Origin: an uncultured Pseudomonadota bacterium
Lineage (GTDB): Bacteria > Myxococcota_A > UBA796 > JAFGLY01
DNA length: 64,000 bases
Assembly (NCBI GenBank): GCA_937912125.1
Contig: CALDOK010000389.1
Location: 1-64,000 of the forward strand
Reading direction: 5' to 3'
Below are positions 1-64,000 of the stretch, one piece after another (the stretch's first letter is position 1; every line of letters begins with the position of its first letter). Under the pieces are notes generated by a model. It ran no database searches. It was not told where the DNA came from and saw only the letters and a list, made by a program, of their open reading frames with translations. The translations under genes and the position numbers were made by a program.

Positions 1-814
<814 letters not shown>

Positions 815-3046
815 TCAGCGGCGGCGCCTGATCCCCGCGCATCCCACCAAGGCCATCAGCGCGAGCCAGGGCGCGGCCGCCTGGCGCCCGCTCGCGCAGC
901 CGCCGCAGCCCTCGTCCGGGAAGCGCAGGCCGGGCGGGTCATCGCCGGAGTCGTCGGAGTCGTCGGCGGGGACGCCGTCGGTGTCGTCCGGGTCGTCACC
1001 AGCGGTCCCGCCCCCGGCGATGCGCAGGGTGGAGTAGTAGCGGTCGCCGTCCCAGCCCGAGGCGTCGGACCACTCCGGCCCGGTGATCTCCGTGCTCAGC
1101 TCGGGCGCCAGCCAGCAGCTCAGGCCCTCGGGGCCCCGGGCGCAGAGATCGGCGTCGCCGTCCCCGTCGATGTCCGCCGTGCGCAGGGTGGAGTAGTAGC
1201 GGTGGTCGTCCCAGCCCTGCTCGTCGGACAGGGCCGGCCCCTCGTGGGAGCTGCCGAAGCCTGCGCTCGCGCCCTCCCAGGGCCACCAGACCACCCCGGC
1301 GTCAGCCCGGGCCAGCAGGTCGAGGTCGCCGTCGCCGTCGAGGTCCGCGAGCTGCAGGGTGGCGTAGTTGCTGTGGTCCCCCCAGCCGCTGCTGTCGGCC
1401 AGGGCGGGCCCGTCGATGGCGTCGCCGAAGGTCACGCTGGCGCCGCTGCCCTCGGAGAGGTGGCAGGTGAAGGTGGTGGGGGAGCGGCCGCAGAGATCGG
1501 CCCGCCCGTCGCCGTCGACGTCGGCCATGCGGATGGTGGACCAGCTGCTCACGTCGTCCCAGCCGGCGTCATCGCTCCAGGTCGGGGCGCCCGCTACGGC
1601 CTCGAACGCCGCGCTCGCGCTGTCGTCGGAGGAGCGCCAGCAGTACTCCCTGGCGCCGCCGCGGGCACAGAGGTCTTCCCGGCCGTCGCCGTCGATGTCT
1701 CCCATGCGGATGGTGCCGTAGTAGCGGGGCCACACCCAGCCGAGCGCGTCGCTCAGGTCCTCCATGGCCACGGCGTCGCCGAAGGTCACGCTCGCGCCGC
1801 TGCCGGTGGAGGGCCAGCAGCGGAAGCCCGCGGCGGCACGGGCGCACAGGTCGTCGCGGCCGTCCCCTGTGATGTCGGCCAGCCGCAGGGTGCTCCAGTG
1901 ATCGATGCCGTCCCAGCCGGAGTCATCGCTCAGGGCTGGTCCCTGGATGGCCTGGCCGAAGCCGCCGTAGCTCCCCAGCCAGCACCGCACCCCGTCGGCG
2001 CCTCGGGCGCAGACGTCGGCGGTGCCGTCGCCGTCGAGGTCACCCCAGCGCAGGGTGCCGTAGTGCCGCTCGCTCGAGAACCCGTCGTCGTTGGACAGAT
2101 CCGCCAGCTCCCAGCGGGCCGGGAAGGCCGCGCCGGTGGAGCGGTAGCAGAGCAAGCCCGCCGCGGCCCGGGCGCAGGCGTCGGCCAGCCCGTCGCCGTC
2201 CACGTCCGTGGAGCCGCCGTCGAGCAGGTGGGCGTCGATCACCACGTCGTCCAGCCAGAAGTCGCAGCTCTCGGGGGCTCCTGTGCCGTCGGCCCAGACC
2301 GCCAGGTGGTTGGCCACGGTGCGCTCGGAGCCGTCGGATGGATCGTTGAGCACGCCGTTCGCGGCGGTCCAGACGGCCGACGATCCGCCGCCGTCCAGGT
2401 TCAGGGCCGTGTCGGCGCCCAGGTCCACCATCAGTGCGCCCAGCTGCTGGCAGGTCATGCCGTCGCTGCTCGAGGAGCGTCCGTCCACCACCACCATCCA
2501 CAGGGTGCGCCGGTCGGCGGACAGGCCCACGGCCGAGCGCGGGTTGAGGCTGGTGCAGTGGCTGGGGGCGGAGGTGTAGGAGGACAGGGCCACACCGCCC
2601 TCGACCAACTTGGGGAAGCCGCCCACGGCCTCGTCCATCCAGTCGGCGGGCTCGGCCCAGGTCTCCACCGGGTCGCTGATCCATGTGTGGTCCCGGCCGA
2701 AGGCGATGAAGCCGTTCCAGTCGTTGTCGGCCCGCCAGTACTCTCCTGCGCCCACGGCCATGCCCGTGGGCCAGTAGCCGTCGTAGGAGAAGAAGTCGCC
2801 GTTGATGGCGGCCTGGGCGCCCACGAGGCCGGCGAAGGACGAGACCGTGCGCTGACGCTCGCCCTCCTGGGTGGCGCGCACCTGGATCCCCCGGGCGCAG
2901 AGGTCCACCTCGAGGGCGTGGATCTGGTTGGGGTCCGCCGTGGTGCGGTGCAGGTAGCGCACCCCCGGGTGGGGGTCGGTCCAGGTGTCCGTGGCCTGGG
3001 CGGAGGGGGCCAGCAGCAGGGGGAACAGCCAGACGCTCGGGTTCAT
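815..3046 (-). CDS. Phosphodiester glycosidase-like (NAGPA) FG-GAP protein with MYXO-CTERM anchor
   Basis: 743 aa from the ATG at 3046, which begins a clean signal peptide (MNPSVWLF to about residue 18); longer upstream starts lack one. Residues about 40-253 fit the phosphodiester glycosidase / NAGPA family: AINGDFFSYDG (80-90), NPRSAVG (168-174), VVVDGR (186-190) and NLDGGGSS (216-223). Seven FG-GAP/VCBS repeats follow (D-x-D-G-D-G-x-A-D-L-C-A-R pattern), then an Asp-rich linker and a MYXO-CTERM-like end: GCGGCA, a hydrophobic helix, and RRRR. In known members the domain removes sugar phosphodiester caps; the substrate here is unknown. Probable location is the outer surface after myxosortase-type processing. 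It is divergent from the amidase and converges stop-to-stop with the gene at 2-814. Confidence 0.8.
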   Translation of the reverse strand: MNPSVWLFPLLLAPSAQATDTWTDPHPGVRYLHRTTADPNQIHALEVDLCARGIQVRATQEGERQRTVSSFAGLVGAQAAINGDFFSYDGYWPTGMAVGAGEYWRADNDWNGFIAFGRDHTWISDPVETWAEPADWMDEAVGGFPKLVEGGVALSSYTSAPSHCTSLNPRSAVGLSADRRTLWMVVVDGRSSSSDGMTCQQLGALMVDLGADTALNLDGGGSSAVWTAANGVLNDPSDGSERTVANHLAVWADGTGAPESCDFWLDDVVIDAHLLDGGSTDVDGDGLADACARAAAGLLCYRSTGAAFPARWELADLSNDDGFSSERHYGTLRWGDLDGDGTADVCARGADGVRCWLGSYGGFGQAIQGPALSDDSGWDGIDHWSTLRLADITGDGRDDLCARAAAGFRCWPSTGSGASVTFGDAVAMEDLSDALGWVWPRYYGTIRMGDIDGDGREDLCARGGAREYCWRSSDDSASAAFEAVAGAPTWSDDAGWDDVSSWSTIRMADVDGDGRADLCGRSPTTFTCHLSEGSGASVTFGDAIDGPALADSSGWGDHSNYATLQLADLDGDGDLDLLARADAGVVWWPWEGASAGFGSSHEGPALSDEQGWDDHRYYSTLRTADIDGDGDADLCARGPEGLSCWLAPELSTEITGPEWSDASGWDGDRYYSTLRIAGGGTAGDDPDDTDGVPADDSDDSGDDPPGLRFPDEGCGGCASGRQAAAPWLALMALVGCAGIRRRR

Positions 3047-3116
3047 GGGCACCTCGACCTGCGCGGCGCTTAACGCGTCGGCTGGTGGTGGGGCGCGGCG
3101 CCGAATACGGACTCCC

Positions 3117-4562
3117 ATGCTCTCTCTGCTCCAGGCATCAGCCACTCAGCTCGCCGCGCGCATGCGTCGGGGCGAGATCGATCCCATCGACGTCGTCGAG
3201 GCCCACATTCGGCGCGTGCAGCAGGTCAACCCGGTCCTGAACGCGCTGGTGGCCGATCGCTTCGACCAGGCCCGGGCCGAGGCTCGCGCGGCGGGGCGGC
3301 GCATCCGTCTGGCCGCCGACGGCGAGGTCTTGCCGCCGCTGCTGGGGGTGCCCTGCACGGTCAAGGAGTTCGTGGCGGTGCAGGGGATGCCGTGGACCGC
3401 GGGCATCGTGGCCCGGCGCGGGCGCCTGGCCGGCGGCGACGCCACGGTGGTCCAGCGGCTGCGGGCGGCGGGAGCCATCGTGCTCGGGGTCACCAACATG
3501 GCCGAAGGTGGGCTGTGGATGGAGGCTCGCAACCCGATCTATGGCCACACCCGCAACCCCTGGGATCTCCGCCGCACCGCGGGGGGCTCCAGCGGCGGCT
3601 GCGGCGCTCTGGTGGCCTGCGGCGCGGTGCCCTTCTCCATCGGAGCCGACATCGGCGGCTCCATCCGCATCCCGGCGGCCTTCTGCGGCGTCACGGGCCA
3701 CAAGCCCAGCGGGCGCATGGTGCCCACCACCGGTCACCTGCCACAGCCCCACGGCCAAGCCCGCGCGCTGCTGTGCCTGGGGCCCCTCGCCAGGCGCAGC
3801 GAGGATCTGCTCCCGCTGCTGCGCATCATGGCGGGTCCCGACGGGTTCGATCCCGTCGCCCGTGCTTTCCCACTCGCGGCGGACGAGCCGGCGCTGGAGC
3901 CTCGGGAGCTCGAGGTCTTTCCGGTCGAGGACCACCTGGGGGTGGCCATGTGGCCCGAGGCCCGCGAGGCCGTGCGCCGCGCGGCGCGGGCCCTCGAGGC
4001 GCTGGGCGCCAAGGTCCACCCACCCGACGCCTTGTCCCTGGGCAACGGGGTGTTGCCCTGGAGCGCAGCCCTGATGGTCCCCGGCGGCGAGCGCTACCGG
4101 GAGATCCTGGGGGATGGCCGCACCATCCCCCTGGCTCGCGAGGCCATGCTGCGGGTCATCGGGCGCAGCCAGCACAGCGGCCTGCCCCTGGTGGTCTGCC
4201 TGCTCGAGGCCTTGCTGGGCGGCATCCCCAGCGACTACGAGCGCGCCATGGTGCGCCTGGCGCAGCGTCGCCAGGCCCTCGAGGTGCGCATGGGCCCCCG
4301 CGCGGTGATCCTGCACCCCCCCTGGAGCCGGCCGGCGCCCCACCACCGGGCCGCGTTCCTGGGCCCCCTGGACTGGGTCTGCACGGCCCTGTTCAACGTC
4401 CTCGAGCTGCCGGCCACCGTGGTGCCGGTGGGCTCGGGCCGCCACGGCCTGCCCACGGCGGTGCAGGTCGTGGGCCGCAGGGGCGATGACGCCCGCACCA
4501 TCGCCGTGGCTCGCCTGCTCGAGCGCCAGCTGGGCGGCTGGGTGATGGCCGAGCCTCGCTGA
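3117..4562 (+). CDS. Amidase signature family hydrolase
   Basis: 481 aa; ATG at 3117. Amidase-signature enzymes hydrolyse amide bonds with a Ser-cisSer-Lys triad. All three residues are visible: Lys83 (CTVKEF), the cis-Ser in GGSSGG (Ser158), and the nucleophile in DIGGSIRIP (Ser182). The pattern around them, with a later HKPSGRMVPTTGH, is closest to the fatty acid amide hydrolase branch rather than GatA, because no GatB/C genes are nearby. No signal peptide is seen, so it is probably cytoplasmic. It diverges from the glycosidase-like gene across a 70-base gap and converges with the Ser/Thr kinase gene 12 bases downstream. Substrate unknown. Confidence 0.88.
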   Translation: MLSLLQASATQLAARMRRGEIDPIDVVEAHIRRVQQVNPVLNALVADRFDQARAEARAAGRRIRLAADGEVLPPLLGVPCTVKEFVAVQGMPWTAGIVARRGRLAGGDATVVQRLRAAGAIVLGVTNMAEGGLWMEARNPIYGHTRNPWDLRRTAGGSSGGCGALVACGAVPFSIGADIGGSIRIPAAFCGVTGHKPSGRMVPTTGHLPQPHGQARALLCLGPLARRSEDLLPLLRIMAGPDGFDPVARAFPLAADEPALEPRELEVFPVEDHLGVAMWPEAREAVRRAARALEALGAKVHPPDALSLGNGVLPWSAALMVPGGERYREILGDGRTIPLAREAMLRVIGRSQHSGLPLVVCLLEALLGGIPSDYERAMVRLAQRRQALEVRMGPRAVILHPPWSRPAPHHRAAFLGPLDWVCTALFNVLELPATVVPVGSGRHGLPTAVQVVGRRGDDARTIAVARLLERQLGGWVMAEPR

Positions 4563-4574
4563 CCCTGGCCGACC

Positions 4575-5909
4575 CTAGCTGACCGCCCACCCCACCAGCG
4601 CCACCGCCAGCGTCACCCCGGCCACGGCGTAGCCTGCCAGCGCGGCCACGGGATGGCGGACGGCGACGCGGGTCAGCTCGCTGAGCACCCGCTGGGTGAA
4701 GGTGACGTGGCACTGGATGGGGATGCGGCCCTCGGCGCGCTCGTCCAGGCGCTCGAGCATCGCCCGTGTGGATGGGTAGCGCTGCTCTCTGTCCTTGTGC
4801 ATCCCGGCGTGCACGAACCAGAGGATGTCCATGGGCACTTGACCCTGGGCGGCATGGCGCGGCAGCCTCAGGAGCTTGGGCTCCACCTCCTGTACGCCAG
4901 TGATCATGGCCTGGCTGTCCTGGTAATCGTGCAGGTAGTGCTCGAGGCCGACGAGCTCGTGGAGCATGACACACAGGGAGTAGATGTCGCTGCGGGCGTC
5001 CAGGGGTTCGCCGCGGGCCTGCTCTGGGGACATGTAGGCGGGGGTGCCCAGCACTTGGCCGGCGCGGGTGTCGCTGAGGCGCTCGCCGCTCTCTGCGGGA
5101 GTGCCCACCGCGGCGGGATCCGCCTGTGGTTCGGGCTGGCTGGGGTCCAGGGGCCGGGCCAGGCCCCAGTCCAGCACGGTCACCTCGCCGTGCTCGCCCA
5201 CCATCACGTTGGCGGGCTTGAGATCCCGGTGCAGGATCCCGGCGTCGTGGGCGAAGTCCACCGCCTCGAGCATGCCGCGGAACACCCGCATGCGCTCCTC
5301 GAAGCCGTAGCGGGCGTGGGTCTCCAGATCGCCCGCCTTGAGGTGCCGGATGATGTCGGCCAGGGTCTCGCCGTCCACGTACTTCATCACGAAGTAGTGG
5401 CGTCCCAGATCGTCGATGCCCACGTCGTGGATGGGCACGATGTTGGGGTGCTCGAGCTGGCCCACGGTGCGGATCTCGTCGGCGAAGCGGGCCAGGCCCG
5501 CCGCGTCCTCCAGGCCCACCCGGCGACGCTTGACCGCCACCATGCGGCCGATGTCGTTGTCCAGCACCGCCTCCACCTCACCCATGCCGCCCCGGCCCAG
5601 CTGCTGCTCGAGGCGGTAGCGGGGCTGGGGGCTGGTGGGGGTGACCGGCTCGCCGGCGCGGGGCAAGACGGTGAAGCGGAGGGGGGGATCCTGCGGGGGG
5701 GGCAGATCGGGGTCGGCGCCGAAGCCCCCTGGGGCCGCCACGGGCCTGGAGGGCGCCTCCGGTGAGGCTGGGCGGTCGGGGTCCCAGGTGTCCGAGCCGG
5801 GGTCGGGGGGCTCGAGCAGGGTGTTCGGGGCGTCGTCCTGTGGCCGCTCGAGGGTGTGCAGCCCGTCTACGAGGGGCAGGGTGTCTTGGCTGGGGGGCTT
5901 GGTGGTCAT
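4575..5909 (-). CDS. Membrane-anchored Ser/Thr protein kinase (Hanks type)
   Basis: 444 aa. A Pro/Asp-rich N-terminal region of about 105 residues precedes the kinase domain. Kinase motifs in order are LGRGGMGEV (P-loop, about 114-121), VAVKRR (ATP-binding Lys), HRDLKPANV (catalytic loop), LDWGLAR (DFG replaced by DWG, common in bacterial PknB-like kinases) and AYMSPEQA (activation segment end). A single hydrophobic helix ends the protein, so the kinase faces the cytoplasm with almost nothing outside. It starts 16 bases after the stop of the FGGY kinase and is probably the last gene of that operon. Confidence 0.92.
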   Translation of the reverse strand: MTTKPPSQDTLPLVDGLHTLERPQDDAPNTLLEPPDPGSDTWDPDRPASPEAPSRPVAAPGGFGADPDLPPPQDPPLRFTVLPRAGEPVTPTSPQPRYRLEQQLGRGGMGEVEAVLDNDIGRMVAVKRRRVGLEDAAGLARFADEIRTVGQLEHPNIVPIHDVGIDDLGRHYFVMKYVDGETLADIIRHLKAGDLETHARYGFEERMRVFRGMLEAVDFAHDAGILHRDLKPANVMVGEHGEVTVLDWGLARPLDPSQPEPQADPAAVGTPAESGERLSDTRAGQVLGTPAYMSPEQARGEPLDARSDIYSLCVMLHELVGLEHYLHDYQDSQAMITGVQEVEPKLLRLPRHAAQGQVPMDILWFVHAGMHKDREQRYPSTRAMLERLDERAEGRIPIQCHVTFTQRVLSELTRVAVRHPVAALAGYAVAGVTLAVALVGWAVS

Positions 5910-5925
5910 GGTGCGTCGCTCGCGG

Positions 5926-7509
5926 CTAGCCGTTGAGGCGGTGGTATACGCGGCGGCTGCCCTTGTGCAGCTCCAGGAAGGCCTCGAAGAGCTGCGCGTA
6001 GGTGGCGCTGTGCTTCGTGTTGGGCTCGAAGCGCGCGTCTACGGGCACCCGCTCGGGGATGGTGTCGAAGGCGATGTCCCCCAGGGCCACGCCGGCGATC
6101 AGGGCCGCGCCTCGGGCGTTGGCCAGGCGGGGCTGGGCCACCCGGTGGATGGGCCGTCCCAGCACGTCGGCGTAGACCTGGCACCAGGCGTCCGAGCGGG
6201 CACCGCCGCCGATGGCGCGCACGGGCTCGAGGCGCCGACCGACGAAGCGCTCGAGGTGCCCCAGCAGCCAGCGGGTGTTCAGGGCCACGCCCTCGTAGAC
6301 CGCCCGCACCAGCTGCTCGACGCTGGTGGTCATGCCGATGTTGTGGAAGCCGCCCCGCAGCAGGTGGTCGTCCACCGGGGTCTTCTCACCGTTGAGCCAT
6401 GGGGTGAAGATCACGCGGCCTGCTCCAGGAGCCGCGGAGAGCACCGCGGCGTCCAGGCGGGCATGCAGGTCGGGCGGTGGCGCGCCGCGCCCCAGGGGGC
6501 CTGGGGGGTAGAGCAGCGTGCGCACCAGCCAGTCGATGCAGCCGCCGGCCATGTCCTGCTCGTTGGCCGCGAACCAGCGGCCCGGAATGGACGAGGGCAG
6601 CGAGGCGATGGCATGCAGAGGATCGGTGCGCTTGAAGGGCACGTGGCACAGCAGCCATGACGAGGTGCCCAGGTAGAGGTGGGCCTGGTAGTCACGCACC
6701 GCTCCCGATCCGATGCAGGCGCTCTGCAGGTCGGCCGAGCCGGCCACCACGGGGATGTCCGCGGGCAGGCCCAGGGTGGCGGCCACCGCGGGCAGCAGGG
6801 GTCCCAGCACGGTGGGCGCGGGCACCAGAGGGGCGAGCTTGTGCAGGTCGATGCCTGCCTTCTTCGCCAGCCCGGAGTGGTAGCGCACGTCGGCGGCGTC
6901 CCGGTTGTCGCTGAGCCAGAACAGGGTGTTCGAGTCGAAGCTGGCGGCGGCCCGGCCGCAGAGCTTCAGGTTCCACCAGTCCTTGCTGCCCAGGAACCAG
7001 CGGGCGTCGCGGTAGACTTGGGGCTGGACATGCTTCCAGAACAGCACGTGGGCGATGTCGTCCTTGCCGCTGAGGCTGGGGCCCCCACCGGTGATGGGCA
7101 CCCAGCGGGCCACGTTCTGGATGCCGTAGCCCTGGAAGCCGATGCGGCCGCCCATCAGGCGCTGCACGTGGGGTGCGCCGCGACAGTCCAGCCAGGTCAT
7201 CGCCGGCGCCTCGGGCCGTCCGTCTGCGGCGCAGGCCACGGTGGTGGAGAAGGTGCTCGAGACGGCTACGGCGACGAGCTGCGAGGGTTCCGCGAGGCCC
7301 AGGGCCAGCAACTCGGCGGCGCCGTCCAGGAAGGCTCGCCACCAGCCCATGGGGTCTTGCTCCACACCCCCGTCTGGCAGGTGATCGGTGGGGGTGTCGC
7401 GGTTCACCCAGCCCAGGATCTCACCGCCGGTGGTGATCAGGGCCGTGCGCACCCCGGAGGTGCCGTGGTCGATGGCCAGGACGAGGCGGGGGTGGGCGGT
7501 AGCGCTCAT
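5926..7509 (-). CDS. FGGY-family carbohydrate kinase
   Basis: 527 aa. The family phosphorylates sugars or polyols with ATP. Visible are the N-terminal phosphate motif AIDHGTSGVRTALIT, VEQDP near residue 48, and the second FGGY signature AIGGGARSDAWCQVYADVLG in the C-terminal half. Length is typical of xylulokinase/glycerol-kinase relatives, but the substrate cannot be read from the sequence. The ATG lies one base after the TAG of the upstream oxidoreductase gene, which suggests translational coupling. The pairing of a dehydrogenase with a sugar kinase points to a small catabolic operon. Confidence 0.9.
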   Translation of the reverse strand: MSATAHPRLVLAIDHGTSGVRTALITTGGEILGWVNRDTPTDHLPDGGVEQDPMGWWRAFLDGAAELLALGLAEPSQLVAVAVSSTFSTTVACAADGRPEAPAMTWLDCRGAPHVQRLMGGRIGFQGYGIQNVARWVPITGGGPSLSGKDDIAHVLFWKHVQPQVYRDARWFLGSKDWWNLKLCGRAAASFDSNTLFWLSDNRDAADVRYHSGLAKKAGIDLHKLAPLVPAPTVLGPLLPAVAATLGLPADIPVVAGSADLQSACIGSGAVRDYQAHLYLGTSSWLLCHVPFKRTDPLHAIASLPSSIPGRWFAANEQDMAGGCIDWLVRTLLYPPGPLGRGAPPPDLHARLDAAVLSAAPGAGRVIFTPWLNGEKTPVDDHLLRGGFHNIGMTTSVEQLVRAVYEGVALNTRWLLGHLERFVGRRLEPVRAIGGGARSDAWCQVYADVLGRPIHRVAQPRLANARGAALIAGVALGDIAFDTIPERVPVDARFEPNTKHSATYAQLFEAFLELHKGSRRVYHRLNG

Positions 7510-7510
7510 G

Positions 7511-8731
7511 CTAGAACGGCAGATCCACCAGCTCCACCGAGCCGTCTGGGCGGACGCGCTCCACCACCACGCCCTCGAAGCTGCCCTGCTGGCCGGTGGT
7601 GGCCAAGACCGGCTTGACCAGGGCCAGGAAGTCGATGGGGGCGATGGCGGCTTCCGGGGGCAGCACGCCCGGCCCCTTGACCTTGCCCCGCTGCATCAGG
7701 ATAGCGCCCATGGCCGCGGGGATGCCCGTGCCCTCGCCCAGGGCCTGATCGGTGCTGGCCAGGGAGAAGACGAAGGTGGTGGGCTCGCCCTTGCGCAGGC
7801 CCCGCACGGCCACGCGGGTGCAGCCCCGCTGGATACCGAACTCACCCTCGGCCAGCAGGCGGTCCCGCTGCTGCAGCAGCCAGGCGATGGCGAAGTCGCG
7901 AGGGACCACGGCCTGGTCGCCCACAACAATGGGCTCCTGGCTGGTGAGGCCCAGGCGGGCCACCTCGGTGGTGAGCTCGAAGTAGGCGTCGGGCAGCACC
8001 GTGCCCCGGTTGGTCACCTGCCGGCAGGCGATGTGCTGGGGCATCGTTATCTGCTCGGGGTGGGGGTACGGATACACCGTGATGCCGTCGCCGATCAGGT
8101 GGAAGTCCACCTTCTGCCGCAGGGCCAAGCCGTCGGGCTCGAAGAAGCGCACATAGCGGAGCTCGCCCTCGAGGAACATGGGGATGTCCATGCCCATGCC
8201 GTGCAGACGGTGGGCCACCACGCCGGGGCCCTCGAAGGCCTCTCCCCCGTGGGCGTGGAAGATGTCGATGCTCCAGGTCTCCTGCAGCAGCATGTCCGCC
8301 GCCAGGCGGCCCAGCAGGTTGGTGATGCCCGGTGAGTTGCCCATGCCGATCAAGGCGTTGATGCCTGCGGCCTTGGCCTCGGGGTCCATGCTCAGCAGGT
8401 CGATGGTGGCGTCCACGTCGTCGCAGACGTCCACGTAGTTCACGCCCTCGTCGATGCAGGCCTGCAGCACGGGCCGGGCGAACTTGTAGAAGGGGCCGGT
8501 GCAGTTCAGGGCCACCTCGGCCCCCCGCACCACTGCGCGCACGCTGGCCACGTCCCCGGCGTCCACGTGGACCACGGTGACCTTCTCTCCTAGATCGGCC
8601 TGGACCTCGCGGGCTCGCTCCAGGTCGATGTCGGCGATCACCACGCGCTCACAGCTGCCGAAGGCCGCCAGGGTTCGGGCCGCGACGCGGCCGACCGCAC
8701 CGCTTCCGCCGAGGACTACCACTGTGCTCAT
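7511..8731 (-). CDS. Saccharopine dehydrogenase-like NAD(P)-binding oxidoreductase
   Basis: 406 aa from the ATG at 8731, preceded by GGGAG about six bases upstream; the open frame continues upstream without coding signs. The N-terminus is a Rossmann fold (VVVLGGSGAVGRVAARTL) followed by ADIDLERAREV, an acidic strand end that suggests NAD preference. LNCTGPFYKFA, VNYVDVCDD and GMGNSPGITNLL fit the saccharopine dehydrogenase / lysine dehydrogenase-like family. It is the first gene of the three-gene operon with the FGGY kinase and Ser/Thr kinase. Actual substrate unknown. Confidence 0.85.
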   Translation of the reverse strand: MSTVVVLGGSGAVGRVAARTLAAFGSCERVVIADIDLERAREVQADLGEKVTVVHVDAGDVASVRAVVRGAEVALNCTGPFYKFARPVLQACIDEGVNYVDVCDDVDATIDLLSMDPEAKAAGINALIGMGNSPGITNLLGRLAADMLLQETWSIDIFHAHGGEAFEGPGVVAHRLHGMGMDIPMFLEGELRYVRFFEPDGLALRQKVDFHLIGDGITVYPYPHPEQITMPQHIACRQVTNRGTVLPDAYFELTTEVARLGLTSQEPIVVGDQAVVPRDFAIAWLLQQRDRLLAEGEFGIQRGCTRVAVRGLRKGEPTTFVFSLASTDQALGEGTGIPAAMGAILMQRGKVKGPGVLPPEAAIAPIDFLALVKPVLATTGQQGSFEGVVVERVRPDGSVELVDLPF

Positions 8732-9109
8732 GGGATCTCCCTCTTCGAGGGGCTGGGGTTCTGGGGAAGGCGGCGAGGATACCACGAACACCCCGTCCGG
8801 CCCGCGATGATCGATGTCTCCCCGCGATCCATCGTCGCGTGGCGGGCCAGGCGCCGCCCGTGAAGCAGAGGGGGTGGTGCGCCCCGTTGTGGCTGATCCG
8901 TTTAGTCGAAGGCCCGTTTTCGCCATCTGCGATAGCCCGGATGCCGACGCTCGTTCACAGGCACGCCCCTTGCAACGCCGTGGGTTCCCTGGCTGGAGGA
9001 GTCCATCATCGCTCGCCTTGGCAAGCTCCTGCTCTCGTTCGCGCGACCTCTGGCCAAGGGACTGCTGGTCGGGCTGGCGCTGGTCTGGACCGTCGTCCTC
9101 CACCTGGGG
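8732..9109. other. Divergent intergenic region, partly coding if a non-standard start is used
   Basis: 378 bases between the oxidoreductase start and the first canonical start of the M15 peptidase. Bases 8995-9001 are a strong Shine-Dalgarno GGAGGAG, followed in the peptidase frame by ATC (9005) and ATC (9008) rather than ATG, GTG or TTG. The frame is open from there, so part of this region probably codes the peptidase N-terminus. Elsewhere I see no RNA gene or clear promoter. Confidence 0.5.
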
Positions 9110-9637
9110 GTGCTGGCCCTGGCGGGCTGGGTGGTCTTCACCCAGGGCTGGTGGATGGACTGGCTCCCTGGCGAAGACCTCGCCGATGTCGAGGCCCTGC
9201 ATCCGGAGCTGCGGCCCGCGGTGGACGCCGTGATCGCCCAGCTGGAGGAGGAGGGCTGGGAGGTTCGGGTCAGCTCGGCCTGGCGCAGCGCCGAGCGGCA
9301 GGAGGCCATCTTCGCCATCGGCCAGCTGGGAGAGCGCCTGGGCCAGAGTCCCTGGAGCCGCGTGCGCGGGGGAGGCTCGTGCCACAACCAGCTGCGCGAC
9401 GACGGTGGCCCGGGATCGGCGGCGGTGGACCTGTCCCCCGGCGGTGTGGAGAGCCTGGACGAGCGGGCGGCCTTCTACCAGGCCCTGGGCCAGGCGGCCG
9501 AGGATCAGGGGCTGCGTTGGGGTGGAAGCTTTGGTCACAGCAACCCGGTTTGGGCCCGCTACGGCATGGGTTGGGACCCGGCGCATGTGGAGGATCGGCA
9601 GCTGTGCAGGCGCCTGAAGGCCCGCAGTGACAGCTGA
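9110..9637 (+). CDS. M15-family D,D/L,D-peptidase-like protein, membrane anchored
   Basis: 175 aa from GTG 9110, the first canonical start. The frame is open further upstream and would add a basic and hydrophobic N-terminus (IIARLGKLLLSF...) if translation begins at ATC 9005/9008 behind GGAGGAG. The mature part has the M15 zinc-peptidase pattern: VSSAWRSAERQ, then SCH...AAVDLSP (His and Asp ligands, with about eight extra residues between them), RWGGSFGHSN and GWDPAHVE (D-x-x-H). Such enzymes cut peptidoglycan cross-links or stem peptides in the periplasm. The N-terminal hydrophobic segment suggests an inner-membrane anchor. It stands alone, convergent with the next gene. Confidence 0.75.
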   Translation: MLALAGWVVFTQGWWMDWLPGEDLADVEALHPELRPAVDAVIAQLEEEGWEVRVSSAWRSAERQEAIFAIGQLGERLGQSPWSRVRGGGSCHNQLRDDGGPGSAAVDLSPGGVESLDERAAFYQALGQAAEDQGLRWGGSFGHSNPVWARYGMGWDPAHVEDRQLCRRLKARSDS

Positions 9638-9724
9638 CGAAAGGGGTTTGGGCGAGGCGAGGCGCCGCGGCCTCGCATGCATCCCCAAGCCAGGAGCCTT
9701 GGGAGGCAGGAGACCCTGAGGATT

Positions 9725-9743
9725 CTCAGCCTTCACAGCTGAG
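9725..9743. terminator. Short hairpin between convergent genes
   Basis: CTCAGC, loop CTTCACA, GCTGAG: a perfect 6-bp stem in the 254-base gap between convergent genes (stops at 9637 and 9892). There is no T-run, so if it terminates it would do so weakly. The rest of the gap shows nothing I can name. Confidence 0.3.
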
Positions 9744-9891
9744 CTTCCATCGGTTTTCCACAGGCGGGAGGGGTGCTGGTTGTGTGCGAAAGTGTCGTTA
9801 CCAACGTAAACATCAGCAGTGACCGCTCACTTGCTCCGTCAAGACGTCCACAGAAAGTGGAAAACGAGGGGAGGCCCCCCAGCCCCCTGAC

Positions 9892-10836
9892 TCACGGCTG
9901 CTTCTGGGCCCAGTACAGCAGCCCTTGGGAGTTGATCTCCACATCCAGCTGCGTCCATGCTGCGAAGGTGGCGTCGTCGGCTTGGCCACCCAGCCTGCGG
10001 TAGTGATCCCGCAGTGTGTACCGGAGCAGATCCTCCATGGCCTCCAGGCGCAGTGGGCCCGCTGGGAGGTCCCGCACGACCTGCAGTGCCCCGGTGGTCC
10101 AGCTGCCCAGGAAGCGGTGAAGATCCTTGGCGAGGCGGGGCTCCCAGGCCAGTGCGCCGTAGTGGGTGAGGAAGATCCAGCGGGGCTCGAGCTCCACGAT
10201 GCGCTGGATGCTGGCCAGCATGGCTTCAGGCGCCAGCTGGGTGGGCGCGGTGGTGGGAAACAGGAAGGGCCCGCTGGGGGTGTACAGGGCGCGGTAGGCC
10301 AGGCCGAAGACGTCGCCGGTGAACACGCCCTGGCCGTGGGGATCGTGGATGGCCATGTGGTGCCAGGCGTGGCCCGGGGTGTGCAGGGTTTCCAGTGGGC
10401 GTCCAGCCAGCTCCAGGATCTGCCCGTCCTGGGAGGCCACCACCCGCTCGGCGGGCACAGGCAGGATCTCGCCGTACAGGGCGGCCATGCGGTCGGGGCC
10501 GTAGACGGCTGTGGCCCCGGCGATCAGGGCGCGCGGATCGATCATGTGCTTGGCGCCAGCGGGGTGAACCACCAGCTTGGCCACGGGTAGCTGCTGGAGT
10601 AGGGCACCCGCGCCACCGGCGTGGTCCAGGTGCACGTGGGTGACGAAGACCCAGTCCACCGCTTCGGGGGTCAGCCCGCGCGCCGCGAGGGCCGCGAGCA
10701 GCCGGGGCGTCGCCAGGCTGGTGTTGCACTCCACGAAGGCGGCGCGCCCTTCGTGCTCGAGCAACCAGGCGCCGGCTTGCTCGTGGCGGACGTAGTGGGT
10801 GTCGATGAGGTGAAGATCCTTGGCGTGGGCTTCCAT
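9892..10836 (-). CDS. Metallo-beta-lactamase fold hydrolase
   Basis: 314 aa from the ATG at 10836, which has GGAG five bases upstream; an ATG at 10860 is in frame but has no such site. The metal-binding motif is THVHLDHAGG (His67, His69, Asp71, His72), with later ligands in LHTPGHAWHH and GVFTGDVFG and a C-terminal LTHYG. This is the glyoxalase II/RNaseZ-type binuclear fold. Length and the HTPGHA motif fit general MBL-fold hydrolases acting on thioesters or phosphodiesters. No signal peptide, so cytoplasmic. It diverges from the FG-GAP gene over 158 bases. Substrate unknown. Confidence 0.88.
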   Translation of the reverse strand: MEAHAKDLHLIDTHYVRHEQAGAWLLEHEGRAAFVECNTSLATPRLLAALAARGLTPEAVDWVFVTHVHLDHAGGAGALLQQLPVAKLVVHPAGAKHMIDPRALIAGATAVYGPDRMAALYGEILPVPAERVVASQDGQILELAGRPLETLHTPGHAWHHMAIHDPHGQGVFTGDVFGLAYRALYTPSGPFLFPTTAPTQLAPEAMLASIQRIVELEPRWIFLTHYGALAWEPRLAKDLHRFLGSWTTGALQVVRDLPAGPLRLEAMEDLLRYTLRDHYRRLGGQADDATFAAWTQLDVEINSQGLLYWAQKQP

Positions 10837-10994
10837 GGCGGCTCCGGGTGGTCTACGCATCGCTAACGCGCGGCGGGCGTCGCCATCGGGTCCCCCGGTC
10901 CCTCGACAGCGAGGGCTGCGCTCCTGCCGTGACCTGCACCAGCATCCCCAGGGGTGATCGACGGCCGCGCGCTTCGGTGACAGAATACCCGATC

Positions 10995-13160
<2,166 letters not shown>

Positions 13161-13210
13161 GCTGGGTCTCCGTGGCCCTCGCTGCCCTGCTGTTGCGGGA
13201 GCCAGGCGCT

Positions 13211-15316
13211 CTATGTACCTGTGCACGAGTAGGTCACGGTCACCATGGCGGTGCTGGTGTCCCCGAAGCAGTCGGTGACCTCCACCCCGAAGACGAAGTC
13301 CTCGGTGGCGGTGCTCCCGAACTCGGTGTCGATGCCGGTGATCGTGGCGGTCGTTGAGGTGCTGGTGTCATCCGTCAGGCTGGCGCTGCCGCTGAGGACG
13401 GACCACGCGTAGCTCAGGCTCTCCGCTTCGGCGTCGGTGGTGGCGCTGGCGTCCAGGGTGATCGACTGATCGCTGCAGGTGGGGCACGTGTACTCGGAGG
13501 TCGTGTAGGAGGCCAGGGCGCAGGCGACGCTCTCGGTCACGGTGCTGTCGGCGCCCGCGTCGGCGCTGGGGGCCGTATTGGAGAGCCTCGGCGCGATCAC
13601 GACGGCCAGGGTGTCGCTGTCGGTGGTGTCCCCTTCATCCTCCACCGTGAGCGCGAAGCGGTAGGTCCCGGGGACGTCCGGCTCGAAGATCGGGGTGTCG
13701 CTGGTGGGGTCGTCCAGGTCGGAGGTGGTCACGGCGGAGAGCGTGGGAGCCGTGATGAGCTCCCAGCTGTAGGTGAGCGCGGTGCCGTCGGGGTCGTAGG
13801 ACGCGGAGGCGTCGAGGGTCACCGGCAGGCAGTGCTCCAGCACCGTGGTCGGGTCGGTGTCGGCGATGGCGATGGGCTCGATCTCGGCCTCGCCGTCGCA
13901 GTCGTTGTCGACCCCCGCCGTGGTCTCGGGGGCACCTGGGTAGACGTGACTGTCACTGTCGTCGCAGTCGTCGCCACCCGCGAAGTCGGCGTCGTAGCCA
14001 TCCGCGTCATCGTCGAAGTCGCTGCCACCGTCACAGTCAGCGTCCACGCCGTCGTAGACGGTGTCGGGGGCCCCAGGGTAGACCGAGGCGTCGGTGTCGT
14101 TGCAGTCGTCGCCCCCGTAGCTGTCGTGCCGGTGGCTGTCGGCGTCCTGGTCGAAGTCGTCGTCGCCGGCGCAGTCGCCGTCGATGCCGTCGTACCAGGT
14201 CTCGGTAGCGCCGGGGTGGACCGAGGCGTCGCTGTCGTCGCAGTCGGTGGCCATGCTGGCGTCCACCGCGTTCGAGGGCTGGTCGCAGGCGGTCAACGCG
14301 GCTGCGGCGTCCCCGTAGCCGTCGCCGTCGACGTCCAGGTACCAGCTGGTGGCGTCCGCAGCGTCGTCCTCGTCGGTGAAGCCGTCGCAGTCGTCGTCGT
14401 CACCGTCGCAGATCTCGGTGGCACCGGGGTGTTCGCTGGCGTCGGTGTCATCGCAGTCGCTGCCATCGGCCACGGTGCCGGCGGGCTGATCGCATGCCGG
14501 GGCTCCGCTGGTGGGGTCGCCATAGCCGTCGCTGTCCCCGTCCGCGTACCAGGTGCTGGCGTCCAGGGCGTTCTCGTCCTGGGCCCCATCGCAGTCGTCG
14601 TCCCGCTCGTTGCACCACTCGTCGGCCCCGGGATGGACCTCGGCGTCGGTGTCGTCGCAGTCGCTGCTGTCGGCCACGAAGCCGTTGGCACCGTCGCACT
14701 CCACGGTGATCTCGTCCAGATCTCCGAAGCCGTCGCCGTCGCTGTCCAGGTACCACTCCAGGCCGGCGTTTTCGTCGATCAGATCGTCACAGTCGTCGTC
14801 CTGGCTGTTGCAGCGCTCGCTGGCGCCAGGGAACGCCAGTGGATCGTCGTCGTCGCAGTCGGTGTGGTCTTCGACGAGGCCGCCGGGGTCGGTGCAGTGG
14901 AGGGTGCCCGGCTCGTCGATGTCGCCGTAGCCGTCGCCATCGGTATCGGGCCACCAGGTGGTGGCGTCGTCGGCGTCCTCGTCGATGTCGCCGTCGCAGT
15001 CGTCGTCGCGCCCGTTGCAGCTCTCGCTGGCCCCCGGGTGGACGGCGGCATCCAGGTCGTCGCAGTCCACCGCCTCGAGGGCGCCGTCTGCGTCGAGGTC
15101 GTCGTCGGGGGTGGCGGCGTCGCAGTCGTCGTCCACACCATTGTAGGGGATCTCGGCGGCACCCGGGTTCACGGTGGGGTCGTCGTCGTCGCAGTCCAGC
15201 GTGCTGTCGAAGCCGTCGACGTCGGCGTCGACTGGAGCGAGGGCGGCGCTGTCGTCCTTGTCGACGCAGCCTGCCGCCAGGGCCAGGAGCAGCGCGGAGA
15301 GGGGGAAGTGCTTCAT
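13211..15316 (-). CDS. Lipoprotein with eight MopE-type repeats and two PKD-like domains
   Basis: 701 aa from the ATG at 15316. Signal peptide with lipobox LAAGC, and the mature protein starts C-VDKDDS. Eight MopE-type units (NGVDDDCD... / NERDDDCDGAQDEN style) run to about residue 460. Two PKD/cadherin-like domains follow, marked by DASASYDPDGTALTYSW and LDASATTDAEAESLSYAW, the second with a CPTC pair. The end is TYSCTGT. It is a paralogue of the plus-strand gene at 17859 (same order, same second-PKD Cys pair, matching C-terminus). It lies 14 bases downstream of the vWA gene at 15331-17751 and is probably cotranscribed. Probably a calcium-binding surface protein. Confidence 0.85.
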   Translation of the reverse strand: MKHFPLSALLLALAAGCVDKDDSAALAPVDADVDGFDSTLDCDDDDPTVNPGAAEIPYNGVDDDCDAATPDDDLDADGALEAVDCDDLDAAVHPGASESCNGRDDDCDGDIDEDADDATTWWPDTDGDGYGDIDEPGTLHCTDPGGLVEDHTDCDDDDPLAFPGASERCNSQDDDCDDLIDENAGLEWYLDSDGDGFGDLDEITVECDGANGFVADSSDCDDTDAEVHPGADEWCNERDDDCDGAQDENALDASTWYADGDSDGYGDPTSGAPACDQPAGTVADGSDCDDTDASEHPGATEICDGDDDDCDGFTDEDDAADATSWYLDVDGDGYGDAAAALTACDQPSNAVDASMATDCDDSDASVHPGATETWYDGIDGDCAGDDDFDQDADSHRHDSYGGDDCNDTDASVYPGAPDTVYDGVDADCDGGSDFDDDADGYDADFAGGDDCDDSDSHVYPGAPETTAGVDNDCDGEAEIEPIAIADTDPTTVLEHCLPVTLDASASYDPDGTALTYSWELITAPTLSAVTTSDLDDPTSDTPIFEPDVPGTYRFALTVEDEGDTTDSDTLAVVIAPRLSNTAPSADAGADSTVTESVACALASYTTSEYTCPTCSDQSITLDASATTDAEAESLSYAWSVLSGSASLTDDTSTSTTATITGIDTEFGSTATEDFVFGVEVTDCFGDTSTAMVTVTYSCTGT

Positions 15317-15330
15317 GGGATCTCCTGCGC

Positions 15331-17751
15331 TCAGCAGCCGTAGGCGTCGTAGGCGATGACGATGGCGTCGCCGTCTTCGACGGCGGAGTAGTCGATGATG
15401 ACGCTGTTGGTGGAGGCGTCGTAGGACCACGAGCCGCTGAGGTCGACCCCCTCGGCTGTGACCAGGATGAGGGTGCTGTCCGCCGGCTCGGCCGTGAGGG
15501 TGTACTCCAGGTCTTCCGCCACTTCGACCACCATGGCCTGGCCCAGCTGACCCATGGTGTCGGACCAGTCGCTGGTGCAGATGGACAGGAAGGCCCCGCC
15601 GGTGGCCACGGTGGCCTCGTACATGCCTGTGTAGGCAGAGGCGCTGCTGCAGCCGCTGGGGTAGTCGCCGCCGATGGCATGCACCCACAGCAGGTCGGCG
15701 CTGTCCACGAAGGTCTCGAAGATGGTGAGGTAGTGGCTCCAGGTGTTGACGCTCTGCTCGGGTTCGTCGGACAGGCCCACCAGGTGCAGGCTGGCGCCCT
15801 CGCGCACCAGGCCCTCGTTGCAGCCGCCACTGACGGTCTCGTCCAGGGCGGCCTCGAGCAGCATGAAGGCCCGCTCTGTGTTCGACGCATAGGAGCCGGA
15901 CAGGTTGACCTGGGTCTCGAAGGCGGTGATGGCGTCGCTGTCGGAGAAGCTGTCGTCGATCCAGATGTCGGAGCCGTTGATGCAGCCGTCGTCCTCGACC
16001 GCCGCGGCGATCTGGTAGTCCACGCCGCCGTCCTGCAGGGCCGCGGTGAGCCCGGCCAGGCCATCGGTCATGCCGGTGACGTCGGCGCTCATGGAGCCGG
16101 ACTTGTCTACGGCGATGATGATGTCCGCCATGGCCGTCGCGGCATCCAGCTCGGCTGTGTACCGGTCGGTGGTGCTCGACCAGGCGCCTCTGCCGCTCAG
16201 GTCCGTCGAGCCGTCGCCCCGCGGATCGTTGGAGATCACGGTGAGCGAGGCGACGTAGATGCTGCTGTCGGTGGGTGTGAAGCCCAGGGTCCAGCTCTCC
16301 GAGTCTCCGGCGGCGATCACCGCGGGGGTCGCGATGTCGTGGCTGAACACGGCGTCGCCGGCGAAGCTGGCGCCCGACAGCAGCAGGTCGCTCGTGCCGG
16401 TGTTGCTGATGGTGAGGGTGGTGCTGTCCTCGCAGCCCACATCGATGATGCCGAAGTCCCAGGTGCTGATGTCCAGCTCCATGACCGGGCCGGACTGGAT
16501 GGTCACCAGGTTGCTCCCAACGGCGCTGCCGCTGACCGTGCCGTCGTGAGGCGCGGCGCTGCACTGCACCGAGGAGCCCTCGTAGGTGAGGTCCAGTTCG
16601 AGGGTGCTGTCGCTGTGGGCCAGCAGCAGGCCGTCCACCGCCCAGCCGTAGTCGAAGCTGATGGTGTCACCGTCGATGTCGCTGGTGGTGCCCGGGGTGC
16701 AGGTGAGGGTGGAGAGCACGTCGGCGTCGGTGGGGGTGAGCCAGACCGAGGACAGGCTGGGCGGGCTGTTGCCCACGGTGACCGAGGAGGTGACCGTGTT
16801 GCCCTCGTGCTCGCCGTCGTAGGCGGTGACCGCGCAGGTGATCTCCTGCCCCCCGGCGATGGTGCTGGTCAGGACCGGGCCGGTGTCGGCGGCCACGCCG
16901 TCGATGGTCCAGGCCACGGTGGAGGCGTCGTCGTCGTAGTCGGCGTCGTCATAGCCGGACCAGGAGCAGGTGAGCAGCTCGCCAGCCAGCGGCTCGGTGG
17001 GGTCGATGCTCGCAGCATCGATCCTGGGGGCGGTGTTGAGCACCGTGACGGTGCCGGAGCTGCCTGGATCGCCCACGTCCTGGCCGTCGCTGGCGTAGGC
17101 CATGCACTGGATGCTCTGCCCCTTCGCGGTGCGGTCGTGGACCCAGGTGGTCTCGGTGCCGCTGTGGACGAGCGCGCCGTCCACCAGCCAGCTGATGCTG
17201 TAGGTCAGGGTGTCGCCGTCGGGGTCGGTGGCCTCGACCGTGATGCTGCACTCGAGATCGTCGGTGGTGGTGGGCTCGCTGGGAGTGAGCAGGACACCCG
17301 GGCTCCCAGGGGGGCTGTTCTGGCAGACCGTGGCGGCCTCGCAGCCCGGGTCGTCGCAGTCGGTGCTACCGTCGCCGTCGTTGTCGACGCCGTCGTCGCA
17401 CTCGCCGGCTTCATCGCCCTCGACCTCGATGGGCTCGTCGCAGTCGGCGTCGCCGTCGCAGCCCGAGTCGTCGCAGTCGGTGGCGCCGTCGCCGTCGTTG
17501 TCGACGCCGTCGTCGCACTCGCCGGCTTCATCGCCCTCGACCTCGAGGGGGTCGCCGGTGTCGGTCTGCTCGCAGTCCGGTGAGGCGGCGCAGTCCGGGT
17601 CGTCGCAGTCGTACAGCCCGTCGCGGTCGTTGTCCGCGCCGTCGCTGCACTCGCCGGCCTGATCGCCCTCGTAGCCGGGGGCGCCCGTGTCGTCCTTGTC
17701 GCCGCAGCCGGCGCACAGGTACAGAGTGAAGAGGATCAGGTGGGTGCGCAT
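15331..17751 (-). CDS. von Willebrand factor A domain lipoprotein
   Basis: 806 aa; signal peptide and lipobox LCAGC, then C-GDKDDTG. Three short Asp/Cys units (ECDDGVDNDGDGATDCDD type) lie at about 33-140 and Ig/PKD-like domains at about 150-420. An ASH/HYDIN-like domain (WDFGIIDVGCEDSTTLTISN) spans about 425-522. The vWA domain has the MIDAS motif AVDKSGSMS (Asp549, Ser551, Ser553), consistent with metal-dependent ligand binding. The C-terminus contains GGAFLSICTSDW, also found in the paralogue at 22460-24043. First gene of a two-gene unit with the MopE/PKD lipoprotein. Probably adhesin-like; ligand unknown. Confidence 0.85.
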   Translation of the reverse strand: MRTHLILFTLYLCAGCGDKDDTGAPGYEGDQAGECSDGADNDRDGLYDCDDPDCAASPDCEQTDTGDPLEVEGDEAGECDDGVDNDGDGATDCDDSGCDGDADCDEPIEVEGDEAGECDDGVDNDGDGSTDCDDPGCEAATVCQNSPPGSPGVLLTPSEPTTTDDLECSITVEATDPDGDTLTYSISWLVDGALVHSGTETTWVHDRTAKGQSIQCMAYASDGQDVGDPGSSGTVTVLNTAPRIDAASIDPTEPLAGELLTCSWSGYDDADYDDDASTVAWTIDGVAADTGPVLTSTIAGGQEITCAVTAYDGEHEGNTVTSSVTVGNSPPSLSSVWLTPTDADVLSTLTCTPGTTSDIDGDTISFDYGWAVDGLLLAHSDSTLELDLTYEGSSVQCSAAPHDGTVSGSAVGSNLVTIQSGPVMELDISTWDFGIIDVGCEDSTTLTISNTGTSDLLLSGASFAGDAVFSHDIATPAVIAAGDSESWTLGFTPTDSSIYVASLTVISNDPRGDGSTDLSGRGAWSSTTDRYTAELDAATAMADIIIAVDKSGSMSADVTGMTDGLAGLTAALQDGGVDYQIAAAVEDDGCINGSDIWIDDSFSDSDAITAFETQVNLSGSYASNTERAFMLLEAALDETVSGGCNEGLVREGASLHLVGLSDEPEQSVNTWSHYLTIFETFVDSADLLWVHAIGGDYPSGCSSASAYTGMYEATVATGGAFLSICTSDWSDTMGQLGQAMVVEVAEDLEYTLTAEPADSTLILVTAEGVDLSGSWSYDASTNSVIIDYSAVEDGDAIVIAYDAYGC

Positions 17752-17819
17752 CGTGCCTCCCGTCGGCCCCGGTTCGAAAAGCTGGCGTGGGTTGACAAAC
17801 CCTGGTCAGTATAGAGATT

Positions 17820-17837
17820 CTGGTAGCTGAATACCAG
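17820..17837. promoter_or_regulatory. Inverted repeat CTGGTA-N6-TACCAG in divergent promoter
   Basis: A perfect 6-bp inverted repeat with a 6-base spacer, 21 bases upstream of the lipoprotein start at 17859. It lies in the 107-base gap shared with the vWA gene. Nearby AT-rich bases include TATACT on the minus strand (17813-17808). It could be an operator or a 5' UTR hairpin; neither is shown. Confidence 0.35.
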
Positions 17838-17858
17838 CAGTTGGTGGAGGACATGTCG

Positions 17859-19766
17859 ATGCGTCTGAGCACCCCGGTTCGGCTCTTGGTCTGTCTCGCG
17901 CCCTTCGCGTTGGGCTGTGGCGACAAAGACGACTCCGGCTTGCAGGCCGATCCAGGCAGTGTCGATGCCGACGGCGACGGAGCGGCGGCCGCCGTCGACT
18001 GCGACGACGCGGATCCCGCCGTGCATCCCGGCGCCGAGGAGATCCCCTACAACGGCGTGGACGATGACTGTGACGCCGCCACTCCCGACGACGACCTGGA
18101 TGGCGACGGCTTCCTGGGCTCGGTGGACTGCGATGACACCGACCCTGACCTGCACCCAGGCGCCGACGAGCTGTGCAATGGTGTGGACGACGACTGTGAC
18201 GGCGTGGCCGACGACGATCCAGTCGATGGCGAGACCTACTACGCCGACGACGACGGGGATGGCTACGGCGACGCCCTGAGCGATCTGGCTGCCTGCGAGC
18301 AGCCCTCCGGCTGGGTGGACGACGCCACGGACTGCGACGACGGCGACGCCGAGATCCATCCGGCAGCCACGGAGATCTGTGACGGGGTGGACAACGACTG
18401 TGACGGCACCGTGGATCAGGGTGTCGAGGGAGGCAGCCTGTGGTTCGCGGACGAGGACGGGGACGGCTTTGGGGATCCCGACGCCGGGGTCACTTCCTGC
18501 ACCCAGCCGGCGGGGCATGTCGAGGACAGCAGCGACTGTGACGACGACGATGCAGGGATCAACCCCGACGCGGAGGAGAGCTGCAACGGCGTGGACGACG
18601 ACTGCGACGGCGAGGCCGACGAGGGCTTCATCGCCGACGCGACCACCTGGTACACCGACGGCGACGGCGACGGCTACGGCGATCCCGACAGCGGGCAGCA
18701 GGCCTGCGAGCAACCCACGGGGACCGTGGCTGACGCCAGCGACTGCGACGACGGCAACGCCCGGGCCTACCCGGGTGGCCCCGAGGTCTACTACGACGGT
18801 GTGGACGGGAACTGTGACGGGGCCAGCGACTACGACCGAGACGGCGACGGCCACGATCGGGCGCTGGGCGGAGGGACCGACTGTGACGACACCGACGCCG
18901 CCATCAGCCCGGACGCCGTCGAGATCTGGTACGACGGCGTGGACAGTGACTGCGACGGGGCCAACGACTTCGACGCGGACGCCGATGGCTACGACAGTGA
19001 CGCCCACGGAGGCACCGACTGTGACGACACCGACGCCGCGATCCACCCCGGCGCCTCGGAGACCGATCCGAGGATCGACCAGGACTGCGATGGCATCGCA
19101 GAGGCGGGCCCCACCGCCGCGGCGAGCAGCGCAGCCAGCGCCACCTTCGAGCACTGCAGCGCGCTTCAGCTCGACGGCAGCGCCAGCGTCGATCCCGACG
19201 GCGACCCCTTGAGCTTCGACTGGTCGGTGCTCAGTGTGCCCGGCCCCTCGAGCATCGACGCCACCGACTTCGACGACGCCACCGCCGAGCAGCCGATCAT
19301 CTTCCCCGACAGCCCTGGGGTCTACGTCTTCGGGCTCACGGTGACCGACTCGGGCGGGCTACTGGACAGCACCACCCTGAGTGTCACCATCACCACGCGC
19401 TCCACCAACACGGCGCCCGTCGCCGACGCGGGAGCGGACCCCACCCTCAGCCTGGCGGTCGCCTGCACCTCCGACGGGTACAGCACCAGCTGTGACGACT
19501 GCGTCTACGAGGGTTTCGCAGTGGACGCCTCGGCCTCCACAGACGCCGAGGGCGAGCCCCTCGGCTACCAGTGGACCCTGGTGAGCGGCGACGTCGTCTT
19601 CGACGATCCCACTCTGGCCGAGCCCTTCCTCATTCTGACCGGCGTCGACACCGAGAACGGTGCCACGGTGAGCTCGACCTTCGAGCTCTCGGTGCAGGTG
19701 ACCGACTGCATCGGCTACGTCGACGACGCCACGGTGACCATCACCCTGGAGTGCACCGGCTCCTAG
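17859..19766 (+). CDS. Lipoprotein with seven MopE-type repeats and two PKD-like domains
   Basis: 635 aa from ATG 17859, chosen because GGAGG sits eight bases upstream; TTG 17841 and ATG 17853 are too close to or upstream of it. Lipobox FALGC, then C-GDKDDSG. Seven MopE-type units (NGVDDDCDGVADDD, DGVDNDCDGTVDQ and similar) run to about residue 410. Two PKD-like domains follow (DGSASVDPDGDPLSFDWSV; VDASASTDAEGEPLGYQW with a nearby SCDDC), and the end is LECTGS. It is a paralogue of the divergent pair member at 13211-15316. Likely exported, lipid-anchored and metal-binding. Function unknown. Confidence 0.85.
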   Translation: MRLSTPVRLLVCLAPFALGCGDKDDSGLQADPGSVDADGDGAAAAVDCDDADPAVHPGAEEIPYNGVDDDCDAATPDDDLDGDGFLGSVDCDDTDPDLHPGADELCNGVDDDCDGVADDDPVDGETYYADDDGDGYGDALSDLAACEQPSGWVDDATDCDDGDAEIHPAATEICDGVDNDCDGTVDQGVEGGSLWFADEDGDGFGDPDAGVTSCTQPAGHVEDSSDCDDDDAGINPDAEESCNGVDDDCDGEADEGFIADATTWYTDGDGDGYGDPDSGQQACEQPTGTVADASDCDDGNARAYPGGPEVYYDGVDGNCDGASDYDRDGDGHDRALGGGTDCDDTDAAISPDAVEIWYDGVDSDCDGANDFDADADGYDSDAHGGTDCDDTDAAIHPGASETDPRIDQDCDGIAEAGPTAAASSAASATFEHCSALQLDGSASVDPDGDPLSFDWSVLSVPGPSSIDATDFDDATAEQPIIFPDSPGVYVFGLTVTDSGGLLDSTTLSVTITTRSTNTAPVADAGADPTLSLAVACTSDGYSTSCDDCVYEGFAVDASASTDAEGEPLGYQWTLVSGDVVFDDPTLAEPFLILTGVDTENGATVSSTFELSVQVTDCIGYVDDATVTITLECTGS

Positions 19767-19867
19767 CCTGCGCCCGATCTGGTCCTGGCACGAGGCCCAT
19801 TGCCATTGTCCCGCGGTCCGTGTACCACGGGTGAACACGATCTCTGTCCATCCTCCGGGGTTTTTCC

Positions 19868-22339
19868 ATGCGCGCCTCCTGCCTCCTCCTGCTCCTCCCC
19901 TTGGCCTTGCTGGGCTGTCCTCCAGACGACAAGGACGACACGGCCCCTCCCGAGGGCGACACCGACACCGACACCGATGCGGACGGTGACACCGACGCGG
20001 ACACCGACACCGACACCGACACCGACATCACCGGCGACTGGACCCCGGGTCCGGCCCTGCCGGACTGCACCCCGCAGGCTGGCGATGGCGATCTGGTGGC
20101 CCTGGTGGGCGTGGTGCTGGCTCCCGAGGGCCCCATCGCGGGCTCGGTGGTCTACTCCCGGTCCTCCGGCGAGATCGAGTGCGTGGGCGAGGCCTGCGAC
20201 CACAGCACGGCCGAGGTGCTGTGTACCCAGGGTGTCATCTCCCCGGGCCTGGTGGATCCCCACAACCACCTGCAGTACAACCTGATCGGCCCCTGGCGGC
20301 ACGACGGGCTCTTCGTGGATCGCTACGACTGGCAGAGCGACTACGACTACTACGACTACGGCGACGCCTACGACGCGGTCAGCGACGACTACAACTGCGA
20401 GGTCATGAAGTGGGCCGAGCTGCGCGAGCTGGCCGGCGGCACCACCTCGGCCATCGGCGCCTACGGTAGCTCCTGCATCGACGTGCTGATCCGCAACCTC
20501 GACGAGGACAGCGCGTCCCACTACATCAGCGGCTACGAGTCCTACTACACGGCCTCGAACGTCACCTCCAAGTGGGAGGACCCCGAGGACGGCGCCCAGT
20601 ACACCGAGTACCTCGAGACCGGCTACTACGACTCCGTGCTCGCTCATGTGGCCGAGGGGGTCGAGGGCACCACCACCAACGAGATCGAGCACATGTTCGA
20701 CATCGGCCTGGCGGGCCCTGGCGTGGGCTTCATCCACGCCACCGACGCCACCACGGGCCAGCTGGCGCGCATGGCGGTCGAGGGCACCACCATCATCTGG
20801 TCGCCGCGCTCGAACCTGGATCTCTACGCCTGGACCACCCCGGTGGACATCGCCATGCGCATGGGGGTCCCCGTGGCCCTGAGCCCCGACTGGACCTGGT
20901 CCGGCGAGGCCCACCAGGCCAAGGAGATGAGCTGCGCCTGGGACTGGTTCGACAGCCGCAGCGCGGGCATCAGCGACGTGAAGCTGTGGGAGATGGGCAC
21001 CACCGACGCGGCCCGGGCCGTGGGGCTGGACGGCGTGATCGGCACCCTGGCCGAGGGCACCCTGGCCGACATCGCGGTCTTCGCCTACAGCGCCTTCCCG
21101 TACCAGGCCATCATCCGCGCCGAGGGAGAGGACACCTGGCTCACGGTCATCGACGGCGACGCCCTGTTCGGGCTGCCCGAGCTGGTGGAGCCCATCGCCA
21201 GCAACCCCAGCTGGTGCGAAGCGGTGGACGCCTGCGGCGAAGAGCGCACCCTGTGTGTGCAGGCGGCCTCGAGCGGCGACGATGCCCAGACCTACCAGGA
21301 CCTCGAGGACATCCTGCGCCAGGCCCTGGACGCCCAGTCCGTGCCCAGCGGCCTCGAGTACTCCAAGGAGCTGTTCCCCGTCTTCATCTGTGAGGACACC
21401 GACGATCGCCCCAGCTGCGACTACGGCGAGGCCACCGCGGACGACGCGGACGGTGACGGCGTGGCCGACGGCGACGACCTCTGCCCGGACACCTGGGACC
21501 CCAAGCAGCTGGACTGGGACGACGACGGCGTGGGCGACGCCTGTGACCCCTGCCCCCTGGCCCCCGAGGTCCAGAGCTGCGACCACGACCCCGCGGACAT
21601 GGACGGTGACGGCTACGCCAACGACGTGGACGACTGCCCCTGGAACCACGACCCCGAGCAGGCCGATGGCGACGGTGACGGCCACGGCGACGCCTGCGAC
21701 ATCTGCCCCGAGGACTACAACCCCGGCGACGCCGGCTGCCCCATGGGCCTGCGGCAGCTGTCGGACGAGAGCGATCCCGACCACCCCGCCGAGGGCACCG
21801 CGGTGACCGTGGCCGATCTGGTGGTCACGGGCGTGACCTCCTCCGGCTTCTACGTGCAGGACCCCACGGCCACCGAGTACGGCGGCTGCTACGTCTACAT
21901 GGGCTCCACCCCTTCGGTCTCGCCCGGCGACGAGGTCACCATCAGTGGCGAGTACATGGAGTACTACGAGCTGTGCGAGGTGGCCGACGCCACGGTGGAG
22001 ATCACCGGCGACCTGGACATGCCCACCCCCATCACGGTCTCAGCCTGTGACATCGCCACCGGCGGCGCCGACGGCGAGCGCTACGAGTCCATGCTCATGC
22101 GGGTCGAGGGCGTGACGGTGACCAGCGCGAACCCCGACGGCTCGAGCGACTATGGGGAGCTGGAGGTCGAGGGCTGCCTGCGGGTGGACGACCAGCTCTT
22201 CGAGGGCCTGACCGAGCCGGACGAGACCGGCGCGAGCTACCGGGACCTGGGGCGGAGCTACAGCTTCATCCAGGGCGTGCTGGGCTTCGGCTACAGCAAC
22301 TTCAAGCTCGAGCCGCGGGATGTGGACGACCTGATGTAG
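19868..22339 (+). CDS. Amidohydrolase-family lipoprotein with TSP3-like repeats and C-terminal OB-like domain
   Basis: 823 aa. Signal peptide and lipobox LLGC, then PPDDKDDTAPP and an Asp-Thr/Ala linker of about 26 residues. The amidohydrolase domain spans about 70-430: GVISPGLVDPHNHLQYN (HxH metal motif), GVGFIHATDATTGQLARM, and ALSPDWTWSG (late Asp), as in TRZ/ATZ-type hydrolases and imidazolonepropionase relatives. Next come thrombospondin type 3-like repeats (DADGDGVADGDDLCPDTWD; DDDGVGDACD). The C-terminal domain (VTGVTSSGFYVQDP...) looks like OB-fold modules seen in extracellular nucleases. Only a weak ribosome binding site is visible. A surface-tethered amidohydrolase is unusual; its substrate is unknown. 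Confidence 0.8.
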   Translation: MRASCLLLLLPLALLGCPPDDKDDTAPPEGDTDTDTDADGDTDADTDTDTDTDITGDWTPGPALPDCTPQAGDGDLVALVGVVLAPEGPIAGSVVYSRSSGEIECVGEACDHSTAEVLCTQGVISPGLVDPHNHLQYNLIGPWRHDGLFVDRYDWQSDYDYYDYGDAYDAVSDDYNCEVMKWAELRELAGGTTSAIGAYGSSCIDVLIRNLDEDSASHYISGYESYYTASNVTSKWEDPEDGAQYTEYLETGYYDSVLAHVAEGVEGTTTNEIEHMFDIGLAGPGVGFIHATDATTGQLARMAVEGTTIIWSPRSNLDLYAWTTPVDIAMRMGVPVALSPDWTWSGEAHQAKEMSCAWDWFDSRSAGISDVKLWEMGTTDAARAVGLDGVIGTLAEGTLADIAVFAYSAFPYQAIIRAEGEDTWLTVIDGDALFGLPELVEPIASNPSWCEAVDACGEERTLCVQAASSGDDAQTYQDLEDILRQALDAQSVPSGLEYSKELFPVFICEDTDDRPSCDYGEATADDADGDGVADGDDLCPDTWDPKQLDWDDDGVGDACDPCPLAPEVQSCDHDPADMDGDGYANDVDDCPWNHDPEQADGDGDGHGDACDICPEDYNPGDAGCPMGLRQLSDESDPDHPAEGTAVTVADLVVTGVTSSGFYVQDPTATEYGGCYVYMGSTPSVSPGDEVTISGEYMEYYELCEVADATVEITGDLDMPTPITVSACDIATGGADGERYESMLMRVEGVTVTSANPDGSSDYGELEVEGCLRVDDQLFEGLTEPDETGASYRDLGRSYSFIQGVLGFGYSNFKLEPRDVDDLM
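19958..20026 (+). repeat. GACACC/GACGCG hexamer tract in amidohydrolase linker
   Basis: Hexamers of the type GAC-ACC, GAT-GCG and GAC-GCG code a DTDTDTDADGDTDADT-type linker directly after the lipoprotein N-terminus. Same design as 1-97 and 39321-39440. Confidence 0.8.
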
Positions 22340-22459
22340 GCGCGGGAGCGAGGGCGACTCGGCAGGGACGCCCCACAGCGCTTCCTGGACCTGGAATGAG
22401 CCGACGGACGAGGGGTGATCACCGCCCGGTGCCTTCACACCCCAGACCCCCGTCGCCTC

Positions 22460-24043
22460 CTATCCGCAGGTGTCGGTGGTCCAGAAGTAGATCGTGACGG
22501 TGGACCCGAAGCCCGGACGGGATTCCTCATCCATGACCACAGCGTTCGAGTCTTCGTCGTAGGACCAGCCCTCGGTCAGGGTGACGCCGTCGACGGTGAC
22601 CTCGATGCTGTAGTCGATCGGGGTCCCCTCGAGCTGGAAGATGCCATCGGGCCCGTCGATGCAGGCCACGGCGAGCTCGGTCATGTGGCTGGTCCAGTCC
22701 GATGCACAGATGCTGAGGAACACGCCGCCCGTCTCGGCCACGGCCTGGTCGTAGTCTACGAAGGGCTCCGCGCCACTGCAGCCCGAGGGGACTGGCCCCG
22801 CGATGGCGTGGAACACCACATCTTCATCGTCGTCCTTGAACGCCCTGGCGTCGCTGACCCAGGAGCTCCAGTACCCTCCGCTCTGCTCCATGTCGCGCTG
22901 GATGGTGATGAGGTTGAGGCGAGAGTCGGCCCACTCCTCGTCCTCGAACAGCCAGTCGCTGTTTGTGTCGATGGCGGCCAGCAAGGTGATGAAGTTCGCG
23001 TCGTTGTCTCCACCGCGGTCCCCCCGCGAGAGCATCAACAGGGCGGCTTCTGTGGCCTCGGCGGCGGTGAAGGTCTCGTCGATGTAGTCTTGGCGGCCGT
23101 CCACCACCCCCGTGGTGGCCCAGACAAAGCCGGCGCGGAAGGTGGCGTTGTTGTCCAGCAGTGTCTGGAAGAAGGTTGGCAGCGAAGCCACCAGGAGCCC
23201 CGAGAACTGGTCCTCGCTGGAACCCGGTATGGCTGTGTTGTTGACATCCACGATGATCGTCGAGACGGCCTGCTCGCCGATGTCGAAGGTCAGGGTGCGT
23301 TCCTCGCCGACCACGCCGGTGCCCTGCAGCTGGGTGCCGACCACGCCCGCGTCCGTCTCGAACGACAGCTCGCTGGAGACCCACCCGGGTTCTTCGGGCT
23401 CGAAGCCCACCCGCTGATCGTGGCTCTCGAAGGGTTCGAGCACCCACGGCAGGTCGGTGGGCATATACCTGACGAAACCCTCCGCCCTCTGCAGGTTGAC
23501 CGCGTCGACCTGCATGGTGGCATTGCCCGTGTTGGTCAGGGTCACCAGGAGATCGTCCGCGCAGCCGACGCCGACATCCCCAAAGTCGTAGGAGGAAGTG
23601 GAGATGGTGGCGGCCGGTCCCAGCGCCGTGCCGCTCACCGGGACCGTCACCGGCTGGGCTTCGTCGGCAGAGACGCCGACAGCGAAGGACAGCGCGGAGG
23701 CGAGCGTCCCTGGCTCGTCCGGAGTCCACACCACGTCGAAGGAGGTCGTGGCCCCCGGAACCAGCACGCACGCTTCTTGGAGCGACACCTCGAGCTTGTC
23801 TTCGCTGGCGCCGAGCAGGTCGAACACCTGCAGGTCCTGATCTCCCGTGTTGATCAGCGCGATCGAGGCCTGCAATGGCAGATCCACCGGGGTGTCGCCC
23901 AGGGCCAGTGAGGTGGGCTGGATGGACCACTGAACCACACCAGGGTCCGGCTCACTCACCGCGGCGGTGTCCAACAGTCTGGGCTCCTGGATCGGGACGC
24001 ACCCGATGAGCCACAGGAAGACAAGCGGGCTGGCCCAATTCAT
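22460..24043 (-). CDS. vWA-like lipoprotein with degenerate MIDAS
   Basis: 527 aa from the ATG at 24043 (GGAGG five bases upstream; the ATG at 24058 is less likely). Lipobox WLIGC. Two ASH/HYDIN-like domains lie at about 38-140 and 145-245 (YDFGDVGVGCADDLLVTLTN). A vWA-type fold follows in which the expected D-x-S-x-S is VDVNNTA (Asp266, Asn268, Thr270). The shared C-terminal module GGVFLSICASDW and EGWSYDEDSNAV matches the vWA gene at 15331-17751, so the two are paralogues. Loss of the MIDAS serines suggests altered or lost metal-dependent binding. It converges with the amidohydrolase gene and diverges from the cyclase gene. Confidence 0.78.
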   Translation of the reverse strand: MNWASPLVFLWLIGCVPIQEPRLLDTAAVSEPDPGVVQWSIQPTSLALGDTPVDLPLQASIALINTGDQDLQVFDLLGASEDKLEVSLQEACVLVPGATTSFDVVWTPDEPGTLASALSFAVGVSADEAQPVTVPVSGTALGPAATISTSSYDFGDVGVGCADDLLVTLTNTGNATMQVDAVNLQRAEGFVRYMPTDLPWVLEPFESHDQRVGFEPEEPGWVSSELSFETDAGVVGTQLQGTGVVGEERTLTFDIGEQAVSTIIVDVNNTAIPGSSEDQFSGLLVASLPTFFQTLLDNNATFRAGFVWATTGVVDGRQDYIDETFTAAEATEAALLMLSRGDRGGDNDANFITLLAAIDTNSDWLFEDEEWADSRLNLITIQRDMEQSGGYWSSWVSDARAFKDDDEDVVFHAIAGPVPSGCSGAEPFVDYDQAVAETGGVFLSICASDWTSHMTELAVACIDGPDGIFQLEGTPIDYSIEVTVDGVTLTEGWSYDEDSNAVVMDEESRPGFGSTVTIYFWTTDTCG

Positions 24044-24420
24044 CGTCGCCTCCACCACATCGCCTCCACATTACCGTCAAGTCGTGTGGGACACAAGCCC
24101 TTTTCAACCTCCACTTCGGTGCGCTGCACTCAGTGCGGCGTGAGCCCTCGACAGGTGGCCCAGGGTGGCCTGTTGGACCTTGTCCTCCAGCTCGATGGCG
24201 ACACCGGTGCTGGAGTTGTGACCGGGCCCCGACGACTGCCGCCACTGACTCGTCCCTCGAAGGTCCACCGGACCTCCGAGCCCCCGCGCCCTGTTGGCGC
24301 GCCGGACCTGCGGCTGGTCCACTCGGGCCGGGTCACCGTCACCCCGCCACGGCCGAGCACGGTGGCTCCTGCGCGAATGCAGGACGCGATAGGTGGCCGG
24401 CCCTGGAGGCCAAGAACGCC
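24044..24420. other. Divergent intergenic region, 377 bases
   Basis: Between the vWA-like lipoprotein (minus) and the cyclase (plus). Frames are open on both strands but show no signal peptide, domain or ribosome binding site, so I treat it as non-coding. It holds two small perfect inverted repeats: AGGTCC-ACC-GGACCT (24261-24275) and TCCTGC-N6-GCAGGA (24367-24384). Either could be regulatory, or chance in GC-rich DNA. Confidence 0.5.
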
Positions 24421-26547
24421 GTGACAACTCCCCGCCCGCCCTGGCGTCCCAGCTTGCGGCTCGTGATCGGCCTGGTGTTGGCCGGCATGGTCACGCTCAC
24501 GGCCACGGCCATCATCTGGACCTCCCACCTGCGCTCGGCCCGCACGGTGGTGCAGGTCAGCGAGGATCTCATCCTGCAGGCGGCGCAGACCTCGCGGGAT
24601 CAGGTGCAGGCCTTCCTGGACACTCCCCGCGGGGTGGCCCGGCTGCTGCAGGCCGAGGCCGCCAGCGGCAGCCTCGATCCCGCCTCCACGTCCGGCCTCG
24701 AGGCCCACTTCTTCGACCTGTTGGCGGTCTACCCCGACATCTCCATGCTCAACTGGGGCACGGAGCTGGGTGACTTCATGATGGTCAAGCGCCGGGCTGA
24801 CGGCGCCCTGTGGACCAAGCTGGTGCAGCGCAGCGGCCTGGACGAGCCCCAGGTGCGCTGGGCCCAGCGCGCGGTGGGCGCTGGGGTGCAGCAGGTGCTG
24901 GCCATGGAGTCCGATCCTCAGGATCGTTACGATCCCCGCGGCCGCCCCTGGTACCAGGGCGCCCAGGCGGCAGAGGACCTGTTCTGGAGCGACGTCTACG
25001 TCTTCTGGTCGGATCGCGCTCCCGGCCTCACCCTGGCCGTGCCCCACAGCGACGCCGGCGCCCTGGTGGGCGTGTTCGGGGTGGACATCAACCTCGAGCA
25101 GCTGTCGGGCTACCTGGCCGAGCTGCAGGTGAGCGAGCACGGCCTGGCCTTCGCCCTGGACCGCCGCGGTCGCCTGGTGGCCGCCCAGGACCCCCACGAC
25201 CAGCTGGCCTCCAGCGGGACCGGGGCCGACGAGCAGCTCTCCCTGCGCAGCGCCGCCGACAGCGCCACCCCCGAGATCGCGGCCCTGGCCCACACCGTCG
25301 AGCTGGCGGCCTGGCTCGAGGGCGGGCCCATCCCAGACGGCTCCCTGCGCTTCGACTTCGAGGGGCAGCCCTACCTGGCCGCCGTGGTGCCCCTGGGGCT
25401 GGACCCCGAGCGGGACTGGGTGATCTGCGTGGCGGCGCCTGCCTCGGACTTCATGGCCCAGGTGCGCCAGGCCGACATCCGCAACGTCCAGGTGGGGGCG
25501 CTGCTCACCCTGTTGGCCCTGCTGGTCAGCCTGGTGGTGTCTCGCTGGATCGGCCACGCCCTCGAGGGCCTGGTGCGGGAGAGCGGCCGCATCCGCGACC
25601 TGCGCTTCGAGGCCGCGCCCACCGTGCGCCCGCCCTTCCGGGAGCTGGCCGAGGTTGTGGATGCCTTCGAGCGCATGAAGGTGGGCCTGCGCAGCTTCCA
25701 GCTCTACCTGCCCATCAAGCTGGTGCGGCAGCTGCTCGAGCGCCAGGCCGAGCCCAGGCTGGGGGGAGAGACCCGCGAGGTCACCATCTACTTCTCCGAC
25801 ATCGCTGGCTTCACGCCCATCACCGAGTCCCTGGGCCCCATGCTCATGGCGGAGCGCCTGGGGGAGTACCTGGCCGCGGTCTCCGCCTGCATCCAGGACC
25901 GGGAGGGCACGGTGGTGCAGTACGTGGGCGACGAGGTCATGGCCTTCTGGGGCGCGCCCCTGGAGGTGCCCCGGCATGTGGAGCGGGCCTGCGACGCTGC
26001 CCTGGCGGTCCAGGAGCGGCTCGCCTCGCTGTGGGACTTCGACGCCGACCACCCCGCCATGCCCACCCGGGTGGGCCTGCACACCGAGCGGGTGGCCGTG
26101 GGCCACTTCGGCTCGAGCGACCGCATGTACTACGGCGCCATCGGTGACGGCGTGGTGCTGGCCAGCCGGCTCGAGGGCCTCAACAAGCTCTATGGCACCA
26201 CCATCCTGGTCAGCGAGACCACGGCGATCCGGGTCCTCGAGCTCTTCGCCCTGCGGCGGCTGGACCGGGTGACGGTCAAGGGGCGGGTGCAGCCCACCGT
26301 GATCTACGAGCTGCTGGGCCGGCGGGGCTCGGTGGACGATGCCACCCTGGACTTCGCCCGGCGCTACGAGGCCGCGGTGGACCTGTACCTGGCGGGGGAG
26401 TGGGCCCCGGCGGTCGAGGCCTTCGACGCCCTGCGCCGGGAGCGCCCGGACGACGGCGCCACCCGCGCCCTGCTGGCCCGCTGCATCGCGTTCCTGGCGG
26501 ATCCTCCCGAGGACTGGGGTGGCTTCTACGCGGTGACGGTCAAGTAG
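24421..26547 (+). CDS. Class III adenylate/guanylate cyclase with Cache and HAMP domains
   Basis: 708 aa from GTG 24421 (GGAGG 11 bases upstream); the in-frame upstream extension is not protein-like. TM1 is at about 14-34 and an extracytoplasmic dCache-like sensor at about 40-345 (RPWYQGAQ, VFGVDINLEQLSGYL). TM2 (LLTLLALLVSLVV) and HAMP come next. The cyclase domain carries TIYFSDIAGFTPI (first metal Asp), VQYVGDEVMAFWGAP (second metal Asp), GLHTERVAVGHFGS and YGAIGDGVVLASRLEG. It converts ATP (or GTP) to the cyclic nucleotide after sensing an external ligand. A 160-residue C-terminal extension is partly helical. A lipoprotein gene starts 55 bases downstream. Confidence 0.92.
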   Translation: MTTPRPPWRPSLRLVIGLVLAGMVTLTATAIIWTSHLRSARTVVQVSEDLILQAAQTSRDQVQAFLDTPRGVARLLQAEAASGSLDPASTSGLEAHFFDLLAVYPDISMLNWGTELGDFMMVKRRADGALWTKLVQRSGLDEPQVRWAQRAVGAGVQQVLAMESDPQDRYDPRGRPWYQGAQAAEDLFWSDVYVFWSDRAPGLTLAVPHSDAGALVGVFGVDINLEQLSGYLAELQVSEHGLAFALDRRGRLVAAQDPHDQLASSGTGADEQLSLRSAADSATPEIAALAHTVELAAWLEGGPIPDGSLRFDFEGQPYLAAVVPLGLDPERDWVICVAAPASDFMAQVRQADIRNVQVGALLTLLALLVSLVVSRWIGHALEGLVRESGRIRDLRFEAAPTVRPPFRELAEVVDAFERMKVGLRSFQLYLPIKLVRQLLERQAEPRLGGETREVTIYFSDIAGFTPITESLGPMLMAERLGEYLAAVSACIQDREGTVVQYVGDEVMAFWGAPLEVPRHVERACDAALAVQERLASLWDFDADHPAMPTRVGLHTERVAVGHFGSSDRMYYGAIGDGVVLASRLEGLNKLYGTTILVSETTAIRVLELFALRRLDRVTVKGRVQPTVIYELLGRRGSVDDATLDFARRYEAAVDLYLAGEWAPAVEAFDALRRERPDDGATRALLARCIAFLADPPEDWGGFYAVTVK

Positions 26548-26602
26548 CGGGTCGCGCCGGCGACTTCGAGGCATGATGGGGGAGCCTCGACCTGGAGCCC
26601 CC

Positions 26603-27883
26603 ATGCGCTTCGTCTCCCTCGCCCTGCTCATGCTCACCGGCTGCCCTGGCCCTGCGGACTCCGCGGACAGCGGCGGCCCCGCGGTGTTCGTGGACCTGTG
26701 GGGCGCTGTCACCGACCCCTACCTGGCCCTGGCCCCGGTGGACGGCGCTTGGGTGCTGCTGGACCTGGGGGACGAGCAGGTGGCCCTGCGCACCGGCTCC
26801 GACGGCAGCTTCTCCATGCCCGGGGTGCCCGGTGATGTGCCCATCAGCATCACCGTGGCCGCGGAGGACCACATGGCGGTCACCTATGCCGACCTGCGGC
26901 TGGCCGACGCCACCATGCCCCTGGACCTGCGCACCCACCTGCGGGACATCGGCAGCTACGCCACCGAGAGCATGACCATCAGCGGCACGGTCAGCGGCGC
27001 GCCGGTGGGCAGCTATGTGATGTTCTTCGGGCCCAGCGATGCCGACCTGGACGGCAGCTACCTGGACTATGTGCAGGTGGGCTCCACAGACCCCGTGGCC
27101 TTCGAGGTTCGGCCCGAGCTGGTGCTGCCTGGCAGCGACTACGCCCTGTCGGCCCTGGCCTTCGACGGCAGCAGCTGGGTGGTCCAGGCCGCAGCCGCGG
27201 GCGCCGTCGCCTGGGGCGGCAGCGAGACCCTCGACTTCGCGCTCGACCCTGGCGCTCTGCAGGACCTGGCGGTCACGGTGCCCAGCCCCAGCCTGGATGG
27301 CGGAGCGGTCACGGCCCTGGACGCGGACTACTGCGAGAGCCTGGCGGTGACCCAGCTGGGTGAGAGCATGAGCACCACCACCGGCTACAACCGGAGCTGC
27401 GACGGCGACGCGAGCGGCTTCGAGCTGGACCTGGGCTGGGTCCCGGTGGACGGGTTCACCGATCGCATCCAGCTGTACCTGTTCGACGACCTGAGCATCG
27501 GCACCTACGCCTTCGGATCCCTGCCCATCCCCTCTGGGGCCGCGAGCATGGAGATCAGCCTGCTGGACAGCCCCCTGCTCGACCACCACGACGATCTGGG
27601 CCAGGGCGGCGAGATCGGCTGGGAGCCGGTGGAGGGCGCCACCAGCGCTATGCTCTACGGCTACGACGCCGACGGCTCGTTGGCTTGGTACCTGTACCCG
27701 GGCACCGACCGGGCGAGCTTCACCTTCCCCCGCTTCCCCGCCGACTTCGACCCCACGGTGATCCTCGAGGGCGGCAGCTGGGCCGTGATCTCCCGTCACC
27801 TGGTGTACGGCGACGACGGCGCGCTGGATCAGCGCGAGGCCTATACCGGCAGCATCTCCCACGGTGGTCCGCTGTTCCTGTAG
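26603..27883 (+). CDS. Lipoprotein with carboxypeptidase-like beta domain, function unknown
   Basis: 426 aa from ATG 26603 (GGAG upstream). Signal peptide with lipobox LTGC, then PGPADSADSG. The region about 35-110 (GAWVLLDLGDEQVALRTGSDG, FSMPGVPGDVPISI) resembles carboxypeptidase-regulatory-like or Ig beta-sandwich modules. The rest is beta-rich with no catalytic motif I recognise. Its stop TAG overlaps the AGGAGG ribosome binding site of the C25 peptidase gene nine bases downstream, so the two are translated from one message. It may be a partner or surface tether of that peptidase (inference). Confidence 0.75.
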   Translation: MRFVSLALLMLTGCPGPADSADSGGPAVFVDLWGAVTDPYLALAPVDGAWVLLDLGDEQVALRTGSDGSFSMPGVPGDVPISITVAAEDHMAVTYADLRLADATMPLDLRTHLRDIGSYATESMTISGTVSGAPVGSYVMFFGPSDADLDGSYLDYVQVGSTDPVAFEVRPELVLPGSDYALSALAFDGSSWVVQAAAAGAVAWGGSETLDFALDPGALQDLAVTVPSPSLDGGAVTALDADYCESLAVTQLGESMSTTTGYNRSCDGDASGFELDLGWVPVDGFTDRIQLYLFDDLSIGTYAFGSLPIPSGAASMEISLLDSPLLDHHDDLGQGGEIGWEPVEGATSAMLYGYDADGSLAWYLYPGTDRASFTFPRFPADFDPTVILEGGSWAVISRHLVYGDDGALDQREAYTGSISHGGPLFL

Positions 27884-27892
27884 GAGGCGCCT

Positions 27893-29818
27893 GTGTCCTT
27901 GTTCCTCGTCCTCCCGATCCTGGCCTTCTCCGCGGGCGCGGAGTCGCTGCTGAACCCGCCCCCGGGGCTGCCCGCGCCGGACCTGTCCCATCGCCCGGTC
28001 CTGGGAGTCCAGGCCCTGCCCCCCGTGCCCGCCCTCGAGGTCCGGCCGGAGCTGCTGGTGCTCACCACCGATCAGCTGGCCGCCGACAGCCGCGTGCTGC
28101 CGCGCTTCATGGCCTTCCGTGCTGCCGAGGGCTGGGCCGTGGATCTGGCCACCGAGGCCGACTGGGATCGCAGCACCGGCCAGGCCGCCGACAGCCGCCA
28201 GGACCGCATCCGCGCCTACCTGCAGGACCGCTACGCCACCGACCCTGGCGCCAGCGTGCTGCTCATCGGCGATCCGGATCCCGCGCTGGGCGACCTGCCC
28301 ATGCTCAACAGCTACCCGGTGGAGAGCCTGACCCGGTACTACCCGGACTCCACCGCCGACAACATGAGCCCCGTGCCCACGGACTTCTTCTACGCCGAGC
28401 TCTCCGGGGACTGGGACTGCGACGGCGACGGTCAGCCCTGGGATTACCCGGACGACGCCGACTGCATGGACCTCGAGCCCGAGCTGTTCGTGGGCCGGCT
28501 GCCTATCTACGGGGGCGACGCCTTGGCCCTGGACGCCTTGCTCGAGCGCACCCTGGCTCGGGATCTCGAGGCCGACAAGAGCTACCGTCTGCGGGCGCTG
28601 CTGCCTGGGGCGCTGTTCGGTGTCGCGGGTGGATCGAGCGCCTCGGGGGGCGTCTACCCCGAGCACCAGGACGGCGCGGGCGTGCTGGCCGCCCTGTACC
28701 AGGACCTCCCTGCCGCCTTCCAGCAGCAGGCGCTGCGCCTCTTCGAGGGCCAGGGCCTGCTGCCCAGCCCCTACGCCCGGGACCTGGATCTGAGCCGCGA
28801 CGCGCTGGTGGAGCAGTGGGCTCAGGGCGCGGGCCTGGTGATCTGGGCCGGACACGGCTGGTACGACTCGGTGCACCGGGTGGTGTGGGACGGCGATCTC
28901 GACGGTGACGGCCTGGGGGACGACGACGAGATCAGCTCGCCCGCCTTCCTCGACAGCTCCGACACGCCCGACCTGCGAGAGGCCGGGGGCGCGTTCACCT
29001 GGCAGATCTCCTGCGACAACAGCTGGCCTGAAGACGCAGACAACCTCTCCACGGCCATGCTCACGGGGGGCGCTGCGGGCGCCGTGGGCTCCACTCGGGT
29101 CAGCTACGGCTCCACCGGCGAGTTCGGCGAGCCCTGGGAGCCGCGGCCCGACCTGGCGGGGGGCACCACCGCCGCCTACCACTACGCCCTGCTGCTGGCC
29201 GAGGGCGCCACGGTGGGCGAGGCGCTGATGTGGACCAAGTCCGAGCTGCCCGGCGACGGCTGGGGCAAGGTCTACGAGGAGATCGACTGCACCGGCTTCG
29301 CCTGGGCCACCCGCGCGGAGTTCAACCTCTACGGCGACCCCACCCGATCCCTCGAGCTGTGCGAGCTCGACGCCGACTGCGACGACGGCAACGCCTGCAC
29401 GGGCCTCGAGCGCTGCAGCGCGGGCTTCTGCGTACACCAGGACGTGCCCGACTGCACGCATCTGGACAGCGAGTGCAGCGCCGGCCTCTGCGATCCCGAT
29501 CTGGGGGCCTGCGTGGCCCAGCCCCTGCGGGACGGGGCCAGCTGCGATGACGGCGCCTGGTGCAGCGAGGACGACTTCTGCAGCGAGGGTGTCTGCGGCG
29601 GTGAGGCCCGGGACTGCGGCAGCCGCGAGGGCTGGGAGGCCAGCTGCGACGAACAGGCAGACCAGTGTGCCTGGAGCGAGCTGGACGCCGAGGGGCCCGA
29701 CGAGGAGGACGAAGGTGGCGGGCTGTTCGGTTGCAGCGCCACTCCGCGGCGGGGGGGCTGGCTGCTGGGGCTGCTGGCGCTGGGCTTGGCGTCGCGTCGT
29801 CGGGGTCGGGGCCGTTAG
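27893..29818 (+). CDS. C25 (gingipain-like) cysteine peptidase with MYXO-CTERM anchor
   Basis: 641 aa; GTG start five bases after AGGAGG. Signal peptide MSLFLVLPILAFSAGA. The caspase-fold C25 domain spans about 45-490, with catalytic His321 in VIWAGHGWYDS and Cys374 in QISCDNSW, the His and Cys arrangement known for gingipains. An acidic, probably calcium-binding DGDLDGDGLGDDDE lies between them. A Cys-rich segment of EB/EGF-like spacing follows (DDGNACTGLERCSAGFCVHQ), then an acidic linker and a MYXO-CTERM tail: FGCSATPRRGG, hydrophobic helix, SRRRGRGR. Probably a surface-anchored or released protease. It sits in an operon with the upstream lipoprotein and probably the downstream SGNH gene. 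Confidence 0.88.
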   Translation: MSLFLVLPILAFSAGAESLLNPPPGLPAPDLSHRPVLGVQALPPVPALEVRPELLVLTTDQLAADSRVLPRFMAFRAAEGWAVDLATEADWDRSTGQAADSRQDRIRAYLQDRYATDPGASVLLIGDPDPALGDLPMLNSYPVESLTRYYPDSTADNMSPVPTDFFYAELSGDWDCDGDGQPWDYPDDADCMDLEPELFVGRLPIYGGDALALDALLERTLARDLEADKSYRLRALLPGALFGVAGGSSASGGVYPEHQDGAGVLAALYQDLPAAFQQQALRLFEGQGLLPSPYARDLDLSRDALVEQWAQGAGLVIWAGHGWYDSVHRVVWDGDLDGDGLGDDDEISSPAFLDSSDTPDLREAGGAFTWQISCDNSWPEDADNLSTAMLTGGAAGAVGSTRVSYGSTGEFGEPWEPRPDLAGGTTAAYHYALLLAEGATVGEALMWTKSELPGDGWGKVYEEIDCTGFAWATRAEFNLYGDPTRSLELCELDADCDDGNACTGLERCSAGFCVHQDVPDCTHLDSECSAGLCDPDLGACVAQPLRDGASCDDGAWCSEDDFCSEGVCGGEARDCGSREGWEASCDEQADQCAWSELDAEGPDEEDEGGGLFGCSATPRRGGWLLGLLALGLASRRRGRGR

Positions 29819-29889
29819 GTTTCCGTGCTGGAGGAGCCCTGTCCGCGAACTTCCGATCCCTGATCCCCCGCTTCGGCCTGGCGGCTGGT

Positions 29890-30786
29890 GTGCTGCTGGC
29901 CTGTGTGGGCGGCCTCGAGGCGGCGGGTCGTGCGCTCTACCCGGTGCCCGCGCTGCCCCCGCCCCTGGTCTTCGACGCCCAGACCGGCTGGGCGCTGCCC
30001 CCGCACCACCGGTCCACCATGAACAACGTGCAGCTGCGCACCAACAGCCTGGGCCTGCGGGGCCACGAGCCCGTGCTCGACCGGCCGGTCACCCGGGCCA
30101 TGGTGCTGGGCGACTCGTCGGCCTACGGCTGGATGGTGGCCGAGGAGCAGAGCTTCGCGGGGCGGCTCGAGGCCCTGGGCGGCGCTGGCCTGGACGTACA
30201 GAACGGCGGCGTGCCGGGCTTCACCTGTCCCCAGTCCCGCGCCCTGTACCAGCGGGTGCTCCCCACGGCGCCCCCCGACATCCTGGTGGTCTACAGCCTC
30301 ACCAGCGACAAGCGCATGGCCTCGGCCGGGGACTGGCCCTTGGCCGAGCCTGTCTTCGGCCCCCTGGGGCTGGTGGGCATGGGCCGCCTGGCCTCCCAGG
30401 TCTCCCTGCGGCTGCGGGCCGCCAGGGACGCTCCCTTGTCCAGCCTGCGGCTGTACCGGGCCTGTATGGACGACCTGGTGTCCGAGCAGCGGGCGCGCGG
30501 AGGCCAGGTGGTGCTGGTGGTCCCCCTGACCGTGGACGGCATCGCACCACCGCCGGGCCAGGACGAGGACCACGGCGAGCCGGTGGCCCTGCACGACCGC
30601 TACGTCGCGGTGCTCGAAGATCTGTCCCAGCGGCAGGGGGTGCCCTTGTTGGACTGCTCGGAGCTGGCCGCCGGTACCGCACCGAACGACCTGCTGCTGG
30701 ACAACGTACACCCCAACGCGCGGGGCCACGCGCTGATCGCCGACGCGCTGCACCGCCTGCTGCGCGAGCAGGGTTGGCTGCAGTGA
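29890..30786 (+). CDS. SGNH/GDSL-type hydrolase
   Basis: 298 aa from GTG 29890, the first canonical start after the peptidase gene. The frame is open upstream, and a strong GGAGGAG (29830-29836) precedes an in-frame CTG (29839), which would give a fuller N-terminal hydrophobic anchor. SGNH blocks: MVLGDSSAYGW (Ser nucleophile), NGGVPGFTCPQS (Gly block), and DNVHPNARGHALIADAL (D-x-x-H near the C-terminus). Family members are esterases, lipases or O-acetyl hydrolases of lipids and polysaccharides. A single N-terminal hydrophobic segment suggests periplasmic exposure. It is convergent with fdhE, with 16 bases between stops. Substrate unknown. Confidence 0.82.
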   Translation: MLLACVGGLEAAGRALYPVPALPPPLVFDAQTGWALPPHHRSTMNNVQLRTNSLGLRGHEPVLDRPVTRAMVLGDSSAYGWMVAEEQSFAGRLEALGGAGLDVQNGGVPGFTCPQSRALYQRVLPTAPPDILVVYSLTSDKRMASAGDWPLAEPVFGPLGLVGMGRLASQVSLRLRAARDAPLSSLRLYRACMDDLVSEQRARGGQVVLVVPLTVDGIAPPPGQDEDHGEPVALHDRYVAVLEDLSQRQGVPLLDCSELAAGTAPNDLLLDNVHPNARGHALIADALHRLLREQGWLQ

Positions 30787-30802
30787 CGGCCCGACCGGGG
30801 GA

Positions 30803-31720
30803 TCAACCCGTGGCGGTGTAGCCTGGGCCTGTGCCGTAGCCGTGTTGCCCTGCCAGCAGATCCAGGTGGAGGCTCAGGATGTCCTCGGCCACGGGGACCA
30901 CAGCGGCGCCGGGAGCCAGCCTGCGCTCGTCCACGGTCTTGATCGCGCCCTGGCAGGCGTCACAGGTCTCGATCCAGGCGCTGTCCTGGTCGTCCAGGCG
31001 CAGGAAGGCGAGCTGCTGCTGGTCGTCGCTCCCACAGCGCGGGCACCCGATGCGCGGGTACTGCCAGGAGGAGCCACACAGGCCGCAGTGCAGGTGGCGC
31101 TTGCCCTCGCCCTGGCGGCTGAGCGTCGCGAGGCCCGCTGGGCTGCCGCAGTAGGGACAGGCGCCCGTGGGTCGACCGGCGGCGGCGATGTGATCGGCGC
31201 TCACCAGGCGGGTGGCCAGGGCGAGGAAGGGCGCCGCCAGGGTGCGGCCCAGGAAGCTCACGGCTTGGATGGGGGCGCCGAAGCGGGCGGCGATGGCCTC
31301 GAGGTCCTGAGGATCGGCCTGGATGGCGGCACGGGCGAGCTGCGCCAGGAACAAGGGCTCGTCCACAGCTGCGGCCTCGAGGGCGTCCAGGGCGTCGCTG
31401 GGCTGGCCCAGCGCTCGGGTGGCGGCCACCATCGCCAGCCACAGCTCGCCCATGGGCTGGGCAGGGAGGTCGAAGGCATCGAGGGCCAGCAGGGGGCCGC
31501 CGAGGGCGGGGGGGGTGCTCAGGGCGGGGAGCGTGGAGCAGAGGCCCTCCAGCACCGCGACCTGGGCGCCCAGCACGGCCTGGCGGAAGTCGAGCCAGGC
31601 CGGGGAGCTCTGGTCGAGGCCCCGGGCCGCGGCGAGCCGGGCGGCGAGCGCCACGAGGCCGGGCTCGTCCATGGGCTTGGCGGGGGTGATGCCGTGGGGA
31701 TTGCTGGACTGGGGGGCCAT
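30803..31720 (-). CDS. fdhE: Formate dehydrogenase accessory protein FdhE
   Basis: 305 aa, matching the family length. The C-terminal half has the FdhE zinc-ribbon/rubredoxin-like cysteines as four pairs: CPYCGSP, HCGLCGSSW, CPRCGSDD and CDACQGA. FdhE is a cytoplasmic chaperone that binds the catalytic subunit and is required for activity of Tat-exported respiratory formate dehydrogenases. It lies 83 bases downstream of fdhB on the same strand, completing fdhA-fdhB-fdhE. The ATG at 31720 is the only good start; a clear Shine-Dalgarno is not visible. Confidence 0.92.
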   Translation of the reverse strand: MAPQSSNPHGITPAKPMDEPGLVALAARLAAARGLDQSSPAWLDFRQAVLGAQVAVLEGLCSTLPALSTPPALGGPLLALDAFDLPAQPMGELWLAMVAATRALGQPSDALDALEAAAVDEPLFLAQLARAAIQADPQDLEAIAARFGAPIQAVSFLGRTLAAPFLALATRLVSADHIAAAGRPTGACPYCGSPAGLATLSRQGEGKRHLHCGLCGSSWQYPRIGCPRCGSDDQQQLAFLRLDDQDSAWIETCDACQGAIKTVDERRLAPGAAVVPVAEDILSLHLDLLAGQHGYGTGPGYTATG

Positions 31721-31803
31721 GGGATGGTCCGGGAGAGAGTGTGGCAGGAGGGGCGGCGTCCTCCAGGAGAACGCCGCTCATCGTCGCTGGTTGCCGCTGA
31801 TGG

Positions 31804-32655
31804 TCAGCGCTTGGTCGCCTTGCGCTCGGCCAGCCTGCTGAGGCCCGCCGCCAGCAGTCCACCGGCGGCCAGGGCCGCCATGCCGGGACCACCTGCGGTG
31901 CGCACGGGCACGGGCTGCTGCGCCTGCCAGGCCGCCCAGGCGCGCTGAGCTTCGCGCCGGATGGTACCCATGTCGGCCTTGGCCTCGACGATGCCGTACT
32001 GAGCGAAGGGGCCGGGCAGCACGTAGATGGAGTGCAGGCCGCCGTGCTCCTCGACGCCGTAGACCGTGACCTCCTTGCAGCCGGCCTTCTTCAGGGCGGC
32101 GGCCTGGGCCTGGGCCTTGGCCACCATGTCGGCGCGCGGGCCGTAGTCCAGCGCGTCGGTGCAGCAGGTGTTCACACAGGCGGGGGAGAGGCCCTCGGCC
32201 ACGCGGTCCACACAGCCGGTGCACTTGCGGGACTTCTTCGCCTCGGGGTCTACGTGGGGAACGCCGTAGGGGCAGGCCGCCGCGCAGGCGCCACAGCCGA
32301 TGCAGCGCTCGGCGTCGACGGTGACCGTGCCGTACTCGGTGCGGTGCATGGCCTTGGGGCCGCCCTCTTCGGCGGGCTGCACCGGGCAGGCCTCGATGCA
32401 CTTGGCGTCGGTGCAGTGCATGCAGGTCTCGCGCCGGAAGAACCACTTGACCCCGCAGTCGTCGCAGGCCAGCTCGTGGAACTTGATCAGCGTCCAGGTG
32501 CTGGCGGACAGCGCCGCCGGGTTCTGGTAGCCGCCGGGCGCCGCGAAGAACTCGGTCTTCTCCGCGGGCAGCTGGTTCCACTGCTTGCACGCGACCTGGC
32601 AGCCGCGGCAGGCCATGCACAGAGAGCCATCGTAGTAGAAGCTGTTGTCAGCCAT
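31804..32655 (-). CDS. fdhB: Formate dehydrogenase iron-sulfur (beta) subunit
   Basis: 283 aa. It carries electrons from the catalytic subunit through four [4Fe-4S] clusters. Four Cys groups are visible: CMACRGCQVAC (Cys13-Cys23), CDDCG with CMHCTDAKCIEACP, CIGCGACAAACPYG, and CTGCVDR with CVNTCC. The C-terminus ends in a hydrophobic stretch (about 250-275) followed by RLAERKATKR, like the membrane anchor helix of FdnH/FdoH. Its ATG is one base after the fdhA stop, with AAGGAGG inside the end of fdhA, so translation is coupled. No cytochrome b gamma subunit gene is nearby. Confidence 0.93.
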   Translation of the reverse strand: MADNSFYYDGSLCMACRGCQVACKQWNQLPAEKTEFFAAPGGYQNPAALSASTWTLIKFHELACDDCGVKWFFRRETCMHCTDAKCIEACPVQPAEEGGPKAMHRTEYGTVTVDAERCIGCGACAAACPYGVPHVDPEAKKSRKCTGCVDRVAEGLSPACVNTCCTDALDYGPRADMVAKAQAQAAALKKAGCKEVTVYGVEEHGGLHSIYVLPGPFAQYGIVEAKADMGTIRREAQRAWAAWQAQQPVPVRTAGGPGMAALAAGGLLAAGLSRLAERKATKR

Positions 32656-32656
32656 C

Positions 32657-35600
32657 TCAGGCCTCCTTCGTGATGTTGCAGAGGAACGCCTTGAACTCGG
32701 GGATCATGGTGTTGGCGTCGCCCACGTGCGGGGTCAGGTCGTTCGCCGTGGCGCCTGTGGCCAGGCCTCGGTAGCCGAAGTGCCAGATCATGCCGACCTG
32801 GTGGACCGTCTTGCCGCTGACCACGAAGGGCCGCAGCCGCTTGGTGACCACCGCCCGCAGGGGGATGGCACCACGCTTGGAGCTGACGGTGACCATGTCG
32901 CCGTTGGCGATGCCCTTCTCGGCGGCGAGCTCTTCGGACATCTCCACGAAGGGCTCGGGCACCAGCTCGTTGAGCCAGGGCAGGCTGCGGGTCATGGCGC
33001 CGGCCTGCCAGTGCTCGGTGACGCGGTAGGTGGTGGCCACGATGGGGAAGTCGGTGCTGTTGCCGACCTCTTCGGGGTGCCAGATCTTGATCACCGGGCT
33101 GTTCTGCTGGCCCGACATGGCGTTGTCCACCGGAGACTCGAGGGGCTCGTAGTGCTCGGGCAGGGGGCCGTCCACGAGGGAGTTGGCGAACAGGCAGGCG
33201 TGGCCTTCCTTGCGCATGATGAAGGAGTACTTGGCCTTGTCGTCGGGGGTTCCGTCCTCCTGCAGCATGGGGGGCCAGCCGCCGTCGGGCACGTCGCCCC
33301 TCCACTTGCCGCTATCGCGGTCGAAGGCCACCACGGGCTTGTCGGGGGCCCAGGGGTGGCCCTTGGCGTCGCAGCTGGCGCGGTTGTAGATGATGCGGCG
33401 GTTGACCGGCCAGCACCAGGACCAGTTGGGGTTCAGCCCGATGGGGTCTTCTTCCGGTGTGGACGCGACGCGCTTGGCCAGGCGGTTGACGGGCTGGCCG
33501 TCCTCGAGGACATAGCTGCCGCAGTACAGCCAGTTGCCGGAGCAGGTGGAGCCGTCGTCCTGCAGGAAGGCGAAGCTGGGGACCAGGTCGCCCTTCTTGT
33601 ACAGGGTGCCCTTGACCTCCTTGTCCTCCGTGAACCAGCCGTTGATGTGCTTGGCCACGGCGTGGGCGTCGGGCTCTTCGGTCTCGCCATAGGGCCAGTG
33701 CAGGTTGAGGATGGGATCGGGCAGGGCGCCGCCCTGGGCGTACAAGGCCTTGAGGCGGGCCTGCAGCTGAGTGAGGATCCAGAGGTCGGACTTGGACTCG
33801 CCCACGGGCTCGATGGCCTTGTAGCGCCACTGACCCCAGCGACCGGAGTTGGTGACCGAGCCTTCCTTCTCGACCGAGCCGGCTGCGGGCAGCATGAAGA
33901 CCTCGGTGCCGATGTCGGCGGTCACGGCGCCGGGACGCTGCCAGAAGGCCATGGACTCGGTCTCCCAGAGGTCGACCGCCACGTACCAGTCCAGCTTGCC
34001 CAGGGCGCGCTTCTCGAGGGTGGCGTTGGGGCCGCCCACGGCGGGGTTCTGACCCAGGGTGATCAGGCCCTTGATGCGCCCCTTGTCCATGGCCTCGAAC
34101 AGGGCGATGTGGGAGTAGTTCTCGCTGCGCTTGGGCAGCCACTCGTAGGCGAAGTCGTTCTCGGCGGTGGCCGCGTCGCCCCAGAATGACTTGAGCAGGC
34201 TGACGGTGTACTTCGAGTAGTTACCCCACCAGTTGGCGCTCTTGGGGTCGTTGGTGGTGGGGGTCCACTTGTCCAGGTAGGCCTGCAGGCTCGTGTTGTC
34301 CGCCGTGGGGCACTTGAGGTAGCCCGGGAGGATGTGGAACAGCAGGCAGTGGTCGGTGGAGCCCTGGACATTGGACTCGCCCCGCAGGGCGTTGATGCCG
34401 CCGCCCGCCACGCCGATGTTGCCCAGCAGCAGCTGCAGGATCACGTAGCTGCGGATGTTCTGGGTGCCGTGGGTGTGCTGCGTGGTGCCCATGGCGTACA
34501 TGATCGTGCCGGACAGCTCGGGCTTGTTGCACTCGGCGTAGGTCTTGGCGACCTCCTCGAGCTTGGCCTTGGGGCAGCCGGTGATGTCGCTGGCCATGTC
34601 CAGGGTGTAGCGAGCGAAGTGGGCCTTGAGGAGCTGGTAGACGCAGTTGGGGTCCTGCAGCGTGGGGTCCTTGAGGATCACGCCAGCGTCGTCGACCTGG
34701 AAGTCCCAGCCCTTCTTGTCGTAGGCACCGTCCTTGATCTTTCCGAACAAGCCCTCTTTGAACCTGAACTTCTTGTCTACCAGGAACGACGCGTTGGTGT
34801 GGGCCACCACGTAGTCCTTCTGGATCAGGTCGTGGTCGAGCACGTACTTGATCATCGCGCCGATGAACGCGATGTCGGTGCCAGAGCGCAGGGGGGCGTA
34901 GATGTCGGCCTTGGACGAGGTGCGCGTGAAGCGCGGGTCGACGGAGATGAGCTTGCCGCCGTTGTCCTTGGCCTTCATCACGTACTTGAAGCTGATGGGA
35001 TGGTTCTCAGCGGCGTTGGAGCCGATGATCATGATGCGGTCGGCGTGCTGGATGTCGATCCAGTGGTTGGTCATCGCGCCGCGACCGAAGGATGCCGCCA
35101 AACTGGCGACGGTGCTGCTGTGTCATATGCGGGCCTGGTGCTCGAGGAACACCACGCCCAGGGCGCGCGCCAGCTTGGAGTAGGTGTAGCACTCCTCGTT
35201 GTCCAGGGCGGCGCCGCCCATGCAGGCGATGCCCTCGGTGCGGTTGATCACGCGACCCTGGCTGTCGGTGGTCTGGAAGGTCTCGTCGCGGGTGGCCTTG
35301 ATCTTCTCGGCGATGCGATCGAGGGCCCAGTCCCAGGACTTCTCTTCCCACTTGTCCGAGCCTGCGGCCCGGTACTTGACGCCCGTGAGTCGGCGCTCGT
35401 TGTTGGGGACCTGGTACAGGGCCGAGCCCTTGGCGCACAGCGACCCCTGGTTGATGGGGTGGTCCGGGTCGCCCTCGGTGTTGATGACCTTGCCATCGGC
35501 TGCCGTGACCAGCAGGCCGCAGCCTACGCCGCAGTAGGGGCAGATGGTGGTGGTGACCTTGCCCTTCTTGGGGGTGGCTTGCTGGGCGTAGGCTGCGCTT

Positions 35601-35689
35601 GGGCGCAGATCGAGCCCCAGGAAGCCCAACGCGCCTGCAGCGCCCGTGGCGCCGGCCGTGGCCAGGAAAGTCCTGCGTTGCATCTTCAT
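32657..35689 (-). CDS. fdhA: Formate dehydrogenase catalytic (alpha) subunit, selenoprotein
   Basis: 1010 aa if the TGA at 35123-35125 is read as selenocysteine (residue 189); E. coli FdnG is of similar size with Sec196. Start ATG 35689 begins a Tat signal (QRRTFLATAG, cleavage near AYA about residue 35). A [4Fe-4S] site follows (Cys50, Cys53, Cys57, Cys85: CPYCGVGC...GSLCAKG). Around the UGA the protein reads EHQARI-U-HSSTVASLAASFGRGAMTN, the hallmark of Sec formate dehydrogenases. Mo/W-bis-MGD binding regions follow. It oxidises formate to CO2 in the periplasm. A simple ORF call breaks it into 35123-35689 and 32657-35101. First gene of fdhA-fdhB-fdhE. Confidence 0.95.
35096..35108 (-). promoter_or_regulatory. 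Candidate bacterial SECIS hairpin
   Basis: Just 3' of the UGA on the fdhA message: CGCCA, loop GUU, UGGCG. The loop is about 20-22 bases after the UGA, in the range used by bacterial SelB-binding SECIS elements. The E. coli loop sequence GGUCU is not present, so SelB recognition may differ here. Confidence 0.55.
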
Positions 35690-35708
35690 ACCGCTTCCTC
35701 CGGTGATG

Positions 35709-35729
35709 TCCCCCAGCTTCTGTGGGGGA
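35709..35729 (-). promoter_or_regulatory. Hairpin in fdhA leader
   Basis: TCCCCCA, 7-base loop, TGGGGGA: a perfect 7-bp stem ending 20 bases upstream of the fdhA start. It could control translation or mRNA stability. It is too small for a Moco riboswitch. Confidence 0.35.
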
Positions 35730-35834
35730 ACATGAGCCGCCAGGGCCCGCGTCGGGCTCTGGTCAGGGGAAGGGCCTATGGCTGCACAGATCTCGAAGCC
35801 CCGCACAGGTCCTGATCGGGATCATGCGCGAGGT

Positions 35835-35842
35835 CTTATATA
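35835..35842 (-). promoter_or_regulatory. Candidate -10 region for fdh operon
   Basis: On the minus strand TATATAAG stands out as the only AT-rich run in the 226-base region upstream of fdhA (about 150 bases from the ATG). No convincing -35 hexamer was seen, so this is a candidate only. Confidence 0.25.
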
Positions 35843-35882
35843 GCTCGGAACCCGCGAAGGACGCTGGATTTCCCCTATCGAT

Positions 35883-35898
35883 GTGCACCGTGGTGCAC
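35883..35898. promoter_or_regulatory. Inverted repeat GTGCACC-GT-GGTGCAC
   Basis: A perfect 7-bp inverted repeat with a 2-base centre, between the lipoprotein stop (35916) and the fdhA leader. It could be an operator for fdhA or a terminator for the gene before it. Confidence 0.35.
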
Positions 35899-35915
35899 GA
35901 CGGTATCGCTCGAAC

Positions 35916-36812
35916 TCAGTCCCTGCAGCAGAGCACGCCACCCTTGTCGGAGTTGCCCACCGGGTTGCCGTCGTAGCTGCAGGAGCTGCCCCAGCAGCCT
36001 TTCTTGGTGACCAGCTCGCCCTCGTGGTAGTGGCTGTCGCTGTCGCCGAAGCACTCCCACGGTCCGTGGCTGGGCTCGGCTTCGTTGTAGCCGCAGCTGC
36101 CTTGGTTCATGCTGGCGATCACGCGGTTGAGCACGCCGCAGTTCTTGTCCGAGGTGAGCTGGGTGCCCAGGTTGCCGCAGCCGAAGATGTCGTTGCCGTT
36201 GGGGCTGGAGTCGTCGCACACCGAGCCGTTGTCGCTGTGCTGCTGCACGGCGAAGATCAGGGCCTTGTCAGGGGTGCCAGAGGGCACAGCGTCGTCGCAG
36301 CTGCCGGCCATGGCCGCCACCTCGGTCTTGCCCTCGCACACGTGCCAGCCCTCGGCGCACAGGTCCGCGGCGCTGCAGCCTTCGCCCTCGGCGTTCCAGC
36401 TGTCGTCGCCCGAGCCGTGGCTGCAGGTGGGGGCCAGATCCGAGCGGGTGATGCCGCCCACGCTCCAGCCGCCGGAGCAGGCGGCGATGTCGGGGTAGGC
36501 GCTCCAGTCCAGGTAGCCCTCGCGTTCGCCGTCGGAGCAGCCCGCTTCGGGGTCGGTCTCTGGTGGGTCGTCTACTGGTGGGTCGTCGAACTCCAGGGGG
36601 TTGCCCTGGATCTCCACGGGCTGGTCCGTCTCGTCGGGCGGGGACTCGATGGGGATCGCCGTGTCCTCGACGTAGTGCTGGTCCAGCTCCTTCTGGAAGC
36701 CCACCTCGTAGTCCATGCAGCCCAGCGCGCCTGTGCTCATGGCCAAGATGATGCCGTTGCGGAAGATCGTCGTGGCGGGGACGGGGATCCAGACTTCGAG
36801 GGTGCGCGCCAT
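35916..36812 (-). CDS. Cys-rich lipoprotein, function unknown
   Basis: 298 aa; ATG 36812. A hydrophobic N-terminus ends in a plausible lipobox (ALGC at about 29-32), followed by a Pro/Asp/Glu linker (to about residue 90). The Cys-rich domain begins at GCSDGEREGYLDWSAYPDIA. It contains CSAADLCAEGWHVC in the middle and CWGSSCSYDGNPVG with a final GVLCCRD. I recognise no catalytic residues; the even spacing of cysteines suggests disulfides outside the cell. It lies 13 bases downstream of the TrmB-like regulator and is probably cotranscribed with it. Confidence 0.7.
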   Translation of the reverse strand: MARTLEVWIPVPATTIFRNGIILAMSTGALGCMDYEVGFQKELDQHYVEDTAIPIESPPDETDQPVEIQGNPLEFDDPPVDDPPETDPEAGCSDGEREGYLDWSAYPDIAACSGGWSVGGITRSDLAPTCSHGSGDDSWNAEGEGCSAADLCAEGWHVCEGKTEVAAMAGSCDDAVPSGTPDKALIFAVQQHSDNGSVCDDSSPNGNDIFGCGNLGTQLTSDKNCGVLNRVIASMNQGSCGYNEAEPSHGPWECFGDSDSHYHEGELVTKKGCWGSSCSYDGNPVGNSDKGGVLCCRD

Positions 36813-36825
36813 GGGGACCTCGGGG

Positions 36826-37635
36826 CTAGCTGTCGGTGGGGGTGGGATCGAGGTGGGGACGCATCATGGGGGAGACGTCGTCCACGCAGTTCCGCCCCGT
36901 GGTGCGGGACAGCAGGGTGATGTCCATGATGATCCCGTTGGTGGCCGTGTCGACCAGGGAGGGGTTGGTGGTCCAGACCGCCTGGTTGTCGGCGTAGGGC
37001 TCGGTGCCGCCGATGAGGGCCTCGCGATGGTCCACCACCACCAGGGCCTTGTGGGACCAGGCCGCCTTGGCCTCGTCGCCCTCGACCGTGTCGAGCCAGC
37101 AAGAGAAGCCCGGGGGGCAGCTGATGCCGGAGGCTGGGGAGTAGAGCACCCGGTGCAGGTCCCGGTTGTTCACGGCGTTCAGGGCGTCGAGCACGCGCTC
37201 GAGCTCGCGGGGCCAGATGCTGAGGTAGACCGAGCGCTTGGCTGAGCGGATCATGGTGTCGATCCTGGCCATGACGTCTTCGTAGCGGTGCAGGATCCAC
37301 ACGGGCTCGGGCCGGTCGCGCTTGGGCAGCTTGCCCAGGCTGTCGTTCAAGCTGTCGAGCTTGGTGACCATGCTGCGGCGCATGTTGTCGATGAATGTGG
37401 CCGGGTCGGTGGCGGCGTAGCGCGCGGGCTCGCTGCCCAGGCAGAAGGTGGCGCCGGCGTCCTGCAGCTTGCGCAGCACCGTGTAGACCGCCGAGCGAGG
37501 GATGCCCGAGCGCGCGGCGACCTCGTAGCCGGTGAGCCCGTCGGTCTCGTGGTCTTCGAGCAGGGTGACATACGCCAGGGCTTCGTTACGGGTGAGCCCC
37601 AGCTCCATGAACTTGGCGATGATCATCTCGTGCAA
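36826..37635 (-). CDS. TrmB-family transcriptional regulator
   Basis: 269 aa from TTG 37635, which has GGAG six bases upstream; ATG 37626 and TTG 37647 are alternatives. The N-terminal winged helix shows LGLTRNEALAYVTLLEDH and GIPRSAVYTVLRKLQDAG, the TrmB pattern. The C-terminal half has the PLD-like sensor fold of TrmB proteins, but the HKD motif reads SHKALVVVDHREALIGG, with the first His missing, so it is a ligand sensor rather than an enzyme. TrmB regulators typically bind sugars; the effector here is unknown. An imperfect palindrome upstream (37678-37697) may be its own operator. The Cys-rich lipoprotein gene follows. Confidence 0.8.
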   Translation of the reverse strand: MHEMIIAKFMELGLTRNEALAYVTLLEDHETDGLTGYEVAARSGIPRSAVYTVLRKLQDAGATFCLGSEPARYAATDPATFIDNMRRSMVTKLDSLNDSLGKLPKRDRPEPVWILHRYEDVMARIDTMIRSAKRSVYLSIWPRELERVLDALNAVNNRDLHRVLYSPASGISCPPGFSCWLDTVEGDEAKAAWSHKALVVVDHREALIGGTEPYADNQAVWTTNPSLVDTATNGIIMDITLLSRTTGRNCVDDVSPMMRPHLDPTPTDS

Positions 37636-37677
37636 GGTCGGCTCCAAGCGCCCCGGGTGGGTCGGGGCTTCGTTGTA

Positions 37678-37697
37678 GTAACTCTATGGTGAGTCAC
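37678..37697. promoter_or_regulatory. Imperfect palindrome, candidate TrmB operator
   Basis: GTAACTC-N6-GAGTCAC, six of seven pairs matching. It is about 40 bases upstream of the regulator start, in the gap shared with the divergent lipoprotein operon starting at 37802, so it could control both directions. Confidence 0.4.
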
Positions 37698-37801
37698 GAC
37701 GCGCTGTCAACATGAGGGTGCAAAGTTTCCGCACAGTCGAATACGGGGAACCACCGCGCGTCCAGCGCCCGGCACGATCCCCCCCTGCACCGGAGTCCTC
37801 T

Positions 37802-38299
37802 ATGAAGGCCCTGATCTTCCTCTCTCTGCTGACCCTCCCCGCCTGCTTCGGCACCGAAGAGCAGGACCTGTTCGTCAACGCCACCATCGACGGCGCGGAC
37901 TACGAGGGCAGCGTGGAGGGCGCCAACCTCTTCCCCTCCGATCCCTCATGGCTGCTGCTCTTCCCTTCGGATCCGCTCCAGGGCAGCATCTTCGGCTATG
38001 TCGCCGGCGAGACCGGCAGCTGGGAGACGGTCTTCGAGGAGGCCTGCGAGACCGACTGCACCTGGCTGCAGTACGCAGTGGGCTCGGCCACCTATGTGTC
38101 GTCTTCGGGCAGCATCGCCATCGATGTCTGGACGGATCACGAGCCCGAGAACGAGTTCGACGCGCGCATCGGCTACGCGGAGGGGACCTTCGCGGGCACG
38201 CTCTCCTGCTGGATGGGCTGCGAGGGCGCGGCCGAGACGGTGGAGATCACCGACGGCGTGTTCCGCATCCAGGTCAGCCAGAGCGAGAGCGGGGAGTAG
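37802..38299 (+). CDS. Small lipoprotein, function unknown
   Basis: 165 aa from ATG 37802. Signal peptide MKALIFLSLLTLPAC with Cys15 as likely lipid site (Pro at -2 is unusual for a lipobox). The mature part is beta-rich and acidic, with two paired-Cys features (EACETDCTWL and LSCWMGCEG). No known domain recognised. First of five consecutive plus-strand lipoprotein genes with gaps of 6, 19, 11 and -17 bases, so it probably defines the operon promoter just upstream. Confidence 0.7.
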   Translation: MKALIFLSLLTLPACFGTEEQDLFVNATIDGADYEGSVEGANLFPSDPSWLLLFPSDPLQGSIFGYVAGETGSWETVFEEACETDCTWLQYAVGSATYVSSSGSIAIDVWTDHEPENEFDARIGYAEGTFAGTLSCWMGCEGAAETVEITDGVFRIQVSQSESGE

Positions 38300-38305
38300 C
38301 AGCCC

Positions 38306-39184
38306 GTGCTGGCTCGCGCGGCGCTGGTGTCGGCCCTGGCGCTGGGGGGGCTCGGCTGCGTCGGCGACCCGGGGGCGCTGCGCTGGGTCGAGATCCCGGC
38401 GGGCTCGGCATTCGTGGGCTTCGAGCCCGCGGAGCACAAGGCGTGGCTGCAGGAAGTAGAGCGAGAGAGAGAGACGGCACCTCCGCCGTCCGAGGTGGAG
38501 CTGACTCTGATGAAGCTGGGGGGCGCCGAGGTCACCCTCCCGGCGTTCCAGATGACGGCCACCGAGGTGACGGTGGGGCAGTATCGGCGCTGTGTGGAGC
38601 AGGGGGCCTGCGATGGCTCTGCGTCGGCCGCCTTCTCCCACTGTCAATGGGACGATGCGGGTCACTCCGACGAGCCGGTGGGCTGCCTGGGCTGGCAGCA
38701 GGCGCGGGACTTCGCCGCATGGGCGGGGGCGCGGCTGCCCACCGAGGCGGAGTGGGAGTACGCCGCCCGCGCCGGTACCCGGCAGCGCTTCGCGGGTACG
38801 GACAATCCCGCAGATCTGTGCCGCTACGCCAACGTGCTGGGCGTCGGAGACGGGCCGTCGGAGCTGGAGCTTCCCCATCGCTACGGCTGCGACGACGGGC
38901 AGCGCGGCGTGGCCCGGGTGGCGCGGTTCGAGCCCAACGCCTGGGGGCTGTACGACATGTCCGGCAACGCGCGGGAGTGGGTGGAGGACTTCTTCTTCGC
39001 CGAGCGAGAGGAACCCTTCGAGGTCCGGGCCCCCGATGGGTCTGTCGAGCCCGGCAGCTACCGGGTGCTGAGGGGGGGAAGCTACGAGCCTGGCAACCCC
39101 CAGGTCGAGGTCTGGCGGCGTGGCCACTGCCACGAGCAGAACCGCTACCGGGAGAACGGGTTTCGCGTGGTGCGCGAGAACTAG
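38306..39184 (+). CDS. SUMF1/FGE-fold lipoprotein
   Basis: 292 aa; GTG start seven bases after the previous stop, with GGGGAG upstream. Lipobox GLGC at Cys18. The formylglycine-generating-enzyme-like domain spans about 25-290: VEIPAGSAFVGF, TATEVTVGQYRRCVEQG, PVGCLGWQQARDFAAWAG, RLPTEAEWEYAARAG, NAWGLYDMSGNAREWVED, VLRGGSYEPG and ENGFRVV. True FGEs have a copper-binding Cys pair near the last block; here only one Cys (RRGHCHEQ) is seen, so formylglycine formation is unlikely. Second gene of the five-gene lipoprotein operon. Confidence 0.85.
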   Translation: MLARAALVSALALGGLGCVGDPGALRWVEIPAGSAFVGFEPAEHKAWLQEVERERETAPPPSEVELTLMKLGGAEVTLPAFQMTATEVTVGQYRRCVEQGACDGSASAAFSHCQWDDAGHSDEPVGCLGWQQARDFAAWAGARLPTEAEWEYAARAGTRQRFAGTDNPADLCRYANVLGVGDGPSELELPHRYGCDDGQRGVARVARFEPNAWGLYDMSGNAREWVEDFFFAEREEPFEVRAPDGSVEPGSYRVLRGGSYEPGNPQVEVWRRGHCHEQNRYRENGFRVVREN

Positions 39185-39203
39185 GTAGGGGTACACTCGA
39201 TGG

Positions 39204-40346
39204 ATGCAGATCTCCCATCGCACCCTGTCTTCGGTTTTTGTCCTCGTCCTGCTGGCCATGGCGGGCTGCACGCCCGTTCCGGACAGCGGGGGGCCGCCTG
39301 GTGACAGCGAGCCGGTGGCCGACACCGATACCGATGTGGACGCCGACAGCGACACTGACGCTGACGCCGACGCCGACGCGGACAGCGACGCCGACGCCGA
39401 CGCGGACAGCGACGCGGATAGCGACGCCGACACCGACGCCTGTGGCGACGACCTGAGTGGCAGCGCCCCTGTGGCCGGCCCCCAGGGCCTGATGATCCAG
39501 GCCCACACCTCGAGCGATCTCTGCGCCCTCGAGCGGGCCCTGGACCACGCCTGCGAGGACCACCGGGGCGGCGGCGCGGGCACTCTGCGGGATCTGGTGC
39601 TCACCGACGTGGTGCTGGCGGTGGACGGCGCGCCCAGCGAGGTCCTCAACACCGACGTGCTCGAGCTGGTGGTGGAGTACTGGGACTGCTGGGACAACGT
39701 GTTCTTCGGCACCATCCCCGAGGTCATCCTGGACGACCCCTACGACGCCAGCACCATCGAGAGTGAGAGCGCCCGTTGGACCTGGCTGTACGCCGCCCGG
39801 CGGGTGGGTGCCGACCTGGATGCCTGGCTGGATGCGAACGCGCCAGGCCGTCCCTGGCACGGCTACATCAGCTACGAGGCCCACCTCGAGGCCATGACCG
39901 ACACCAGCTACCGGGCGGCCTACGAGGCCCTGCTGCTTCAGCACAGCAACGATCTCAATGCCCTGAACCCGGGCATGGCCCAGGCCTGGTCGCCGACCTT
40001 CTGGGTGACCCCCGGAGCGGCCAACACCTCGTCCGTGCGGGCCGCCATCGCCGACCTGCTCGAGGGCGTGCCGCGGATCTCATGGTTGCTCATCCAGGAC
40101 CACCTGGGAGTCGACACCTCGTGGGACTGCCACGACGCCCTGGGTTGGCTCGCGGTGGTGGAGGATGCGGGCCCCCACTTGGCGTCGGTGCAGCTGAACG
40201 TCGAGTACTTCACTGTCGACAGTATGGGGATTCACGATGGCGATGCCAGCGAGATCGCGGCGCGTGTGGCCTGCTATCAGGCGGCCGGTGCGTCACTGGG
40301 GGCCAGCTTCGAGTGGCGTTACTGGTATGGTGTTCACGGACACTGA
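39204..40346 (+). CDS. Lipoprotein with Asp-Ala/Ser linker, function unknown
   Basis: 380 aa; ATG 39204. Lipobox MAGC, then TPVPDSGG and a 40-residue DTDTDVDADSD-type linker coded by a hexamer tract. The C-terminal 280 residues are mixed alpha/beta, with Trp-rich segments (VVEYWDCWDNVFFG) and two possible active-site-like stretches (WLLIQDHLGV, NVEYFTVDSMGIHDG) reminiscent of TIM-barrel glycosidase-like folds, though I cannot assign a family. Third gene of the lipoprotein operon. Confidence 0.7.
   Translation: MQISHRTLSSVFVLVLLAMAGCTPVPDSGGPPGDSEPVADTDTDVDADSDTDADADADADSDADADADSDADSDADTDACGDDLSGSAPVAGPQGLMIQAHTSSDLCALERALDHACEDHRGGGAGTLRDLVLTDVVLAVDGAPSEVLNTDVLELVVEYWDCWDNVFFGTIPEVILDDPYDASTIESESARWTWLYAARRVGADLDAWLDANAPGRPWHGYISYEAHLEAMTDTSYRAAYEALLLQHSNDLNALNPGMAQAWSPTFWVTPGAANTSSVRAAIADLLEGVPRISWLLIQDHLGVDTSWDCHDALGWLAVVEDAGPHLASVQLNVEYFTVDSMGIHDGDASEIAARVACYQAAGASLGASFEWRYWYGVHGH
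39321..39440 (+). repeat. GAC-GCC/GAC-AGC hexamer tract
   Basis: 120 bases of in-frame hexamers coding 40 residues of Asp alternating with Ala, Ser, Thr or Val. It is the longest complete tract of three in the window. Confidence 0.85.
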
Positions 40347-40357
40347 TCGGGGCTGAC

Positions 40358-41746
40358 ATGGATCGTTTTGGCCGCATCTTTGCGCCGCTGTTGCTGGCCG
40401 GCTGCCTGCCGCCGGCGGACACGGCCTTCCCCGGCGCGCCACCCCCGCCACCGGACTCGGGGCCCGTGCCAGATACGGGCTTCGACAGCGGGGACACCGG
40501 CTTGGCCGTGCCGGAGGACCCGGACTGCGCGATTGCCACTTGGGTGCCCACGGACCATCCGTCCATCCAGGACGCCATCGACGCGGCCAGCAGTGGCGAC
40601 ACCATCTGCGTGGAAGCGGGAACCTGGTACGAGACCCTCGACTTCTCCGGCAAGGATCTGCTCCTCATCGGGGCCTACGGTGCCGCGGTCACGACCATCG
40701 ACGCGGACGGTCCCGGGCCGGTGGTGAGCTTCGTCAGCGGCGAGGGGCCGGACGCGGAGCTGCGGGGGTTCGCGATCACGGGCGGTGTGTGCAGCGAGTA
40801 CGGTTGCAACAGCAGCTACGGCGGCGGCCTGTACATCGTCGGTGCGTCGCCCACCCTGCGCTCTGTCGTTGTCGAAGGCAACGAGGTCTACGGCTACTAT
40901 GGCGCGGCCGGTGCGGGTGTCTACGTCAGCAACTGGGCTGACCCGACCCTCATCGACGTGGTGATCCGGGACAACATCGCAGGTGCCCACTACGAAAATT
41001 CGACCCAGGGCGCGGGCCTGTACCTCGGCAGCTCCAGCGCCTGGCTCGAGCGGGTGACCATCACCGGCAACCAGGGGGGGAGCTATCCGAGCTACGGCGA
41101 CGGGCTGTACCTGTCCTATGGCGATGTGGTGATGGCCAACGTGGCCATCGTGGACAACGGCCGCCCTTCGGTCTGGCGCGGAGCGGGCCTCGGGATCTAC
41201 ATGTACAGCGCCACGCTGTACGGCCACAACGTCATCGTCGCGGGCCACCAGGCGGACAGCGGTGGGTCGCTCTACGGCCTGGGTGTGTTCGCGCAGATGA
41301 GCCACCTCGGCCTGCAGAACGCCACCATCCACGGCAACATCGGCGGTGGGGACGGCTCCCTGGGGGCCGGGCTGGACCTGATGGACAGCACGGCCACCTT
41401 GGTGAACACGGCCATCACCGGCAACATCATCTCGGACACATCCGACCCCACCACCCGTGGCGAGGGGCTGAACCTCCGCGGCGGCGGGGTGGAACTGCGG
41501 CACTGCTTGCTGTTCGACAACGGCAGCACGGATGTCTGGGGCCTGGACGACCCGGTGGGAACCGAGGGCAACATCTCGGTGGAGCCTGACTACGTGGATG
41601 TGAGCGCGGCCGATCCCCTGGACTGGGATCTCTCTCTGGCGCCGGGCTCCCAGCTCGAGGATGCAGGATCGGCGGACACCCAGGACGCTGACGGCGGGCC
41701 GGCTGACATCGGCGCCTATGGAGGCCGCGGTGGCACGTCCTGGTAG
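40358..41746 (+). CDS. Right-handed beta-helix lipoprotein
   Basis: 462 aa; ATG 40358, 11 bases after the previous stop. Lipobox LAGC, then a Pro/Asp/Gly linker. From about residue 60 the sequence has the start of a pectate-lyase-like helix (DHPSIQDAIDAASSGDTICVEAGTWYE pattern, split here as HPSIQDAIDAA and GDTICVEAGTW). Coil repeats follow with GGLYI, GAGVYVSN, GAGLYLGSS, GDGLYLSYG and GAGLDLMDS. Such folds bind or cleave polysaccharides; no catalytic Asp cluster is evident, so binding is as likely. The end overlaps the next gene by 17 bases. Confidence 0.82.
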   Translation: MDRFGRIFAPLLLAGCLPPADTAFPGAPPPPPDSGPVPDTGFDSGDTGLAVPEDPDCAIATWVPTDHPSIQDAIDAASSGDTICVEAGTWYETLDFSGKDLLLIGAYGAAVTTIDADGPGPVVSFVSGEGPDAELRGFAITGGVCSEYGCNSSYGGGLYIVGASPTLRSVVVEGNEVYGYYGAAGAGVYVSNWADPTLIDVVIRDNIAGAHYENSTQGAGLYLGSSSAWLERVTITGNQGGSYPSYGDGLYLSYGDVVMANVAIVDNGRPSVWRGAGLGIYMYSATLYGHNVIVAGHQADSGGSLYGLGVFAQMSHLGLQNATIHGNIGGGDGSLGAGLDLMDSTATLVNTAITGNIISDTSDPTTRGEGLNLRGGGVELRHCLLFDNGSTDVWGLDDPVGTEGNISVEPDYVDVSAADPLDWDLSLAPGSQLEDAGSADTQDADGGPADIGAYGGRGGTSW

Positions 41747-43433
41747 CGCCCCGCTGGCCCTGGGCCTCGGCCTGCTGCTGGCAGGCTGCGGCGACAAGGA
41801 CGACACCGGGTCCAAGATCACGCCGGACAGCGGGGACTCCAGCCCCGAGACCCACGACACCCGGGACAGCGAGCCCCCGGACAGCCCGGTGGAGACGGGC
41901 GGCGAGACCGGCGACACCACGCCCTCGCTTCCCGATCCCAACTGGTTCCCCGACAACGACGGCGATGGCTTCGGGGTCACCATCGACGGGCTGCACTCCG
42001 AGGAGGCGCTCTCCGGCTACGTGCGCGAGCCCGGCGACTGCGACGACACGGACTTCGACGTGAACCCGCTGGCGTGGGAGTCCTGCAATGGCGTGGACGA
42101 CGACTGCGACGGGGATGTGGACGAGGATGTCTGCGAGGGCAGCCTGGCTGGTGCTGATGCCATCCTGCGGGGGGTGGCGCCGAGTGAGGGCGCGGGGGCC
42201 AGCGTGTGCTGGGTCGGTGACGTGGACGGTGATGGGGTGGCAGACCTGGCCGTGGGAGCCCCCTCGGCGGACGGTGCCGAGGGCTACGAGGGGGTGGCCT
42301 ACCTGGTGTCGGGGCCGGTCAGCGGTGAGCTGTCCCTGGCGGACGCCACCGCCCGCATCCTCGGAGGTGCCGCGGACGATCTGCTGGGCGGGTCTCTCGC
42401 GGCGCCCGGTGATCTGACGGGTGACGGCCTGGCGGATCTGCTGGTGGGCGCTCGACGGGAGGACAGCGGCGGCGGGAGCGCCGGTGCGGTCTACCTGTTC
42501 GCGGGTGCCTTCAGTGGCGAGCTGGGCCCGGAGGACGCGGAGGCGGTACTGCTCGGCCAGGACGGAGACGAGATCGGCTCGGCTCTCTGCGTCGGCTTTG
42601 ACAGCGACGGGGACGGCATGGGCGAACTCATGCTGCCTGCGGAGGGCGAGGATCGGGCCTACCTGCTGTCGCTGGATGCGCTCATGGGGACCGGCTCGGT
42701 CGTCGATGTCGCGCTGGCCACCTTCACCAGCGACGTCGTGAGTGCCGCTGTGGGCGTCCCCGATCTCGACGGAGACGGGCTCGACGACCTGGTGCTCTCC
42801 AACGACAGCGACGACGCTGTGGCCAGAAATGCCGGCGCGGTGTTCGTCTTCGTGGGCGGGGTGGTCGGCGCCGTTGAGCTCTCCGATGCCGACGCGATCT
42901 GGCTGGGCGAGGGCGAGACCCACTACGCCGGCGCGACCCTGGCGGGAGTCGGGGACGTGGACGGCGACGGGCTGGGGGACCTGGCGATCCAGGCGTTGTA
43001 CGCCGGCACGTCCGAGCGGGGCACGGTCTACCTGCTGGCGGGCCCCGCCACGAGTGGCGGCAGCCTGGCAGATGCCGGTGGACGCCTCGAGGGCGAGGAC
43101 GGACACGACCTGCCCGGCTACGCGATGGCTGCGACCGGCGATCTCGACGGCGACGGCCACGCCGACATGGTCATCGGCGCCCGCGACGCGTCTGTGTTCT
43201 GGCGCGAGGGCGGCGCGGTCTACGTCGTGCACGGCCCGGTCAGCGGCACCGTGTCCCTCGCCGACGCTCACGCCCGCTGGCATGCGGAGTCCCCCGAGGA
43301 CAACGCCGGCGGCTCGGTCTCGGTGGCGGACGGCGACGGCGACGGCGTGATGGACCTGCTGGTGGGCGCGGCCAACGCCAAGGTGGATGGCGTCAGCCAT
43401 GGTGGGGCGTATGTGATCTACGGGCTGGACTGA
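41730..43433 (+). CDS. Lipoprotein with one MopE-type unit and seven FG-GAP repeats
   Basis: 567 aa from GTG 41730, five bases after GGAGG inside the previous gene; the in-frame ATG 41718 has no such site. Signal peptide MARPGSAPLALGLGLLLAGC, then C-GDKDDTG. A Ser/Asp/Pro linker leads to one MopE-type unit (CDDTDFDVNPLAWESCNG...DDDCDGDVDED) and seven FG-GAP repeats (VGDVDGDGVADLAVGAPS and similar) forming a likely beta-propeller. Last gene of the five-gene lipoprotein operon, translationally coupled to the beta-helix gene. Confidence 0.85.
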   Translation: MARPGSAPLALGLGLLLAGCGDKDDTGSKITPDSGDSSPETHDTRDSEPPDSPVETGGETGDTTPSLPDPNWFPDNDGDGFGVTIDGLHSEEALSGYVREPGDCDDTDFDVNPLAWESCNGVDDDCDGDVDEDVCEGSLAGADAILRGVAPSEGAGASVCWVGDVDGDGVADLAVGAPSADGAEGYEGVAYLVSGPVSGELSLADATARILGGAADDLLGGSLAAPGDLTGDGLADLLVGARREDSGGGSAGAVYLFAGAFSGELGPEDAEAVLLGQDGDEIGSALCVGFDSDGDGMGELMLPAEGEDRAYLLSLDALMGTGSVVDVALATFTSDVVSAAVGVPDLDGDGLDDLVLSNDSDDAVARNAGAVFVFVGGVVGAVELSDADAIWLGEGETHYAGATLAGVGDVDGDGLGDLAIQALYAGTSERGTVYLLAGPATSGGSLADAGGRLEGEDGHDLPGYAMAATGDLDGDGHADMVIGARDASVFWREGGAVYVVHGPVSGTVSLADAHARWHAESPEDNAGGSVSVADGDGDGVMDLLVGAANAKVDGVSHGGAYVIYGLD

Positions 43434-43437
43434 GGGA

Positions 43438-44064
43438 TCAGACCCGCTCGCACTGCCCCCCAAGCCTCTCGTTCAGCGCAACGTGCCAGTCCAGCACGGC
43501 CTGGGCCCTGCCCGGCAGCTCCCGGGTTCCCCAGATCACGGTGATGGTGCGGCGACTCTCGTCGGTGGTCTTGGCGCGCTGGGAGTCCTTGACGGAGTTG
43601 GCGCAGGGGCCGGCGGCGTCGTGTAGGCAGATGAGGCCCTTCAGGTCGATCTCCTGGCCGGACATGTTGAAGACATAGCGGGCACCCTCGGGGGCGATGC
43701 CCACCCGCAGGGGCTCGGAGAGCTTGTCCAGGTCCACCGTGCTCACGGGCAGGCAGCCGTGCAGGGCCGCCAGGTTGGTGGCGTCCACTGCGGCGTTGAT
43801 GAGGGGGAAGTTCCCCTTGGCGGCCACCCCCCGGATGTACTCGTTGCAGGGCTTGGAGCGACCGGCGGGCTTGAAGCCGCCGTGGCGCAGCAGGTCGCGG
43901 ACGGCCCCCTTGATGGCGTCGTCGAAGGGTGAGAACGGGACCTCGGCGTCGATGGCGGCCAGCGCCTGCAGCCAGGCGGGGGCGGGCAGCTCACCCAGGG
44001 GCGCGGGCCAGGTGGTGACGAAGGCGCGCAGGTCGAGGAGCGGGTGGGGGTCGATGGTCAGCAT
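43438..44064 (-). CDS. B3/B4 tRNA-binding-like domain protein
   Basis: 208 aa. The pattern GAVRDLLRHGGFKPAGRSKP, CNEYIRGVAAKGNFPLINAA, VDATNLAALHGCLPVS and LHDAAGPCANSVKDSQRAKT fits stand-alone proteins with the B3/B4 domain of phenylalanyl-tRNA synthetase beta. In PheRS that domain edits mischarged tRNA; free-standing versions may edit or have another role. No signal peptide, so cytoplasmic. It follows the phosphodiesterase-like gene by 47 bases and converges with the FG-GAP lipoprotein (4 bases between stops). Confidence 0.8.
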   Translation of the reverse strand: MLTIDPHPLLDLRAFVTTWPAPLGELPAPAWLQALAAIDAEVPFSPFDDAIKGAVRDLLRHGGFKPAGRSKPCNEYIRGVAAKGNFPLINAAVDATNLAALHGCLPVSTVDLDKLSEPLRVGIAPEGARYVFNMSGQEIDLKGLICLHDAAGPCANSVKDSQRAKTTDESRRTITVIWGTRELPGRAQAVLDWHVALNERLGGQCERV

Positions 44065-44111
44065 GGGGGTCCTTCGGGGCTCGGGGGCAGCGATGCCCTC
44101 CTATCGGATGT

Positions 44112-46223
44112 TCACGGTGTCGAGGAGCTGATCCCCAGCTCTTCGGCGGACCAGGAACGTTGCTCCCACTGGCCCACGGCGGCATCGACGATGGCGACCA
44201 GCCGACCCTGGTGGGCCTGCATGCGCAGGATGCGGGGGGTGTCGGCGTCGGCGCAGACGGGCTCGGCGCCGGGAAGGCCGGTGCAGAGCCAGGCCTGCTG
44301 GGTGGCGGGGTCGACGGTGGCCCACACGGGCTGCCCCCCCAGCCAGACGGGGCCGAGGTGGGGCATCAGCCGGGTGGGCAACTGCACCGCGCCGCGGCTC
44401 TCCCAGCTGCGGCCGTCCCGGGTGGCGGCCACCACGGCCACGCTGCCGTCATCCACGAAGCCGCTGGCCGCCAGCAGCACCAGGCCGTCGGGCCCGGCGG
44501 CCAGGGCGGGGTACTCGAGGCGCCAGTGCTCGGAGTCGCCGGCCAGCTCCCCGAGCGCCGCGGGGTGGAGGGCGCCCCAGGAGATCCCGCTGCTGCCCAG
44601 CTCCGCGAAGCCCAGGTGCACGTCGCGCTCGTGGCGGGCCTCGTTGCCGATGCCGCTGGTGCCCACGGCCACCCAGGCTCCCCCGGCGGACGGCAACAGG
44701 GCGGCGTCCTGGGGGAAGCTGTGCTCTCCGACGGCGGAGGACCGCTGCCACCCGCGGCCGTCCCAGCGGGCGAGGTCCACGCTCATGTCGCTCTCTTCGG
44801 TGGCCCAGCTCTCGGTGGCCAGGCCGTTGGGGTCGTGGGCCCAGGCCACCACCAGCATGCCGTCTGTGCCCACGGCCATGGCGGGACGCCAGTAGGGGCC
44901 CACCCGGTCCACGGGGAAGCCCAGGGCTCGCCAGCTGTCGCCTGCATCGTCGCTCTGCAGGCAGCGGGGCACCCAGGCGGTCTCGGACTCTTCAGGGGCC
45001 AGCGTCACCTCGCGGAAGCACAGCCAGTGGCTGGAGCCGTCGGTGGCCATGGCGGCGGCCTCCACCGCGATGGCGCCAGGGTCCGACAGGCGCTGGCCCG
45101 CGACCCACAGCTCGCTGCGGTGGGCGGGGTGGTCCAGGTAGCGGATCTCGGCCTGGAGCTCCCCGGCCAGGGCCAGGTCGGCCAGGCCCGAGCGGGAGGG
45201 CATGCCCGTGGGCGTCTCCAACAGGTCGTCGCGCACCAGGCCGTCGGCCCAGGGCAGCTCGACGCCCAGGAGCGCGGCCAGGGTGGGGGCGAAGTCCACC
45301 AGCAGCACGGGGCCATCGGCGTCTATGCCCGCGAGCACCCCGGGCCCGGTGAGCAGGAAGGGCACCCGCCGGCACCCGTTGCAGGCGCAGCCGTGGTGGC
45401 GCCAGGGCGGGTCGCTCGAGGCTTCGCTGTGGCGGCCGTGGTCGGAGGTGAGCAGGACCCAGGTGTCGTCGGCGTAGCCATCGTGCCGGTCCAGCCAGCG
45501 CCAGAACCTGGCGATGGGCCGGTCCAGGGCCCGGATGTCGTCCAGGTGCTCGACGTCTTCGCCGTAGTGGCCGGAGCGGTCCACCTGGTGGAGGTTGGCC
45601 AGCCCCAGGCGCACGGCGTGCTCGCTGAGCCGCTGCTCGAGGACCTCCAGCACGTCGCTGTCGTCCTGGGAGGTCTTCTCGCCCTGGTCGCCTTGGGTGA
45701 CGTGGAGGTACTCGGCCGCTGCGGGCTCGCCCAGCCCGGGCCATAGGCTGTAGGTCAGGGCCATGGGCAGCTTGGTGTTGGCCACCAGCACGCTGTCGGC
45801 CGCGGTGACGCTGGCGTCGGCCTGGCGCAGCAGCTCGCCGATGGTGGGCAGGGTGACCCGGTAGACGCCGGGATCGCCGCCGATGGGGTAGTTGGCCAGG
45901 GGCAGGCGCCGGCCGGTGAGGATGGTGGCGTGGGCCGGGACGGTGGTGGTGGCGGACAGGCTCCAGGCCTGGGTGGAGCGCACGCCGACGCCCAGGCGCT
46001 CGTCCCAGATCTTCGGCAGGAAGTCGGAGGGTTGCTCGCCGGTGGCCGAGGAGGGATCGTCGCCCAGGGACTCCTCGAGGCGCACCCCGTCCATCACCAG
46101 GATCAGGGCGGTGCGGTCGGGAAAGACAGTGGGCTCCGGGTCGCAGGCCGACAGGGCCGTGGACGCCAGGGCGAGCCAGGCCATGGTGTGGGGTCGCGGC
46201 GAGCGGGTGGGGGTGCGTTCCAT
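44112..46223 (-). CDS. Alkaline phosphatase-superfamily (phosphodiesterase/sulfatase-like) lipoprotein
   Basis: 703 aa from ATG 46223; ATG 46184 is also possible. A hydrophobic segment ends in LSAC, a likely lipobox. The N-terminal 380 residues show alkaline-phosphatase-superfamily metal motifs: LILVMDGVR, SATTTVPAHATILTG (Thr nucleophile as in nucleotide pyrophosphatase/phosphodiesterases rather than sulfatase Cys), HQVDRSGHYGED and LLTSDHGRHSE. The C-terminal 320 residues have BNR/sialidase-like beta-propeller repeats (DDAGDSW, TRDGRSWESRG). Probably a surface or periplasmic phosphoester hydrolase. It is 74 bases downstream of the TPR/membrane protein gene. Confidence 0.82.
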   Translation of the reverse strand: MERTPTRSPRPHTMAWLALASTALSACDPEPTVFPDRTALILVMDGVRLEESLGDDPSSATGEQPSDFLPKIWDERLGVGVRSTQAWSLSATTTVPAHATILTGRRLPLANYPIGGDPGVYRVTLPTIGELLRQADASVTAADSVLVANTKLPMALTYSLWPGLGEPAAAEYLHVTQGDQGEKTSQDDSDVLEVLEQRLSEHAVRLGLANLHQVDRSGHYGEDVEHLDDIRALDRPIARFWRWLDRHDGYADDTWVLLTSDHGRHSEASSDPPWRHHGCACNGCRRVPFLLTGPGVLAGIDADGPVLLVDFAPTLAALLGVELPWADGLVRDDLLETPTGMPSRSGLADLALAGELQAEIRYLDHPAHRSELWVAGQRLSDPGAIAVEAAAMATDGSSHWLCFREVTLAPEESETAWVPRCLQSDDAGDSWRALGFPVDRVGPYWRPAMAVGTDGMLVVAWAHDPNGLATESWATEESDMSVDLARWDGRGWQRSSAVGEHSFPQDAALLPSAGGAWVAVGTSGIGNEARHERDVHLGFAELGSSGISWGALHPAALGELAGDSEHWRLEYPALAAGPDGLVLLAASGFVDDGSVAVVAATRDGRSWESRGAVQLPTRLMPHLGPVWLGGQPVWATVDPATQQAWLCTGLPGAEPVCADADTPRILRMQAHQGRLVAIVDAAVGQWEQRSWSAEELGISSSTP

Positions 46224-46297
46224 GGCAGCGCCGAGTGTAGCCGCCCGCCCGTGCGGCGTCGCCTGCGGCCTGGGAAACCCCTCCCCCGACCCGATGG

Positions 46298-48076
46298 TCA
46301 GCGCCGGCCCGTGACCCCCACGATGAGCAGCAGGCTCATCAGGGCGCACACGCCCATCATCAGCAGGAACATGCCGACGGTGGGGAAGGCGTGGACCACC
46401 CAGGCCGCCGGCAACACAGGAAAGAGCAGGTAGGCCGGGAGGAAGGCCAGCTCGTGCAGCCGCCAGCTGGCGCCGGCGGTGCGCGGGCGGGTGAGCCGGG
46501 CCACCAGCTCGGGCAGGTAGACGGTGAAGGCGGCGCTGCCGGCGGTGGCCCAGAAGGGGTGGTCGAGGAAGCTGTGGCTGTTCAGGACCAGCAGGTCGGC
46601 CCCCAGGGCGGCCAGCACGGCCGCGGTCACGGCCAGGTAGAAGCCCACTTGCCCCAGGGTGGCCATGAGCCTCGAGGGGGCCTTGGGCTTGGGGGGGGCC
46701 TTGGGCTTGCGCAGCTGGTCCAGGGCGTGGGTCTCGCGGGCCACCTGCCGCGCCAGGTCCAGCAGGGCGTCGCTGCGGGTGACCCCGAGCTCGATCTGCT
46801 CGAGCTGGGCCTGCAGCTCGGTGAGGCGCTGGATGTGCCGGGCGGCCGAGGGGGGCAGGGCCTTGTCGTCGCTGGGTGTGGCTCTGGCGGCCTGGGCCTT
46901 GATGTGTTCCAGCAAGGCGCGCTGCCAGGTGACGATCCAGTGCTTGAGCCGCTGCTGTGCCTGGTGCAGGCGTCCGTCGGCTCCGCTGCGCGAGGCCGGC
47001 CCCTGCTCGAAGCTGGTCTCGACCGATGCCAGCTGGCTGCGGGTCCACCCCAGCAGGCTGTGGGTCTCGGCCTGGGCGTTGTGCCCGGCCTCGGTGGCGC
47101 CCCCGGTGCTGGCGGGCAGCTTGTCGAAGCCCGGGGTGGCGGTGATGTCGTCCAGCTCCCGGAACAGGTCCTGGCAGGCGTCCCGCCGCTCGATGAGCGC
47201 CTGGACGCTCTCGTCCTCCATCTCCTGCAGCAGGGGCTGGACCGCGGCGGCCCAGGTGGTCTGCTCGAAGGCGGGGTCCAGCGCTGCCAGCGTGAAGTAG
47301 AGGGGGTCGAGGTCGATGGCGCGGCGCAGGCAGATCTTCACGCTGCGGTTGGCCTGGGCGTAGCGGGAGGCCACCAGGGCCTTCTGGTAGTGTACGCCGC
47401 CATCGTTGGGGATGGCCTGTTCGGCGGCCAGGGCCAGCTCCCAGGCGTCCTTGTAGTGATCGGCGAGGGAGCTGGCGCGGGAGGCCAGCAGCCGGGCGCT
47501 GCCCGCGAGCCCAGGTGCGGCGCCGGCTGGGAGCACGTCGGCCACCTGCTGGAACGCCGAGACCGCGAGCTCGTGGCGTCCGTCTCGCGCCAGGACGAAG
47601 CCCAGGCGCAGGTGGACGCGGGGATCCTGGGTGTCCAGATCGCTGGCGGCCTCGAGGAAGCGGCGTGCCCGGGCGGTGCGGTCGCGGGCGTTGGTGCCCA
47701 GCACGGCGTCGGCTTGGCCGATGAGCTCATCCACCCGGCTCGCCACCTCGGGGCGCAGGCGTCGCTGCTTGCGCGCCCGATCCAGGACGGCGGCATGGCG
47801 CGCCTCGATGGCCAGCGCGTGGGTGAGGGTGAAGCGGTGGCTCAGCTGGTCGATCAACGCCCCGTTGGACACCGGCTTGGTGCGTGCCTCTGGGTCGTTG
47901 TCGTCCGCCAGCCGGGTTCGCCAGCCCTCGGCCTGGGGGGTCTGGCGCTTCCAGCTCAGGGCCTCGAGGTTGATCTCCTGCGCCACCCAGGTGGCCTGGG
48001 ACAGGTGCTCGCCGATCTCGTCGGGGCACAGCGCCGGAGGATGCTCCCCCAAGCAGTTCAGACAGTAGGCGTTCAT
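46298..48076 (-). CDS. TPR-containing multi-pass membrane protein with N-terminal zinc-ribbon-like Cys
   Basis: 592 aa. The N-terminus MNAYCLNCLGEHPPALC has Cys5, Cys8 and Cys17, a possible metal knuckle. Helical repeats lie at about 130-300 (DPRVHLRLGFVLARDGRHEL, NDGGVHYQKALVASRYAQAN; TPR-like), followed by a coiled-coil-like region. A KPKAPPKPKAP linker precedes about four transmembrane helices at about 475-590. No known family recognised. The architecture suggests a cytoplasmic scaffold tethered to the inner membrane. First gene of a minus-strand run with the phosphodiesterase-like and B3/B4 genes. Confidence 0.72.
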   Translation of the reverse strand: MNAYCLNCLGEHPPALCPDEIGEHLSQATWVAQEINLEALSWKRQTPQAEGWRTRLADDNDPEARTKPVSNGALIDQLSHRFTLTHALAIEARHAAVLDRARKQRRLRPEVASRVDELIGQADAVLGTNARDRTARARRFLEAASDLDTQDPRVHLRLGFVLARDGRHELAVSAFQQVADVLPAGAAPGLAGSARLLASRASSLADHYKDAWELALAAEQAIPNDGGVHYQKALVASRYAQANRSVKICLRRAIDLDPLYFTLAALDPAFEQTTWAAAVQPLLQEMEDESVQALIERRDACQDLFRELDDITATPGFDKLPASTGGATEAGHNAQAETHSLLGWTRSQLASVETSFEQGPASRSGADGRLHQAQQRLKHWIVTWQRALLEHIKAQAARATPSDDKALPPSAARHIQRLTELQAQLEQIELGVTRSDALLDLARQVARETHALDQLRKPKAPPKPKAPSRLMATLGQVGFYLAVTAAVLAALGADLLVLNSHSFLDHPFWATAGSAAFTVYLPELVARLTRPRTAGASWRLHELAFLPAYLLFPVLPAAWVVHAFPTVGMFLLMMGVCALMSLLLIVGVTGRR

Positions 48077-48223
48077 GGATCGGTCAGCGCTGGCATCGGG
48101 CGTGCCTCCGCGGGGCCGCCGCAGTGGCGCACCAGTATACCAGCCCTATCGGTCCACAGGCCCCGTCGGTGCAGTCCACGGCCCGTCGGCGCGATAGTGG
48201 CCCTGCGATCCTGGAGTGAGCTC

Positions 48224-50302
48224 ATGCCCGTGGCCCTGGACGTCGATCTGCCCTTTGTGGAGGACGCTCGGATCGTCATCGACGCCCAGGCCAGCGAGCC
48301 CGCCTGGAAGCAGGCCCTGGTGATCGACGACTGGACGGTCTACTTCCCCTCCGCCGAGGGCGAGCCCGAGGTCCACGCGGTGGCGCGCCTGCTGGTGGAT
48401 CGCGACGCGCTGTACCTGCACTACCGGGTCGAAGATCCGCAGCCCGACCGCGTGCGGGCCCGGCTCACCCGGCGCGATGGCTTCTGGGGAGACGACTGGG
48501 CCGGCATCTACCTGGACCCCGCCGGCCAGGCCCAGCGGGCCTACATGTTCCTGGTCAACCCCCTGGGTGTGCAGGCCGACGCCACGCGCCTGGCAGGCCA
48601 CGACGACGCCATGTCCTGGGACGGTGCCTGGGAGAGCTCGGGACAGCTCACGGAGTTCGGCTACGAGGTGGAGCTGCGCATCCCCTGGCGCACGGTGCGT
48701 CACCCTGCCGAGCTGGGGCCGGTGGGCGTCAGCCTGCTGCGCTCCTCGGGCCGCACCGGGGAGCGGGCCTCCTGGCCCGTGCGAGACCCGGACGTCAGCG
48801 GCATCCTGGTGCAGGAGAACCTGCTGAACGGCCCGGGCACCGTGGATCGAGGCCTGGGCCTGACCATCACACCCAGCCTGGTCTTCGGGTGGACCCAGGA
48901 CGGCCCCGCGCTGGATCGCTGGGGGTTCCAGGGGGTGGCGCCAGGCCTCACGGCGCGCTTCGATCCCTCTCCAGCGGTGGCTGGACTGCTCACGGTCAAC
49001 CCGGACTTCTCCCAGGTCGAGACCGACGCCTACCAGCTCGAGATCAACCGGCGCTACGCCCTGAGCTACCAGGAGAAGCGCCCCTTCTTCACCGAAGGCC
49101 GGGAGTGGTTCGACGGCCCCTACGGGAGCCTGGTCTACACCCGCTCCATGACCACGCCGCGCTACGGTGCCCGGGCCACGGTGGAGGCCGGCGGCTGGAC
49201 CGTGGCGGCCCTGCACGTGCTGGACGCCGAGCCCGCGGACAGCTTCTCGGAGGGTGGAGGCTGGGGCGAGGCCGAGCTGGGGGTCGATGGCGCCCGCCAT
49301 GCCACCCTGGACACCGCGCTGCGCCTGCGCCGGGCCGTGGGCCGGGACGGCTACCTCGGCGCCCTGTACAGCGACAAGACCATCACCGGCTCCCGGCTGG
49401 GGAACCGGGTGCTGGCGGTGGACGGCCGCGCGCGGGTGGCGGACGCCTGGGCGGTGGAGGGCGCGGTGATCGGCTCGCTCACCGACTATGCCGACGGCGC
49501 CACCGAGCTGGCCCCGGCCGCCGCGTTGCTCGTGGACCACGGCAGCCGCCGCTGGCTGGCGGGGCTGGAGTCGGTGGTGGTGCACCAGGACTTCCGCGCC
49601 GAGAATGGGTACCAGGTCTACGCCGACTCCTGGTTCGAGGGCGCCTGGGCTGGGTACCGCTTCTTTCCTGACAAGGGGCCGCTGCGGCGCATCACCTTCA
49701 TGCCCGTCAACGCGGGGATCGCCTGGCGGCCCAGCGATGGAGCCCTGCGCGAGCTGGTTGTGGAGCCCACGGTCTCGCTCTACTTCCGCAACGCCATGGT
49801 CCTGGGTGTCGAGGTGACTCGGGAGCAGGAGCTGTACGGCGCCGCCACGCTGGTCTACGACCAGGTGCAGGTGGAGCTCGAGGGCGCTCCGCTGCAGTGG
49901 CTGCAGGTCGAGGCCGGGGTCGAGCTGGGCCAGGGTCCGTACTACGCCGAGGCTGTGGTGGGCGGCTACTCCCAGGCCTACGGGGGCCTGCGCATCAGCC
50001 CCGGGCGTCGCGCGGCCTTGAGCTTCGAGGGGGCGTGGGAGCGCATGGAGCTGGATGAGCGCGAGCTCTACGCGGGCTGGGTGGGCCGCGCCAAGCTCGA
50101 GCTGTTCGCCAGCCGCGCCCTGTGGGCTCGCCTGGTGCTGGACCGCAGCAGCCTGGACGACGAGCACTCCGGGCTGGCCCTGCTGGCCTGGGAGCCCTCG
50201 CCTGGTCGGGCCGTCTACCTGGGTGGGGGCGTGGACCAGGACGCGGCCGACGAGCTCGGCTGGCAGGTCTTCTCGAAGCTGAGCTGGCGGTGGGTGCGCT
50301 GA
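48224..50302 (+). CDS. DUF5916-like protein: CBM9-type domain plus outer-membrane barrel
   Basis: 692 aa; ATG 48224 with GGAG eight bases upstream. Residues about 1-200 fit a carbohydrate-binding family 9-like domain (IVIDAQASEPAWKQA, DRDALYLHYRVEDP, DDWAGIYLDP, YMFLVNPLGVQAD). The rest has DUF5916 features (GLTARFDPSP, LTVNPDFSQVETDAYQLEIN, YQEKRPFFTEGREWFD) and alternating beta strands ending in Trp-Arg, typical of an outer-membrane barrel. No signal peptide is visible from the chosen ATG or in the upstream frame, which conflicts with outer-membrane export. Function of the family is unknown. Confidence 0.82.
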   Translation: MPVALDVDLPFVEDARIVIDAQASEPAWKQALVIDDWTVYFPSAEGEPEVHAVARLLVDRDALYLHYRVEDPQPDRVRARLTRRDGFWGDDWAGIYLDPAGQAQRAYMFLVNPLGVQADATRLAGHDDAMSWDGAWESSGQLTEFGYEVELRIPWRTVRHPAELGPVGVSLLRSSGRTGERASWPVRDPDVSGILVQENLLNGPGTVDRGLGLTITPSLVFGWTQDGPALDRWGFQGVAPGLTARFDPSPAVAGLLTVNPDFSQVETDAYQLEINRRYALSYQEKRPFFTEGREWFDGPYGSLVYTRSMTTPRYGARATVEAGGWTVAALHVLDAEPADSFSEGGGWGEAELGVDGARHATLDTALRLRRAVGRDGYLGALYSDKTITGSRLGNRVLAVDGRARVADAWAVEGAVIGSLTDYADGATELAPAAALLVDHGSRRWLAGLESVVVHQDFRAENGYQVYADSWFEGAWAGYRFFPDKGPLRRITFMPVNAGIAWRPSDGALRELVVEPTVSLYFRNAMVLGVEVTREQELYGAATLVYDQVQVELEGAPLQWLQVEAGVELGQGPYYAEAVVGGYSQAYGGLRISPGRRAALSFEGAWERMELDERELYAGWVGRAKLELFASRALWARLVLDRSSLDDEHSGLALLAWEPSPGRAVYLGGGVDQDAADELGWQVFSKLSWRWVR

Positions 50303-50420
50303 TGGTGCGGCCGTGAGGCGTCGGCCGTTTGGCTGCTGCTGCCCTGTGTGATCGGCCGCTGTGTGGAGGCCGGGGTCCTGGGAGCGCCATAAGTGGAGCT
50401 CCTCTGCAGGAGCCGAGCCC

Positions 50421-51365
50421 ATGACCATGACCGAGCTTCCCCGAGCCGTTCCCCTGGACGGCCCCGAGCATCGCGCGCTGGTGCGCGGGAGCATCTCCAT
50501 CCCCGGGCAGTACGCCCGCGCCATCGGCCGCGCCGGCAGGCCCCAGGGTGAGATGAGCGGGCCCGCGCGCCAGGCCCTGGGCCCCATCGTCATCGAGCAC
50601 CCCGGGCGCGCGCTCCTCCCGGAGGTGGTGGCTCGGTACCGTGAGGTCTGCGGCTATGGCGTGGGCGAGGCGGTGCCCTCGAGCTTCATGGAGACGCTGT
50701 TCCAGGGCCTGATGGTGGAGATCGTGCTGGCCCCCAGCTTCCCGTTCAGCCCCTTCGGGGTCATCCACCTGGGCCAGACCATGCAGCGGCACCGGGCCGT
50801 GGCCCCCGACGCGGTGCTGGATCTGCGCTGCTCCCTGGCGGGGGTGATGCAGACCCGGCGCGGCTTCGAGGTTGAGGTCGCCATGCTGGCGGAGCAGGCC
50901 GGGCAGCCGGTGTGGCAGGGCACGGCCGGCCTCATCTCGAGGGGCAAGGCCACCCGGGCGGGCAAGACAGGGAGCGCCAAGCTCCCCCCGGTCCAGGACG
51001 GCGGCGGCTGGTCCGAGCCCCAGGCCCTGGAGGTCCCGGGCGACACGGGCCGGCGCTACGCCGGGGTGAGCGGCGACTACAACCCCTTCCACCTCTACGG
51101 GGTCTTGGCCAAGCTCTTCGGCTTCCCCAAGCCCATCGCCCACGGCATGTGGACCCTGGCCCGGGCCTTGGCCTGGGTCGAGTCGGGGCTGCCCGAGCTG
51201 CCCGAGGCCTATCGGGTCCAGGCCAGCTTCAAGAAGCCGCTGCTGATGCCGGGCTCGGTCGCCCTGCGCCAGCGGCCGCTGGCAGAGGGAGCCGTGGGCT
51301 GCGACTTCGAGGTCCGCCACGCCCGCAAGGACCACCCCCACCTGGTGGGGCAGCTGAGCTGGTAG
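50421..51365 (+). CDS. MaoC-like hotdog hydratase
   Basis: 314 aa; ATG 50421 with AGGAG eight bases upstream (ATG 50427 also in frame). The C-terminal domain has the R-specific enoyl-CoA hydratase signature YAGVSGDYNPFHL and GFPKPIAHGMWTLARALAW, with catalytic Asp and His in the D-x-N-P-x-H-x(n)-A-H-G pattern. The N-terminal half is likely a second, degenerate hotdog, as in two-domain MaoC hydratases. It would hydrate trans-2-enoyl-CoA or a related thioester. Cytoplasmic. It converges with the GH13 gene, with nine bases between stops. Confidence 0.85.
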   Translation: MTMTELPRAVPLDGPEHRALVRGSISIPGQYARAIGRAGRPQGEMSGPARQALGPIVIEHPGRALLPEVVARYREVCGYGVGEAVPSSFMETLFQGLMVEIVLAPSFPFSPFGVIHLGQTMQRHRAVAPDAVLDLRCSLAGVMQTRRGFEVEVAMLAEQAGQPVWQGTAGLISRGKATRAGKTGSAKLPPVQDGGGWSEPQALEVPGDTGRRYAGVSGDYNPFHLYGVLAKLFGFPKPIAHGMWTLARALAWVESGLPELPEAYRVQASFKKPLLMPGSVALRQRPLAEGAVGCDFEVRHARKDHPHLVGQLSW

Positions 51366-51374
51366 CGTCCAGCG

Positions 51375-53534
51375 CTATTCCTCGTCGACGGCCTCGAGCT
51401 CTACCACCTGGATCCCGTAGGGGTCCACGGCGGCGTAGATGCCCCTCGACAGCAGCCTGCGGCCGGAGATGGGCTTGTCCCACAAGGGGGCTGCGGGGTC
51501 GGTAGCCAGGCGATCGTAGGCCATGTAGTCGCGCTCTGGGTCGATGCGGGCGGCCAGCTCGCCGCCGAGCTCGAAGGCGTTGCTGCGGCGCTCGGTGTTG
51601 GACAGGTTGGCGAAGACCACCACGGGGTTCTCGCTGAGGTCGTCGGCGGTGCGGCCCACCGCCACCAGGGCGTCGTCAGGTCCGCCGCGCTGGGGTTGGA
51701 GCCAGTCCCGGTTGTCGTCCTGCAGGGCCGGCAGGACCTTGCGAGCCATGCCCACCCGGGCGTTGCTCTGGGCCAGGGCGAGGGCTTCCTGGCTGGGCTC
51801 TGCCAGCACGTCCACGCCGGCGTACTGCTTGAAGCGCAGCTTCTCTCGGCTGCCCAGCTCGTCGCCGGCCAGCTCGGCGTACGGGCCGCCCATGAGCTCG
51901 AGCAGGTTGCTGATGCGTGCGCCGGCCTGCAGGTCGTCGCCGAAGTGCTGCTGGAAGCGCTCCTCGTCGTGGCTGTCCAGGTTGGTCAGGTCGTGGAACC
52001 AGGGGTGCTCGAGCACCCGCTGCAGGTCCCCAGGGCTGCGGGCGGCCAGGAACTCGTGGTACCAGCCGCCCTGGCCGGCGTCCAGCCAGTGGCGGGTGTC
52101 GGTGTTGGTGTGGAAGTCCTCGCCCATCACGAACAGGCTGCGCCCGGGGGTGTGGCGGTCCACGTCGGCCTGGGCCTCGCTGATGCCGTGCTCGAGCAGG
52201 CGCAGGGGCAGGCCGGTGAGGTGATCCAGCCGGAAGCCGTCCACGCCCATGTCCACCGCCCAGAAGCGCAGCACCCGGGTGAGCCACTCCTGCACGGCGA
52301 GGTTCTCAGCGGTGGGGTCCACGTCCCACCAGTTGTAGCCGTAGCGCATGCGCCCGTGGTTGAGCTGGGCCACGTCGTTCCACTCGAACCAGCCGCCGGC
52401 GGCTTTGTCCTGGGGGCCCGCGGCGCCGTGGGGGTCGCCCGCGGCCGAGCCGTACAGCCAGGGGGCCACGCGCTCCATGGTGTCGGGCTGGTCGTCGATC
52501 AGGGCCTGCTGGACCTGCTCGGCCTGCGCGGGAGTGACGGTGACCTGGGAGAAGTCGTTCAGGCGCACCTCGCGGTGCTCGTTGCCGTCGGCGTCGGTGG
52601 TGACGAACAGGTCGCGGAAGCGGTGGTCGTGGCCCACGTGGTTCAGGGCCACGTCCAGGACCACCTTGATCCCCAGCTGGTGGGCGCGGTCCATGAAGGC
52701 CTGGAACTCGTCGTTGGCGGCCTGGCGGGCGGCCTCACCCTCCATGCCCTGGGCGGCGCGGGACAGCTCGGGGTTGACCGTGAAGAAGTCCTTGGCGGCG
52801 TAGGGACTGCCCGCGTCGTCGCTGGGGTGGCGGCCGTCCCACTTGGAGACCTCGAAGGGCGGCATCATCCAGATAGCGGTCTTGCCTTGGGCCGCCAGCC
52901 ACTCCAGGGTGTAGCGCCCGTTGGTGCCGGGGGAGCCGTGCTCCATCATGTCGGCGAAGGTGCCGTAGCGGCCGGTGGTGGGGTCGAAGTTCAGCATGCC
53001 CACGTTGATCTCGGCCATGTTCAGGGCGTCGTGGCGCTCGTCCCGGGGGCGGAAGCGCAGGTCGGCGATGCCCTGGGCGCCCATCCAGTCCCAGCTGGCG
53101 CCGCCGTCGCGGGAGATGCGCCCGACCGCACGGTAGTTTCCCAGCTTGTGCACGGGGATCTCCGCCCGGTAGACCGCGGCGCCGCCCTCCCAGCGGTCGA
53201 AGCGCATGTCGACGGCGTCGAACAGGGACAGATCGTCGTTGTGGTCCACGTTGGTCCAGACCTGGGCCTGCAGCTGCTGAGGCTGCTCCGCGTCGTAGAC
53301 CCGCAGCTCGAAGCCGATGCTGTCGCCGGGCTGCTCCCAGGGGAAGTCCACCAGGCCGGTGCTGTCGGTGGCCGTGCTGCGGAAGTCTCCGATGCGGGGG
53401 ACCCAGGAACCTTTGTGCTGCTCGCCCAGGGCCTGGACGATGGGGGCCAGGTCCTGGACGCAGCTCGAGGCGCCGGGCGTGCAGGGGTCCTGTGCCTGGG
53501 ACAGGCCGGTGATGAGCAGGAAGAACCAGGGCAT
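51375..53534 (-). CDS. Secreted GH13 alpha-amylase family enzyme
   Basis: 719 aa from ATG 53534 (GGAGG four bases upstream). Signal peptide MPWFFLLITGLSQAQ. An N-terminal beta domain spans about 20-160, then a GH13 barrel. Conserved regions are VLDVALNHVG (region I), GVDGFRLDHLTGL (region II, nucleophile Asp), VMGEDFHTN (region III, acid/base Glu) and NLDSHDEER (region IV). A C-terminal beta domain ends the protein. It hydrolyses or transfers alpha-glucosidic linkages in the periplasm or outside; substrate preference cannot be read. No linked sugar transporter is seen. Confidence 0.9.
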   Translation of the reverse strand: MPWFFLLITGLSQAQDPCTPGASSCVQDLAPIVQALGEQHKGSWVPRIGDFRSTATDSTGLVDFPWEQPGDSIGFELRVYDAEQPQQLQAQVWTNVDHNDDLSLFDAVDMRFDRWEGGAAVYRAEIPVHKLGNYRAVGRISRDGGASWDWMGAQGIADLRFRPRDERHDALNMAEINVGMLNFDPTTGRYGTFADMMEHGSPGTNGRYTLEWLAAQGKTAIWMMPPFEVSKWDGRHPSDDAGSPYAAKDFFTVNPELSRAAQGMEGEAARQAANDEFQAFMDRAHQLGIKVVLDVALNHVGHDHRFRDLFVTTDADGNEHREVRLNDFSQVTVTPAQAEQVQQALIDDQPDTMERVAPWLYGSAAGDPHGAAGPQDKAAGGWFEWNDVAQLNHGRMRYGYNWWDVDPTAENLAVQEWLTRVLRFWAVDMGVDGFRLDHLTGLPLRLLEHGISEAQADVDRHTPGRSLFVMGEDFHTNTDTRHWLDAGQGGWYHEFLAARSPGDLQRVLEHPWFHDLTNLDSHDEERFQQHFGDDLQAGARISNLLELMGGPYAELAGDELGSREKLRFKQYAGVDVLAEPSQEALALAQSNARVGMARKVLPALQDDNRDWLQPQRGGPDDALVAVGRTADDLSENPVVVFANLSNTERRSNAFELGGELAARIDPERDYMAYDRLATDPAAPLWDKPISGRRLLSRGIYAAVDPYGIQVVELEAVDEE

Positions 53535-53707
53535 GCAGCCTCCGGGTGGCATGGGGCGCCGGGTGGCGCGCGCCTCCTAATCGGATCGGGGTCGAAAGCG
53601 AGCCGCCGAAGTGGGGCGTGTGGAGTTCGACGGTCCTCGTCGCCCCGACAGGCCGGCCGGAGCTTGGATTGTCGAGGATTGCGGAGGCTATGTGTGGATC
53701 TGACGGG

Positions 53708-54547
53708 TCAGAACTCCCGGACGATGAGCACGGTCAGGCCGGCGCTCCAGTTCAGCGCTGCGCCCGACCCCAGCTCTTGCTCGATCTTGCCCGTGAGCTG
53801 GATGGCCAGCGGGGCACCGTGGGGGGTGAAGTCCAGGGTGGCGAGGGCGCCGGCATCGAGGATGGTGTGTCCCTCGGAGAAGGGTGAGCGGATCAAACGT
53901 CCGGCGCCGTTGATGAGCACCCAGTCCGCGATGACGCCGCCAGCCAGGAGCCCGCCCACCAGGCTGGCGGATCCGCTCGCGCTCAGGTCTGCGCTGTCCT
54001 TGGGGGGGTAGAGCACCCTGAGGCTGGCCCCGACAAGGGGGCCGATGTAGCCCTTGGCGACAGGTACGTCGGCGTAGGAGGCGAAGTTCCAGAGGTAGGT
54101 GGCGTCGGAACGGTACCAGAAGCGCTGGGCGCGGTTCTTGTCACTCCCTACGGTGAAGTAGGGGGCGGGCAACCACTTCCGGTGCTCGTCGTCGTCGATG
54201 TCCTCTTCTCGCTTCTTGGGCCCGTAGCGCAGGTCCCACAGGGTGGGCTCGTCCACGGTGAAGCCAGGAGCCGGCCCCCAGTAGCCTCCCTCGATGGACC
54301 AGGAACGCAGCCTGGCGCGATCGCCATCCCCTCTGCTCCAGAGCAGCCGCACCGCGATGTCCTCGTCGGGGGTGCCCAGGTAGAGGCCCGTGGGCCAGGC
54401 CCCGATGTCGCCTGTGGTGACCGTCGCCCCGATGCCGATGTCATCGCGGTTGGTCGCCACGGCGGGCTGTGGGAGGGCCACGGCGGGTTGGGGCAGGGCC
54501 ACCGCCAGAAAAATCACCGAGAACATGGCCAAGGTCGTTCGCCGCAT
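53708..54547 (-). CDS. Secreted beta-rich protein, function unknown
   Basis: 279 aa from ATG 54547 (GGGGGAG just upstream). Signal peptide MRRTTLAMFSVIFLAVA, then a tandem duplication of eight residues (ALPQPAV twice). The mature part has amphipathic strands (GIGATVTTGDIGAW, GLYLGTPDEDIAVRLLW, YIGPLVGASLRVLY) ending in LTVLIVREF with a terminal Phe, as in small outer-membrane barrels. No known family recognised. It diverges from the GH25 gene. Confidence 0.65.
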   Translation of the reverse strand: MRRTTLAMFSVIFLAVALPQPAVALPQPAVATNRDDIGIGATVTTGDIGAWPTGLYLGTPDEDIAVRLLWSRGDGDRARLRSWSIEGGYWGPAPGFTVDEPTLWDLRYGPKKREEDIDDDEHRKWLPAPYFTVGSDKNRAQRFWYRSDATYLWNFASYADVPVAKGYIGPLVGASLRVLYPPKDSADLSASGSASLVGGLLAGGVIADWVLINGAGRLIRSPFSEGHTILDAGALATLDFTPHGAPLAIQLTGKIEQELGSGAALNWSAGLTVLIVREF

Positions 54548-54742
54548 GACTCCCCCACGCTGAGAGTGGCCTGACACCATCCAGCCTACCACGGGAACAC
54601 GAGGCCTTGATGATGGCCGGTCATGGGCGGGATCGCGTCGACGCTATCGAACATAGATCGCTGGGGCCGGCGGTGCGATGGGAGGGGCTTTCCCGACGGC
54701 ATGGCCCTTGCATTGCCACCGTGCATGCCGGAGGCTCGTGCC

Positions 54743-55432
54743 ATGCGTCGTGTCGTGCTCATCTCCCTGGTCGCGCTGCTGCTGGCGGCAGCGGCCATGC
54801 TGCTGGTTCCCGCCCTGCGGGATCGGTGGCGTCCCTGGGGCCCGAGCTGGGTCCAGGGCATCGACGTGTCCCACCACCAGGGCGCCATCGACTGGCCTGT
54901 GGTCGCCGACGACGGCGTGCGCTTCGCGTGGATCAAGGCCACCGAGGGGGGCGACTGGGTGGACCCGCGCTTCGTCGAGAACTGGGAAGGCGCGGGCAGG
55001 GCCGGCATCCCCCGGGGCGCCTACCACTTCTTCACCTTCTGCCGTCCTGGGGCGGAGCAGGCGGCCAACTTCCTCGCGACCGTGCCCCTGGCCCAAGGTG
55101 AGCTGCCGCCGGTGGTGGACCTCGAGTATGGAGGCAACTGCGACCGGCTCCCGGACAGCGCCAGCCTGGGGACAGAGCTCGAGCGGTTCATGGACGCCGT
55201 CGAGGCTGCCGCCGGCCAGCGCCCCATGGTCTATGTGACGGGGGAGCTGATCCGGGACCACATCACCCTGCTGGTGGGCGAGCGGCTGTGGGTGCGCGCC
55301 ATCCACCACCCCCTGGGCATGGAGGCGCCCCTTCCAGCCGAGGTGTGGCAGTACTCGAACATCGGCCGGGTGGACGGCATCGAGGGTCGAGTGGATCGCA
55401 ACGCCTGCCGGGTGGGGGACTGCCCGTGGTAG
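54743..55432 (+). CDS. GH25-family lysozyme-like hydrolase
   Basis: 229 aa; ATG 54743 with GGAGG eight bases upstream. An N-terminal hydrophobic helix (VVLISLVALLLAAAAML) acts as signal or anchor. The GH25 domain shows GIDVSHHQGAIDW, FAWIKATEGGDWVDPRF, GAYHFF, PVVDLEYGGNC (catalytic Asp-x-Glu), PMVYVTGELI and VWQYSNIGRVDGIEG. Such enzymes cut beta-1,4 links between N-acetylmuramic acid and N-acetylglucosamine. Stand-alone gene; may serve cell-wall turnover or predation (inference). Confidence 0.92.
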   Translation: MRRVVLISLVALLLAAAAMLLVPALRDRWRPWGPSWVQGIDVSHHQGAIDWPVVADDGVRFAWIKATEGGDWVDPRFVENWEGAGRAGIPRGAYHFFTFCRPGAEQAANFLATVPLAQGELPPVVDLEYGGNCDRLPDSASLGTELERFMDAVEAAAGQRPMVYVTGELIRDHITLLVGERLWVRAIHHPLGMEAPLPAEVWQYSNIGRVDGIEGRVDRNACRVGDCPW

Positions 55433-55454
55433 CCCGCTGGGCCACGCCCGCTCG

Positions 55455-56870
55455 CTACAGCCCGCCGCCCCAGGCGATGAAGACCTTGCCCGGGGTGTCG
55501 TCGTCGCCTGGCGCCGCGATGGCCAGATCGTCCCGGCCGTCGCCGTCGAAGTCGCCAGCGGCCATGGCCGTGCCGAAGCCGTCGGGGACGGAGCAGTCCG
55601 AGCCCTCGCAGGTCGGCTCGTGGGCGCCGACGAGCATGACGTCCGCCTCGAGCTCGCGGTGCTCGCCTTCGGCCAAGGGGCCGCGGAGGATGGAGACCCA
55701 GCCCCCGGTGCTGGCCCAGGCCAGGTCGTCCTGGCCGTCGCCGTCGAAGTCGGCGACCAGGGCGGTGTCGCGGCTGCCGCCGGCGTAGTCGGAGATGATG
55801 GTGATGGGCGCTTCGTCCATGGGGTCCACCCGCAGGTAGGTCAACACCGCCAGGTGGCGTAGGCCCTCGAGCTGCCCAACCAGCAGGAAGTCGTCGTTGG
55901 CGCCGCTGGCGATGTCGCCGTCGACCACGATGTCTCGCGCCAGCCAGCCGGCGTCGTTGTTCTCGCCGTCGTTGCCGGGGTAGCTCTGGGTGGCCTGGCG
56001 GGCGCAGGGGTCCTCCTCGCCGCCGATGGTGCGCAGGGCGGTGCTGGGGCCGTCCTCCCAGCCCTGGGAGGTGTGGGTGATCGCCAGGCCCTGTGCGAAG
56101 TCACCCAGGATGGCGCCAGCCTCGACGAAGCGCGACACGCCGCTCTCGTACCAGAAGTAGTCGTTGCTGAAGTCGCACTCCAGCTGGTGGGCGTAGTGCT
56201 CTCCGGTCAGGGGGCCCCGCAGCAGGCCGCCGTTGGTGCAGAGATCCACCTGGCCGTCGCCGTCCACGTCGCAGGGGGCGTGGTCCTGCACGGTGGGCAT
56301 GGGGTCGATCATGGCCACGGCCTGTTCGCGGGTGATCTCGCCTGCGAAGGGGCTGGACCACAGCAGGAAGACCTGGGCGTCGGGGTCGTAGGCTTGGTCC
56401 TCGTCCTCCCAGCGGTCGGCCAACAGCAGGATGTCGTGGGTCCCGTCCCCGTTGAGATCGCCGGGGAAGGCCATGTCGCGCTGCAGGTCGTAGGTGCCCT
56501 GGGACAAGGCCTCGCTGCTGGCGCTGAACCAGGCCGAGGCTCGCTCGTCCAGGGCGCCGCCCTCGGTGGGCACGGTGAGCAGCCAGGCGGTGGCGCAGCC
56601 CTCGTCCGTGGTGCAGGCCCAGGCGTCGTTCCATTCGGCCACCAACAGCTCGTCCATGCCGTCGCCGTCGAGATCGCCAGCGCTGAGACCCAGGCCAGCG
56701 CGGCCGCCGATCCGGCCCGCGAGCACGGGGCCTGAGACCGGGGTCCAGGAGGCGCCGGGGGGCGCGTCGCTGTCGCCGAGGGGCTCGGTGGAGCACTGGC
56801 AGCCGGCCAGCGCGACCAGGCCAAGGTAGGGGAGCAGTCTGTGTGCCGCCGTCTGGATCCGCCCCTTCAT
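55455..56870 (-). CDS. FG-GAP repeat lipoprotein
   Basis: 471 aa from ATG 56870, which overlaps the upstream TGA by four bases (ATGA). Lipobox LAGC, then QCSTEPLGDSD. FG-GAP units: AGDLDGDGMDELLVAEW, PGDLNGDGTHDILLLADR, PCDVDGDGQVDLCTNGG, VADFDGDGQDDLAWAS and AGDFDGDGRDDLAIAAPG. This gives an incomplete or irregular propeller of about five to six blades. Second gene of a two-gene FG-GAP operon; surface location likely; ligand unknown. Confidence 0.83.
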   Translation of the reverse strand: MKGRIQTAAHRLLPYLGLVALAGCQCSTEPLGDSDAPPGASWTPVSGPVLAGRIGGRAGLGLSAGDLDGDGMDELLVAEWNDAWACTTDEGCATAWLLTVPTEGGALDERASAWFSASSEALSQGTYDLQRDMAFPGDLNGDGTHDILLLADRWEDEDQAYDPDAQVFLLWSSPFAGEITREQAVAMIDPMPTVQDHAPCDVDGDGQVDLCTNGGLLRGPLTGEHYAHQLECDFSNDYFWYESGVSRFVEAGAILGDFAQGLAITHTSQGWEDGPSTALRTIGGEEDPCARQATQSYPGNDGENNDAGWLARDIVVDGDIASGANDDFLLVGQLEGLRHLAVLTYLRVDPMDEAPITIISDYAGGSRDTALVADFDGDGQDDLAWASTGGWVSILRGPLAEGEHRELEADVMLVGAHEPTCEGSDCSVPDGFGTAMAAGDFDGDGRDDLAIAAPGDDDTPGKVFIAWGGGL

Positions 56871-58048
56871 CGTGCGGCTCCCACCCAGGCTCCGCCGTAC
56901 CAGAGCCACAGCTCCGGGGCTGTGGTGGTGGCGATCAGGTCTCGGTAGCCGTCGCCGTTGACGTCGCCCGCCACCAGCACGCCTTGTCCGAGCTGGTCGC
57001 CCGGCTCCCCCGCCAGCGCGGTGAGCCCGTGGGCGCCAGCGCCGGCGGCGCCGCCCGCGAAGACGTGGACCTGTCCGCGAAGACCCTGGCCGCCTGGCGC
57101 GCCCGCGGCCAGCTCATCGAAGCCGTCGGCGTCCAGATCTCCCATGGACATGGCCTGACCGAAGGCCTGGCTGCTGCCCGCCAGCCTGGAGGCCGTGCTC
57201 CAGGCGTAGGCACCGTCGACGTTGGGGAACACGCGGATCACCAGACCTCTGCTGTCGCTGGCCACAAGCTCGGGCCGTCCGTCGCCGTCGAGGTCACCGT
57301 CCGTCGACACCGCGTAGGCGTAGGTGGCGTCCAGGCCGCCGTTGAGCTCGAGCCTCTGGGTGTCGGCCTGGAAGCCGGCCTGGGATCCGAAGTAGATCAG
57401 CGTGGTCTGATCGCCGGGGATCGTCAGGTCCTGGTAGCCGTCGCCGTCGACGTCCCCAGCGGGCAGGACTCGGCCTGGCGTCACGCTGTCCACGGCGTAG
57501 TGGCCCTGGTAGCTCGGCCCCTCGGTGCCGCCCGCGAACAGCAGGAAGCCGCGATCGTCGGTGCTCACCACGATGTCCTCGTAGCCGTCGCCGGTCACGT
57601 CGCCCGGCGCGCACACCACGGCGCCCAGGCCCTGATCGTCGCCAGGCCGCAGCGTCCACGGGTGCTCCAGGTCCAGGCCCTCAGGCGTCCCCTTGTAGGC
57701 CTGCAGCGACACCCCGTCCGTGCGGAAGATCAGATCGTCGTAGCCATCGGCGTTCAGATCGCCGGCCGCCAGTGGCGTGTCGGTGGAGACCGCCAGCTCC
57801 TGCCACAGCACGAGCCCTTGGGCGCTGCCCTGGTACACGCCCAGCAGCCTGGCGTAGCTCACGGCCACGTCGCCGTAGCCGTCGCCGTTCAGATCGCCGG
57901 CGTCCACCAGCTGAAGCTCGCTGCTGGTCCAGCCCGCCAGCTCGATCTGCTGGTCCGGTTCCAGCCGCTCCCAGAAATCAAGGGCCTGGGCTTGTGTGGT
58001 CACAACCCCCGCCAGCACGACGGCGCAACCTGTTGCGAACCTGCGCAT
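56867..58048 (-). CDS. Secreted FG-GAP beta-propeller protein
   Basis: 393 aa; signal peptide MRRFATGCAVVLAGVVTTQAQA. FG-GAP units at regular spacing: DAGDLNGDGYGDVAVSYA, AGDLNADGYDDLIFRTD, PGDVTGDGYEDIVVSTDD, AGDVDGDGYQDLTIPGD, DGDLDGDGRPELVASD, MGDLDADGFDELAAGAPG and AGDVNGDGYRDLIATT. Seven units fit one complete propeller. It is first in the operon and shares an ATGA overlap with the lipoprotein gene downstream. Its promoter region is shared with the divergent 160-aa gene. Confidence 0.85.
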   Translation of the reverse strand: MRRFATGCAVVLAGVVTTQAQALDFWERLEPDQQIELAGWTSSELQLVDAGDLNGDGYGDVAVSYARLLGVYQGSAQGLVLWQELAVSTDTPLAAGDLNADGYDDLIFRTDGVSLQAYKGTPEGLDLEHPWTLRPGDDQGLGAVVCAPGDVTGDGYEDIVVSTDDRGFLLFAGGTEGPSYQGHYAVDSVTPGRVLPAGDVDGDGYQDLTIPGDQTTLIYFGSQAGFQADTQRLELNGGLDATYAYAVSTDGDLDGDGRPELVASDSRGLVIRVFPNVDGAYAWSTASRLAGSSQAFGQAMSMGDLDADGFDELAAGAPGGQGLRGQVHVFAGGAAGAGAHGLTALAGEPGDQLGQGVLVAGDVNGDGYRDLIATTTAPELWLWYGGAWVGAAR

Positions 58049-58056
58049 GGTTCTCC

Positions 58057-58069
58057 TCCCGGTCCGGGA
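58057..58069. promoter_or_regulatory. Inverted repeat TCCCGG-T-CCGGGA
   Basis: A perfect 6-bp inverted repeat around a single T, in the 59-base divergent promoter between the FG-GAP operon and the 160-aa gene. Candidate operator; may be chance in GC-rich DNA. Confidence 0.3.
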
Positions 58070-58107
58070 AGGGTAGCATGGGCCTCACCCACCGCCGGAG
58101 AAAATCC

Positions 58108-58590
58108 ATGCTCGCCACCGTCGCCCTCGCCCTGCTGCTCGCCGCTCCTGTCCACGCCGATCCGGCGGCCGAGCCCACCCCGGAGGCGCAGCCCGATCCC
58201 ATGGTCGAAAAGGCCTTCCTGCTCGTGGCCGCCAGCAAGGACTGGGACACGGCCCGCAGCACCGCCAGCCAAGCCGCTCAGGCCCTGGCGCTCGAGATCA
58301 AGGTCGAGGTGGAGCCCCACCCCACCGAGGGGCTGAGCTTCGACGCCAAGACCTGCGCCGACAACGGCTTCGAGCACCCCTGCTACGTGGCCCGGGGCCG
58401 CCACGACGACGGTGAGTTCGTGAGCGTGGAGTGGTCTTCGGCCTACGAGGGCTTCACCCCGGGGCTGTACATCGTGGTGGTGGCGTCGGGCCCCGAGGCC
58501 GAGGTGAAGAGGCACCTGCCCGCGGCCCGTGAGGTCTACGGCGACGCGTACATCAAGAAGGCCAAGGTGTACATGGGGTGCATGCACTGA
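58108..58590 (+). CDS. Small secreted protein, function unknown
   Basis: 160 aa from ATG 58108, seven bases after GGAG. Signal peptide MLATVALALLLAAPVHA, then a Pro/Glu-rich stretch. The domain EKAFLLVAASKDWDTARSTA...GLYIVVVASGPEAEVKRHL...VYGDAYIKKAKVYMGCMH looks like an alpha/beta fold with repeat-like halves (LLVAAS and IVVVASG). Cysteines at CADNGFEHPC and MGCMH may pair. I recognise no family. Single gene ended by a strong hairpin terminator. Confidence 0.7.
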   Translation: MLATVALALLLAAPVHADPAAEPTPEAQPDPMVEKAFLLVAASKDWDTARSTASQAAQALALEIKVEVEPHPTEGLSFDAKTCADNGFEHPCYVARGRHDDGEFVSVEWSSAYEGFTPGLYIVVVASGPEAEVKRHLPAAREVYGDAYIKKAKVYMGCMH

Positions 58591-58602
58591 GCACTGGGTG
58601 GT

Positions 58603-58629
58603 GGCGGGAGGATGTGAAATCCTCCCGCC
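58603..58629. terminator. Bidirectional hairpin terminator
   Basis: GGCGGGAGGAT, loop GTGAA, ATCCTCCCGCC: a perfect 11-bp GC-rich stem with a 5-base loop. It fills most of the 48-base gap between convergent stops (58590 and 58639). No T-run follows on either strand, but the stem is very stable. Confidence 0.75.
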
Positions 58630-58638
58630 CAGCGGATC

Positions 58639-59598
58639 TCAGAGCGCCAGCGCTCTCAGAAACCCCCGGTTCCTGCGCGCCGACTCGAAGGGGGAGCCCA
58701 TGCCGGGCAGGACGTCCTGCTCGACGATGATCCAGCCGCCGTAGCCCTGGCCCCGCAGCCAGCCGGTGATGGCCTCGAAGTTCACGGTCCCCGCGCCCAG
58801 CTCGCAGAACACGCCCTGGCGCACCGCCTCGAAGTAGTCCCACCCCTGGGCGGCGGCCCTGCGACCGATCTCGGCGTCGAAGTCCTTGTAGTGGATGTGC
58901 CAGGCGCGGTCGCCGAAGCGCTCGAGGGCCTGCATGGGATCGCCGCCGCCAAAGGCGTAGTGGCCCATGTCCAGGCACAGCCCCAGCAGCTCGGGGCTGG
59001 TGCGCTCCATCAAGGCGGTCACCTCGGCGGGGGTCTCCACGAAGCCGGCGCAGTGGTGATGGAACACGGTGCGCAGGTCGGTCTGCTCGCAGACGGCCCG
59101 GGCCACGGCCTCGGCGCCGCGGGCGAAGGTGGCCCACTGCTCGGAGGACAGGCCCTGGTCGGGCCGGATGCGGCCGGCGTGCTTGACCCGCTCGGGCACC
59201 GAGCCGTTGGCGTCGGCCAGCACGATGAAGGCCTCGTCGCTCAGGGCGGCCAGCAGGCGTGCCACCTTGACGGCCTCGGCCACGCCCGCCTCGTGGGCTC
59301 GCTCGTCCACCAGAGCCACCGGGACGAAGGCCCCCACCAGCTCCAGGTTGTGCTTGCCCAGCAGCGCCCGCAGGGGCTCGGGCTCGGTGGGCATGAAGCC
59401 CCAGTCGCCCAGCTCGGTGCCCTCGAAGCCGGCGCTGTCCATCTCCCAGAGCACCTGGTCGGCGGCGGCGGCTTGGCCCTCGAGCTCGAACTCCAGCACC
59501 CCCCAGGAGCAGGGGGCGTTGCCGATGCGGATCCGCTGGCCGCGGCGGCGGACGGGGGGCTGGCGGCAGCAGCAGGGGGTGGGGGGTGCGCTGCTCAT
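58639..59598 (-). CDS. iolE: Inosose dehydratase / myo-inosose-2 dehydratase (IolE-like)
   Basis: 319 aa. Xylose-isomerase-like TIM barrel: RIGNAPCSWGVLEF, FEGTELGDWGFM, LELVGAFVPV, LGLCLDMGHYAFGGGD, RAWHIHYKDFD and GWIIVEQDVLPG, matching IolE (family around 300 aa). It dehydrates 2-keto-myo-inositol to the diketone that IolD hydrolyses. Its ATG overlaps the iolD stop (ATGA). The first 22 residues are Cys/Arg-rich (CCCRQPPVRRRGQR), unusual for IolE and possibly an over-long start. Confidence 0.88.
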   Translation of the reverse strand: MSSAPPTPCCCRQPPVRRRGQRIRIGNAPCSWGVLEFELEGQAAAADQVLWEMDSAGFEGTELGDWGFMPTEPEPLRALLGKHNLELVGAFVPVALVDERAHEAGVAEAVKVARLLAALSDEAFIVLADANGSVPERVKHAGRIRPDQGLSSEQWATFARGAEAVARAVCEQTDLRTVFHHHCAGFVETPAEVTALMERTSPELLGLCLDMGHYAFGGGDPMQALERFGDRAWHIHYKDFDAEIGRRAAAQGWDYFEAVRQGVFCELGAGTVNFEAITGWLRGQGYGGWIIVEQDVLPGMGSPFESARRNRGFLRALAL

Positions 59599-61472
59599 GC
59601 GGGCTCCTTGGGGTCCAGGGCGTGGAGGTGGCGTTCGTTGACCACCTGGGCCTCGAACTCGGCTCGGGCGGCTTGGACGCTGGGCATGGTGCTGACCTCG
59701 GCCACGGGCACATCCCACCAGCTCTCGTAGCCGGGCACCCGGGCCTCGCGGTCGCACTCCACGACGACCACGGCGGGGCCGCTGAAGGCGACGGCCTGGG
59801 CCATGGCGTCCTGCAGCTCGGCCAGGGTCTGGGGCTGGAAGACCACCGCGCCCAGGGCCCGGGCGTGGGCCGCGTAGTTCACGGGCAGCAGGTCTTCGCC
59901 CAGCTGCTCGCCGTCGCGCAGGCGGAAGCGGGTGCCGAAGCCGGAGCTTCCCAGGCCTTCGCTCAGGCCGCCGATGCTGCCGAAGCCGTGGTTGTCCACC
60001 AGCATGATGTTGAGGTTCAGGCCCTCTTGGACCGCGGTGGCCAGGTCGCCGGACATCATCAGGTAGGTGCCGTCGCCCACCAGCACCCACACGGTGCGGT
60101 CCGGGGCGGCCAGCTTGACCCCGATGCCCGCGGGGATCTCGTAGGCCATGCAGGAGTAGCCGTACTCGATGTGGTAGCCCTTGGGGTCGTCGGTCATCCA
60201 CAGCTTGTGCAGGTCTCCCGGGGCCGATCCCGCGGCGTTGATGATCACATCCCGGGGCTCCATGGCGGCGTTCATCGCCCCGATCAGCTCGGCTTGGGGC
60301 ATGGGCTTGGCGCCGGTGGGGGTGATGAGCCCCTCGCGGATCTCCAGCCAGAGCTCGCGCTCCCGGGCGATCTCGGCGGCGTAGGAGGGGTCCACCGGCT
60401 CGTCCAGCATGAAGCCGAGCTCTTCGAGGGTGGCCCGGGCGTCGCCCACCAGCATCAGCCCCCCGTGCTTGGCGGCGTCGAAGTCGGTGATGTTGAGGTT
60501 GACGAAGCGCACGTGGGGGTGCTGGAAGGCGGTCTTCGACGCCGTGGTGAAGTCGGACCAGCGCGTGCCGACGCCGATGACCAGATCGGCCTTGGCGGCG
60601 ATGCGGTTGGCGGCCAGGGTGCCGGTGGCCCCCACGGCTCCCAGGCACAGGGCGTGGCTGTCGGGCATGGCCCCCTTGCCCGCCTGGGTGACGCAGACGG
60701 GGATGCCCGTGGCCTCGGCCAGCTCTACCAGCTGGCTGTTGGCCCCCGAGTAGGTGACGCCCCCGCCGGCCACGATCAGGGGGCGGGTGGCCTGGGAGAT
60801 CATCCTGGCGGCCCGGGCCACCGCGGTGACGTCGGGGCGGGGCCGGGGCACCCGCCACACCCGCTTGGCGAAGAAGCCTACCGGCCAGTCATGGGCCTCG
60901 GCCTGGACATCCTGCGGCAGGGCCAGGGTGACCGCGCCGCACTCGGCGGGCGAGGTGAGCACCCGCAGGGCCTCGGGCAGGGCGTAGAGCAGCTGCTCGG
61001 GCCGGTTGATGCGGTCCCAGTAGCGGCTGACGGGCCGGAAGCAGTCGTTGACGCTGATGTCCTGGGAGCTGGGCGACTCGAGCTGCTGCAGCACCGGCGC
61101 CACGTTGCGGCGGGCGAAGATGTCGCCGGGGAGCAACAACACGGGCAAGCGGTTGATGGTCGCCAGCGCCGCACCTGTGATCATGTTGGTGGCCCCCGGA
61201 CCCACGCTCGAGGTGCAGACCCAGCAGCCCAGGCGATCCTTCATGCGGGCGTAGGCTGCGGCGGCGTGTACGCCGGCTTGTTCGTTGCGCACGGGGATGT
61301 AGGGCAGCTCGGGGTGCTCCTGCAGGGCCTGGCCCAGCCCGGCCACGTTGCCGTGGCCGAAGATCCCGAACACGCCGGCGAAGAAGGCCTGCTCGCGCCC
61401 GTCGCGCTCGACGTGTTGAGCCAGCAGGTAGCGCACGAGGGCCTGGGCGGTGGTGAGGCGGACGGTGGGCAT
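59595..61472 (-). CDS. iolD: 3D-(3,5/4)-trihydroxycyclohexane-1,2-dione hydrolase IolD
   Basis: 625 aa, typical for IolD. Thiamine-diphosphate enzyme: RNEQAGVHAAAAYARM carries the catalytic Glu, and the ThDP motif begins VGDGTYLMMSGDLATA and ends IMLVDNHG (GDG to N). SVGPGATNMITGAA and GLSEGLGSSGFGTRFR fit IolD rather than acetolactate synthase. It opens the ring of 3D-trihydroxycyclohexane-1,2-dione to 5-deoxyglucuronate, the substrate of IolB. It follows iolB by 69 bases and overlaps iolE by four. Confidence 0.93.
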   Translation of the reverse strand: MPTVRLTTAQALVRYLLAQHVERDGREQAFFAGVFGIFGHGNVAGLGQALQEHPELPYIPVRNEQAGVHAAAAYARMKDRLGCWVCTSSVGPGATNMITGAALATINRLPVLLLPGDIFARRNVAPVLQQLESPSSQDISVNDCFRPVSRYWDRINRPEQLLYALPEALRVLTSPAECGAVTLALPQDVQAEAHDWPVGFFAKRVWRVPRPRPDVTAVARAARMISQATRPLIVAGGGVTYSGANSQLVELAEATGIPVCVTQAGKGAMPDSHALCLGAVGATGTLAANRIAAKADLVIGVGTRWSDFTTASKTAFQHPHVRFVNLNITDFDAAKHGGLMLVGDARATLEELGFMLDEPVDPSYAAEIARERELWLEIREGLITPTGAKPMPQAELIGAMNAAMEPRDVIINAAGSAPGDLHKLWMTDDPKGYHIEYGYSCMAYEIPAGIGVKLAAPDRTVWVLVGDGTYLMMSGDLATAVQEGLNLNIMLVDNHGFGSIGGLSEGLGSSGFGTRFRLRDGEQLGEDLLPVNYAAHARALGAVVFQPQTLAELQDAMAQAVAFSGPAVVVVECDREARVPGYESWWDVPVAEVSTMPSVQAARAEFEAQVVNERHLHALDPKEPA

Positions 61473-61541
61473 GGAGGGCTCCCGGGAACGACATGGGGCA
61501 GAGCTTTATCCGCTCCCGCAGGCCCTCGAGAGGCCCTCGAT

Positions 61542-62324
61542 CTAGCCCAACATCCAGCGATGCTCCTGGGTGAACTCCGGCACGGTGTAGGGCTCGCCGG
61601 GCAGGTGGCGGATGGCCCAGAGGTAGTACATGGCGTAGCCGGGGGCGGCGCACTGGCTGTGGTCGCGGTTGTCCAGGATCTTGAGCGTGTCGCCGTGGCG
61701 GATCTTGAGCACCTCGTCGCCCAGCTCGCCGTGACCGTAGCCCTGGGGCTTGTCGAAGCGGTAGTGGTAGATCTCGGGCTGGGGGTGGTGGTGGGGAGGG
61801 TAGCTGGACCAGCGCCCGGGGAAGTTGATCACCTCGCCCAGCACCAGCTTGCACTGGGGCCGGTTGCGCAGGTCGAAGATGGTGCGGACGATGCGGGTCG
61901 CGGTCTCGTCCAGCTGGCCCTTGCCGCGGTGTTCCTTCTCGAGCATGGTGTGGCCGTCGAAGAGCAGGGGCTCGAAGCTCGCGTCGTTGTCGACGCCCAC
62001 GTAGACCAGCTCCACATCCGTCAGGGCCTCCATGTGCAGGGGGAAGCCCTTGGGGTAGTGCAGGCAGATGGGGTCGTCTTCGAACACCGACTCGCGCCCC
62101 ACCACGGCGCGGCCCTCGGGCTCCGGCAGCACGAAGGTCAGCTCGCCCTTCATGAGCAGCAGGGCGCCCTCGCGCTGGGCGCAGGCCCGGGTCACCCGCC
62201 CCGCGGGCATGCGCAGGATGCCCAGCTCGATGCCCGTGTCGGCCTGGTTCTCACCGATGCGGGTGATGTCGGTGTAGCCGTCGGGGTCGAAGCCCTTGGG
62301 GTTGCGGATCAGGTGGGGGTGCAT
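61542..62324 (-). CDS. iolB: 5-deoxy-glucuronate isomerase IolB
   Basis: 260 aa, normal for IolB. It isomerises 5-deoxy-glucuronate to 2-deoxy-5-keto-gluconate. The bicupin family pattern includes YPPHHHPQPEIYHYRFDKPQ (metal-binding His and Glu), GYGHGELGDEV, DNRDHSQCAAPGYAMYYLW and VPEFTQEHRWM. First gene of iolB-iolD-iolE. iolA, iolC, iolG and iolJ are not in the window. Transcription starts from the gap shared with cbiM, which holds a 16-bp palindrome. Confidence 0.93.
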   Translation of the reverse strand: MHPHLIRNPKGFDPDGYTDITRIGENQADTGIELGILRMPAGRVTRACAQREGALLLMKGELTFVLPEPEGRAVVGRESVFEDDPICLHYPKGFPLHMEALTDVELVYVGVDNDASFEPLLFDGHTMLEKEHRGKGQLDETATRIVRTIFDLRNRPQCKLVLGEVINFPGRWSSYPPHHHPQPEIYHYRFDKPQGYGHGELGDEVLKIRHGDTLKILDNRDHSQCAAPGYAMYYLWAIRHLPGEPYTVPEFTQEHRWMLG

Positions 62325-62388
62325 GGAATTCCTGTTGGCGGGGTTGTGGCCTCATTATCCTCGATCCGGTGAGGGACGCCCCCGGTTA

Positions 62389-62404
62389 TCCGTCTGCAGA
62401 CGGA
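62389..62404. promoter_or_regulatory. 16-bp perfect palindrome between iolB and cbiM
   Basis: TCCGTCTGCAGACGGA is a perfect palindrome, about 65 bases upstream of iolB and 48 upstream of cbiM. Dimeric regulators bind such sites; it may control either operon. Confidence 0.5.
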
Positions 62405-62451
62405 CCCAGGCGCCCTCTGGAGCATAGAGCGGCCCTGGTACGAGGACTACG

Positions 62452-63450
62452 ATGCACATCTCAGAAGGAATCCTGACTGGCCCCTCGGTGATCATCACCA
62501 GCCTCGGCGGCGCGGCGGTGGTGCTCTGGGGCGCTCGATCCATGCAGCGCTTCGTCAAGGAGCAGCCCCGGCGGCGGGCTCTGCTGGGCATGGCCGGGGC
62601 CTTCGTGTTCATGGTCTCCCTGATCCCCATCCCGGCGTTCACGGGCACCACCTCCCACCCCTGCGGCACGCCCCTGGTGGGCATCCTGCTGGGGCCTGGC
62701 ATCGGGGCAGGGCTGGCGGCCTTGAGCTTGTTGCTGCAGGCGTCGTTCTTCGCCCACGGGGGGTTCTCGAGCCTCGGCGCGAACACCATCAGCCTGGGCC
62801 TGCTCGGCGCGGGCACGGCGTGGCTGGTCTTCGTGGGCGGGCGGCGCCTGGGGATGCCCCTGTGGGCGGCGGCGGGGCTGGCTGGCCTGCTGGGAGATGT
62901 GGCCACCTACGCGGGCACCGGGGGGATGCTGGCGGCGCACCTGGCCTGGGTGGCGCCCGATCCCCAGTACGGCTTCCTGCAATACCTGGGGGTGATCTAC
63001 GCGGCCTATGCCCCCACCCAGAGCCTCATCGCCGCCGGTGAGATGGCGGTCACGGGCTACGCGATCCATGCCATCGCGCGCCAGCGTCCCGAGGTGCTCG
63101 TCTCCCTTGGAGTGATCCGGAAGCAGGTGGCCGCGGCCGTGCTGCTGCTGGTGGTGGGGCTGGCCAGCCTGGCCCTGCCCTGGGCTCCCGTGGCCCTGGC
63201 GGCCCAGGTCGAGCCGGCTGCCGAGCAGCAGGGCTTCGCGGGCATGGACGAGGCGGTGAACGAGGCGGTGGCCGAGGCCGCGGGCGCTCCAGCCCGGGCC
63301 CCGTTCATCGACATCGAGAGCATGGGCGACGTCTGGAACTCCATCCTGCTGGGCGCGGGCGGCATCTGTGGCTTCATCATCGGGCGCTGGTGGCACCTGC
63401 TCTTCGGCGCCAAGCCCGGTCCTGACGAATCGGACGTCAAAGCCCCATGA
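62452..63450 (+). CDS. cbiM: Cobalt/nickel ECF transporter substrate-binding membrane subunit CbiM
   Basis: 332 aa. N-terminus MHISEG matches the CbiM/NikM pattern in which the amino terminus and His2 bind Co2+ or Ni2+. Six to seven hydrophobic helices, with IPAFTGTTSHPCGTPLVGIL and LGANTISLG typical of the family. After about residue 250 an acidic periplasmic-type stretch leads to a last helix (ILLGAGGICGFIIGRWW), which may replace CbiN. The stop overlaps the cbiQ start (ATGA). No B12 riboswitch box was found upstream, so nickel is as possible as cobalt. Confidence 0.88.
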   Translation: MHISEGILTGPSVIITSLGGAAVVLWGARSMQRFVKEQPRRRALLGMAGAFVFMVSLIPIPAFTGTTSHPCGTPLVGILLGPGIGAGLAALSLLLQASFFAHGGFSSLGANTISLGLLGAGTAWLVFVGGRRLGMPLWAAAGLAGLLGDVATYAGTGGMLAAHLAWVAPDPQYGFLQYLGVIYAAYAPTQSLIAAGEMAVTGYAIHAIARQRPEVLVSLGVIRKQVAAAVLLLVVGLASLALPWAPVALAAQVEPAAEQQGFAGMDEAVNEAVAEAAGAPARAPFIDIESMGDVWNSILLGAGGICGFIIGRWWHLLFGAKPGPDESDVKAP

Positions 63451-64000
63451 GGAGCGCCGCCCTCTCCCTCACCAGCCTGCTGATGGTCGAGGACGTCGCC
63501 TTCAGGGAGCGGGTCTACGGCCTGCAGGGCTGGGACCCCCGCCTCAAGGTGGCCCTGGCGGCGGCGGCAATCTTCGGCAACGTGTACTGGGCGCGGCCCT
63601 GGCTCTCGGCGGTGTTGTTGGGCCTGGCGCTGCTGGGGCTGGCGTTCTCCCGCACGCCCCCGCGGGCGCTGCTGTTCTTCGTGCTGGCCCCCAGCTGGGC
63701 CCTGCTGCTGGTGGCGGTGGGCTTCGCCGTGGGCTTCGGCCACACCGCGGTGGCCTCCCTGGGGCCGGTCACCGTGTACCGCGAGGGGCTGCTGATGGGC
63801 GGCAACGCCGTGCTGCGCGTGGCCTCGGAGATGTCCTGGGTGGCGCTGCTGATCCTCACCACGCCCTTTCACGACATCCTGGGAGCCCTGCGCCGCTTCC
63901 GCGTGCCCGAGGTGTTGGTCTCCACTACCGGCTTCATGTACCGCTACGTGTTCGTGTTGTTCGGCGAGTTCTCGGCCATGCGGGCCTCGGCTCGCGTGCG
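63447..64000 (+). CDS. cbiQ: ECF transporter transmembrane protein CbiQ, 5' part
   Basis: 184 codons, cut by the window end; ATG 63447 overlaps the cbiM stop. Early region VEDVAFRERVYGLQGWDPRLKVALAA, several hydrophobic helices (LLLVAVGFAVGFG), and VASEMSWVALLILTTPFHDILGALRRFRVP with FMYRYVFVL match CbiQ/EcfT, where the alanine/arginine-rich cytoplasmic loop contacts the ATPases. The ATPase gene (cbiO) should follow outside the window. Confidence 0.88.
   Translation, partial: MRSAALSLTSLLMVEDVAFRERVYGLQGWDPRLKVALAAAAIFGNVYWARPWLSAVLLGLALLGLAFSRTPPRALLFFVLAPSWALLLVAVGFAVGFGHTAVASLGPVTVYREGLLMGGNAVLRVASEMSWVALLILTTPFHDILGALRRFRVPEVLVSTTGFMYRYVFVLFGEFSAMRASARV

Follow-up and report, generated by a model that had tools for sequence, protein, structure and literature searches.

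Some selenocysteine (Sec)-containing formate dehydrogenases, as in Desulfovibrio vulgaris, are two-subunit periplasmic enzymes. For this type of enzyme, the reading of an internal UGA as Sec is well established. Among bacterial selenoproteins, the formate dehydrogenase alpha subunit is the most widespread, with 1276 genes in 822 organisms by 2016 (PMC5029168). Here, we examine a locus of this kind in the window, by which we mean the whole 64,000-nucleotide stretch of DNA that was analyzed. Its fdhA is a real, intact, and ordinary Sec-containing formate dehydrogenase gene, whose UGA at codon 189, judging from sequence, almost certainly specifies selenocysteine, inserted through the usual bacterial pathway. 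The features concerned are the following:

fdhA, 32657 to 35689, minus strand: Sec-containing formate dehydrogenase alpha subunit, 1010 aa, TGA as predicted Sec at residue 189
Sec codon (TGA), 35123 to 35125, minus strand: in HQARI-U-HSSTVA, residue 189 of FdhA
SECIS-like element, 35070 to 35128, minus strand: Rfam SECIS_3, 39.8 bits, E 1.5e-7
fdhB, 31804 to 32655, minus strand: iron-sulfur (beta) subunit, 283 aa, 4Fe-4S dicluster type; TIGR01582, 174 bits, below cut-off
fdhE, 30803 to 31720, minus strand: formate dehydrogenase accessory protein, 305 aa; PF24859 and PF24860 over cut-off

Across residues 3-1008, FdhA matches positions 2-1009 of TIGR01553 (formate dehydrogenase-N alpha) with 1309 bits, against a cut-off of 814.2, and the domains PF04879, PF00384, and PF01568 (Fe4S4, molybdopterin, and MGD-binding) all score over their cut-offs. 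The product has a Tat-like start, MKMQRRTFLATAGATGAAGALGFLGL, with the motif QRRTFL in the sequence and a weak match to PF10518 TAT_signal (19.8 bits versus a cut-off of 22.7). Among solved structures, those most similar to it are chains titled "Formate dehydrogenase, alpha subunit, selenocysteine-containing" (e.g., 6SDR and 9QM0), followed by E. coli FdnG (1KQF); the former chains are from D. vulgaris and 1KQF is from E. coli.

The W/Mo FdhAB enzymes of the D. vulgaris type (6SDR, 9QM0) share with the window an alpha subunit that aligns over residues 2-1008 and carries Sec on the same column, a Tat-like N-terminus, and a separate Fe-S beta subunit. The window differs in that its FdhB may have a hydrophobic helix at the C-terminus and in that fdhE follows directly. 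E. coli FdnG (1KQF) belongs to the same equivalog, TIGR01553, and likewise has a UGA/Sec codon and, immediately 3' to it, a SECIS, whereas the window locus has no gamma (cytochrome b) subunit gene adjacent to fdhA. When a gamma subunit was sought across the genome, none was clear, and the two weak gamma-like matches were below cut-off. The gene order, all on the same strand, is fdhA, then fdhB, then fdhE, and in nearly all homologous loci fdhB adjoins fdhA on the downstream side. FdhE also matches an NCBIfam profile, below the cut-off. Upstream of the fdh cluster lies a gene for a TrmB-like transcriptional regulator (36826-37647, minus strand). Elsewhere in the window, 27893-29818 on the plus strand encodes a 641-aa protein with the C-terminus GCSATPRRGGWLLGLLALGLASRRRGRGR, which resembles a MYXO-CTERM sorting tail; an NCBIfam search with this protein returned zero matches.

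The fdhA frame begins with an ATG at 35689 on the minus strand, and its sole interruption is the TGA at 35125-35123. If this single codon is translated as an amino acid, 35689-32660 encodes 1010 residues, and a terminal TGA stop follows at 32659-32657. The first-pass annotation had located the TGA within EHQARI-U-HSSTVASLAASFGRGAMTN and had proposed that both flanks share one frame and together give a full-length 1010-aa enzyme. The TGA is present on the minus strand as written, in the peptide EHQARI-U-HSSTVASLAASFGRGAMTNHW, and the proposed read-through holds. The interval assigned to the feature, 35096-35689, covers the N-terminal part and the TGA, but the gene goes on to 32657. The same annotation predicted that automated callers will report fragments. 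A plain table-11 ORF caller does split fdhA, into a 227-aa ORF (35806-35123) and an 814-aa ORF with a TTG start (35101-32657). Misannotation of selenoprotein genes is also documented more generally: in one test set, only 195 of 298 were annotated correctly (PMC12013277). By the same figure many such genes are annotated correctly, so "will" is too strong.

One alternative is that a changed code or a suppressor tRNA places a standard amino acid, such as Trp or Gly, at the TGA. Nothing beyond the in-frame TGA itself speaks for this idea, and we regard it as extremely improbable. Specifically, the terminal stop of fdhA is also TGA, and because fdhA itself stops at TGA, wholesale TGA reassignment or a wider code change is rejected.

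The state of this codon in homologues points to Sec. In PDB 6SDR, the modified residue X in HQARI-X-HSPTV aligns with the fdhA TGA, in keeping with the earlier proposal that the TGA falls on the Sec position of Sec-containing formate dehydrogenases. Homologues were scanned in one genome per species across 84,980 species, and 80 loci were kept; the motif was not matched in L066, L096, and L102, and L024 was read on its own. At the 80 homologous sites, the Sec column holds TGA in 71, TGT in 5, and TGC in 4, the last two making nine Cys codons. The site pattern permitted U, C, S, T, A, G, and D, and U and C alone turned up. Selenoprotein families are classically recognized by such switching between TGA and Cys codons. 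Because the same column is TGA at 71 of 80 sites and Cys at the other 9, the fdhA TGA is not a chance occurrence, and homologues that carry either TGA or Cys codons here also argue against a standard amino acid.

A second alternative invokes a nonsense mutation or a sequencing error: fdhA would be a pseudogene, or its TGA a miscalled TGC or TGT Cys codon. In its favor, the closest relative found, L032 (66% identical), has Cys, encoded by TGC, at the Sec site. Against this stand the other 821 codons downstream of the TGA, which are open and conserved, and the fact that TGA is the majority state in homologues. We judge a mutation or miscall to be very improbable, if slightly less so than decoding as a standard amino acid.

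Directly after the UGA lies a candidate SECIS. The SECIS_3 match spans 59 bases (35128 to 35070) and scores 39.8 bits, below the curated gathering score of 63, and shared coding sequence may account for part of the 39.8 bits. The well-formed part of the element is an apical hairpin, GUCGCCA-GUU-UGGCGGC (35110-35094, 7 bp); pairing in the lower stem is poor. Published criteria for bSECIS elements include a 4-16 bp stem, 16-37 nt spacing, and an MFE <= -7.5 kcal/mol (PMC13188914). The fdhA hairpin lies within the published limits, with a 3-nt loop starting with GU, a 7-bp stem, a distance of 19 nt from the UGA, and an energy of -10.8 kcal/mol. Taken alone, it has no significant extra stability over dinucleotide shuffles (z about -1.1), and 26% of synonymous-codon versions are equally stable, a figure that concerns the window sequence alone. 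The Rfam search also returned a mir-1909 match (E 0.88), which is noise.

Comparison across homologues is more telling, with the proviso that the sequences are related by descent and their counts are not independent events. Sec homologues fold better on average than their synonymous variants (mean z -1.46, 62 distinct sequences), whereas Cys homologues fold no better than theirs (mean z -0.05, 9 sequences). Likewise, the mean energy of the post-TGA stretch is -10.1 kcal/mol in Sec homologues versus -6.3 kcal/mol in Cys homologues. Among the 38 distinct Sec homologues with the window-type hairpin, the bases 17 and 29 after the T of the TGA are C-G in 26, U-A in 11, and G-U in 1. The two positions are paired in every one of those 38 and in 56% of Cys homologues. 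The change from C-G to U-A alters two silent third codon positions and is compensatory, constituting covariation at one helix position. A further 24 distinct Sec homologues form a second group, in which the hairpin is shifted, around GCGGCTCTGGCAGAGTC. The helix decays in Cys homologues. In L032, the Rfam SECIS_3 search gave zero matches, unlike in the window, an observation that also counts against a miscalled Cys codon.

The assembly carrying fdhA (G000) is a draft of 9.27 Mb in 527 contigs, 98.9% complete with 5.2% estimated contamination. The first-pass annotation had held that absence of selA, selB, selC, and selD from a complete genome would make the TGA a nonsense mutation; selA, selB, tRNA-Sec, and two selD genes are all present, and the Sec reading withstands this check. 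Specifically, selA is on contig C280 (488 bits) and selB on C232 (264 bits), both over cut-off. The selB product has C-terminal SelB-wing_2 and wing_3 domains; SelB winged-helix domains bind SECIS. One tRNA-Sec scores over cut-off (C25, 60.6 bits, anticodon TCA), and the two selD genes, on C194 and C97, score 361 and 336 bits, also over cut-off. The same assembly has fdhD on C143. Other selB matches elsewhere in the assembly (31-160 bits) resemble other translation GTPases and were left uncounted. A complete Sec machinery speaks against fdhA being a pseudogene, and an ordinary tRNA-Sec with a UCA anticodon speaks against a standard amino acid at the TGA. The sel genes lie on contigs other than that of fdhA; because their loci have a GC content of 0.69-0.73 and a tetranucleotide correlation with the window of 0.91-0.98, it is unlikely that the set as a whole is foreign. 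Codon, codon conservation, hairpin, and all Sec-pathway genes are visible in the DNA itself.

The selD gene on C97 (L011, G000:C97:21992-22924) has its own in-frame TGA, on the minus strand at about 2404-2402, in DCAGUAAK. This is the position at which selenophosphate synthetase is known to carry Sec (UxxK motif), so at least one further selenoprotein is probably encoded in the genome. A search of the Rfam SECIS families at this selD locus returned zero matches. At L010:1417-2736 and 2779-3885 (G000:C194), the other selD carries a putative Se/S carrier domain (PF11823) as an N-terminal fusion and adjoins a class-V aminotransferase of the cysteine desulfurase type, an arrangement that suggests a selenium-delivery cluster.

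On the reading we favor, fdhA encodes the alpha subunit of a putatively exported Mo/W formate dehydrogenase, with codon 189 almost certainly specifying Sec. SelA and SelD would make Sec on tRNA-Sec(UCA), and SelB, on the hairpin directly after the UGA, would deliver the Sec-tRNA to the ribosome. In the mature enzyme, Sec would ligate the active-site Mo/W, and electrons from formate would pass to the Fe4S4 cluster and on to FdhB. Actual Sec insertion, the metal, the catalytic direction, and the electron partner are what we infer here.

Within the lineage, selA scores over cut-off in 77 of the 113 genomes searched, and FdhA at E < 1e-100 is found in 2 of the 113, the window's own and G078. The G078 FdhA is 55% identical to that of the window, and its gene (L024, G078:C90:5833-8955) carries an in-frame TGA. 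A selA search of G078 returned zero matches, and its contamination is 6%; the G078 fdhA may for these reasons be a stray contig. A TGA-bearing fdhA in a genome with no selA match may reflect a missing contig, contamination, or a selenoprotein gene that is truly orphaned. The tree pairs the window FdhA with L032 (100% SH-aLRT), apart from G078. This distribution of fdhA suits horizontal gain or repeated loss. We see about an even chance that the lineage kept its Sec machinery for other selenoproteins and gained the Sec-containing formate dehydrogenase, together with its SECIS, horizontally from a distant phylum. A literature search for Sec-containing formate dehydrogenases in Myxococcota returned zero papers, which, as coverage was incomplete, says little.

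This locus adds a new sequence to a known kind of enzyme, and it leaves the understanding of Sec insertion and of formate dehydrogenases unchanged. The two-fragment report of a plain gene caller is corrected to one fdhA, and one more Sec-containing formate dehydrogenase is added to a lineage in which the enzyme appears rare. If horizontal gain is true, fdhA would provide a formate metabolism that the relatives of this bacterium lack.
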